Assembly: GCF_048128805.1 (NCBI RefSeq)
Contig: NC_136015.1
Location: 22,840,745 to 22,904,744, forward strand
Source of the DNA: Centroberyx gerrardi
Taxonomy: Eukaryota > Chordata > Actinopteri > Beryciformes > Berycidae
Length of the DNA stretch: 64,000 nucleotides
Reading direction: 5' to 3'
A program made the translations under genes and the position numbers. Below, in pieces: positions 1 through 64,000 of this stretch (the stretch's first letter is position 1; each line of letters opens with the position of its first letter). A model generated the notes under the pieces. That model made no database searches and was not told where the DNA came from. It saw only the letters and a list, made by a program, of their open reading frames with translations.

Positions 1-24
1 TGACAGGTGATACTGAATGTGTTG

Positions 25-1133
25 CAGATTGGAGTTTTAGTTACACAAACTTTTCTTGGAAGCAGAGCTGCAGAAATAATGTGATTGGTTGAGGTTAACC
101 TCAGTGGGCGGAGCCAAAGAACCACAGTTTTTCTGGGTAGGTAACATTAGACTGAAGCCCAGTGAAAAGGGGATAAGAGAGGAGGAAGCTAATATTATGC
201 AACACTGAGTTATCTAGGTTAGCTAGTTAGTCTAGCTGGCCTTCCAAGTTCAAACAAGGCGACAGTTAACATGTCGCTTCCCACGAATGATGCAGCCCCA
301 CTCTGGGCCAATCAGTAACAAGTAAACACACATTGTAGCGCCTCATTTAGGCAAATCAGTTCATTCCCTTAAAGGGTAACTTATGTATTTTTCAACCTGG
401 ACCCTATTTTCTCCATCTTTTTGTGTCTAAGTGACTAAAGGGGACAACAATTTTTGAAATTGGTCCAGTACTGAGCGAGATCACTTCAGCCGGCAGCCGC
501 GAAACGAGCTGCAATGTAATCCGACGGTCCGATCCGTCAATGTACGTCCACTAAAAGTGCTTGTTTTTGCCACTGACAGGCTCAGATTGTTATTATAAGT
601 GTCTGACAACATTATGGAAAGGACCCTACAGAGAAATGAAACGTTTTTCTTTACCTTTCGCTTGATCCGGTCTGTTTGTTATTGTGTGTAACCAAGTCTT
701 ATAGGGAAAATACCGAAGTTACCCTTTAAGTTTTGTGAAAATCCGATCTATGGCATCTGAGATATTGTGAGTGACGTACAGACAATTAGACCAATATTGT
801 AGCATCCCCCTTTTAACAATCAGTGTAGATTTGAAAATGCTGAAAGACAGCAATGACACGCATAATTCCCCAAAGTTTTGTCAAAATCCAATCAGTGGCA
901 TCTGAGAAACTGTGTGTGACAGACGGACAGAAGGATGAATCTGCTGACCCATAGTCCCTCTCCTGATTTCATCATGGGGGACAACAAGCCATACTAGCCT
1001 ATGGTCTTTATATTTTTTTAGATATTTTGACCAGAGTTCCTTCTTTGCCATTCAGGTTAGCCAGTTTGCTAACTTGTGCTCTGAACTGAGGTTTAATGTA
1101 ACCAGTAAGAGAGATAAGATGTTTGTACGGCGA
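25..1133. mobile_element. Foldback DNA element, diverged copy carrying internal insertions
   Basis: The left arm (from CAGATTGGAG at 25 to about 250) and a degraded right arm (about 1035-1133, inverted) match the arms of the better-kept element at 49555-50020, including the phrases GGTTAACCTCAGTGGGCGG and AACATTAGACTGAAGCCC. The middle holds a TTAA-flanked MITE (369-729) and copies of an about 120-bp unit also seen near 36.2-36.6 kb. Confidence 0.55.
369..729. mobile_element. Kolobok-like MITE with TTAA target site
   Basis: Bounded by TTAA on both sides with inverted ends: AGGGTAACTTatGTATTTTT at the left and its near-exact complement at the right. A TTAA duplication together with RRG-type ends fits Kolobok better than piggyBac. 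No ORF, so non-autonomous. It lies within the foldback element at 25-1133, which makes it a younger insertion. Confidence 0.7.
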
Positions 1134-1839
1134 AGCCTCTGCATGCTGCTGGCTGGTTTGTTCCTCTCTGGTTTGTTTGTTCAACCGTTTGTTCACACCT
1201 GGACTTCAGCTCTCCGTTTCCCAGGCTGAGACCGGAGCTCGGCTGGCTACTGTAAGATCTGACTGCCAGAAAACATTTGATCTTTGACGCTCCCGGCTTC
1301 TGTGGAAAAAGGAAAGTCAGCAACAGTTGGAAACTGAGAGGAGAGTGAGGTCAGAGAGAGAGAGAGAGAGAGAGTGACAGAGAGAGAGAGGGAGAGAGCG
1401 CTGTCCAATAAAAACTGTTTGAGTCGTAAATAACCAGACGAGGGAAAACAAAACTATACCTCTCTATGTCTATGTGAGGATGTAAATGTCCATGCACCTT
1501 CCTTAAAAAGAAATCTAGCACAGAATGAGAATCACATTTATTTTCTGTGTCTTGAGCAGAGCTAGAACTATTAATTGAACTAATTGCCTACCAATTCTAT
1601 AATATACTTCCCCCATTGGCTTCCATTCAAACCATAATGTGATCTGCAGCATTACAGAAAGATGGAATAAGCCCAGTAGTGCAGATGAGGCCTTTTTGTC
1701 ATCTGATCTCCCTCTCTGCCTGCTTCTGATGCCCCAATGACAACTATACATATATCATCTACACACACACACACACACACAGACCCATATTCAAGTGTAT
1801 GCACACATGCACACACACACACACACGCACACAAACACT

Positions 1840-1964
1840 TAAAAACGAAACCTGGGTATTTGCAAATACTTTTTTATGGTTTGGTCTAGTCTGCCTAGGG
1901 GCCAGATGGGTGAGGTTTTTGAGGTACGACAAGACACAAGTGCAGGACACACACACACACACAC

Positions 1965-2002
<38 letters not shown>

Positions 2003-2277
2003 CACCTAAATCACCCAGTCAAGCTGCTGCTTCAGGTTTCTCCTAATCCTGATAATTTATGAAGCAAAAACCGATCATAGAAGGAATGCCTCTAACCTTT
2101 GACCTTTGACACAACACTCTCATCTACGCACACCACACACACATACAATTATATCCACACACACACTTGAAAACACAACACTTGAAAACGAAACCTGGGC
2201 TAAAAGGTATTTGCAAATAATTTTTATGGTTTGGTTTAGTCGACCTAGGGGCCAGATGGCTGAGGTTTTCTAGGTAC

Positions 2278-2310
<33 letters not shown>

Positions 2311-2480
2311 GCATATTCACACACACCGACACTCGTAACCCCTTTGACACACACAAATCCACCTAAATCACCCAGTCAAGCTGCTGGTTCAGGTTTCTCC
2401 TGACAGTCCTGATCATTTATGACACAAAAACTGATCACACAAGGAACGCCTCTAACCTTTGACCTTTGACACTTTGCAGC
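1840..2480. repeat. Tandem duplication of an about 330-bp segment
   Basis: Two copies, about 1840-2110 and 2180-2475, share the same order of words: cgaaacctgggt, atttgcaaata, atggtttggt, cctaggggccagatgg, an AC tract, ccacctaaatcacccagtc, caggtttctcct and cctctaacctttgacc. They differ mainly in AC length and small indels. Confidence 0.75.
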
Positions 2481-2640
2481 ACCTTTGACACTTTGCAGCA
2501 ACGCCTCCTAAATCACCCTAATCACCCCGTGTGTCTCTGACCCTGTGTGTTCTGTTTGCAGCTGTTTCCCCCCTTCTTCTTTACGTGTGTGTGTGTGTCT
2601 GGGTGTGTTGTGTGTGTGTACGCGGCTTCCTCTCTCTCCT

Positions 2641-3228
2641 CCTCTCTGACTCCAGGTCAGTGTTCTACCTGGCAGTGACGGGTGCTGCCCTGGCTCTTCG
2701 TCGTCAGTGCTGCCTTGCTCTTCCTTTCCGCTGCTCCCTCCTGGACGCTGCTGCCCTCGCTCCTTTACTGCTGGCCTCAGCCCCCCCCCACCGCCGCATG
2801 CTCCTCCCCTTCTTTTGTCTCTCTCTGTTTTCTCTTGTCATCATTGTTGCCCATGACTCTGTCAATGTTTTGCCCGGCACCTATTGCACGCTAAGCCGTC
2901 CCGGGGGGGGATCCCTATCTGCCTCAGCCCGCCCAAGGTTTCTTCCAAATTTTTTCCTGGGAGTTTTTCCTTGTGTGCATTTAGGGTCTAAGGCTGGGGT
3001 GCCGGGTAGGTTAGGCTGTATAGAATAGGTAGATTGTTTGTCTCGCTAAATCTGCTCCTACCTACCTTGTGTTTTTCATCATGCTGTCCTACAAAATTTT
3101 GTTTACCACTGATTGTGTTTAGTTAGACCTAGCTAGACACACTCTCTGTAAAGCCCTCTGAGACATGCTTGTGATAAAGGGCTATATAAATAAATAAATA
3201 AATAAATAAATAAAATAAATAAATAAAC
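2641..3228 (+). mobile_element. Retroposon (LINE/SINE 3' end) with AAAT tail
   Basis: Ends with the fish retroposon signature of a short self-complementary tail (gtaaagccctctgagac ... gataaagggctatataaa) followed by an AAAT microsatellite (about 3187-3228). A shorter fragment of the same tail type lies at 11965-12004. The body has no convincing coding sequence. Confidence 0.55.
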
Positions 3229-3240
3229 TAACAGCGTCGT

Positions 3241-3679
3241 ACGGTATGTCAGCTATACGTAAACTCGCAAATCATTCCGTGGGCCAGCAGCATGGAGTGA
3301 CTTGGACGTTAAAAAGAGTAAAAATGAGGTAAAAATAAAGTAGAAACGGATTCTCGATGCTACGAAGCGTCACAGTTGAGATGAAGAGATCAGCAGCCAG
3401 GAGGATCGACTCCAGGTTTTCACGTGAACCGTACCGAGCCAAAAGTCATGAATTGGTGAGCTCGTTAAGGGCAGTTTGGTTATGGTGTCACACATGGGGC
3501 AGGTGTGTGCATGTGCGTGTGTGTGTGTGCGCGTGTGTGTGTGTGTGTGTGTTTGGCGAGGGTGAGAGCATTCGCTGCCCGGGGGCCGATAAACTATTCC
3601 GATCCCGACTCCACTCCTGACATTTCACCTGATATGTGTCGTTAGCGGTATGTGCTTGGAGTATGCCAGGGTTGTGTAA

Positions 3680-3714
<35 letters not shown>

Positions 3715-6439
3715 TGGGTGTGTGCGTGTGTATGTGTTTATGTGTCTGTGAGAATGGGAGAGAGAGGGAGAGAGTGAAGGATGGAAGCTGACAGTGGAGG
3801 AGAGATAATAAGCTTAAGAAAACAAAAATAAAACAAAGAGAATATGTGATTTTTTTTTCACGTCGTTCTCCCCCCATATTTGTAATTTTTCTAAGTTCAT
3901 CACATCTCATGAGTCTTTCTCCCTCTGCCAACTTTACTTTGGTACGTTCTGCCTTTCATACGCTGAGCTGACAATGACAGACTGATTGTGTTGTGCTAAA
4001 CTAGCAGATGAAGATGGAAAAGCACCAGAGCAGAAATGCAAAAGTGGAAAACTAAGATGGCAGATGAGACCAAACGCCACAAACTGATTCATTCATTTGG
4101 TCTCACTAGAGCTGAATTTGTCAGTTCTGCTAACAGCAAGATACAGCCGTGTAACATAGCTGGTATTCTAGATATTATGCTGCCTTCAGGTGCTGCCGAA
4201 AATTTGAATAAGTACAAATTGAGTGTACATAAACAATATAAAGAAGGAAGTAAAGATGACAGGGAACGTCTGGATTTTCTATGATGCCAAAGTTAAGAAG
4301 ATGTGACTTTTACTGACAGAAAAAGAAAAACAAACTGATGAGCTTGGATATATATGGTTCAATCTGACTTCTTTTTTTAATCAAAATTTAGTTATCCAAT
4401 TTGTTACTTTATGCTTGTATGGAGTTAAAAAAAAAACAGAATGGTGGTTAAATATTTTAAAATGATATAAAGTTCATAACAGTTTTGCCAGCCATGCTTA
4501 ATATCTCAGAACTGCACTCCACCCAGATAGAAACTTAGATTTCCAAGATCACAAATTGATGGCAAAGTGATTTTTTTTTACTATTTTTTAAATTAAAATG
4601 TATCATATCATCTAATATGTAACATGCCAACTTTATTTTAAAGATTCTAAAAAAACACGTTATATCTCTAATAACAAATTGTTCTACACATGTCCATGTT
4701 GTTAGGGTCAAATTTCCAGGGTCGTTTTTTTCATCCCAGTCCTAGAAAACAAAGTTGTTTGTTTATCGCAGGTCACATGAGTTGAAGTTTGTCTCTTGTC
4801 CTGGCAGAAGGTTTTATTGAGAGATCAAGATTATGAGTGTGGAGGACTAACAGTTTTATTGGACACACGTGGCAAACCTCCCAGGGCCGGTGGTCACACA
4901 AGGCTTACTTACTAATATTAGAATGACTTTTTTACAGGATTAAGGACAGGCTCCTCTGCCAGCGACATGTTAATTACTGAGAGTGAAGGAAGGCTGAAAG
5001 GAGACGAACAGGAGATGATGCTCAGCCAGCAGCGACACACACATGATAGCTTCAGGTACCCAGGTTTTCAACATGTTATTCTGCCCTTTTTTCACTCTTT
5101 ATGAAAAGGGAAAGCCCAGCTACACCCTCTTGCAATCAAAGGCCTTTTGTGACCAGGATCTGATACAGGATAAGGAGTGGACAAAGACAACCCAGCAAAC
5201 ATCTGGACAACCAGGGCCTCGTTCAAAGCTTGTACCGTTTTGCTACGGTGAAAAATGTTTTCCAGGTTTTGCTCCCAATGGTTTTGCGACGGCTTTTGAG
5301 GTACCGTGATTCTGCATTTTCATTGGTTACGTACAAAGTTGAACTTGCAATATAAAGAAAAACTGGACCTTCACACATGTAGTATGTAGACATGTATGTA
5401 TATGTATAGATATAATTCTATGTATTTATTTTTATTTGTTTATTTATTATTTCTTCTCTTAATGTTACATATTTGAAAAAGCGTAAAGCCAACACAAATA
5501 TGTAATGTATGGTCGATGGTGCTTCAATAAAATATATCTGGAAAAAAACACGTAAATGCAGCGCCATTTAGCAGCCGACTTGGAACACCCAGATGTCGGA
5601 TGTTCCCATCAGCACCTGAACGCATCATTACACCTCGTCTGGATCCCAAGAGGAAAATAGTCTGTCTTGGGTTCACGTGGTTCCACTGCTGCAGGCTCTG
5701 AATGTGTCACATCTCAACACCGGGCCAAATCAAAAATGTACTGTCTGTTAATTTTATGAAGTGCTGATGTAGCTTTGGAAGTCGCATGCTAAACTAAGAT
5801 TAGAGACGATGACCTAAGTGTGTTGGCTGTCCAGCCTGTCTGTCTGCCTGTCTGTCTGCCTGTCTGTCTGCCTGTCTGACAGACTCACACCTCCTGACTA
5901 GGTGATAAAGCGACAATACTGAATTTTGTAGTGAAATTTGAGTTTTCTGTGGCGAGGCTACTCTGTAGTTTACATTTGAGTTACGGACTGAACCTTTAAA
6001 TCCGACTCCTCGTCCCTCCGGTGTTGATGGATGGACTGGGAGAGTTCTTTGGACTGAGAAGCAACGCTCGCATGTGTATCGAGTTTATCGAAAGTCCTGC
6101 GTTTCACTGCAGTTTGGCTGTGAAGCAGATCCATCAGATCAGCCTGACAAGTGAAATGTTGTTTTGGAAGGAACAGGCGCTCAGTTTGGGTTACAGGACA
6201 GGCTGGGAGACCTGGATTGAAGTCCTTATACTGAGTTATCACAGTTTCACACACACACACATCATCATCATCATCATCATCACACAAATGCACGTGTCAA
6301 GTGCATACAGCACATTCAGTACAAGTTTGCACACACACATACAAACACACAGACATGGAGCACACAAACACACTTGCAAATAAGCGCACAAACACACATT
6401 TCATACAAATCCATCTGCACAAGTCAAATACACAAGCAG

Positions 6440-6478
<39 letters not shown>

Positions 6479-8437
6479 TCCAGCCTGTTCCAGCCTACAG
6501 ATGATGTCACATGTCCTAACCCTAACCCGGGTAACAAGGAAACCAGAGAAAGACGAACGTCGTCTGTGATGAAACTCAGCGGGAGGTGAAGCCGCCGCTG
6601 GTTCCTCCATCCAGCTGACTCTGCTCTCTGTTTCTGTCTGTCAGCAGAGCTACCACCTCACACTATGAACCCTCTCTCTCTGTCCTTCCTGATCATCTTG
6701 CCTCTTTCTACTGAGTTTCTACTCTACTAGTTAGGATCCAGGTGACAGCTGTATGTTAAAAGTTAAAATTATATTTCCCCCACAGATCACCTGTCAATCA
6801 AACAGTGTGTCCAGTCCTGTGACGTCTTTTTCCGTGGATTTTCTGTTGATGCAGTTCGAGTTTCTCTTTTCTCTGTCTGTTCAGCCATGGTGGCTATCAC
6901 TGCTCATGCTAACTACCCAGTTCTTCTTCTTCTGTTTATTCCAAACAAACCAGAAATGTAAAACGCATCACTTCCTGTGCGGCAGAGGATTTTTCCCAGG
7001 AAAGAGCTACCAGACACCGGCTGTTTAGAACAGACAGTGGAAAAGCTTTCATCAACTGGATATAGATTGGATCACTATCAATCGGCGATAGAGATTGGTA
7101 AACATCAATTATTTATATGAAAATGTTGTGGATTAGCCTATTAGTTTAATTTTTTTCTACCTATCTATATAGTTTTGTTTGGTTTTAGAGGTTGAAAAGA
7201 CAAAGGCAAAACTAGATGAAGTAGAGGAAGGAGGTGAAGTAGGAAGCAGGAGGATGAGGGGGAATAGGAGACACAGCTTGTATCTTAATATCTATCGCCT
7301 CAAACAGCCCAAAACATCTGGTGGCCAAACAACAACCTGCCTTTCCTCTCACATCAGCAGCTAACTGGCTGCTTGGAAACAAAGGAACGTAAAGTGAAAG
7401 CTAATCCTGTTTATTTTAGTTTCAGTCACCTCCTCATCTCTGGCCAATGCAAGTGAATGTGATGTGAAACCATTACTCCAAATTTTACATGCAAGACAAT
7501 CCATCTCTTCAATAGCTAACAGTAGGAATAGTAATATAACTGTTTGAAGTGACTGGTATGTGATTTATTCAAACTTTGCATCTTTTGCAGCTATTAGTGA
7601 TATTGAAATAAGTAATCTAAGTATTTAAAATAGGGACAAGACGAAACACATCCTTTGAAAGGATTTATTGCCTCTTTCTCATGAAATTGGTCATAAATCA
7701 AAAGTGTTAGTCCAGTGATTTTACAGCCAGTGTGGAATGAGTGAGAAATGGGAGACACTTTTATCCTGTAGCCAGCACTATGAGCAATGTAAACACAACA
7801 GACACAGATCAACAGATCATATCAATCACCCCAATATCTTACGCCAGTTAAATTCATATTGTCAATGTCAGTTAATGTGATTTCATCACACCGAAACTCA
7901 AAGTCTATGAAAACAAATTAATTCACAGTCAAGGAATAATGTCAACTTATGACAATTCATAAGTAAAAAATCCTGTAAACACCGTCGAAATTCAAAATCA
8001 GCCAAAGCATTTTCAGCACAACATTAACATTTCATTTGCTGCAATAAAGACATTCATCAGACAAAGTAAGACAATCATTAGGTTTCGTTTTCCCGCTCTC
8101 CCGAGGCGGAGGCGTTTGGATCTCCAGCGGTGCGAGGAAAGCCCACAGGGTTCAGTAGAGGAGCAGTAGAACTTCATCTTAAATAGAATCTGAGACTAAC
8201 TGGACGGGTGGGGATGACCAGTCACTGAATATTATACTGAATTCACTTCCAAATACTGTCCTGTGATTGTCTACACCTTCTGCCACTCACTGTATTATCC
8301 TGTGTCTAACCCCACCCACCTGGCACTCCAAGCAGATAAAAAAAGAAACACACCAAGAACTGTTTGCAAAGACTCTCTGACCCGTGTCTGATCTGACCAG
8401 GAGCTCAAACCCACTGCCTACATCTCAAACTGCTGCA
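3241..8437. other. Non-coding interval with simple repeats
   Basis: GT tracts at about 3515-3551 and 3681-3709, a GTCTGTCTGCCT repeat at about 5830-5880, a CAT tract near 6262, and an AC tract at about 6443-6474. The longest ORFs are AC-repeat frames or an 82-codon frame at 4036-4284 with no recognisable homology. No splice-bounded exon was found. Confidence 0.5.
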
Positions 8438-8445
8438 CTGCTTAT

Positions 8446-8983
8446 CAGGGACGGGATCAATTCATGAATGAACTCATCAATTCCAATTCAACTGAGGAAC
8501 TGGAATTGGAATTTGAAAAAACCTACAGGAAAAAGAACTGGAATTGAATAGGAATTTCAAGAACTTCTGTGAAATTCCATGATTTTTTTGTTTTTTTCTT
8601 ACCACATATCTGAGATTACACATAGTGTAATATATTATCAATACTGAATATCATAAAAGGTTAAAGGTTCCTTTCAGGCGGCATTTGATGCAGAACATGT
8701 AATGGTAATCCATACATTATGACTGAATGTATTTGATTTGTTGAATTGTCTTTTATTTGATTCATAATGTTTTGATTTATAATGTTTAGCAAGTTGAGAC
8801 AAACTCTCTTAGAAGTGGAATTTGATGGAATTTAATGGAATTCAGTTCTGTCTCCTGTCATTCCAATTCAATTCACATTCTGTCTCCTTACAGCTGCATG
8901 GTGACATTCACATTCACACTGCAGGAACTGAACTAGAATTTCCCATGCATTCTCTATTCAGTTCATGAATGGCCCCGACCCTT
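8446..8983. mobile_element. hAT-type non-autonomous transposon with perfect 8-bp target duplication
   Basis: Flanked by ctgcttat at 8438-8445 and 8984-8991. The ends are inverted: CAGGGACGGG...ATTCATGAAT at the left against complementary ATTCATGAA...CCCGACCCTT at the right (last base mutated). The interior is rich in GAATTCCAATT-like words and has no ORF. An 8-bp duplication with CAGGG ends is diagnostic of hAT. Confidence 0.85.
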
Positions 8984-9691
8984 CTGCTTATAGACGACTA
9001 TTCTTACATTTAAATACAGTGCGTCCATCAGTCTACTGACGGTCAGTGTCACCTGTATCTGTGTGAGAAATGGGTCATGGCTCCACAGGCAGGGGGTTGT
9101 GGGTAACCACAGGCCGCAGGTTAGGTGCAGCTATTTTTGTCCATCAGAAAAGGAGGTAAAGTGAAGCGTGTGCACTTCTGTAGAAATCATGCTCCTTCCA
9201 CTGTGTGAACTGTGTTCCGATCGATCGATCAGCCGAGTCCGTTTCAAAGCGGAGAGTCTGCCTGGGTGAAGACAGCAGCACATTGGTCATGATGACGGTG
9301 TGTTGAAGGTGATTAAAGTGGAAGGATTCAGAGAGGGTTTGACATGCTGCCCGTTTCATTTTCACATCCCATAAAGCAAAGCTGATCTGACCTTTTTAAG
9401 TTGCATTTTTTAACCCACTTACATTATCATTTTGTAAAATCTGACTTAAGCCACGTATAAAGTCCTAATTGTGAAGGCAGCTCATTTACATAATTAATTT
9501 CTGTCCAAAACGTCAGACAGAACCATACAATTTTGAGTCTCAATGTGCATCCAGCCTGCGGACAAGGCTTTGCCCCCCCACCACCATTCACAGTGTGAAG
9601 ATGGAAATAAACTCATCAGGGGCCAAAACGTTTTCATTCCCATTACAAAACGCCCCTCTGCAGAGAAAAAAGCTTCTCTCAAGGGAAAGAC

Positions 9692-9990
9692 GCTCTGCAA
9701 AAACTCTCCACCTTAACAAGTCATTTCATCCCATATTCAGTCTTAAATAAATCTGCCAATGAGGTAAAAGGATTTCATGCATTTCCAGTGCAGTTTCTCG
9801 TTTTAGGAATTATACTGAAGTGTAAATATATTTAAATTAGGCAAATCACAACCCATGATTCAAGATAATGTCACCTGATTCAGGAAAATTATTGAAAATT
9901 AGCTCAATTTAAGTTGAAACAAGTGACATTCTCTCCCCACCGGTGGATTCAGAAAAATAAGACTAAAAAACTACATTAGATGAAACAATA
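9692..9990. mobile_element. Diverged MITE related to the one at 27213-27611
   Basis: Starts with CTCTGCAAAAACTC and contains the same ordered words (agtcttaaataa, ctgccaatg, ttgaaacaagtgacattctc, aataagactaaa). The right terminus is decayed. It lies downstream of the NECAP stop codon and may be in its 3' UTR. Confidence 0.45.
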
Positions 9991-10547
9991 TGCTTGGTGC
10001 CATATAGTTTACAGAAGCCTTCAAATAAGCCGAGCCATTCGCTTTGTCCACATTAGTCACAGTAGGTTACAAAAAGCATTGGTACCCTCCAAAACCTCTA
10101 TTGTTGAGATGTAGCGCTCTGTCCTGCCTGAGGGGGGGCGCTGTTCAGATCAGATCAAAGATGAGGCGCTGTTCAGGGAGACGCCCACCGGGGGGCGCCG
10201 CTGACAAATAAAGCAGGAACACCTGCTGCTCGGGACGTCACACATTAGCCCTTAGATGTTATTGGAAATATCATGTCATGGCTTTCACACAGTAATGGAT
10301 CGTTTCCTCTCATGAAAGAACTAGAATACTGAGTTACATGATGTCATGGATAGGCTTTGCTTTGACGATGAGCATTCTAGAACTGTGTGGGGTTCTACTG
10401 CTTTGGGATCAGGAAGGGGGAGGAGGAGGAGGAGGGGGGGGGTACTTTGAGTGATGCACAGGAAGCTACGGTTCTGGTCAGCGGTGACGGACAGATGCAG
10501 GGTGAAGAGACGGAAAGCACTGCGGATGTCGGCTGAAGAGACGCAGC

Positions 10548-13144
10548 TCAGAACTGGATCCAGTTTGTAGTGTTCTGTGGTCGGGCTGGAGGAGGGAGTG
10601 AGCTGGAGACAGGAAACACTACATCAACACAGCTTACTTATACTTTTGTGACACAATCATGAACCAGTTTTTGTTCTTTTTAAGCACTGACATAATGTTG
10701 TCATTCATGAAGACAGAACAATAAACGCTCCTCTGCTGTGAACAGCCTGTTATTATAAGACAACACTTTGCTCCACTACAGTGTTTTCAAAGTCAGACCC
10801 AAAAAAGGGCAGCAATGTTGTAGATAATGTGCCCAAACTACAAAATTGTAAGTTTCCCAAAACCTTAAACTCAAAAACCAAATCTTTAATTTGGATAGTT
10901 TGTCCTTCTGTTAAATATGCAATATCACATACAATATATAATGCTACAATACAGAATGAGAGTAGAGATGCAGGACATGAACTTGGTCCAATCCAAAGTT
11001 TAGTTCAATTGAAATCTCTATTAGAAGAAACATCTGTATCTAGCAAGAAAATGTAACCCCAGACTGTGACATCAGTCCAGTGATGCAATGTTTTAAACTG
11101 GACTCTTGACTGTATTTGACGTCCTGTTGTCCCTCTACCAGGTGTGACATCAGTGTGTCTGTGCACCGCTGCCACTCGGGCAAATTCCTGCACATGAATG
11201 TATATATGAATAAATCTATTTTGAAAGGAAATGAGTCGTCTACCTTGCAGGAGTGGAGAAGTCTCCCCAGAGATCTGAACTCGGGTTCGACTGAACCACT
11301 GTGTTCGAGTTACTACTGTCCAGCTCCAGCAGGCAGCCTGGGAGACAACAGAGAGAGAGAGAGAGAGAGAAAAGGAAGAAAAGAAAAGAAAAAAGAGACG
11401 AGAGATGGGAAAAGAGTCAAAGAAATATAGAACAAACCAAAATTAGCTTACAAACTGACACACATTTCACTGATTTTCTGCAGCCCAAGGCTCAGACACT
11501 GAATAGTCATTTAACAGCCATCCATTAAGAGAGAGGTTAATAAAGTAGGTCGCTGCTGTAGGTTAAAGCAGCATTAGGCAAGATTTTTATGGAAAAATGC
11601 ACCTGTCTTATCAGCCTAAATCACAAAGTTGGGGTGCAACAGGGAAGAGCGTCCCATCCCCACTAATTGATTCCCAAAATTAATTCTGGTGTCGGATAGA
11701 GTGAAATACAAAATCCTCCTAAACAGCAACAAGTGAGCGCTCCATCCAGAGAAAGATGGACTCACCAGTGATGGTTCAACCTCTTCTTTTTACAGGCCTC
11801 TTTATCATAATGTGGTTTGTAAATGTTTGATGTTGCATATGTTTAACTTTATATATGTGTATGACTGTGCTACTTTAAGATAGCTTTTAAGGGTTTGACT
11901 CTTCATAAAGTTGTTTTGTTACCATGTGTCCTTTTATGTCTTTTCTTTGTTTTTATTCTCTCTTTGTGAAGCGCTTTGTAAACTGTTGCTATATAAATAA
12001 AGTTTTACTTACTCTTCACCACCTCCACCTCCACCAGACACTTAGAAGAAATAATTTAGGTCTGAGGAGGACAAGATGCAAAGTTGCCTAGTGCAGTTTT
12101 AAACTCTGACTGACAGTGCCATCTACCTGTTGCGCTGCCGCCCGTCTGGGGGACTGTATTGTGATTGGATGAGCCCGACAAGGGGGGCGGCGCTATCTTG
12201 CCTCCAGGTGGCGGTGGGAGGAGTCCGAACCCACCTGACCCCTGTGGGCGGGGCTTATCCCTCTTTTTACCTTGCTAGAGACAGAGAAAAGAAGAACGAA
12301 GAAGCAGTTGAGAAGAATAGAAAAGCAACTCAGATGAGCAGGAAGGTTTTTCAGGGAAGTTCACAATGTACGTACATTCTTACCTTTAGCACTCGGTTAT
12401 CTTTAGATCAAATTCTGAATTAAAACACAGCTGAAAAAAGTTGAAAATATTCCTGAGTCCTTGCAGGCAGTCACTAAGCAAGAGGCTCATTCCAATGTGA
12501 TTTAGACACATGTAAGTTGACATCAGGAGTGCATTTTTTGCAGTTGTTCACAGGTGAAATGTCACAAACTTGTACTATGAACAAAAGTGTCTACTGAGCA
12601 GGAGAGCATTAACTTGATCTTGAGTGTATTAACAAGAGCAAAATGATGACCCTGTTCTTCTGAGGAGCACATGTGGTCCAGGATTGAAACATTTTGGATG
12701 ACAGGAAAAAAAAAAAATTACAAGTGATTTGTGAACATGGACGTCCCAGCTTTGCATCTCAAGTTGCACATGTGCTCCATTTTTAGTTTTATAGAGGCTG
12801 TAAAGTTATTTTTAGGGGCCTACTGAAGCCGTAGCATTATAGGAGTCCCATCATGTCTTTTCAAATTTATAAATCACAACTCCTGGGCCAATGTTTGTCC
12901 TTTATGAAAGCGCTGATCTAGGAACATCACTGTTTATATCATTCCCAGATTGTCTCATTTTATTCTGATTATGATGGTTATGAAAACTGATTCAGGATCA
13001 GCCACTTTCTAACATCATCTCTGGTTCTTACCCCAATGTTGAGTGTGATGGTCTGTCCCTCTTTAAAACCCAAGTCCAGTTTTGGTCCTGAATCCCCCAG
13101 CTGGGCGTTTTTACTGATTTCATTCTCCTGTTTCACCCATCTGT

Positions 13145-13212
<68 letters not shown>

Positions 13213-16200
13213 CATCAGCACTGATGCAGAAATAAACAATGCATTTCAGCAGTTTTCAGAAAAACTGCAGCTAGTAACTTTCCACAAGCGCCTCTCAATG
13301 ACATCTTGCTCTGGCCGGCTGCTTGTGCTGCAGACCGTGACAGGAGAGCAGAGGAGGTAAGATCAATCGGGTCCAATACCACTGTCAATACTTTAGAAGG
13401 AAAACTAATGGCAGCCAGTATATCTGATGATGGAGATTTTCTTTTGTTGTTGTGTGAAAGATAAACACTTTGTTGGAAAGCATCCCTCAAAACTGGCTGC
13501 CGATGAGCAACTGTTTACAGGAAAGTGGAAAATACCTTAGCTCTTAATGTACTTGCTTTTAATCAAACCCATATGCAAGTTTTCAGGACAGAGACACATG
13601 GGACATTTCATTATTTATAACATTTTACTAGAAAGGGAGATAAGAAAAATATTTCCCAGCTTAGACTGAAAGACCTGAACATGAGATGCGATCCTCTGCA
13701 GGGTAAGTAATTGTTATTATGGTAATTTCAGGAGAAGAGAAAGTAATCACTGATTTAATTCACACTTAAATCCCTCAGTCACTGCTTACTTGAAATGGTC
13801 CTGCAGTGCCACGTTGAAATCGAAGGCGTCTCCTCGGTCCCCGAAGCCAACGCCTATGAAAGCACTGCGACCTGCGAGCGGAAGACGATATTAGTATCAG
13901 AGTAGGAGTATCAAACTTCCTACACATTTTTGCTAATCAAATGTATTTTCTATGACTATTCCATGTTATACAAGCATGATGATAAACATTTGTTAGCATC
14001 CATGTTCAAATCATACATATTCGTTTATCTATCTATCACCTAGATTTTGTGTAATGACACTTTAAACACTTTTGGGGCATGTGTCATTCTGCATAACATT
14101 TCTTGGCCCCTTGAAAACACAATTTTCAAATTCTATGACTTTTCTAAGGGCAAGTTCACACCAAACATGTTGAGAAGTTTATTTGAACTCTGGAGCGTTA
14201 ACTCCTTTAGTTCAGTGAGAACAAGTGACAACGATGCCATTTGAGAACATGATCTGAACCAACTACAGGAAATGACCCCAAAACACAAGGGATTATGGGT
14301 AGAAAGAGACGGATGTTGACATCTGACAACCAGCAGCTCCTCATGCTTGGAAAGTCTAGCAGAACAAAATGAAGTCTGGACTGATGCTCATATTCAGCTA
14401 TTTCTTCATGTGTTCTTAACTGGTATGAACACCACAGAAGAAGAGATAGACACGTCCATCATGGTTAGCTAAAGTTATAGAGACTGGAATCAGATTTGTT
14501 TTGAATCTCTCACCTGGCAGGATGACAGGTGACCAAAAATCTGTCCAATAAACAAGCTGCTTGTGAGTCATGTGACTATTGTTTACAAACCCTGGTTCAC
14601 TTGTAATTGGTAGTTTGAACCTAAATGAACCAAATGCAAAAATGCAACAAAGTGAACTTTTCCACTCTGGTTCAGACCACAGAAAATGAATTTGGAGTGA
14701 TTATTATTATCATTACTTGTTTCTTAACATTCCCATCCTCACCGCTGTCATCCTGTATTCGCAGAACAAAGTACCGGCTGGAGTCACTGACTGTTTCCAC
14801 GGCGATGCCAGGATACTCCTGCACCGGCGCCTGGGCAAACAGCTCCCCTGCAGGACGGGAGGGCCAACCACAACACACACATGCAAAACACTGAACCGTT
14901 TATCAAAACGGTGAACCGATGCTGTCAAAAGCAGATGGGCTGTTGCTTGGTGACAAGCCGGTCCACATTTTAGTCATAATCTCACAAGTTTGTCACTAAT
15001 GTCGCTACTGAACACAACACTTGGATGTTGCAATGCCTTATCTGCTAAGATGTCTTACCTAAAACCACATGAATGACACTGATGCAGAAAAGCCCCACCC
15101 ATCTGGTACTTCATACAGGTTAAAACAAACGCTAAGAGATATTTGAAAATGCTGTTTGACCCACGTCTGGTTTGGAGATTTAATACAAATACCAAAACTT
15201 TTATTAAATTTGTCTTTGGCTTCACCATGAGTAACAAGACAAGATGATCAATACAAACCTTGCAAACAACACAGACAATAAAAACAGTAAAATACAGAGT
15301 TACAGAATACGGTGCAGGTTTAGTCTTGGTTGTCATACCTCAACAAAATTAGTAAATCCCCAGTCTCTGGACCTTGAAACTAAATTTCTAATTTAATGAT
15401 ACAAACTGGGGAGGGAGGGGGTGTATATGTTGATTTTGGTTTAAAATCGTTAAAGCACTAGGGACAAAAGACCTTTTAAAAACATTTTTACGTACCTTCA
15501 GCATCCTAAAACACTTCCCAGAAGGTAATAATTGGAATTCATCATGTAATGGGTGAGACTGATCAGTATTGATTTTGTGAGCGTTTTGTCTTGTATACAG
15601 GTCAGTTAGCTGTGACACTGACACTTATACAACGCTGCCGTACCTGAGACTTTGTCCTCCAGTTTGATGAACGCCACCTTGCCCTTGGCTGTGATCCTCA
15701 TTCGGCCGGACCAGTCAGGAGCGTCCAGCTTCCAGTCAGCTGCCCTGCGGACAAACAGTCAGTCCAAATGAGAAACACACCATTTAAAAAACACAAACAT
15801 ATGACACCTACCCTGACAAAATGATTGCTAACATGAAGGTAAAACTCTGGATTGAATATTAGTAAGGTTAGTAGCCATTCTGAGACTTTTACTTATGAAA
15901 CTTAACATTTTACAGCAGCTAATCCTCTGAAATTTTTAAATATTGGGCATAGAACATCAGGGGTTTTTTTCCCATAATGGATATATATAGTGTTTTGGAA
16001 TGGAACATCTATAATAACTAACATCACAACTAGGGCTGCAGCTAATGATTATTTCCATTATCGATTAATAGTCTCCCTAATACATAATGTAACATAACAT
16101 TATATAATAGTGTAACCCATCATTTGAATGGCTTCATTAAAACAGTGTTTTACTAGGGAGATTTTCATCAAGTACCTACATAGTAATATTGTGTACTTAC

Positions 16201-17254
16201 AATACTTTTCCATAGGTTAATACACGGCTTAATACACTGTTAAGTGTTACCAAAGGTGGGTAAACTATTATCTCCAGTTGGTGATCATCATAAAGCAAAC
16301 AACCACCAGTATAAACTCAAATCAATCATTCATAAAAGTATTAATTTATGCTGTTTTACCTGACAAATTTAGATCAATTTTATTATGCTCTCTATGATTT
16401 ATATTATGAATTTTCTACAGCCTGACTAAAAAGCCGGGCAAACTCTATATTCTGCAAATAAAACGGTCGTTAAAATGATCCTTGAATAATAAAGAATATA
16501 CTTAGATTTGACCATTTCACTACATCCCTGGTTATAGCTATCCATTTTGTACCAAGTCATATCTCAGATGGGGGCAAACTCTTATTAGATGGGGGTCTGG
16601 GGGTCTGAAGTGGATCTATTTGGGGGTCCTTGACATGAAAAAGTCTACTTAAAAATCAGAGCTATTCCCAATCCAGACTAAACAGATGTCATCCATGTTT
16701 CCAGTGTGCCTGTCAGTCACAGTGGAGGGACAAAAGCTGTTGACATTTATCCATAACAACAGCCTGAAGCAAAAGTGTCCAAATTGAAAAGCTGCACTCT
16801 TTAATTCAATAGTTTCACTGCGAAAAGAGGACATCAAAGCTGTCACCAGAGCCAGTGGGCTAGCTGGATCTGTCCTGGCAAACCGCCCACATCGACCGGC
16901 ACGATATCTCTGTCTGTCAATCGATCCGCACTGTTAGCACAACGCAGCACGGAAAAAGCAAACCGTTTCTGCATATTTACAATGTTCAGAAACGGATAAC
17001 CATCTCCGGTGCTGACACAACGTAAAGCCTGTATCCCTGTCCGTGGTTTGAAAGCATGTACCGGCAGCAAGCAGTGGAAGTAAAACACCAAACACCGAGC
17101 AATAACGAGCACACTGTAAAGCCGTATTGTAGCGCTGGTGTCGACCGACCGTTATTTACCTGTATCCGCGGTTTGTAGCTCGCGGCGGGATGCGATAAAC
17201 GTTGACATCAGGTTTAACGCACAGGATCGACTCGTACTCGCCCTCGGCCGCCAT
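10548..17254 (-). CDS. necap1: NECAP endocytosis-associated protein (NECAP1-like), 8 coding exons, complete
   Basis: Adaptor-associated protein of clathrin-coated vesicles; the family binds AP-2 appendages and regulates AP-2 at the plasma membrane. Exons on the minus strand: 17160-17254, 15644-15744, 14743-14847, 13790-13871, 13032-13140, 12127-12274, 11244-11337, 10548-10602. All junctions are GT/AG and the phases join into 789 nt, 262 aa plus stop (human NECAPs are about 263-275 aa). The N-terminal ~135 residues form the PHear (PH-like) domain, with [49 protein letters not shown] and [21 protein letters not shown] Pro-rich linker with LLPPPPGGK follows, then the internal WGDF (W237-F240) and the C-terminal WIQF (259-262), both WxxF AP-2 ear ligands. 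The LLELDS and DLWGDFST stretches favour NECAP1 over NECAP2; that choice is inferred. Start chosen at the family N-terminus (MAAEGEYES). Divergently paired with the epsin gene. Confidence 0.93.
11965..12004 (+). mobile_element. Retroposon 3'-tail fragment
   Basis: Short piece with gaagcgctttgtaaac and gctatataaataaag, the tail type of the element at 2641-3228, within a NECAP intron. Confidence 0.45.
13149..13206. repeat. (AC)29 tract next to the NECAP exon 5 acceptor
   Basis: An uninterrupted dinucleotide run. On the gene's strand it reads (GT)29 and stops 8 bases before exon 5 (13032-13140), taking the position of the polypyrimidine tract. Confidence 0.95.
14144..14690 (+). mobile_element. 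Dispersed repeat family R1, copy 1
   Basis: About 550 bp shared with copies at about 31238-31845 (inverted) and 40470-40890. Shared landmarks are gggattatgggtagaa, ctcctcatgcttggaaag, gaacaccacagaagaagag, gagactggaatcagattt and gagtcatgtgact. Class not recognised; a non-autonomous DNA transposon is plausible. It lies in NECAP intron 3. Confidence 0.65.
16032..16080. mobile_element. Short transposon-end fragment
   Basis: tagggctgcagctaatgatt followed by attatcgattaat matches a terminal sequence very common in fish genomes. Only about 48 bp remain, within NECAP intron 1. Confidence 0.35.
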
Positions 17255-17257
17255 CTT
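17247..17257 (-). promoter_or_regulatory. YY1-type motif overlapping the NECAP start codon
   Basis: On the minus strand the sequence reads AAGATGGCGGC, the consensus YY1 site, and its ATG is the NECAP initiation codon. YY1 sites at or just after the transcription start are typical of TATA-less housekeeping promoters. Occupancy is inferred, not shown. Confidence 0.5.
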
Positions 17258-17322
17258 GATTCCACTGTTATTGATGTGGGAGTTGTGGTTGACTCATTTA
17301 TTCGGTCCTTTTCTGGGGGGGG

Positions 17323-17363
<41 letters not shown>

Positions 17364-17660
17364 AACCGCCAGACGGCGTTAAAGTACACGGTATCCCAGT
17401 GCATCAGAGATGTTATTGCTGCTTCATTCTCATAAAACTGCATGATAATAATCTTAATGTAATAATAAAAAAAAATAGGTCTACATTATTGTTTATTACT
17501 TACCAATCTAGAGCATCAATAAGCAATTCAAGCAGAATGAATTGTGAGAAATTGGTATTTAACAGCAAGTAAATAAAAATGATGGAAAAAAAAAAAAAAA
17601 AAAGTCGTGAGGGGGCGTGGCCTGGCAGGTGCTGTAAACTGCGGAAGCGGAAACCGTTGT
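17255..17660. promoter_or_regulatory. Candidate bidirectional promoter between NECAP and epsin
   Basis: This is the gap between the NECAP start codon and the probable first epsin exon. It contains a GT tract (about 17322-17360), an AT-rich stretch ending in AATAAA and an 18-A run (17586-17603), a GC-box-like GGGGGCGTGG (17611-17620) and an ETS-like GCGGAAGCGG (17641-17650). No TATA box is evident on either side. The AATAAA followed by an A-run looks like the tail of an inserted reverse-transcribed RNA, but no source could be identified. Shared promoter function is inferred from the divergent layout. Confidence 0.45.
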
Positions 17661-18372
17661 AGTCTCCTCGAAGATTCCTGAAGACCCAGCATCAGGGCAA
17701 GTGCTTTTTTTTGCTGAAAATATGCATATTTAATACAGGGAATGGATTGTGGTCTGTGCGTGTGATGTTAAACTCACTCTGCAGCTGCTTCTGGAGAAAA
17801 ATAACCCTCCTTTGGTTGCCAAAGTGTGATAGTAAGCTGATTCCGGCTGGCTTGAAAACAACACTCGTTCGTTAGCCATATTGGCGATGCTCGACCGCTA
17901 GCCAGCTGACTGCTGGCTGTCTTCTGTCGCTCTCCGAGGTGCTGAAAACACGTATCGTGACGCCTGACAGCTACGTTAGTGATATCTGCCAGCATGTCGA
18001 CTCACAGTGATTATGTTTCAAACTGCAGAATCATTCTCTAGCTATGTATTTGGCGTTTTAGCACTGCAACGTTAGCTAGCAAGATCCTGGTTGGCTTGTC
18101 CTACAGGATGCTACCAGCTAGTAGCGAGCTAGCTGTTTAGCCAGGTAGATGACGGTTGATTTTTGTCGCAGTGATTATGACAAAGCTGGCACACAACCAC
18201 ACTTGCTGAAAATAATAGCCGTATCATTTTCAGCATGTTTTGGCAGACGTCTTGTGGCAAATACTGCCCGCATTCTTTGATTCTGAGCTCTCTACATTTC
18301 CATGATTGCTCGTCACTCAGTGCCAGTTGGTGCACTGAGCTTTGCTTTACGCTGCTTGTTTTCTCCCTGCAG

Positions 18373-18526
18373 TTGTAGGATCTAGTTTCTGATTTCCTGA
18401 TTCCTGAGGGGATCCGATGCAGTCAGGGGGAAGAGAGACCAACAGAATGAGCACTCACTGAGCCAGCAAGGGCACACAAGCAACATAAAGAGTAGTCTTT
18501 GACAGCAGAGTCTTACTTTACAACAG
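18373..18526 (+). other. Probable 5' UTR exon of the epsin gene
   Basis: A pyrimidine-rich acceptor (tctccctgcag) ends at 18372 and a donor-like gtatgg starts at 18527. The coding exon probably begins after the acceptor ending at 18665, giving a short leader before the ATG at 18731. An earlier exon near 17640-17700 is likely, but its donor is unclear. Confidence 0.45.
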
Positions 18527-18730
18527 GTATGGGACTGTGTGTGTGTGTGTGTGTGTGTGTGGGGGGGGGGGTTGTGTTCAATGTGTGTGTAAGCCTGTGT
18601 GTGTGCACTTGGTTTGTGCATGTGTGTGTGACCCATTTCTCTCTGCTGACCCTGTGAGTGTGCAGCATTGCTCACTAGTTCTCTCTGAATCAGATCGCGG
18701 TGGTTTGATCCCCCTCCTCCCCCCGACACC

Positions 18731-21578
18731 ATGACGTCCTCCATGCTCCGCCGCCAGCTGAAGAACCTGGTCCAGAACTACTCTGAGGCCGAGGTCAAGG
18801 TAAAGGAAACTAAAGGTTAAATCTAAGACTAATAGGGCAAACGGCTAGACAAAACCTCCACAGTAATGAGCACAACAAGCTCAAGTCTCAAGTTACGCTG
18901 AAGTGAATTGCGGTGAGTTTGCACATTGAGATTTCTCATCAGTCCTGAACCTAATGTTCTGGAGCCTGGGAAATGGGGAGATATTATTCCCTCTTGCTTT
19001 AATGCTGATCTGATGTGACATGATCAGTAACAACATGGTAGAAGAGTTTATCATTTCTCCCTTTCCAGTAATATGGGATCATGTTAAGTTAGAGGGGGAC
19101 TTGTAACACTGCAGCCAGTCCAACGATTCAGACTGATTTCTGGTCACAAGCCAGCATCTTTAACCTTTAGGCTACCACCACCCTGTACCTACTGTGCCTG
19201 AGTTGCACTCTAAAGGTGATGATACACAGGCAATTTTTTTTTTAGAAAAGCAAATTTGGCCTAAATAGTTACTGAGAAATTTGACAGTTGGAGGAGTGAA
19301 AATGGATGAAATAAGATAATGCTGCCACCAATGCCATCTTGGCCTCCTCTTACCCACTGAAAATTTAATAATTTAATAATTTTATCGAGGTTATCCACTG
19401 GAATTTCATAACATATGTATTATAGGCTCATTTATGGCTCTGGCATCTAACAGCTAGCTAGCTTGCTAGATTAAATGTTATATAAAGCATTTGGAAAATT
19501 TGGAAAATTCTGGGCTGACAACAGGTCACCTGACTAATTTTCTTGTCTCAGATTGGTTGATGTTGAAACCTTGCCAGCAAAGCTTGCTTTCCGATCAAGC
19601 TTGGCTAGATTTCAAACTGCTACATATATTATATATTTCCAAATTTGCCCCAAGTTTGCCCTAAAGGTTTCCCTGTGTGTCATCACCTTAACTTCTTTCC
19701 CCCTCTGCCTCTCTCAGGTGAGAGAGGCGACGTCCAACGACCCCTGGGGTCCGTCCAGCTCTCAGATGGCTGACATCTCAGACCTGACCTACAATGTGGT
19801 GGCCTGCAACGAGATCATGACGATGCTGTGGAAACGCCTCAAAGACGACAAGAACTGGAGACACATCCACAAGGTGAGGGGCGGAGGAGGGAGGGGAACC
19901 TGAACAACATAGCTTTATTGACATTAATCAGCACCTCATGGAACATAATCTCTCCTTTCCATCACATCAGATGATTTATTTATTTGGTCTTGAGTGAAGA
20001 AGTAAACTGCAGTACCACATCTGGTGTAAAGTTACTGCTGTCACCAACTCAGACATGAGTCCATTCAAACTCTGCCAGCCATGTGACTTTGTATATGTGT
20101 CTACTACTATCATTGTATCTCTTTTGTATAGGAGTTATTTCTTACTGAATCGTCATTACTATAAACACAGAGGTTTAGAATTAGTTCCTTTAGCTGTTTT
20201 GTCTCCAACAGTCTCCAACTCTGATAGAAAACCTGATATAGCAATTTATGTATTGTCTATTAGAGAAGGAATAAAAACTGTTAATAGCATCAGTCTTTGT
20301 ACGCATTGTGTGCATTGCTAGTTCACTTTAGTTTATTTTTTTAGCTGTATACAGTATATTTGTTTGTTTATATTCATGCTTTTTGTTTTCCCTCTTAGTC
20401 CCTGACCCTGCTGGAGTACCTGCTGAAGACCGGAGACGACCGCGTGCTTCTGAAAATGAAAGACAACATCTACATCGTCAAAGCTCTCACAGAGTTCCGC
20501 TTTGTAGAAAAGGATGGCAAAGATCAGGTGATGCTCATGTTGTGGTGATGCTGCTACCAAACTGCTGCTGTTCAGAAAACATATTTACTGTATGTAAGTT
20601 GCTAATTCTGTGTGATACATGACTGAACCTCTAGGCAACACTCCAAGATTCAAACCACATTTAGCCTAATTCTTTTTTTCTCACTTAAATTCAAATATGA
20701 TTGGGGTAAAAAACTCATATCTTAGTAACAAGAGCTTGGCATTTACTCTTGAACCTGCCTTGATTAGACCCAAAGGGCTTGGGTCAGGCTGAATTTCTCT
20801 TTAGTTTCACTAAGCTCTGGTTTGGCTTTTGCTCAGGTTCAAAGATATTGTGGAAAAATACTCTAATCAGTTTATTTTTTGATGGTAAAATCAGGATTTA
20901 GTGGGTTTGGTCTTGTAAGAAGCTGTCCTCCCCTTTGGGTTTGCTTCAGGTTTCGAAATTGTTCAGGTTCAGGTGGGATTGGGCTCAAATTTTCAAGCTC
21001 CCAAGTCAAGCTCTAATGTGAGCAAGTGTGTGTCTCCTCTCCCAGGGTGGGAATGTGAGAGAGAAGGCTAAGGTCGTCCTTGTTCTCATGGAGGATGATG
21101 AGAAGCTGAAGGAGGAGAGAGACTTTGCCGTCAAGACCAGAGAGAAGACGTCCAAAAGTGCAACTGGTGAGCCTTTCTGTCCGTCACTGTTCCCCCACTT
21201 AACCTGTAACACATCTGTTATGTCCAGGTCAATTTACTTTGTGGCAGAATATCTTTATAAAGTTGGTTTTATTCACACTTTGCATTTTCAGATCAAACTG
21301 GTTGAAGTCAGGGCCAGATCAGCATGCGGTGCAATTCCAAGTGCTAACCCTAACCCTAACAACAAACAATATAAAATGAGTCAGTCATAACATAAAGGAT
21401 TAAAAAGATGTGAAAAGTAGGCCTGTATGTTGATTAAATGATTAAACACGGGGTAAGAAGAGCAGTGCAAGTAAATGATAAAATGTAACAAAGTAGTTTA
21501 GGTAAAGGCAATACCAGAAATGTATGACAATTCAAAAAAATATGCTATCCTCATAATTTACACTCACTCACTCACTCA

Positions 21579-21611
<33 letters not shown>

Positions 21612-24600
21612 TTCACACTCTCGTTCCCATCCCCTCTCACCAGCCTCATCCTCCGACAACCCAAAGGACCCCAACTACAAGCCCTGCTACGTCCCCGGGA
21701 CCTCTGGCCTCCCCTCTCTAGACAACATACCCTCAGTAGCTGACTTGGCTGCTTCCTTCGCCGCCCGCAAAGAAGAGCGGCTGAGACAGGAAGCTGAGAA
21801 GAAAGATGCGGAGAGGAGGGTGAGCACACAGCTATCACAGCAAAGACAAGGGAACTGTACAACAGCATAAAAACGCTCATTCTTGAAGCCTTTTGATTCC
21901 AGTCATGGATGGTATCATTATGATGCATCCTGCCTATCCAGATTATTTTTTGAAACTATGACAGGAAACTGAAAACACACACTAGAACCAGGCCGCAGGT
22001 TCAATACCCACAACAGACACTGTGTATCCTGTCGGTGTCTGAGCAAGACATTGAACTCCTGCCTGCTAGTTCATTGTATGTCGCTCTAGATAAGAGCTTC
22101 AGCTTATCGCCTAAAATGTAAATGTGAGCATATTTCTTAGAGGTGTTGTAATGCCAGAGATCTGCTTATAATAGTCAACTATAATAGACAACTAAGACCC
22201 TACCAACTGATTACTTGACTAGGAGAGAACAGGTAATTAATTTGATTTGATTTGATTTGGATCTCTTTTAGCCTATTGGCTAATCTTCCAAGAGTCCACA
22301 TTAAAAACATTTAAGCATACAATAATTCATATTATACAACACATAATTATTGACACACATATATCATATACATACATGCATGACACCTATAACCTACATA
22401 CATTGACACTTATCCCGTATGGACCTACATATATACACATATTAATCTACATGTGTTCACTCTACAAACCTACTGACAGTGCAATACAATAGTGTGATGA
22501 TAACTACATTTAAATCTTGAAATCTTGCAATCAACAATCCAGCTGCCGTACTGTTCTTGAGTGAGTTATTGTAATGAATTCCATAATTTAACAGTTCTGA
22601 AAATAAAAGTCCGTCTTCCCATTTCAGTTTTTATTTTTGGTAGTACATAATGATTTTTATCTCTTATTCTTATGTTAACTTGATGTTTATCACGTACTAA
22701 TAGCAGTTTGTCCTTAATACTAACTGGCTTTTTAAACTTTTGAATTTTTGAAATTAGTACTATAGAATGTTGTCTCACATGCTCTACTACTGTGGGCCAT
22801 CCCATTGTAATATGTAGTTCACTCACTCCTTTCTCAAACCCACACCTTAAGACCATTCTTGCTGCCTTGTTAAGTGTGATCTGCAGTCTCCACATATATA
22901 TATTAAAAAAAAAAAAGTTTTGTCACACACCGGCTCAAACCATCTAAAACGTATTTTCCTCTTTATTTGTTTGCATTTGCGATATCCTAGTCCAAGATGA
23001 CTGAGGACGAGCTGCAATGGGAAGACGCGGGCAAAACTGACAAGCCAAAAGCAGGAGCCTGGGGAGGAGAGCCATCAGAGGAGGAGGAAGAGGAGGAGAA
23101 AGCAGGCCCATGGGGGGCTCCCAAAGAACCCAAAGAGGCCACCGACCCATGGGGCGCACCGACGAAACCAACCACGACGACGACTACCACAACAGCCAGC
23201 AATGATCCCTGGGGGGTTCCAACCAAAGCTGAAGAAGACCCGTTTGCAGCGCCAAAATCTGACGAAGATCCATTTGTGGTGACAAAGAATGGGGAAGATC
23301 CCTTTGCAGCACCAACAGATGAACCCGATCCATTTAGTGCACCGAAGGACGGAGAAGATCCGTTTGGGCCTAAAAACGACTCGGATCCCTTCAGTGCACC
23401 AAAAGGTGACCCGTTCGGCGCACCGAAAGATAGTTCAGACCCGTTCACCGCACCGAAAGACAAGGAGGATCCATTTGCTGCTCCAAAGGATAAACCAGAT
23501 CCCTTCAATTCCACTAATGATGACCCATTTAATACACCGAAAGACGATCCGTTCAGTACCCCAAAAGATGATCCGTTTAATGCTTCAAAGGACGATCCGT
23601 TTAATGCCCCCAAAAACGACCCGTTCAATACCCCAAAAGACGACCCGTTCACCGCACCAGCGTCGTCACCCACTAAAGAGGACCCATTTGCGGCACCAAC
23701 ATCCCCTAAAGAAGACCCCTTCACTGCTCTGACAACACCGCCTAAAGAAGACCCCTTTACTGCTCCGACAACACCGCCTAAAGAGGATCCTTTCTCCACG
23801 CCGTCAAACCCTCCTAAAGACGACCCCTTCGCTGCACCGACGACGCCCCCTAAGGAGGACCCGTTCGCGGCGCCGTCCAGCCCGCCCAAAGATGTCGCCT
23901 CAGATCCTTTCAATGCCCCTCTGGCGAGTCCGCCCAAAGGCAACTCGGACGCATGGGGCGCCCCGGCCAGCTCACCGCCCGCCGCAGCGGCGGACCCCTG
24001 GGGGGCGCCATCTGCTCCACAGATGGAAGCGAAGGCCGGAGATCCCTGGGGGGACGCTGCCTCGCCCACCAAGACTTCGGATCCATTTGGGGACGAATCC
24101 AAACCAGACAGCGACCCATGGGGAGCCCCAGGTGAGAAGAGATGGAGTGACAAAGATGATGGAGCGAAATATATATTATTGAACAACAATGACATCTCAT
24201 GTTTTTGAGTTCTGCTTCAGCAAAGGGAAGCAAGGGAGATGTCAGAAGTAGAGGATAGGCAGTTATGCTCTACGTATAAAACATGACCCAAATATCTTTT
24301 AATGTGTAAGAGCTTCACCAAATGTAACAAATCTATTAATACATTTTGTTGTGGCCATAGTTTAGTTAGTGAAAATGCAAAATCATTTAAATCTAATCAT
24401 CTCTATTTGAAGTTCATGGCAGTCGACATTTATCGGTGACCACTAGGACTTGCAACATTGACAGGTTTCTGGCACAGCCCCCATGTCCCACCCCTTGCAG
24501 GACGGTGGCCTGTAATGGACACAAACAAAGTCACATTTTCACAATAGAGACGAGTAAGCTAGCTAATTAGAGCAGAGATCCAACAGAAATGTCTAGTGAA

Positions 24601-26727
24601 GAGATAATATATCACCGTGCAACAATAATAATACGGCTTTTGAAATTAAATGTCTATATTCTTACTTATTGGCACTTTAACCCAGCCTGGACTACTATCC
24701 CCCCCATTAGCTGCAGCTCCAGCCAGTACAGATGATGCGTGGGGTTCGCCTGCTCCCCCCTCAGACTCCGCCCCCTCTAGTGACCCCTTTGGAGACGGGG
24801 CGTCTAAAACCAACGCTGCTAGCACTGACCCTTGGGGTGCGCCAAGCAATGCACCTAGCAACGGCACAGGTATGTCAAACTTTAAATCCTGTCTGGGTGT
24901 ATGTTTCAGTGATCCATCCATCTATCCATCCATCAGTGAATAACAGTAAAGGCTTATCATCTGTTTCATACTCAATGCTGCTATGCTTTACTCTAATTTA
25001 AATCTACTTAATTAATCAATCAATTCAGTAGTCTGCTTAATTTTGTGCTTGTTTTTAATGGATAGCAGGTGCTTCCTTATAATGCCAGCTGACTGAATGC
25101 TTGGCTGAGAACGGTAACACTCCAAAATAAACTGTGTGTGCCTGTGTATGTGTGTGTGTTTGTGTATGAACACACACACTTGTGCTTGCTTACCTTTAAG
25201 CTCATTTGCATGTGACCCCTTCATCCTGTTTCTCCATTTCATCTTCCATCTTCCCATCAATCAGCTGCCTCCTACCGACTTTAATCAATTAACCTTCTCT
25301 TCCGCTCTGTTCTCTCTTTCCCCCCTCCTCGGCCCGGGCCCGCCCCCCACCAATAGAAAACGCCTTTTAGAGTAGAATTGGACCTTTATTTCATTCACAG
25401 GAAAGCGAACAGCGCGGGAAGAGGAGACGTCTAGGAAGGCCGCAGCGTTCCTGGGCTCTGCCGGAGCGTCGCTGGTCGACTTGGACTCTCTCTTCTCCTC
25501 GAACCCCAAACCCAAACAACCCCCCCTCATCAGCACGCTCGCCCCCCAGACACAAGCCACCGGTAAGGAGAGGTAGAGGGAGGAGACGCTACACCCCTTC
25601 TAAATAGACCTGGGGCGAAAATACCAAGGTTTCAAATGCTTGAATTATCTTGAGGTGCGCTTGATTCGACAGACAAATCACTCGTGAGATACTAAAAATC
25701 AACCACTCGTTTTTCAAGTATTTCAAATGCATTCGACTGCTGTTTTGCTCAAGTCTTCAGTCCAGAGAGAGAGAGAGAGAAGGTAGAGACAGAGTAGAGA
25801 CTATGACAAATATATATTTCTCAATAGGTTTGTATGAAAAGCTTGTTGTGATTATGTGTTCTGCCTAGCCATCCCTCCCCCTGTGATCCCACCGTAGTGC
25901 ATAGCTGTTGTTATGTGTGTGTGTGTGTACAGTGTGTGTGAGCATCAGTGAACTATTGTTATTAACCCCTCTGTAGAGACTAGTGCATATTAACCCGTGG
26001 AGATGTAACTCTTCTCATCCCTCTCTCTGCTCTGCTTTGCTACGTTCTCTCTGTCGGAATGCTTCGTACTGTAAACCCCTCCTCCCTCCTTCCTCATCTC
26101 CTTCCCTCGATCCCTCCTCCTCCTAACTTCCCAGGTGTTTTGAAGGCCACAGCCATGGCTTGTGGCCCTGTGGTCAGATCCATGCCTGTTGCAGGGGCGT
26201 CCCTCCTCCCCGCAACAACATCACCCCTACCCTCCGGTCCCTTTGGCTCCATCCCTGGCTCCTCCTGTGGCGCGCCCCGTCCCAATTTTGGAGCCCCTAA
26301 TTTTGGAGCCCCCAATTCCTCCATGGGAGCTCCCCTATTTCAGCTACCGTCCAGTCCCATAGGAATGTCTCATTCTGGCCTAAATATGCCTGTAGTGGCT
26401 CCTCCATGTTTAGGAACCGGAATGGTACAGTCCACTCCTATGGGTGGGATTCCTCCAATGGGACTTAACATGAATCCCTCCTGTGTGGGAGTGGGAATGA
26501 TGCAGTCTGGATCTATGGGGGGGAATCCTCTGATGGCTCCCCCCTATTTGGGAATGGGAATGGCACAGCCCAGTTTCATTGGAGGGAATCCTCAGGCAGG
26601 AGCGGTTCACCTGGGAGGATCCACCGCCCCGGCGGGAGGTGGGGTCCCCCTGCAGCCCCTGCAGCCCCTGCACCCCTCGCTGCTGGGTGACACCGCTCAC
26701 GCAAACAACAATCCATTCCTCTTCTGA
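18731..26727 (+). CDS. Epsin-family endocytic adaptor with ENTH domain and expanded DPF array, 9 coding exons, complete
   Basis: Epsins bend PI(4,5)P2 membranes and link AP-2, clathrin and EH-domain proteins. Coding exons: 18731-18799, 19718-19873, 20399-20527, 21046-21166, 21644-21819, 22991-24131, 24711-24869, 25401-25562, 26135-26727. All use GT/AG and sum to 2706 nt (901 aa); mammalian epsins are about 550-650 aa. ENTH (about 1-150) keeps the lipid-contact residues R7, R8, K11, R25, N30 and the block EVKVREATSNDPWG; it is one residue shorter before NWRH. Exon 6 and the next exon carry 25 DPF and 6 DPW motifs from about residue 270 to 640. A clathrin box LVDLD lies at 675-679, and a single NPF at 897-899 ends the protein (NNPFLF). 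I find no ubiquitin-interacting motif in the usual place after ENTH. The ENTH sequence is divergent from EPN1, EPN2 and EPN3 as I recall them, so no symbol is given. Confidence 0.92.
21985..22130 (+). mobile_element. tRNA-derived SINE, copy 1
   Basis: Has a B-box-like GGTTCAATACC near the head, gagcaagacattgaac in the middle and a tail of the form gataagagcttc...cctaaaatgtaaatg. It lies in epsin intron 5. A sister copy is at 54095-54245. Confidence 0.6.
22239..22905 (-). mobile_element. LINE 3' fragment with reverse-transcriptase ORF tail
   Basis: On the minus strand an open frame (22566-22895) encodes LQITLNKAARMVLRCGF... and ...FIFRTVKLWNSLQ, the sort of C-terminal tail that follows reverse transcriptase in non-LTR elements. 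A 3' UTR and an (AAATC)n-type tail at 22239-22259 follow. 5'-truncated and dead; it sits in epsin intron 5 in the opposite orientation. Confidence 0.65.
22991..24131 (+). other. Large epsin exon encoding the DPF/DPW motif array
   Basis: This 1141-nt exon encodes 24 DPF and 5 DPW motifs in about 380 residues. The spacing is irregular (10-13 residues) at first, becomes a strict 8-residue period (DDPFNTPK-type) in the middle, then about 14 residues (PPKEDPFTAPTT-type). DPF and DPW are ligands for the AP-2 alpha appendage. An acidic run of seven Glu and a run of eight Thr precede the array. Confidence 0.9.
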
Positions 26728-27212
26728 CAACCTGACACATAATCTCTCTTATCAAACATCTGTATGTCCAAGTGTTTAAAGAAAAAGCATTTAAGCTCTG
26801 GATTTTCATACACATAATGAAGTAAAAGCAGCCAGCTTCTCAGCTTGCCTCCCTCCTGTCCTTGATATCTAGACCCGTCCAGTCAATATTACATTTAAAT
26901 GTATGCAGCAAATATGTAAAAGAAACTGTGTGAGGAACAACTTGTATTGGGAACAAAATACTTGGTTCAGACAATTTTCAGTTTGCTTTTTTTTGTGTAA
27001 GTGTAAGAAATGGAGACTTCATAAGTGACATAATATTTTCCCATGGCTAAGTGAGAGCCGGTTTTCGCATCATCCAGTCCTCGATGAGGGCAAGTTGGTT
27101 TGGGTTGAGAGTGAGAGTCGGTGTGGAAATAATGAAGGATGACCAGTTATCTGAGTGTTTCTGTTGTGTGATTCTGTTTGTGTGCGGTTCCAGTCCTCCT
27201 TCTAAAGAGGAG

Positions 27213-27611
27213 CACTGCAAAAAAGACAAGCTGTCCAGTGATTTTATCTTGTTTCCAGACCTATCAAGCTCATTTCATCATATTTTTAGTCAAATTATCT
27301 CCCTGCACTGGCAGATAATCTTGCTGTTTTCAATAAATTCCACTTGATTCATGCCAATATGACTTCTTTCAAGAAATCATCATAAAACAATTAAGAAAAT
27401 CTTGAAACAAGAAACTTTCTCCAAGGCAATTTCACTTTTAAGTAAATGTCCTGAAACAAGTTACATTCTCCTGAGAAAAAAGTCAAATTTGTTGAAAACT
27501 GTAAAATGATCTGCCAGTGGAGTAAGATGATTTCACTAAAAAAAAATCTTAAAATAAGCTTGATAAGTTTGGATACAAAATAACTTGACAGGTTTGTCAG
27601 TTTTTGCAGTG
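27213..27611. mobile_element. MITE with CACTGCAAAAA inverted ends
   Basis: CACTGCAAAAA at the left and TTTTTGCAGTG at the right form perfect 11-bp termini. The inner arms are also partly complementary (gcttgataagttt against acctatcaagctc). Flanks agaggag and agagcag suggest a decayed target duplication. It lies in the likely epsin 3' UTR. Confidence 0.65.
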
Positions 27612-27698
27612 AGAGCAGTGTAAAACAATTACAGAATTAATCTGGAAAATACATTACTGTAGGTTTGTAGGATTGCATTGTGTGTGTACATGGGCGAA

Positions 27699-27805
<107 letters not shown>

Positions 27806-29049
27806 ACCAATGCGTGTATGTATTGTGTCTTGTGTAAATGGTGGAAGTAATCACAGATGAACCTTGAAATATATACTGTATATCAGAGTGTTACAATCAT
27901 GAGTAATTATTTATTGATCTATTTATTGATTGATTTATTACTTGATTATTTATTAGTTTATTTGTTTATGCAGCGCTTGGCTTCCAACAGATGTAATTGA
28001 AACAAGAGAAGTTCAGGTCACATTCCTCGCCATGTCATTTGTCGTTGTACGCGATCAGACAGATTGACCTGAAGGTTACAGTCACACATGACCACAATGT
28101 GATTGGCTGTTTTTTGTTTAAGAACTGATTTGATTGGATGATGCACATGGGGATCCTGCTGCATTATCAATCAGCCCAATAACCAATGGTGGCTTTATCC
28201 TCTGCTGTTTAGGTTCGTAGTTGTTTTTGGATTCATTCTGTAATTTAATGTGCTCTCTGTATCTCCTGGCATTAGAGAAGAAACAGAAGTGTATTATTGT
28301 ATTAAATTTAGCTGTAGGCTAAATAAAAACCGAATTTGAACATATCATTTTCTTTCATGTGCATGCTGTCTGATCTGATCATCCTGTGTGAGCGTATGTG
28401 TGTGTGTATCTGCCCTTTACATCTATCTTAATGCGTGAGTGAAATGAAATATTTGGTCAAATACTTGTATGAAAAGGCAACGCACAGTATGTAGACGTGA
28501 TCTTTGGAATTATAAGGTTCTATCTTATCTGTCATTTTGGTTGAAAACTAGCGATATCACAACTACAGATAGATCTAGATTTTTGAAAATGTTTAACTGG
28601 GTACATATTGACAGTAAAAGGATTATATCTGTTTTGTTCAATAAATCAAAATCACCCTGAAAGAAAACAGAACCATCTACTTCCAAGACTTCATCACGCA
28701 GTTTTGACCAGTTGGTGTTCTTTGTGTTTTCTGGGCCTGTTCAGATCTCAGAACATCTTACACGTGTTTTCATCTCCTTTTTAAATGTGATCTTTGATGG
28801 GGAAAATGGACTGGAAGACACTCGAGTTTAACTTGTAGGAATTATAGTAGAGATGAATCATTATGATGACTTGTCCATATAGCTAATTATTACTCTGATT
28901 TAATTTTGTATGAAAGCAAATGACTTTATTTTACTGTGTATTTAAATTTGAGGCTGTGTTGTAAACTGTGACGGTACACATTTGAGAAATAAAATGATTC
29001 AATAAGTGAAACTGTTGTATCTCTGACATGTAGTTTTGACAATCTACAG

Positions 29050-29331
29050 CAGTGATTCTCAACCTTTTTCATATAAAGAACCCCTAATTTAGTCCACATT
29101 AGAGCCACAGACCCCCATTTGATGAGATTTTGTCTCTCGGACCCAAATCTGAGAATATTTTTATTGTTAGATATGATTTTGTCCAGAATTTCATGAAGGA
29201 AGGAATGAGAATTGTGTTAACTTCTTGTAAATTAAATAATGAAGTTTAACAATTCATCAATTTCCTGGGGACCCCCTGGAACACCCTCAAGGACCCCTGG
29301 TGGTCCCCGGACCCCACATTGAGAACCACTG
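29050..29331 (+). mobile_element. hAT-type MITE family H1, copy 1
   Basis: Starts CAGTGATTCTCAACC and ends TTGAGAACCACTG, with a perfect 8-bp duplication atctacag at 29042-29049 and 29332-29339. Non-coding, 282 bp. Confidence 0.88.
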
Positions 29332-29492
29332 ATCTACAGAATTAAAGTCTATCCTCATAGTCTTCAATGTATTTGCTTCTTATCAGGCATGTTTCAGTTC
29401 CAGTATTTTGATGGAAGTGTAGCTGCAGTTTGTGAATTCATTGGAATTCTTATAAATTCAATTCTTTTTTGCTTACTATTACCACAAGAGGG

Positions 29493-29538
<46 letters not shown>
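29493..29538. repeat. (AC)n microsatellite between two H1 copies
   Basis: About 23 AC units, 13 bp from the left end of H1 copy 2. Confidence 0.9.
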
Positions 29539-29539
<1 letters not shown>

Positions 29540-29550
29540 ATATTGTAGTC

Positions 29551-29872
29551 CAGTGATTCTCAACCTTTTTCATATTAAGGACCCCTAATTTAGTCCATAT
29601 TAAGACCACGGACCCCATTTGATGAGATTTTGACTCTCGGACCCGAATCTGAGAATATTTTTATACAATTTTGTCCAGAATCTCATGACTGTCTGTATTG
29701 TAGGTAGAGAGATAACAGTGAAACTATCATCAAAACAGTCATTCTTCTACATTCTCTAATTGTGTTCACTTCTTGTAAATGAAATAATGAAGTTTAACAA
29801 TTCATCAATTTGCTGGGGACCCCCTGGAACCCCCTCAAGGGTGGTCCTCGGACCCCATGTTGAGAACCACTG
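29551..29872 (+). mobile_element. hAT-type MITE family H1, copy 2
   Basis: Same ends as copy 1 (CAGTGATTCTCAACC ... TTGAGAACCACTG). Target duplication ttgtagtc at 29543-29550 and ttctagtc at 29873-29880, 7 of 8 matching. Longer than copy 1 by an internal stretch around 29680-29755. Confidence 0.85.
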
Positions 29873-31237
29873 TTCTAGTCAATCACTCAGGAAACTGCCT
29901 GATTCTTAACAGTAACATCTCACCAGTCCAGATGAAAGCACTCTTAAATCTCTTTTATCAACTATCTTTCGAGAAAGACCATACATGTTCTACAAAACTG
30001 TCCCTGGTTAAATAAAGGCTAAAAAAGTAATTTTCCACTCGTTTCTATGGCATTGTGTTAAAGTGAAACCATGTTGGTATGACATAATGCAACACCCTTT
30101 CTAAACTTATTCACACTCACTTTCCACTGGATCCTGAGTTACATCTTATAGGGAACTTCACTAATATTAGCGAAAATCTTCTACAATGAAAATGAAATGT
30201 CTAGATATCGCTCTTTGCGTGGCCAAAAGATGCTTTGCAGTAAGACGGAAGTCTAATTGTCATTTCTCAGCTGGACTTTGGCTCTCAGAGGAGTGAGCTG
30301 GAGGTCACTAGAGAATCGGGTGAGGAGGGCAGGAAATTTAGGACCGACTGTTGAGCCGGATGTGACTGGGGATTCCCCCCTTCACAGCTTACTGACTAGA
30401 AGAAAAAAAAAGGAGATTGGGAATTTGGTGTGATAAGTCAGCCTGTTACACTCGGACAAATCAGTCAGTTGTGTATTTTTTGACACTTTGATTTCACAGT
30501 GTTCAGTTCTCACTTCCAATCACTTTGGATTGTTTGTGTGGAAAACAACTCAGGATGAGAGAGTGGCAGTTGGACAGTTTATTCAATCTGCTGGTTGGGA
30601 GCCAAGGAACTCAAAATCTGGACGATTACACAGAGTTTTATAGTGTTGAATATTCATGATTATGTTTTCCATTATGTCTTTTACATTTCTTCCTCAACAT
30701 TTAGAAAAGATGGCTGTTGTAATGTAATGACAGCTAACAGCTTTGATCGAAGCTGCTTACTTCTACTCCTTACTTCCCCCAAAAGTTCTGGATCCATTCT
30801 TGGTCATAATAATTGCATTTCTTTATTCTTTTAACTTTAACACGTGTTGTTAGAAAGTTAGCTAACGCATTCTTATTTACAGGAAGCAACATACAGAATA
30901 GCAGTTCCCCATTCTTGGCCTCCACAACAACTTTTCTGTCTCGGACTTGTCTTGATCTTATTCACCCATCGCTGGATGTTGGCTCAAGTTTTTCTCCACA
31001 GCACTACAAACGATTTAATGGATTACACCTGTGTATAAGATGTAATGGACCTCAACCTTCTATGCATTGATTAGTCAAAATCCTACACATTGATTAGCTG
31101 GATGTTGAAGGGTTTGGTACAGATCTCAAATAGATCTATATCTCTGCTGATCCTTACGAAACTCCTTAAGACTCGACTAACGTTGGTCTTGATTACAGCC
31201 ACTGCTGCCCACTCTGCAGTTCCAGCAGCTGGTGATC

Positions 31238-31845
31238 AAGGGTGTGAACCTACAGTTTGTTTTCTTTGGTCTGAATCAAAGTGGAAAAGTTTACTTTGTT
31301 GCATTTTTGTATTTGGTTTGTTTAGGTTCAAAGGTTCAAACTGCAAGTGAACCAGGGTGTGTAAACAAAAGTCACATGACTCACAAGTAGCTCGTTTATT
31401 GGACAGAGTTTTGGTAACATGTCATCCTTCCTGGTTAGAGATTCAAAACAAATCTGATTCCAGTCTCTGTAACTTTAACTGAGCATGATGGACTTGTCTG
31501 TCTCTTCTTCTGTGGTGTTCATACCAGTTAAGAACACAGGAAGAAATAGCTGAATATGAGCATCAGTCCAGATTTCATTTTGTTCTGCTCGGCTTTCCAA
31601 GCATGAGGAACTGCTGGCTGTCAACATCCGTCTCCTTCTACCCATAATCCCCTGCATTTTGGAGTGGGTTCCTGTGGTTGGTTGGATTACTTTCTAACTC
31701 TCATTTTCAGGCATCTCGGTGACGTTATTTGGTGCCACCAGAGTTCGAATGGCATCGTTCTCACCTGCCCGGATGAGCCAAACTAAAGGAGTAAACGCTC
31801 CAGAATTTGAATAAACCGCTCCAAACATTGCTTCTCTAACCACTA
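31238..31845 (-). mobile_element. Dispersed repeat family R1, copy 2 (inverted)
   Basis: Reverse complement of the 14144-14690 family with the same landmarks. It carries extra sequence around 31690-31790 (with ggtgccaccagagttcgaatgg) that is missing from copy 1. Confidence 0.65.
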
Positions 31846-31865
31846 CGCCAGTGAGTTTCAAAATC

Positions 31866-32103
31866 ACCATTATTTCATTTACAAGAAGCTAACACAATTA
31901 GAGAATGTAGAAGAATGACTATTTTCAATGCTATCTCTCTACCTACAATACAGATATGGGATTCTGGACAAAATCATAAAATCTAACAATAAAAATATTC
32001 TCAGATTTGGGTCCGAGAGACAAAATCTCATCAAATGGGGGTCCGTGGCCCTAATGTGGACTAAATTAGGGGTCCTCAATATGGAAAAGGTTGAGAATCA
32101 CTG
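31866..32103 (-). mobile_element. hAT-type MITE family H1, copy 3 (inverted, truncated)
   Basis: The right edge, GGTTGAGAATCACTG ending at 32103, is the complement of the H1 left end. The other end is missing, so the copy lost one terminus by deletion. Confidence 0.75.
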
Positions 32104-32373
32104 CACTACCCCCCTATTCATTTGTCCTCTTCCCTAAATCGTGTCTGTGCTGCTTGGTGTTTAGAGGGGTAGAACAGCAGAGAACAGCGCAGACCATGAG
32201 AGCAGAACCAATGCGGGTCTCATCTGTCACACTCATCCCAGGCCAAGCTGTCCCATACCATGCTGTCAAATTAATCACTATAGGAGGACTAGGCACGGGG
32301 GTCATGGCTTTACTGAGAGGCAGAGAGCAAGGGAGGTTACGAGTGAGAGAGAAGGAGAGATGAAGAAAGCCGA

Positions 32374-32409
<36 letters not shown>

Positions 32410-33115
32410 GACACAGTATAGGGAGCAAAGGGGAGGGAAAGGAACAGATGGACTTGTGAGGATTAGAGGGAAATCTGGGTGGGTTTGTGATGGAAACTGA
32501 CCCAAGACGGAGAGTGGAGGAATGAAGGGAGTGTGGCGTGTAAGGTGAAGGAAAGTAGGATCCCTGTTTGGCGGAGAGGTGAATGGCAAAACCAGAGATA
32601 GAGAGAGACAGAGAGAAAGCGTGTCAGAGTCTCCGGGGGCCAAAAAAACGGTAAGTGGAGTCTTCAGATTTTTCTTCTTTGTGTAAAGAGCAGCTGGAAA
32701 TGAAAGCGCTTTTAAATCACATACAGAAGGGAAAGATTTCAGCTCATTATAGCGAGATGCCATGACAACAATTATGCAAATAGCACAGGAAAAGCAATAG
32801 ACCTCAACTCTCAGTCATCTTTAAAGTGGAAATGCCATGGATTTCTCTTCTAGTAGCGCTGAATCTCCTGCCATCGTAAAGATGTGTGGGTGGGATGGTT
32901 CACAGCTTTGTATCTTTCTTGGCTTTCCTCTCTCTGTATTTAGACCAGTAAAACAGGATTTACACCCTACATCTCTTCAGTAAAACCATTAAATATATAT
33001 TTTCCTGATGTGTGCTGCTATAGATCGAGTTCACTGGGTTCTCGCTGGCTCTTTTAAAAGCTCTTTGCCTGGGATCGGTTAATCGCTGTAAGCTTCAGCT
33101 GCTGATGACATGGAC

Positions 33116-33150
<35 letters not shown>

Positions 33151-33955
33151 CACACGTGTGTAAAAGTCGATCAGAACAATAACGGTGTCAGTCTCCCACC
33201 ATGGATTACAGTTTGCGTCATGAGTTGATTTGATGGAACGGATTAAACCTTAAACCTGATAATGAAAATAATAATTAGAATTTATTATTATAGTTATTTG
33301 ATAATTAAAATAACCCAGGCCAATGCATGGGAAGTCTTTGTAAATATGAAAAAGTATTCTGGCACAACTTGGCACCCACTGGCAAGGTGCAGGCAACACT
33401 GGAGAAGAGGTTCCAGCAACATTTGCAGTAGTGAGAACAATTATTTATTAGTAAAACCAACACCTTTCACCGCATGGCCGTCTTCAGGGTTTGTGGTTGT
33501 GGTTTCCTTCTTTGTCTTTGTAAATATACATTATGAAAAAATAAACATTATGATTTAGTCAAAACCAGTAGTTTCCAGCAACAAAAAAAGGTTTGATGAA
33601 GGCCAGACTATAGGCTGCATTGGTAAGTGTTACAGTAAATTCTTGCCAAGTGAAATAAAGGCATTTTAAATTTGGCATGTCTTGGACATTTTATTTTATT
33701 TTTTATTTCTGCTGGTATCTACTGGTTTTGACTGGATATACTGGCCTATTCTGACTCAGCTGTTACCAGGCGCCTGTCCATTCTAAATTAAGGAACTAAT
33801 GCAGCGCTTCTTCCCTTCTGATTGTGCATTTGACTGAGGATGAGGATGATCATGGCAATGATGATGATGATGATGATGATGATGATGGTGACAATAACAC
33901 TGACACTGACAATGAAATGAAGGCCATAAGTCAAGTTTACTTGTACAGCCCTTAA

Positions 33956-34213
33956 GATGAGATGAGATGAGATGAGATGAGGTGAGGTGAGGTGAGGTGA
34001 GATGAGGTGAGGTGAGGTGAGGTGAGGTGAGGTGAGGTGAGGTGAGGTGAGATGAGATGAGATGAGATGAGATGAGATGAGATGAAATGAGATGAGATGA
34101 GGTGAGATAAGATGAGATGAGATGAGGTGAGATGAGATGAGATGAAATGAGATGAGATGAGGTGAGATGAGATGAGATGAAATGAGATGAGATGAGATGA
34201 GATGAGATGAGAT
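33956..34213. repeat. Pentanucleotide array (GATGA/GGTGA)n
   Basis: About 51 units of 5 bp in blocks of GATGA and GGTGA with occasional AATGA and GATAA. It directly follows a retroposon-tail-like segment (aagtcaagtttacttgtaca). Confidence 0.95.
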
Positions 34214-34479
34214 TGCACTGAGGTGATAAGGTGCCACAGCAGTAATTGGTGGCATCAGTTATGACAATGCCACCAATGACTTCCACCAAAGGAAGTCAAG
34301 TACAGGAAAGGTAATAGAGCTTGGGTCAGCACATTATGAAAGAAAATAAATGGAAACGAAAAATGAAAATGAAAACGACACTGTCCAACCTCTGACCCTC
34401 AATGAGAACAAGGAAAAACTCCCATGAAAACCTCAAAACAGAGACCAAAATTCTTCCACCGATTACAATGACAGAACCA

Positions 34480-35780
34480 GTGACTCGACTTTTCTTCCAG
34501 ATGACTCTTAATCCTGATGACTTGCCTCTGTCTTCTTCCCTCGCCCCTCTTTGCTCTAGGTGGTCGGCCAGACGAAGACAAAGCACGAGAGTCAACGAGA
34601 GTCGGGGATTAAACCGCATCCACCTAACGCTGCAAGATTAAACGCAGATTATCGAGCCCGGAGGTAACCCCCCGAGACACCGGACTAATCACTCACATCT
34701 TCGCATCCCAATCCCTTCGCCGAGAGGTAGAAGAACAGGTCGGACAGCAAGATGTGCCCTAAGAGCAGGACAAAGCTGGCCGGGGACTGATTAAGTTTGC
34801 GAAATCCTCCAGTGAGATTTAGACGTTTATCTTCGACCCGAGCGGGAAGGAGCAACTGTCGGCTTTGAAAACACAACCGGAGCAGACACCAGTCCTTTGT
34901 GGCGGGAGTGGAAACATGGGATAGCGAGAAACAAGAGGAGAATGCGCGGACTCCGACGTCTCGCCTGGGTTGTTCCGTAACATCGGTTTGTGTGTTTTTT
35001 TACCCGAATCTAATTCTGATGAACTTTTACTTGGCTCTCCATTGCGACACTGACTTTTCTTTAACTGCATAATGAGAAGCCATTTGAGTGAGTGTGTTAG
35101 GGGCTGATACTGGGCCGGGGGAGAAAGGCCGAGTCTTCCTCCTCCTCCTCCTCCTCCTCCTCCTCCTCCTCGTCCCGCAACTTCTGCCCTACCCATCTGT
35201 CTCTCTCTTTGCTCTCTCGCCGCTGGTGATTAAATCTTTCTCCACTCCACTGCCCTCTGACCTCCAACACCACTTGCTGATCTACTGTCCTCTTGTCCTC
35301 CGTCTATCTGCCCCACCCCACTTCTTCTCATCCTCCCCTCTGACCCCTTTTTCCACTTCTCAAACAAACGCCCCTAATCCCCTTTCCTCGCTTTCTCTCT
35401 CTCTTCACCATCCTCCCCCCCACCCACCCCACTTCCATCAATCAATCTCACCCTCAACGTCACTTTTCCCTTCATCTTGACTTGTCACGGGAATCCCCCC
35501 CCCCCCCCCCCCCCCCCTCGCTGTTCTGATCCACATCCTGATTGGTCAACAGGAGGTGTCGCAGCCCTCCTCAGCTCTTTCACCCATTTTTGAACCACAG
35601 TCACCACCTATCACACCCCTTTTTGATCATCCCGTTTCTCCCCATCATACTTTCTGATTTCTCCCTCCTTTCGCTCCATTGAACCTCCACCTCTCCTCCA
35701 CCTCTCCTCCACCTCTCCTCCACCTCTCCTCCACCCACCCTGCTCTCTCCACCTCTCCTTCGCCTACTTTCTCCCTCCAG
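34480..35780 (+). other. Probable 5' UTR/promoter region of the GSG1-like gene
   Basis: CpG-containing sequence around 34560-34700 with a donor-like GAG|gtaacc near 34663, and a clear acceptor (tttctccctccag) ending at 35780 just before the start codon. Between them lie a CTC-rich run (35136-35172), a long pyrimidine tract and a 23-C run. A non-coding first exon in this region is inferred. Confidence 0.35.
35495..35517. repeat. Poly(C) run of 23
   Basis: Uninterrupted C homopolymer at the end of a pyrimidine-rich stretch upstream of the GSG1-like start. Exact length is prone to sequencing error. Confidence 0.9.
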
Positions 35781-35801
35781 CCACCAAGTCGACCGGCCAA
35801 G

Positions 35802-43526
<7,725 letters not shown>

Positions 43527-44870
43527 GACTGTGTGTGTGTGTGTGTGTGCGTGCGTGTGTGAGTGTGTGTGTGTGTGTGTGTGTGGGAAGGGGCAGGAGG
43601 TGGTGGCAGCCCCGACAGACCCTGTTGTGTCTACTTTATCATCTTGACGAGACTGGAATTATTGTTCTAAAGGCTATAAGACTTCTATTTACCTTCTATT
43701 AGCCTTTAGAATTTAATTAGAACCATATACTGTGATTTTAGGAATCTAGTTAGGATTTAGTTACACTAAAGCGGATCCCAGCAACTCTCTCAAGTAAACG
43801 TTAGGGCCTTTCAGGGCTTGGGAAGGAGGAAGGGAAGGAAGTAAGGAAAGGAAGGGCAGGTTATTCCTGTATCAAGACAGGATGTGATCCATGGGACAGC
43901 GAGTTCATTTCAGTTAAAGAAGAATACCGGCGTCATTTAGAGTTATATATCCATAACTTGCAGTACAACACCATACTTGATGTGACACTTACAATGTGTG
44001 ACAAAAGTGAATATGGGATGTTCAGTTAAATTGTTTGACACAGCTGGAAACTATTTTGGGGTGTAAGGAGATAACTGCAGAACAAATAACTAGGCTAAGA
44101 AGGGAGGTATATTATTCCACTGCAAATATGGTAAATGACATTTTACAGGATATTACCAACTGTTGAAATGGCAGCAGTAATAAAGACTGCGTACTGTTGT
44201 CAGACCAAACCACATATCTGCAAAAAGTATGTTTTTCACATATCAATTTGAAATTGTACAATGCTTTTTAATAGGTTTCAAGGGCCAAAATTCAACATAT
44301 AAATGACCATGTATACTTTTTGCTCTTGTGAGAAACAGAAAGATGCAGCAGCAATACTGCGACTTAAGGCCTTGCCAATATTGTCTACTGTAATTTCTAA
44401 TCTTTTGAAATACTGAAGTACTTTAATAATGTGAAAGACTGTGTCTGTTCTGCTGTATGTCACATAGTAAACATGTTAGGAGCGAGGCTGGATGGGCACA
44501 AAAACATGCAGGGGAAAAAACAACTGAAAATCAGTTTTTGTAATCCTATGCAACAAAGATGATCTTTTGTTTTTCCATGATTGTCCAGCAATATCAAATT
44601 TATTTCACTTTTATTTAAATCCAGCCTTCGATTGCTTCAGGGACGATGTGTGATTGTGAAAATGATTAAATCGTATGAGCAAGACAGCAAATCGAAATGT
44701 GTTGTTATTGCAGCTGTGGCAGTTTTATGGACAATTATATATGATAAGAAAACGATTGTGAAATCTGATATTACATCCTTTGTTTTTATTCTATTTAAGT
44801 TTGTATTAATGGATGAAAATCCTGTAATTGCTACTACTACTGCTGTCCTGATGGAAACTGTGGTAAGATG

Positions 44871-44876
44871 AATAAA
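44871..44876 (+). terminator. Candidate poly(A) signal of the GSG1-like gene
   Basis: AATAAA about 1.34 kb after the stop codon, followed by T/G-bearing sequence. The intervening 43527-44870 begins with two GT tracts and is otherwise AT-rich with no ORF resembling a known protein, as expected of a 3' UTR. Confidence 0.4.
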
Positions 44877-44899
44877 AGAGGCAAACTGGAACCACATTA

Positions 44900-45846
44900 G
44901 GAATTCTTGCTGCCTGTCTTATCGACACACACAGGTCGTTTTGGCACCGCTAACTAGAAAATATTCTTCAACACAGTCTCTTAACATTTTGTGAAATGAG
45001 CACAAACTCTGAAATGCAGATTACATTTTGTGGACATGAATAATGTGAAGATTACATTCCTATGAACTGGATTATGTGACAATAGCACGAATCAGATGCC
45101 ATTTTCAGATGTTGGTGACTGAAAAGGTTAGCTAACTTTTAGCTAACTGTTAGCTAACCTTTTCACTTGTTTGTCACACGAAAACATTAGCTAACAGAAT
45201 TTTGTTTAATGGTAGGGTTAAGGTTACGGTTCAGTTTAGGCAACTTAAACAGTTTGGTTAAGGTTAGGGTAAGGTTTTGGTAATGGTTACATAAGAAAAA
45301 CTAGCTAAAAATGAAAACTTCGCTCACGGCTAGAAAGCTTCTACTCATGAGTTGGAAATTGAATCTGGGTCATCGGAGTTGAAGGTAAAATGTCTCCACC
45401 CATCCCTCTCCCAAACCTCCATGACTTTTCACCATACTATTTCAATGTCAAACTACTTACTGTTTCTAGTTGTGTCTCCTCCATATAATCCCTCCTTGTT
45501 GGGGAAACATTTCTCTCACTTCGTGCATGCAGCACGTATTTGTTTAAGACGTGGTCATTTCTGGTCTCTTTATGCCTGTTAGCATTACACATGTTAGGCT
45601 ACTTCTTTACCATTTTACAGACTCACAACAGACAGACACATTTTTAAAAAAAGTAAAAATTACCAACAAGATTTGGCTTTACTGGCAACCTAAAAATACC
45701 TGGCCTGCATGGGAATCTATGAGTGTGTCCTGCTAGTGAGTTCATGCTCCCCCCCCCTTCTCTGTATCTATATCTACATCTGTATTGTGCTTCTGTTATT
45801 GTGTTTGTCTGATATTTGTATTGTGTCCCCTCAAAAGACAGACGTT

Positions 45847-45887
<41 letters not shown>

Positions 45888-48800
45888 GCAAAGATTACTG
45901 CATGAGACACACGAACAGAGAGATTTGGAGGTTAAGACAGATGTTTTCAAATGCTGGACAGAAGATTATGTCAATAATCTCCCCAGTCAGGGGAATAAGA
46001 GAGAGAGAGAGAGAGAGAGACATAGAGAGAGAGAGGGAGAGAGACAGAGAGAGATTGACATTATATAGGGGGCAAAGCAGAGATAAACAAGGTTGCAGGG
46101 TTACTGAACAGTATGTGGGAAGTAATTGAAAATGTAAATGAAGAGGTTGAATTATACAACGGTTCATGTAAGACGAGTCGTTTGGGTAAAAGAGAATCAC
46201 ACCACTTGGGACTGAAGTGATTTATTTCACATTAGACTTTTTGATCAAAAACAACACAACAGATAGAAAATGAAGGGGTGAAACAGTTTAGCAGACACGT
46301 CCATTTATCCATAGTAACCGTTAAAGGTACAGTGTGTGCCCTTTCCCTCAGCTCATCACCATCAGCCCTTTGTAATTACAGCAATAACAGAAATTGTAAT
46401 TAGGCTACTTGCCCCATGGATCTTCTTCTTTTCACTTTGATTCTGAACAATTTGCATTTGCATTGCATTTGCAGGTACCATTCGCCATAAAATTAATACA
46501 ACTGATGCGTTAATTTCCAAAATTCTTTATATTTTTGGGGAAAAAAATCATTGCTTGTGTAATGAGGATCTAGTCTGTAAAGGTCAATCACTTAACCTCT
46601 CACATTATCCTTTAAAAAGCACCATGAGAGTGGGTGTAATGTTTTTTAAATGGTATCTTATTTTGGAACAAAACTCTTGAGTTCCTTTATGGTGGAGAGA
46701 CGCTTCATAATTAATTTGACCTCATTATGAAATAAGTTGTATGAGCGGTTTCATTTAATTTAGTGTTCAAACAGTATAATAACATAATGGCTAATTTCAA
46801 AATCCTCAAATATTAGTATGAGTAAAAGTTTTTCAAAGAGCTGAATGCCTCCAAATCTAAAAAATCAAAGATAAACAATATTATATTCCACTAGCAAAAA
46901 CCCACAAATACCTTTAAATGTGTTGCTGGATATCTGCAGTGGTTACGGACACTTAGCTAAGCAGACGTCATTTAAAAAGTGGAGCAAGAAAGTGAGCCAG
47001 GTCTACTGGTTAGGAAACAATATTGATCTTATATATGCAGGCCATTATGTCTAAGTAAGCCCTGTGTAAGTTGTTCTTAAGACCGCTGTGGAAATAGAGT
47101 AGGTCAGTTGTGAACATCTGGGGTTAGGAAGAGGGATAAAGAAGCTGGGATTTTATTTTTTGAAAACAAACAGAAAAGCGAAATATATCGGACAAAGAAA
47201 ATGACGTAACACTTATACTAATGCATGTTTAAAGATATATTATGGGCTCTTTTAACCACCTAAATTCACAGTTTTGGAGGGGTCTGACTTGTAGATGGAA
47301 AATAAACGTTCTCAGCCCAACTTAAATCAAAACGCAAGTCTGTTTCCTTAAATGTTTACAGAATCTGAAAATAAATTACTTTTTCGTTTGAAAAAACTTT
47401 ACTTCTCTATTGTTAAAAGGACTAGATTCAGTCTTTTAAAGATTTGTCTTGTGTGATTTGACACTTTTGGAGCAAAGCATCAAAGGTACAAGAGTGAAAA
47501 TATCCAAAACAAACAACAAAGAATAAACTACAAAAGTATACAGATGTATAGAAGTTCTTCATTGTGCATTATCTGCTGCCACTAGATGGTGCTGTCTTTT
47601 AAGTGATTGTAATAGTTTGGACGTTTAGTTGTAAGCAGACAAATTGCTTTCCTTTTCTGACTAAGAAGGGACTACAACGCAACCACGATGTTATGACCAA
47701 GTAAACAGCCTTTGTTCTGCTTCATCCAACACCACACTACAGACTGCAGGCTGCTTATCCTGGTGATGAAACTCATTACAGAGCATGACAACTCAAATCA
47801 ATGAGGAAGCCAAGCAAACTATCTTGCGTTCACAGTCACGGCGTGGAAGACAAAAACAACCACATCACAAAACAAACTAGGCCTATATTGCACATATTAG
47901 CGATTACATAATTCAGTTAAATGCATTTCTTTCAAGATGTTTCTTCTCTTTCAGAGCACCGCTGTCTTCCCGCTAGCTCCCAGCCATCCAACATGCTGGA
48001 CTTAAAAGTTCTTAAGACAGCACTGTATCACAAGATCCCACAATACATTTACAATAAAAATCATGAAGAAGAATTGAAGAAGGGAGAATTTTGACAACAC
48101 AACTTTTATTACAATTTCATAGTTTTGATCTAGTGACAACAAAAAAATATTGTAATATAATTGTAATGGGAAACCCATGACCAACAATTATTTTTAGCTG
48201 CTGTTGTACATAAACAACCTATTATCCAATATGCATCACTGTAACTACAACATCATACATGTAGGATTGTGCCACATGGATGAATCAAGCACTTATAAGA
48301 GACAAAACTATGTGATTATAAAGGTGCAGCTGCACCCCCTGCACTACTGCAGCAACACCACCGGCTACATCTTCATCTATAGGTTTTCAGCCTGAGATAG
48401 AAAATATCTCATGGCAAAATGGGAAACTATATGGAGTCCAGAATTGGCTGCCCAGAAGAGAAAAAACTGTATTTCATGGTAATGATATATTAACTCTGCT
48501 ATCATGTGCGCACAATATAAAAACATGCGCTCGAGCTGTTAAAACGTACCCTCATAATATACTTTCTCTTTACAAATGTGCAATAAATGCTCTAAATACT
48601 GAAATAGTAGCAGAAATATGTGGTTCATCTTTTGCAATTTGCTGGATAAGCTAATTCAAGCAGAAAAAATGCATATGCACATTTTAATAAATTGTGAGCA
48701 AGTGTTCATTTGTTCACACAAATTATAAAATATTGTGCACAAATGAGGGTAGGAATTAAACAAAACAAGGGAATTATGTGTGTCTTTTGCACTCAATCAA

Positions 48801-49095
48801 ACGAGGGCATGTGGTCTGTAATAAATGTTGCCTCAATATTTTTCCTGCCCCCACTCCCAGGTTCCACAGCTAACTAATTTTTGAATCTCTTTTGGTGCAT
48901 GAAGGGCAAGCCAAGATACACTTTAAGATGTACACAATGGTCAACATTTTTCTTGCTTTCCCATTTTTAAATTTTACATTTATGTTATGCATGTATGTAT
49001 ACTAAGTTAAAGACAACTTTTCAGACAACACACACGCAATTGTAACAAAAGTCATAATACCCTTGAGGAGATTCTTTACTGAAATTTAATTTGAC
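44900..49095. other. Intergenic interval between two convergent genes
   Basis: AT-rich sequence. It holds short repeats of a gttagctaa word near 45130-45190, GA tracts at about 45850-45881 and 46001-46050, and no recognisable exon. The GSG1-like and recoverin/visinin genes converge on it. Confidence 0.5.
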
Positions 49096-49101
49096 TTTAT
49101 T
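49096..49101 (-). terminator. Candidate poly(A) signal for the recoverin/visinin gene
   Basis: AATAAA on the minus strand about 155 nt after the stop codon. A second one lies at 48105-48110. Which is used is unknown. Confidence 0.3.
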
Positions 49102-49254
49102 TAAATTGTCATTCCTTTGAGTGATGGGGCATTATTGTTGCACTTATATTCACATTTACAAAGGTGCAGTCAGGTACCATTGTCTTATTAGAGTGAAGGA
49201 GCGAAAAAAAAACATGATTGGAAATTGATATGATGAATTTGTTCAATAGAAAGG

Positions 49255-52200
49255 TTACTTTCCAGGCTCGTACTGAATCAAACGAAGGGCACCCTCATTT
49301 TCCATCACTCCCTTGATAAACTCCCCTTCTGCCACTCGTTCTGGGGGGAGAAAAGGAAAAGAAAAGGGGGAGTGGTTATGAAAGGAATCCTCAGTAATGA
49401 TTTCACATGCATGGTATTGAAAGAAGCTGAATCTAAACAGCACATGAAATGAAAACATGAAATGGAAACTCCTTAAGGGAGGTATCGCACAATTCCATAC
49501 TGAACATTCATACAATCCATCTGTCCATTCACCCATCCATCCCACCTTCCCATCCAGCAAGTTGAAGTTTTAGATCTACAAACATTTCTCAGAGGCAGAG
49601 CTCTGGAGGCAGAAACAATCTCATTGGTTGAGTTAAACCTCAGTGGGTGGAGCCAAATAACCACAGTTTTTCAGAGTGCAAGTTAGCTAACTGGCAAACT
49701 TGAATGGCCAAAATATATAGAAATGCAGAGTTTTCTTTTTTTCATTCATTCCCGACCAGGGCATTTGTGATGTTGGAAGGTCAGCTAGGCTAACTAGCAA
49801 ACCTAGTTTAGCTAGATTGCATTTCTTCAGTTTGTAAAAGAGCTCTAGGCTTCATAATATTAGCTTCCTCCTTTCTTACCTCTTACCTTTTTCACTGGGC
49901 TTCAGTCTAATGTTGCTTAGCCAGAAAAACTGCACATGGTTTAACTCAACCAGTGATATTATTTCTGCCTCCAGAGCAGCTCTGCCTCCGAGAAATGTTT
50001 GTATTTACAACTCCAATCTGACCGTCCATACTGTCTCAACTCACCAGTCTCTCCTTTCTCGAAGAAATTCCAGAGTTTATCTGCCCTCTTCTCAGCTGTG
50101 TTTTCATCATCAGGCAGCTCATCCTGTTCATCTTTAGGAATCAGCTTAAAAATTGCCTGTTAGGAGTACAGAAGACACATAGATACAGAGAAGTATTTCA
50201 GTTTTATAACACTTCATCAGGAGTGCTCAATTTGTCTGGATTATGCTACTGCCATTTTTGTCGGCACCTTGTCTCATTACCAGTGAATGCATTGCCCTCA
50301 TCATTATCTTGTTTGTTCTATTTGTTTTCTCTCACATTTTACCTCTTATCTCTATTTAACAAGAGAGGGATGCTAACAAGGTGGATCCCACCCCCTTCAT
50401 TTCCTCATTAGTCACCCTCTGATCAGTCATGACAGCCTAAACTAATACGAACTCTATTACATGATTGTAAATGGAGCGGAACCTTTGCATAACCCGATTC
50501 CTCCTTTAATCTGCACCTTTTTAACCCATCCGTGAGCTGATGTGTCTAGCGATAAAAACAACAGCAAAGTGTTATGATGGCATGGATTAACTGACCAACT
50601 GAACCTGCCTGCCTTTGCTCTCCGATTATATGACCGCTAATCTTTTAAATTGAAATGTGGTGGCTATAAATAGGCCTATGGGAAAGTGAAGCATTTAAAG
50701 CACCCAGAAAGTGGGGTGTTTTGAATACAATAAAATGCACTGTGTATTATATTGGACAAATAAATATGAAACACCACTTGGGTAGTAATGATCTTTTCAG
50801 TCCTTGTGAGGTTCTTCGCTATTTTGTAATTTTAACTCAAATAATGAACAGTGCCTTCCATATGACTGCTTGGAACAATATCAGATTGGAACAACATCTG
50901 AAGCTTTCAGAAATCAATCAAGTAAACTCAGTACATATGAGAAAATAATGGGGGGGGGGGGGGGGGGGGTTCAGAAAACATTTCTTCATCTTCCATACCC
51001 CAAATAAACAAAATCAAAAACATGTTAATCAGGTGGACTTAAGTAGCCAAGCCAGTAGCAACGTGTATTGGTTTAAAATATAGACGGAAAGTGCACACAT
51101 TTTATCATTGTTAACATCATAGCTAGCTATTAAATGTGTTATATGGAGAAAAAAATTAAAAACATGGTTTAAAACTGACAAGGGATAACCATCAATGTAT
51201 TTTTTAAAATAGTCTATAAAATCTGACCTTTGTCCAATAGCCAATAAAAGGTAATAAACAGGTCCTATAATCAACTTGTATGCAGATGATACTGTTCTTA
51301 ACCTTTCCTTCTGCCCCTGTTAATACTGGATCTCTTGACAAGTGGTTGCCATACTATAACTACAGGAAACTCAAATTAAACCTTCCAGACAAACAGTGGT
51401 CAGAAGCCCGAGGTTTATATTTGTTTTGTCAAACTGAGCAGTGCTGGAGATGAAGTAAGCATTTTCATTCTTTTGTGGCTCTCCGTCCTTCGTTTGTAAA
51501 TGAGTGACAACAACCTGTTGACTTTTTAGTGGTCAGTACACCATCATACTACACTTTCCTCAAAACTGTAAAAATAGGAATATAACATTCAACTATGACT
51601 GCTCAACATGGAAATACTGTACTAATAATAACAATAAGAATATAGTGTCATTTAGGTCTTGCAGTGACACCATACTGTATGTCCTCATTAGACACTCAGA
51701 TCTAATCTCCTGTTTTATTCTCTCCTCTTATTCCCTCCCATCCCCAGTCCAAAGCTCTCTTCTGGCGTAGCCCTTAATTTGCCTTAAATTGTTTATCAGC
51801 ATCAATTAAAGTCTAATCCAGCGCTAAAGTGTTTCCTAAGAAGGGCAAGTAAGTCCATGAGATGTTGTTGCAATTAAACTCAGTGACGGAGAAATTGGCA
51901 CTATCACCAAATGAATATAATCCCACTCATTTCCATTAATTTACCTCTCACCAGGGACTCAATCTTTGATATTCTTCTTTCAGGGATATTCTTCCTCTTA
52001 AGCTCCTAACATTTACCTCTTTTGCTTACCATTGTCTCAGCCATGAATCTACATTGTTTTTTTTTAAGTTCTATGTCCAAATCATGTGACATCCTGAGAG
52101 ACACCTTGAAAATTTAAAGATCTTGCATCCATCTTTTAATCCATCTACACATTCCCTTCCTTCACAATTCACTGTGCAGATCTCCATCACTTTCATCCTC

Positions 52201-52892
52201 TTTCCCTTTGTGCCCATATCAATCCAACCCTTCATCCATCCATCCATCCATCCCTTACTTTCCCGTGATGCCTTCATCCAGAATCCACCCATCAAAATAA
52301 CAATCTAACCCACCCTTCATCCATCTAAATCCACCAGTTTATCAACCCATCCCATTCCTTAGGGATATAAAGGAAGCTAGACACACTTGAACTCAGTTTA
52401 TCCACCGTTATATTTGTTAGACAGAGCTGACACACCTTTCTAAGCTGCTTGACTTACGTTGACCGACCTTTTTATTTACCACTACATCACTGCCCTTCCT
52501 CCATAACTCACCGTGCAGATTTCCTTGACCTCTGACTTGGTGATGTATCCGTTCTTGTCCACGTCGAACAGCGAGAAGGCCCATTCCAGTTTCCTGGTGG
52601 TCTTCCCCGTTGACGTCATGTGGAGAGCGATGATGTACTCCTTGAAGTCCAGCGTACCATCGTCGTTGGTGTCGAAGGAGCGGAAGACGTGCTGGGCGTA
52701 CGTATGGGCGTCGCTCTCGGGGAAGAACTTGCTGTAGATGGACTGGAACTCCTCTTTGCTGATGCGGCCTGTTGGACACTGCCTCTTGAAGTTGTCGTAC
52801 CACTGGACGATCTCCGTCTCTGAGAACTTGGTGTTGAGCTTCAGATCCTCCAGGATCTCCTTGGACACTGCACCGCTCTTGGTGTTACCCAT
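49255..52892 (-). CDS. rcvrn: Recoverin/visinin-type neuronal calcium sensor, 3 exons, complete
   Basis: Photoreceptor EF-hand protein; recoverin binds and inhibits rhodopsin kinase in a Ca2+-dependent way. Exons: 52512-52892, 50045-50156, 49255-49340 (minus strand), GT/AG, 579 nt, 192 aa. MGNTKSGA gives an N-terminal Gly2 myristoylation signal. EF1 is degenerate but keeps the conserved Cys39 (QCPTGRISKEEF). EF2 (74-85, DTNDDGTLDFKE) and EF3 (110-121, DVDKNGYITKSE) are intact loops. EF4 is degenerate. The tail ends LRLIQYEPGK, without the longer Lys-rich end of mammalian recoverin. The 192-aa length and the AEGEFIKGVM and ending sequence resemble avian visinin, the cone form absent from mammals, more than rod recoverin. 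That subtype call rests on remembered sequences. Intron 2 is largely filled by a foldback transposon. Confidence 0.93.
49555..50020. mobile_element. Foldback DNA element filling recoverin/visinin intron 2
   Basis: Long inverted arms of about 110 bp: CAG..aaacatttctc, ggcagagct, ctggaggcagaaa and ggttgagttaaacc at the left, each complementary to the right arm. The interior is non-coding. It occupies 466 of the 704 bp of the intron; its right end is 20 bp from the exon 2 splice donor. Confidence 0.75.
50950..50969. repeat. Poly(G) run of 20
   Basis: Uninterrupted G homopolymer in the first intron of the recoverin/visinin gene. Confidence 0.9.
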
Positions 52893-53400
52893 TGTTGGTG
52901 TTGCTGCTGGTGGTGTTTGAAAGCTATATCAATGCGTGAATTCGTAGTCCTTCACCTCTTCTAGGCCGATTAGAACAACACTTCAGCCTGGTAGTTTTGT
53001 GCGCTGTGTTGGCTCCTCTGCTTTATGAAAGTGATAAACAGAAGAGTATTCCTGATGTACGCTTGGCCCCAGCCCTGGCCTGCACCTCAGCCCACGAAGA
53101 CGAATACTGTGAAAAGAGGAGAGAAGCCGCTTGGTAAGCTCATTAAGCCCATCAACCATCGGTAATGTCAGTCTGAGACGTCACAGAGAGGGGTCAACAG
53201 AGGTCAAAGTTAAAGTGCGTGTTTATAGCGATTTAAAGTGTGATGCTTCAGCCAGTTTTGGCTAGTTCTCTACCTCTCTACTATTTTAAAAGGGGCAGCA
53301 GATCAGTTTGGCATTTGGCACACAAGAGGGAGGAGGGAGCTTTTTATGAGAGATTAGAGCAGAGCTGGTAACTTCCACATCGATGGCATCTTGTGCAGAC
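52893..53400 (-). promoter_or_regulatory. Upstream region of the recoverin/visinin gene with CRX/OTX-like sites
   Basis: On the gene's strand CTAATC occurs near 52965 and CTAATCT near 53352, matching the YTAATCY core bound by photoreceptor CRX/OTX factors. No TATA box was found. Short matches like these arise by chance, so the assignment is tentative. Confidence 0.25.
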
Positions 53401-53582
53401 ATTATGCAAATACATCAAAATAGGGAAAGAAGGAAAGAAGGGAAGAAGGGAAAGAAGGGAAAGTCGAACCACCAAGGAGAGTAACAATATGTGAATCACA
53501 TCAAAAATTGAAAAGAAAAAACATCAAAACATAAAAAATTGAAAAATAATCACATTTTATAAAGCATGGCCAAATTCATTAA

Positions 53583-53822
53583 TCCTACTATAAATGGGGA
53601 AATCTCTGTCCGTTCGCATCCATTTTGCTCCTCAACGGGTTGGCCAATCAATCTGAAACTGCACATGGCCATTGACCATTGGCATAGGCAGGGACTGACG
53701 GAGCTCATTTTTCCATTTTCACAAATTTACGCTGTTTATGCGCCTTTTTGGCAAGCAAGTCTGCCCGGATCCCCGGAAGTCTGCACGTAGTTGTGGCGCG
53801 CGCATCCCCGGGTAGGGACTAG
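53583..53822 (+). mobile_element. Helitron-like non-autonomous element
   Basis: Begins TCCTACTATAAATGGGG and ends ...CCCCGGGTAGGGACTAG. It is inserted between A (53582) and T (53823) with no target duplication. TC start, CTAG end, a GC-rich 3' region with a short TCCC/GGGA stem and A-T insertion are Helitron hallmarks. Confidence 0.65.
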
Positions 53823-54094
53823 TCAATTATTAAGCAATCATTAAGTTAGCCTTTAAGAGCCATTCCATGATGTTACCAGACTCATTTCTTCAAATGTATA
53901 ACAGAAATAGGTCGAAAATGATCTTTGAATCAGTGGTTCCCATGCAGATCCAGCTGTCAGGACGCCTCAAGTTCAACTCATGTATGGAAACTGGATTGGT
54001 AAACCTTTGGTATGACTTTGCTGCTTATATGGCAGTGACGGCAAAATGGTGTATTGCAACCACAATCAGAATGAGCATTTGATGGGGCAGCAAA

Positions 54095-54245
54095 TAGTCA
54101 CAAGGTCACAGGTTTGATCTCTGCTACAGTCAACATGTATATCAACGTCCACATGTCTTATTGTCCTTGAGGAAGACACTGAACTCAACCAGCTCGTTTT
54201 GAGTCGCTTTGGATAAGAGCGTTGGTTAAATGCCTATAATGTGAA
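54095..54245 (+). mobile_element. tRNA-derived SINE, copy 2
   Basis: B-box-like ggtttgatctctgc, then gaggaagacactgaactc and the tail ggataagagcgttggttaaa...tgcctataatgtg. Same family as 21985-22130. Confidence 0.6.
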
Positions 54246-55544
54246 AACATCTATGCCCGCCTCAGCCCAAGACCAGCAATATTGTTCTGTTAGTATTTAT
54301 GGTAATCACAGTGTAACTACACAATGGACAAAATCACAGTGTAACTACACATGGGACTGCAGTCAAACATTAATTAAAGTATGGTAGTGATGTTTGGCGG
54401 TGACATGTTGCTGAATCAGAAGAGTAACCTCATCTTCTGAGGAGAGTAAAGTACAAGACTGTGATGGCCCTAAATAGACTCAATTAATTAAAATACCAAC
54501 TGATAATCAGCAGTCCTCATGCTCTTTAAAAATATAAATTAAATTTAGTTAGTTACTAAAGCAATTTGGTAATGACAAACAAATATTGTTCTATTTTGAT
54601 CATTATTGAGGTGTAATAACACAAAGCAAGGCAGTATAGTACCACCAAATCATCTCTATCCCATCAATCATAATGTAAATTAAAAGATTAATTTAATAGA
54701 GATGATCTCTGCCGACAGTCAATCTTTGAACCCTACTTTGAAAAAACAGAAAAAAGTGCTCCTCCATATGTGTGGAAATACAAATCAATGGAAAAAAACG
54801 TACCCATCATTACCAAGACAAAGAGTAAATACTGATGAGATACATTATGAAAATAAACATTTTTTAGGTTCTGAGCAATAAACAAATGAGCAATAGTGGA
54901 CAAAGGTGAGTAAGACTTTCACATTATTTGAATCTCTAGAATAGCATCATATCAGAATAGTTGTTACCAAACATTAGTACTATTGCCATTACATTGCTAT
55001 AGATGAGGGAAATAATAATGTGATCAGGGGTGAGAGGGCAAGCATTTTTACACTCACCAAATCAACCAAACAAAATAAAAACTACTGTGAACAACACTAC
55101 TTTTAAGCCCTTAAAACTATCCCTTGTTATTTGCAGAAGAGACACCGTAACATATAGGCCTTTGCCATAATGTGCCCAGTTTTATCCATAACATACTGGC
55201 AGCATTGGTGCCATGCTCTACCCAGTTAGGTTTGCAGGGGACAGAAACTCTATTGCTGCCCAGGGAATGAAACCCCTAATCCTGGCTGTTTTCCTGCCAT
55301 CCCCTGCCCAAACAAAAAGCCAGCAGGCGTGATAAACTGGAAGACAGCGAGCTTGGTTCCTACCTGTGTGAGCAGCGGAGGAGTCCAGAGAAAATAATGA
55401 TGTTCTGTCTGTCAGCGCAGAGGAAATCAGCCTCCACCTGCTGAGATAAGTCAATTAAGCTGGATCACCCTGAGGCGGAGCCACCACAGCACCATGTGAA
55501 CTCCTGAGCTGCTGCCTTTCTTTTTTTTTTTTTCTTATTTAGTC

Positions 55545-55610
55545 AAGTAGTCAAGTCACATTTATTTATAAGGTGCTTCTCACAAACAGGATTGCTAGAA
55601 AGTGATTTAG
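55545..55610 (-). mobile_element. Retroposon tail fragment (inverted)
   Basis: gtcaagtcacatttatttataaggtgcttctcacaaac matches the common fish retroposon end. A GT tract (about 55661-55700) follows 50 bp later. Confidence 0.4.
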
Positions 55611-55656
55611 AGAGTACAAAGGACAACAAGAGACAAAAACAAGAAAGTACAAGCAC

Positions 55657-55705
<49 letters not shown>

Positions 55706-56306
55706 CATATGAGAACAATGAGAGTTTATTATAAATGCAGGTATGAAAAAGAACTTAGCAAAGAGTGACAAGTAAACAAATAAACAACAATATACAAAAA
55801 TCAACTCTAGGGGAAAACATTAGTTGCCACAAGGGCACTGATGAATTCTTAGTTGTCTTTTCAGAAATTTGTCAATTTGTCAATTTTTCAGGAATTATTA
55901 TAACTGTCAGCATTGTGGAAAACCTTTGAAAAACTCAACAGGATCAAACAGCTTTAGAATTCCAGTCTACTTCCTGGTGTAAATGATGTCACAACACCCA
56001 GGTTCCATCATTATGGATATTTGTTCCCCAAAGATAAAACCACTGGCCTGCAGTGGAAGGTTCGGCTCTCACTCAGTCCTACAAGCTTTGTACCATCAAA
56101 AACTGAACAAAATGATGCTCATTGTGTTAAAAAACATCATTAGAAAACATCAAAGTTTCCCTGACATTCTAAATCTCACCCTCAGATATAATTTTTAAAA
56201 AAGTAACATTGGGGGGAAATACTGAATAGTTGTAATTTTTTGCTCATTACAAATGGTTAAACGGTCAAATTTGAAGATATTGAATACTGGCACAAAATAT
56301 TGCCTA

Positions 56307-56818
56307 TTCATAGTATTCTGTTACATCACCACATGGCCATCTTGGTAGTGAAAAAAAAACATGATTGTTTATTGTTTATTGTTTATTAAGAACCCCATTA
56401 GCTGATGACAGAGCCACATACAACAGAAGGACAAAAAGAAAAACAAAGTAAAATACAAGAGTACAATAATAAAATAATAACTTTATTTATATTTTTTTTA
56501 TTTATAAATACAATAATAAAAGGAATATCAGTCAAACACACATACAAATGCACCTACATACAACCAGAAATCAACAATTATTCACCCTTTTATCACCAGA
56601 AAAGTAATTTTTTTACCAGGATTCCTGGTAATAGTGGCATTTCTAATTAGAAGAAGTAGGCTAGATAATAGCCTCTCCTTTACTGGGAGCCTTGAAAGGC
56701 TTGATTGTAATAAATTAACAGGTGATTATAGTCAAATGACAGCCACAGTCAATGAGCTGTGTATTATAAGGCACCATATTAGTAGGAAATGCATGTGACA
56801 TCATGGGAATACTATGAA
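56307..56818 (-). mobile_element. TIR element family T1, copy split by a LINE tail
   Basis: The outer ends TTCATAGTATTCTGTTACATCAC and the complementary GTGACATCATGGGAATACTATGAA match the intact copy at 60443-60616. The copy is interrupted by the insertion at 56366-56690. Confidence 0.7.
56366..56690 (-). mobile_element. LINE 3' end inserted in a T1 element
   Basis: Starts with a GTTTATT tail repeat (56366-56388), then aagaaccccattagctgatg, resembling the tail region of the LINE fragment at 22239. Flanking tgattgt on both sides is a probable short target duplication. Confidence 0.55.
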
Positions 56819-57900
56819 TTGGCAGCTTCAGTACAAAAATATCAGTATCTGCATAGGCCTCTAAAAACTCCCTGAAACCTCCCAATTATTATTATAGTTT
56901 TTATTGGTTGAACCCCAACACACACACAGGTTACGGGTCAGACTGGACACACCAGCAGGCCGGCCGGTTGTTTGTTCAGCGTGACGCCTTGCAAAACAAG
57001 TCAGCTGACAGAAACTGGCACAGCGATGTCTCCCGATTACGAGCATATTACAGGCTTGATCCGCTGCAAAAATAAACCTAATCGAGTGAAGTGGCAAAGA
57101 ACAGCGCGCCGCCGCCAAAAAAACTACCTTGAAGCTTCACGCAGGCAAAGTCTTAGCGGTTTAAATCTGTTTGACTGCTGATCCACCGGCCACCATCTGC
57201 TCCGCTGCAAACCAGATACACAAAATACACTTTCTGCTGCCTGGGCCTGAATTCATGTATTCCTGTACGTTTCCATAGTTCGGTCTAAACATCCTGACTG
57301 CAGCATGGTGGAGCGGCAGCAGGAGAGAAACAGAATCTAACTGAGTCTGAGCTCTTCCAGGGTCAGAGGTCGTGAGCTCGGTGCCGCCGTGGTCGTTAAC
57401 TACTTCTGTTTTCTCTGCCCCCTCCTCGCCCCTTCCTCACCTCTCCACCAGCTTAACATAATACATTTAATGGAGGTGAAGCTAGTTTACTGCTAGTTTA
57501 TCACCCAGTGGTGGAGCAGTAATGCAGGCGGATGTTGAACTGGTAGTATCTTGGGTTGTGTATCTTCCTCCATGATAAAAATCATGGCAATTATCTTTTG
57601 CTCTGGTAGAGACGTTTGGAGAATTGTGTGTTTTTTCTCTCTCCATTCACTGGAGAAACAGTCTGAAAATCACTCTTACAGCACATAAACAAATGTGAAC
57701 AACTGTTTGTCACAGTTTTTCACATCAAAATAATCAGAAGATATTATTGCAGTCATTCCAGTTTGATTAGGATCCTATTGAAATATCAGCAGAGCCCACA
57801 TGAGAGCAGCATGTTGGGAAAAGCCTGGCAGAGTCTGTATCCTTACTGAAAGAAGGAATATTTTCCATACATACTTCACTACTTCACTTCACTACTTCAC

Positions 57901-58085
57901 TGAACTGAACTGAACTGAACTGAACTGAACTGAACTGAACTCAACTCAACTCAACTCAACTCAACTCAACTCAACTCAACTCAACTCAACTCAACTCAAC
58001 TCAACTCAACTCAACTCAACTCAACTCAACTCAACTCAACTCAACTCAACTCAACTCAACTCAACTCAACTCAACTCAACTCAAC
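57901..58085. repeat. Two-part pentanucleotide array (TGAAC)8(TCAAC)29
   Basis: Eight perfect TGAAC units switch at 57941 to 29 perfect TCAAC units with no mixing. Confidence 0.97.
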
Positions 58086-58128
58086 TGACCTTAACCTGCA
58101 TGCAGCTGTGCCCAGTGTCTCTGAACAG

Positions 58129-58373
58129 GTAAATGAACTGAAATAAATGAACTGGAGTAAATGGACTAGTATAAATGAACTGGTGTAAATGGACTGGTGT
58201 AAATTAACTGGAATAAATGAACTGGAGTAAATTGACCAGTGTAAATGAACTGGAGTAAATGAACTGGAGTAAATTGACCAGTGTAAATGAACTGGAGTAA
58301 ATGAACTGGAGTAAATGAACTGGAGTAAATGAACTGGAGTAAATGAACTGGAGTAAATGAACTGGAGTAAATG
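58129..58373. repeat. 14-bp minisatellite
   Basis: About 17 units of gtaaatgaactgga and close variants (gtgtaaatgaactg, gtaaattgaccagt), starting 44 bp after the pentanucleotide array. Confidence 0.9.
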
Positions 58374-58639
58374 GCCGCCTGCTGTGCTGTGGAGGAGGTG
58401 TGACTGGGGAAACTGAGCCTATTAGATCATATCAGCAGCACCCACTGAGCATGTCTGTTCCCTCCATCCAATCAGATTAAGATGACATAACTCCACCTGC
58501 AGACTTCATCCTGGACAGAACTGCTCTGATTCTTCGAGGCAGGGCGGCGACAGAGGTAGGAGGTAAGCCATCTCTTGGCAAACAGCGGCCCAGTTGTCTG
58601 TTGATCCCTCGGTGCTTTAACCTCTGTATTAAATAAAAC

Positions 58640-58735
58640 TCTTTAATTCCCCTGCTGACGTGAGGCGGAGCCGCGGCGCCCGGCCTCCATCTTGGCACCG
58701 GCGGCCGCGGCTCCGCAGGTGATTTGGGTTTTGCC
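58640..58735. promoter_or_regulatory. CpG-rich patch
   Basis: A dense cluster of CpG and GC words (gccgcggcgcccgg, ggcggccgcgg) with a GCCAAGATGG on the minus strand, in otherwise AT-rich DNA. It could be a promoter or a 5' exon of a gene outside the window. No coding match was recognised. Confidence 0.3.
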
Positions 58736-59266
58736 ATCTGGCTGCCGAGGCTTTGGAGAGGACAGAGAGCAAAAACAAAGTCACCTTTTAAGTACGGCGG
58801 CTTCTTAAAACACAGTTTGATAAACAGGCTTCATGTAGACAGAGGACATACATAAAAAAATGTCACTTTTGTTATGTCAAGATAATGATTAAATTTTCTC
58901 GTTATCACAACAAAACAAAAGTCGTTTATTGTTTATTGTTGAAAGACAGATCATTTTTTGGCTTCTTTCAACTGTCTAAAATGAATTCACAGTCACAATA
59001 TCATCTCACAATACAATATTATCTCATTATGACGAGAAAACAATTAGTATGGAATGCTAACGAGATAATTAATTACGTTGTTTTTTTTGGATGGAGCCAT
59101 TCTCTTTCATTCCTGTTGTATTTGTTCTGTAATCTTGGTTTAATTCCTGTCTCTCATATTTTTGTCTTTTATGTTTTATTGATTTATTGTATGTAAAACA
59201 AATTATAATTATGTTTTGAGTTTTCTGTTTAATGCTATACCAATGGGTTTATTGGGTTTATGTAAT

Positions 59267-59269
<3 letters not shown>

Positions 59270-59310
<41 letters not shown>
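59270..59310. repeat. (ATT)n microsatellite
   Basis: About 13 TAT/ATT units without interruption. Confidence 0.9.
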
Positions 59311-59856
59311 CCATGGCAGTAGATTACCAGCCTCTTCTCCCAGTGAGGGTTTAGTATGGAAAGACCTAGAAAGATCTATGACTTTTTCTGATTAGATTTA
59401 CATTTTATCTGACACTCTATTGAGATCAAGATTGGGATTCATTGATGCTCTATTGATCCCTGAAGGAGACAAACTCTTTTCTCAGGTCAGAGTGCAGGAT
59501 CAGCAGAAACTGACCTTTCCCCGCTCATTTATTTCATTTCTGTAATTTTTTTTATGCTGTTTTAATAAAAACAACTTCTTGGGCAGCGCTCCTGTTTGAT
59601 CGTCACCGTTTTGTCCTTCATTGTCTGTCCGTCATCCAAATCTTTCTTCTTTTAGAAAGGGGATTTTCCCTCCAGACTAGGAATACCTAAAGAGTCTGGA
59701 TTTACTGGATTAGTGTCTCTTGGCTCTCAGGAGGCTGCAGGGCCGAACCTGTCTCCCTGCAAACAGTCTCACCTCTGCCCCACATCCAGGTTTAGATAGA
59801 GTTAAAGGAAGGGAATCCTTTGATTGGAAGGAGGCGGGGAGGGGGGATTAAAATAA

Positions 59857-59895
<39 letters not shown>

Positions 59896-60298
59896 AGAGG
59901 CAGTAAAGGTGGTGAATTTCGGGGTGTAAGGAGGATTTGGCAGCGATGCAGACAGAGAGTTGAAATGGGGAACGGAAAGTCGGTGGTTACGAGAACATGG
60001 CCGACCTTGAGGAGTCTATTCCCAGAGAAGGAAAATCTAATCTAGACACCTGATGAGTCTGATGGCTTCCAGTCTAGCTGAGAGAAGAGAGAGAGATCCG
60101 ATCGACGGAGAGTCAGAAGCTGGAAATAGCAAATAGAGTTTGCAGAATTCCTACACATTTTTACTAATAAATGTAACATTTGGTGCAACTTCCATGACAT
60201 TTATAAGCGTCTCTGGTCAAACGTTACATTTGTTGTTGAACAGCTGTATTTGGATGGAACTGCTCTTGTTTTGGCTCGTCACAACTATTACTTAAGGA

Positions 60299-60919
60299 TG
60301 GAAGTAACTAATTACAATTACTCTTCTTCTACTTCTTCTTTTTTGAGTATTTCTTTAAATCAGTATGTTTTGACTTAAGTATTGTACTTAGCTAGATTTT
60401 AAATCACATCCATTACAGAATTCACATTTTGTAGCCTTTCTATTCATAGTATTCCCATGATGTCACATGCATTTCCTACCCATGTAGTGCCTAACAATAT
60501 AGAGAGCTCATTGGCTGTGGCTGTCATTTGATTATAATCGCCTGTTAATTTATTACAAGCAGCTGTTTTTTTCCTTACCAAGATGACCTTGTGGTGATGT
60601 AACAGGATACTATGAACAAGCACTGCATCAGAAACTGGCCGGTCGTAAACTGGCCGAATGTGGAGCTATTCACAGTGAACGGTAGAAGTGTAATAGAGCT
60701 TTACTTTATTTTGTAAAGTTGTTTTTTTTTTTTTCAAAATTAAAAGAATCTAGTTTGAACTCTGTCCTCTCTTTTAGAATCACATGGAAAAGATCACAGC
60801 TTCTCTAAAAAGTAACTTAGTAACTTTTACTCTGAGTACATTTTAAATTTACTTCTACTTAAGTAAAATTCAGACAAAGTAGAGCAGAGCAGGATATTTT
60901 GGTACTTTTTCCACCCCTG
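60299..60919. mobile_element. hAT-type element with 8-bp duplication, carrying a nested insertion
   Basis: The right end is TTTTTCCACCCCTG (complement CAGGGGTGGAAAAA); the left end begins TGGAAGTAAC, having lost about six terminal bases. Perfect duplication cttaagga at 60291-60298 and 60920-60927. Non-coding. Confidence 0.78.
60443..60616. mobile_element. TIR element family T1, intact copy nested in the hAT element
   Basis: A 174-bp element with inverted ends TTCATAGTATTCC...GATGTCAC and GTGATGTAAC...GGATACTATGAA. The same unit occurs inverted and split at 56307-56818. Confidence 0.7.
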
Positions 60920-61335
60920 CTTAAGGACTTATATCTACAGACAGTTTTGTGTTTTGTGAACTGTTGAAGTAACAAAAATGTAGATGTGGTGACAGTGCCT
61001 GGGATCTCAAACTTCACTAAACATCATTTGGAAGTTGAAACCGAATCCTGCACCAGCCAATAAACCACAGCCTTCCTGACTGTCCCGGCCCTCTCCTGTC
61101 CTGTCCCACGCTGTATATAAACCCTCCTAAACATCTAAAGGTCTAAACGTCACTGGTCAGGCTGTAGCGGAAGTTTTTCATGAGATCTGAATGTGAACCT
61201 TGACTCCTGTAATCCCTGACACGAGTCGACCCACCGGTGTTTAAACAAGGCCGGTGAAAACATGCGAGTCATCCTCATCATCTCATTACTTGTTGTGCAA
61301 ACTGTCAGCGAGGGAATGCCCTGCTTATGTTAAGT

Positions 61336-61383
<48 letters not shown>

Positions 61384-64000
61384 AGGGCTGGGTTTTGAGG
61401 AACACTGACCTCCAGTTGCCAGCAGTGTCTATAGGCTAAAATTATATTAACATTCAATATTATCTCGATAATTATTAATAAGATGAAAACTTTACTGTAA
61501 TATGCTTCAATTACTTAAAACTAAATTATCATATCAATCACGAGACATTTCTTTTTTAAAGTGTTAATGAAAGACTAGAATATATGTATAAATGTATAAA
61601 TAAATATCTATGTGAAATATTAGATTTTTTCCTTTAAAAAGAATTAAAATGCTGGTTTACCTTATAAAAACTTTAAGAATAGTTTTAAACAACACATTAA
61701 AATCCGATTAACAGCATTTAAAATAAATAAAGAAGATTAAGGTCTTCTCTAAAAAAAAATGGCATTTTTACATTTTTAATAATTTACTGGAAGAAAAAGT
61801 TATTACTGCTGACAACTTGTGACAACTTACCCCATGTCAGGGCATGTTGTCCCATAGACAAGTGTGCTGTGTTTGTGCACAAAATTAAATTTCCTCTGAA
61901 GTGTATATACAGTAATAACATGAAACACATTCTCTTGTATTGAAAACAACACCCACCTCTCACCAGGTGAAATAACCCGTTCCTTCAACTCTCCTGGGAT
62001 GCTCAGACAAACACAAGTTCTGATACAATTTCTAACAGTGTGATATATTAATGTACATGTAATATATACACATTTAATTTGATGTTTTATGATGTAAAAC
62101 AGCTTCTTAGTCACTTAAAGAAAACAGTAATAATAGTAATCTGCCTCTGTGACTGGACCAGCAGAGAGGCCACTACCAAAGGTTTGTGGGTGCAAGTACC
62201 AAAATCTTATTTATTCAGAAAAGAATGAATGTAAAGCTATTTCTAATAAAAAAAAACCCAATTTGGATAGTTGTGACAACATGCCCCACCCAGTCATCCT
62301 GACAAAGATCCTTTCCCTGAGCACACGGCTTCACTAAACCATTCAAACTGATGATCAGGTTATAGCTGACCCTTGCTATTATGTCACAGTGTCAGTGTCA
62401 GAAAAACATGAGAAGAAAAACACTAAGATTTTCATTATTTAGTTTAAGCTATACAAATTGCTTCTATGTTAGAGTGTTTTGACTCAGACTGTTGTAATCA
62501 TCACAGGTAACCTCTTATAAGAAAGTAAAACATTTTTTGTAATTGGACTTTTGGCTCTAAAATATTTCAAAGCCACTGAGACAATTTACCCACGTGACAA
62601 CTTACCCCGCTCTCCCCCTATAATACGGGTCACTGTCCCGTCCCTACATGACCGAAATCCACGTCCATGACCTACTGAACTGATTTGACATTACACCTTG
62701 GTCAAAATGATGCTCAAGTGTTTGTTGTAATCCACTTGGAGTTCCACCTGGCCGGTCGGGGCTTAACTATCAATATCAAGGTGATGTCAGGTAGAAAGGT
62801 CCTTACAGGAAAACACACTCATACTTTACCTCACTGTCCTCGTCTGTCACACTTTCTGACGCTCTGTTCTCCATTTTGTGCCTCACAGTTTCAAAATGAG
62901 TATCCTGGCTAAACTTTGATACATCCCAGGTTGTGATAATAAATCAACAAACAACATAGTTTCCTCTAGTCTTTACTATATTCAGAATATTACATTAATT
63001 GTGGTTATTTTTCTTAAAAACGAGTGGAATCATTTCAGTTAAACATGGGCTAGAGGCTGTAAATTATGAAATGAAGTGTATATCTTAATGATAATGATTA
63101 GAGATTAAGTTTGTTAAAAGGTGTAACACAGCATGAGGTGAGGATCTAATGTTTTATGGTTGCTAATAAAGAGTTTTCAGACTAGATGTGTGTTTGGTGT
63201 TTAAAGGTGTCGGATATCACACCAAAGAAGAAGACAAAGATCCATTGAGAGAGTTTTCCCTCTAAACACAGAAAACTCTTTTAACTCTGTGTGATGGAAT
63301 GGGAAGATTATTTTCCAAATGTAATCCATCACAAATTACTTATTAAAATGATTAATTATTAAAATTGTAATCTTTTTCCTATTTTACTAGAATATTCCAA
63401 CTCGGTAACATAATCTTTTTTATTATTAAGTGTTAGCATCATCGCCATCTCTTATTTTCATTTTATCTTATTTCCTCCTGTAGTTTCCTCCTTTAGTTTC
63501 TCGCACTTTATTTTATTGCTTGCACTACATTTTTATCTGTATTTCATTTTATCTGTATTCTTAATTATTTTATTGTTAATTTTTAAATTAACTGTATTTT
63601 TATTTTATTTTATTTTAATGTAAAGCGCATTGATTGATTGATTGATGGATATACAGCCATTAACAATCATTACTTCATGTATTTAAGGTTATGTTAGCGT
63701 CTATAATCTCAGAATCTAAATGCCTTTTGCCTCCAAAAATAAATCACACTGGTGTGTTATTTCATGATTTATCATAATCACCTGTAATCTGATTCCTGTT
63801 TGTTATGTTTTGTAATGGATCTGATTAGCTGTAATGGGATTACACTCATCTGATCCATTACAGTCACTGCGTGTTTTACAACTGTAATGGAACAGATTAC
63901 TGTAATCCCATTACAAGTAATCCATTACTTCTTCCTGCCAGGTCACTTCCTCTCTCCTCTCTGCTGTTTTTGGACGTTGCTGCAGTTAAGAACAGAAGAG

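Follow-up and report, generated by a model that had tools for sequence, protein, structure and literature searches.

An epsin gene of Centroberyx gerrardi with 25 DPF motifs and no detected UIM, probably a fast-diverging duplicate of epn1

Introduction

Eps15 has a long disordered tail with many DPF motifs, fifteen according to the passages cited here (PMC4731787, PMC7787433). A modelling study lets this tail hold at most 10 AP-2 alpha appendages (PMC7787433), and another paper puts the affinity of the alpha appendage for a single DPF at about 200 µM and treats strict spacing as unimportant (PMC4921775). UIMs are not universal among epsins. The Dictyostelium epsin is described as an ENTH adaptor without UIMs (PMC4161027), and cargo-binding regions are reported to be absent also from the epsins of early-branching eukaryotes (PMC4824007). 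When the open-licence literature was searched, the titles and abstract openings of the matches listed included no DPF-rich or UIM-less vertebrate epsin and no fish epn1 duplicates.

Here, we describe an epsin gene in a stretch of 64,000 nucleotides of C. gerrardi (contig NC_136015.1), referred to as the window. Like the Eps15 tail, its product combines a long disordered tail with many DPF motifs; in contrast to Eps15, which is anchored by EH domains, it would be anchored by an ENTH domain. We call it the array epsin.

Results

The array epsin is encoded on the forward strand (18731-26727, stop codon included) by nine coding exons separated by 8 GT-AG introns. The frame is open throughout and gives a protein of 901 aa, the same length as in an earlier note on this DNA. 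Exon 1 (18731..18799) encodes the start and helix zero of the ENTH domain, which continues through exons 2 (19718..19873) and 3 (20399..20527) and ends in exon 4 (21046..21166). Exon 5 (21644..21819) lies between the ENTH domain and the DPW/DPF region, the place taken by UIM exons in four paralogues. The motif region follows in exons 6 (22991..24131) and 7 (24711..24869). Exon 8 (25401..25562) carries the clathrin-box-like motif LVDLDSL, and exon 9 (26135..26727) carries the stop codon, the protein ending in NNNPFLF. Since exon 6 is 1141 nt long (remainder 1 on division by 3), simple skipping of it would shift the frame; splicing within the exon could still occur.

That the gene encodes an epsin is clear from the ENTH domain, which matched Pfam PF01417 with an E-value of 1.1e-49 (168 bits, cut-off 24), and from a comparison with the rat epsin ENTH (E 2e-64). 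A search of NCBIfam, which is built on prokaryotes, with the ENTH domain returned no match. At the nine positions that we take to be the phosphoinositide contacts of epsin (R7, R8, K11, R25, N30, R63, K69, H73 and K76), all residues (9/9) are identical to those of rat epsin 1. The domain as a whole is only 61-64% identical to the five epsins compared. Identity to rat epsin 1 is 97/152, versus 143/153 for the epsin on chromosome C12, and in a relative-rate test with rat as outgroup, 47 changes were unique to the array epsin on C19 and 2 to the C12 epsin (chi2 41.3). In the ENTH tree, the array epsin sits on an end branch of 0.6; an EPN1 clade including it is neither supported nor rejected (p-AU 0.27). 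Because the tree does not place the sequence, its assignment as an ohnologue rests on synteny and on the tail exons.

The genome contains at least seven ENTH loci: the array epsin, four classical epsins (C12, C7a, C7b and C3) and two CLINT1-like genes. A NECAP-epsin-GSG1-recoverin block is found both on C19, with the array epsin, and on C12, where the epsin is a slow-evolving epn1 with NECAP, GSG1 and recoverin paralogues nearby. We presume the names epn1, CLINT1-like, NECAP and recoverin, and any epn2 or epn3 label for C7a, C7b and C3, from resemblance; Pfam's own names are PF07933 (DUF1681), GSG-1 and EF-hand. Judged by eye, the array epsin shares the three ENTH intron positions with C12 epn1, and the borders of the tail exons are similar. 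For the three tail exons compared, the best raw score was always obtained with C12 (shuffle z of 12.4, 4.7 and 3.3), although C7b was nearly equal to it by z for the clathrin-box exon (12.3 versus 12.4), and the C12 score of 68 obtained with coding exon 7 was barely above the best of 200 shuffles (65). Taken with the duplicated block, these results suggest that the array epsin is probably a fast-diverging duplicate of epn1, an ohnologue from the teleost genome duplication.

The tail motifs were counted in the translation of the gene model. Between 22991 and 24869 we found the 25 DPF and 6 DPW motifs that had been claimed, 24 and 5 of them in exon 6 and one of each in exon 7, and the 31 motifs agree with the "over thirty" AP-2 appendage-type ligands proposed earlier. 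A seventh DPW lies in the ENTH domain (residue 31, NDPW). NPF (at the C-terminus) and LVDLD each occur once, so that the tail motifs of an epsin are present at the sequence level. When the 741-residue tail was shuffled 2000 times, a mean of 0.55 and a maximum of 4 DPF were obtained, compared with the 25 observed. In the window gene, x-[AT]-P directly follows 18 of the 25 DPF, and G-[AVS]-P directly follows eight of the nine tail DPW/GPW/DAW.

Epsin 1, including C12 epn1, likewise has an ENTH domain, DPW units, clathrin-box-like motif and C-terminal NPFL/NPFLF, but differs in that the array epsin has no detected UIM and its 25 DPF stand against none in the C12 tail. In hand-trimmed tail exons, ENTH excluded, the DPW/DPF counts of the paralogues were 7/0 (C12), 5/0 (C7a), 2/1 (C7b) and 3/4 (C3).

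The DPF motifs follow one another in three registers of 10 (residues 300-340 and 357-387), 8 (387-435) and 12 residues (459-507). The strict 8-residue period noticed earlier is real: seven DPFs are separated by six consecutive spacings of 8. Tandem Repeats Finder reports the corresponding 24-nt block at 23498..23651 on the forward strand (6.4 copies, 74% matches) and a 36-nt block at 23697..23866 on the same strand (4.7 copies, 77% matches). The claim that a 24-nt unit has recently multiplied in tandem, however, was not borne out. Identity between neighbouring 24-nt units is 62-79%, and they share synonymous codons no more often than expected by chance (41 of 85, permutation mean 37.3, P=0.23). 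The 12-residue block, in contrast, shows an excess of shared codons between adjacent pairs (P=0.012), and one pair of 36-nt units, at residues 459 and 471, is 92% identical and agrees in 9 of 11 synonymous codons; among all units, only this pair looks recent. No DPF one substitution away from the intact motif was found in the array (residues 296-530), and this lack of decay argues for selection on the motif. The DPF copies seem to be of old origin and preserved by selection, not newly multiplied. An array produced by misassembly was rejected, since no exact DNA repeat in this exon exceeds 18 nt and an assembler would not readily collapse or inflate it. Of the earlier interpretation, an epsin with AP-2 appendage-type motifs stands, but the recent 24-nt expansion does not; the apparent loss of the UIM, the diverged ENTH domain and the origin in a duplicated block had gone unnoticed in it.

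Two tests were used to look for UIMs. Pfam found none in the array epsin; in paralogue controls it recovered five of seven pieces (nine are seen in the paralogues), all under the curated cut-off, i.e., its detection is weak. The pattern phi-x-x-A-x-x-x-S, which we take to be the UIM core, was absent from residues 151-260 but matched all five control peptides (5/5), and a longer UIM core was not found on the forward strand between 18.7 and 26.8 kb. UIM exons are present in all four other classical epsins detected in the genome. The UIM, and with it ubiquitin binding, therefore appears to have been lost from the array epsin, a secondary loss that would set it apart from UIM-less epsins elsewhere.

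Discussion

We propose, from this one genome and with a probability of roughly 60%, that the array epsin is a fast-diverging, UIM-less duplicate of epn1 that, anchored by its ENTH domain, serves the AP-2 alpha appendage as a multivalent ligand and whose DPF array is under selection. A duplicate of epn1 would have kept the membrane-binding ENTH domain, the clathrin-box-like motif and the C-terminal NPF; the UIM exons would have been lost, and an ancestral DPW exon would have grown into the long DPF array, in which selection held the D-P-F residues while codons and spacers drifted. That only one of seven C12 DPW units has the G-A-P context counts against this reading. The predicted product would most likely engage several AP-2 alpha appendages without binding ubiquitinated cargo, and, like the DPF tail of Eps15, might gather or retain AP-2 at coated pits. 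The very high avidity for AP-2 and the coat clustering suggested earlier are plausible predictions; with motifs 8-12 residues apart, simultaneous occupancy of all of them is probably not possible. More tentatively, and at somewhat less than even odds, the full course of events would be an epn1 copy rebuilt after the teleost duplication through UIM loss and expansion of the DPW exon into a selected array of 25 DPF in three consecutive registers, giving an ENTH-anchored, Eps15-like AP-2 clusterer whose block with 5-residue linkers may also bind FCHo/SGIP1 weakly.

It is unlikely that the array binds the mu-homology domain (muHD) of FCHo/SGIP1 as Eps15 does, whether in addition to AP-2 or in its place. 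The seven DPFs of the 8-residue block have 5-residue linkers, and an Eps15 DPF pair with such a linker is a low-affinity site in the cited passage (PMC4731787). High-affinity muHD binding, however, is reported to require linkers of 2-3 residues (PMC4731787, PMC4921775), and in the former paper binding was not clear for a longer Eps15 fragment that includes the weak site and was absent for a second adjacent DPF pair. None of the 24 DPF linkers has 2-3 residues, a difference from Eps15, and the shortest has 5, so a high-affinity site of the Eps15 type was rejected.

We consider it quite unlikely that the array acts chiefly as disordered filler whose steric bulk bends membranes, the DPFs being a by-product of repeat growth. 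The 226-residue segment is rich in Pro and Asp, and steric pressure has been proposed as a mode of action of the epsin tail (PMC7787433), but D-P-F stays free of one-substitution decay in residues 296-530 while spacers and synonymous sites vary. Recent, possibly copy-number-polymorphic expansion of the 24-nt unit would account for the two arrays reported by Tandem Repeats Finder and for the 92% pair with its surrounding codon excess; given the divergence of the 24-nt neighbours, their chance-level codons and the short exact repeats, it is very improbable. Still harder to sustain is a degenerating duplicate without function: the apparent loss of the UIM and the fast ENTH domain would fit, but the 901 codons are open, the introns all GT-AG, the presumed lipid contacts conserved and the DPF motifs intact.

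If the selected AP-2 ligand that we favour were confirmed across fish, it would offer a natural experiment separating the capture of ubiquitinated cargo by epsin from multivalent engagement of AP-2. With a little-changed epn1 present in the same genome, a single animal could serve to test how the number and spacing of motifs affect coat assembly. The DPF repeats would further illustrate how a set of short linear motifs can be kept by selection long after the founding repeats have diverged.

Scans of the window for tRNAs and for Rfam families (gathering threshold) were empty. The NECAP-like member of the block (PF07933) lies on the reverse strand at 10548..17254, its limits set by eye from open frames; it stands head-to-head with the epsin gene, and its product ends in NWIQF.

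The epsin gene and its apparently missing UIMs

The epsin gene occupies 18731-26727 on the + strand and consists of nine coding exons joined by eight GT-AG introns. As an earlier note on the sequence had claimed, its product has 901 residues; an ENTH domain was detected at the N-terminus (Pfam, E 1.1e-49), whose closest solved relative is that of rat epsin (E 2e-64). The tail carries 25 DPF and 6 DPW motifs, the numbers counted by the earlier note, all of them encoded within 22991-24869, together with one clathrin-box-like LVDLD and one terminal NPF. When the tail was shuffled 2000 times, a mean of 0.55 and a maximum of 4 DPF were obtained, compared with the 25 observed.

An ENTH family search of the genome revealed at least seven loci, namely this epsin, four other classical epsins (C12, C7a, C7b and C3, named by chromosome) and two CLINT1-like genes (C11 and C16). 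All four of the other classical epsins have UIM-encoding exons; in their place, this epsin has an unlike exon of 58 residues, in which Pfam detected no UIM. As a control, we submitted seven of the nine paralogue UIM pieces seen, of which Pfam recovered five, all under the curated cut-off, and missed two. A UIM core pattern that matches 5/5 control peptides was found neither in residues 151-260 nor in any + reading frame (all three) across the gene. At the C12 locus, the same pattern gave five matches, corresponding to two UIM exons and three chance hits.

Age and origin of the DPF array

In the array exon (22991-24131), consecutive DPFs are spaced by 10 residues at 300-340 and 357-387, by 8 at 387-435, and by 12 at 459-507. 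The 8-residue period described in the earlier note is thus present, and recent tandem growth of a 24-nt unit had been proposed from it. We compared synonymous codons within blocks wherever the amino acid was identical, using 5000 synonymous-codon permutations in the exon as the null. Silent sites of the 8-residue block were at chance (41/85 identical, permutation mean 37.3, P=0.23), also between neighbouring units (11/29, P=0.79), and so were both 10-residue blocks (17/33, P=0.12; 7/22, P=0.87). Only the 12-residue block exceeded chance (27/52, P=0.020; neighbouring units 15/25, P=0.012), mostly owing to a single pair of units that is 92% identical. Codon use in the 25 DPF motifs is split 13:12 for both D and F, and no triplet one substitution away from DPF occurs in residues 296-530. 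Recent growth of the 24-nt block would not yield randomised silent sites with intact DPFs, and we rejected it. Judged from its silent sites and the lack of near-DPF triplets, the block appears to be old with its motif unbroken, the pattern expected from purifying selection on DPF. An assembly error is unlikely, since the longest exact repeat in the exon is 18 nt.

In the tail, G-[AVS]-P follows 8/9 DPW, GPW or DAW motifs, x-[AT]-P follows 18 of the 25 DPFs, and the DPF block is flanked on either side by DPW-type motifs. The simplest reading is that the DPF units would derive from an expanded ancestral DPW exon by a change of W to F. Against this proposal, the G-A-P context accompanies only one of the seven DPWs in the C12 epsin tail.

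An antisense frame of 409 codons runs without a stop through the array exon (22987-24216), perhaps as a side effect of the pattern of DPF codons.

A putative multivalent AP-2 ligand

The AP-2 alpha appendage binds single DPFs weakly (~200 uM) and does not require strict spacing (PMC4921775), and high-affinity binding by the FCHo/SGIP1 muHD requires DPFs 2-3 residues apart (PMC4921775, PMC4731787). With linkers of 5-12 residues, the array seems to fit AP-2 reading; a weak muHD site could exist only in the 8-residue block, where linkers have 5 residues. Residues 291-530 contain ten S/T-P sites, and such a site lies at most 9 residues upstream of 11/25 DPFs, none of them in the 10-residue blocks. 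These sites may be control points, since mitotic modification of epsin, including phosphorylation, is described as lowering AP-2 and clathrin binding (PMC4161027). As judged from one genome, the protein is most likely a membrane-anchored, multivalent AP-2 ligand, predicted to lack ubiquitin-cargo binding.

A paralogous block at the epn1 locus

Names of neighbours and paralogues are provisional and are based on family matches and resemblance. Besides the epsin, the window encodes proteins resembling NECAP (PF07933, E 8.4e-60), GSG1 (family match) and the EF-hand protein recoverin (52485-52928). The C12 epsin is taken to be epn1, and GSG1-like and recoverin genes occur there in the same order and orientation, 73-94% identical (three exons) and 83.6% identical over 122 residues (83% over 129), respectively. 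No NECAP was present in an initial 60-kb segment of C12; a family search located one at C12:12342609-12343470, with the start of epn1 ~26 kb downstream of it. The window NECAP was compared over one exon, the remaining alignments having crossed introns, and was 94.6% identical to the C12 gene over 37 residues versus 71.8% over 39 for a third NECAP on C5. All three tail exons compared had their top raw score at C12, although C7b was close behind by z for the clathrin-box exon, and coding exon 7 had a thin margin over shuffles. Because of these neighbouring paralogues and tail-exon matches, we infer that the two loci are one duplicated block, most simply attributed, as to date, to the teleost genome duplication.

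Within the block, the ENTH domain (64% identity) diverged more than recoverin (84%) and the NECAP exon (95%). ENTH identity to rat epsin 1 is 143/153 for C12 and 97/152 for this epsin; with rat as outgroup, 47 unique ENTH changes fell in this copy versus 2 in C12 (chi2 41.3). The ENTH tree neither supported nor rejected an EPN1 grouping (p-AU 0.27).

NECAPs are AP-2 accessory proteins. The window gene is arranged head-to-head with the epsin (10548-18731), with start codons ~1.5 kb apart, unlike the C12 pair, which lies on one strand at a distance of ~26 kb. CpG observed/expected is 0.51 in the stretch between the window NECAP and the epsin but reaches 0.94 in the 1-kb bin at 17001. In the GSG1-like gene, the final exon (42834-43451) encodes a Gly/Val/Met repeat absent from the C12 copy. 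Around 29 kb and 32 kb (28929-32134), several stretches match in translation a segment of C12 ~14 kb upstream of epn1, with identity as high as 100% across 38 residues, and look like a dispersed repeat family.
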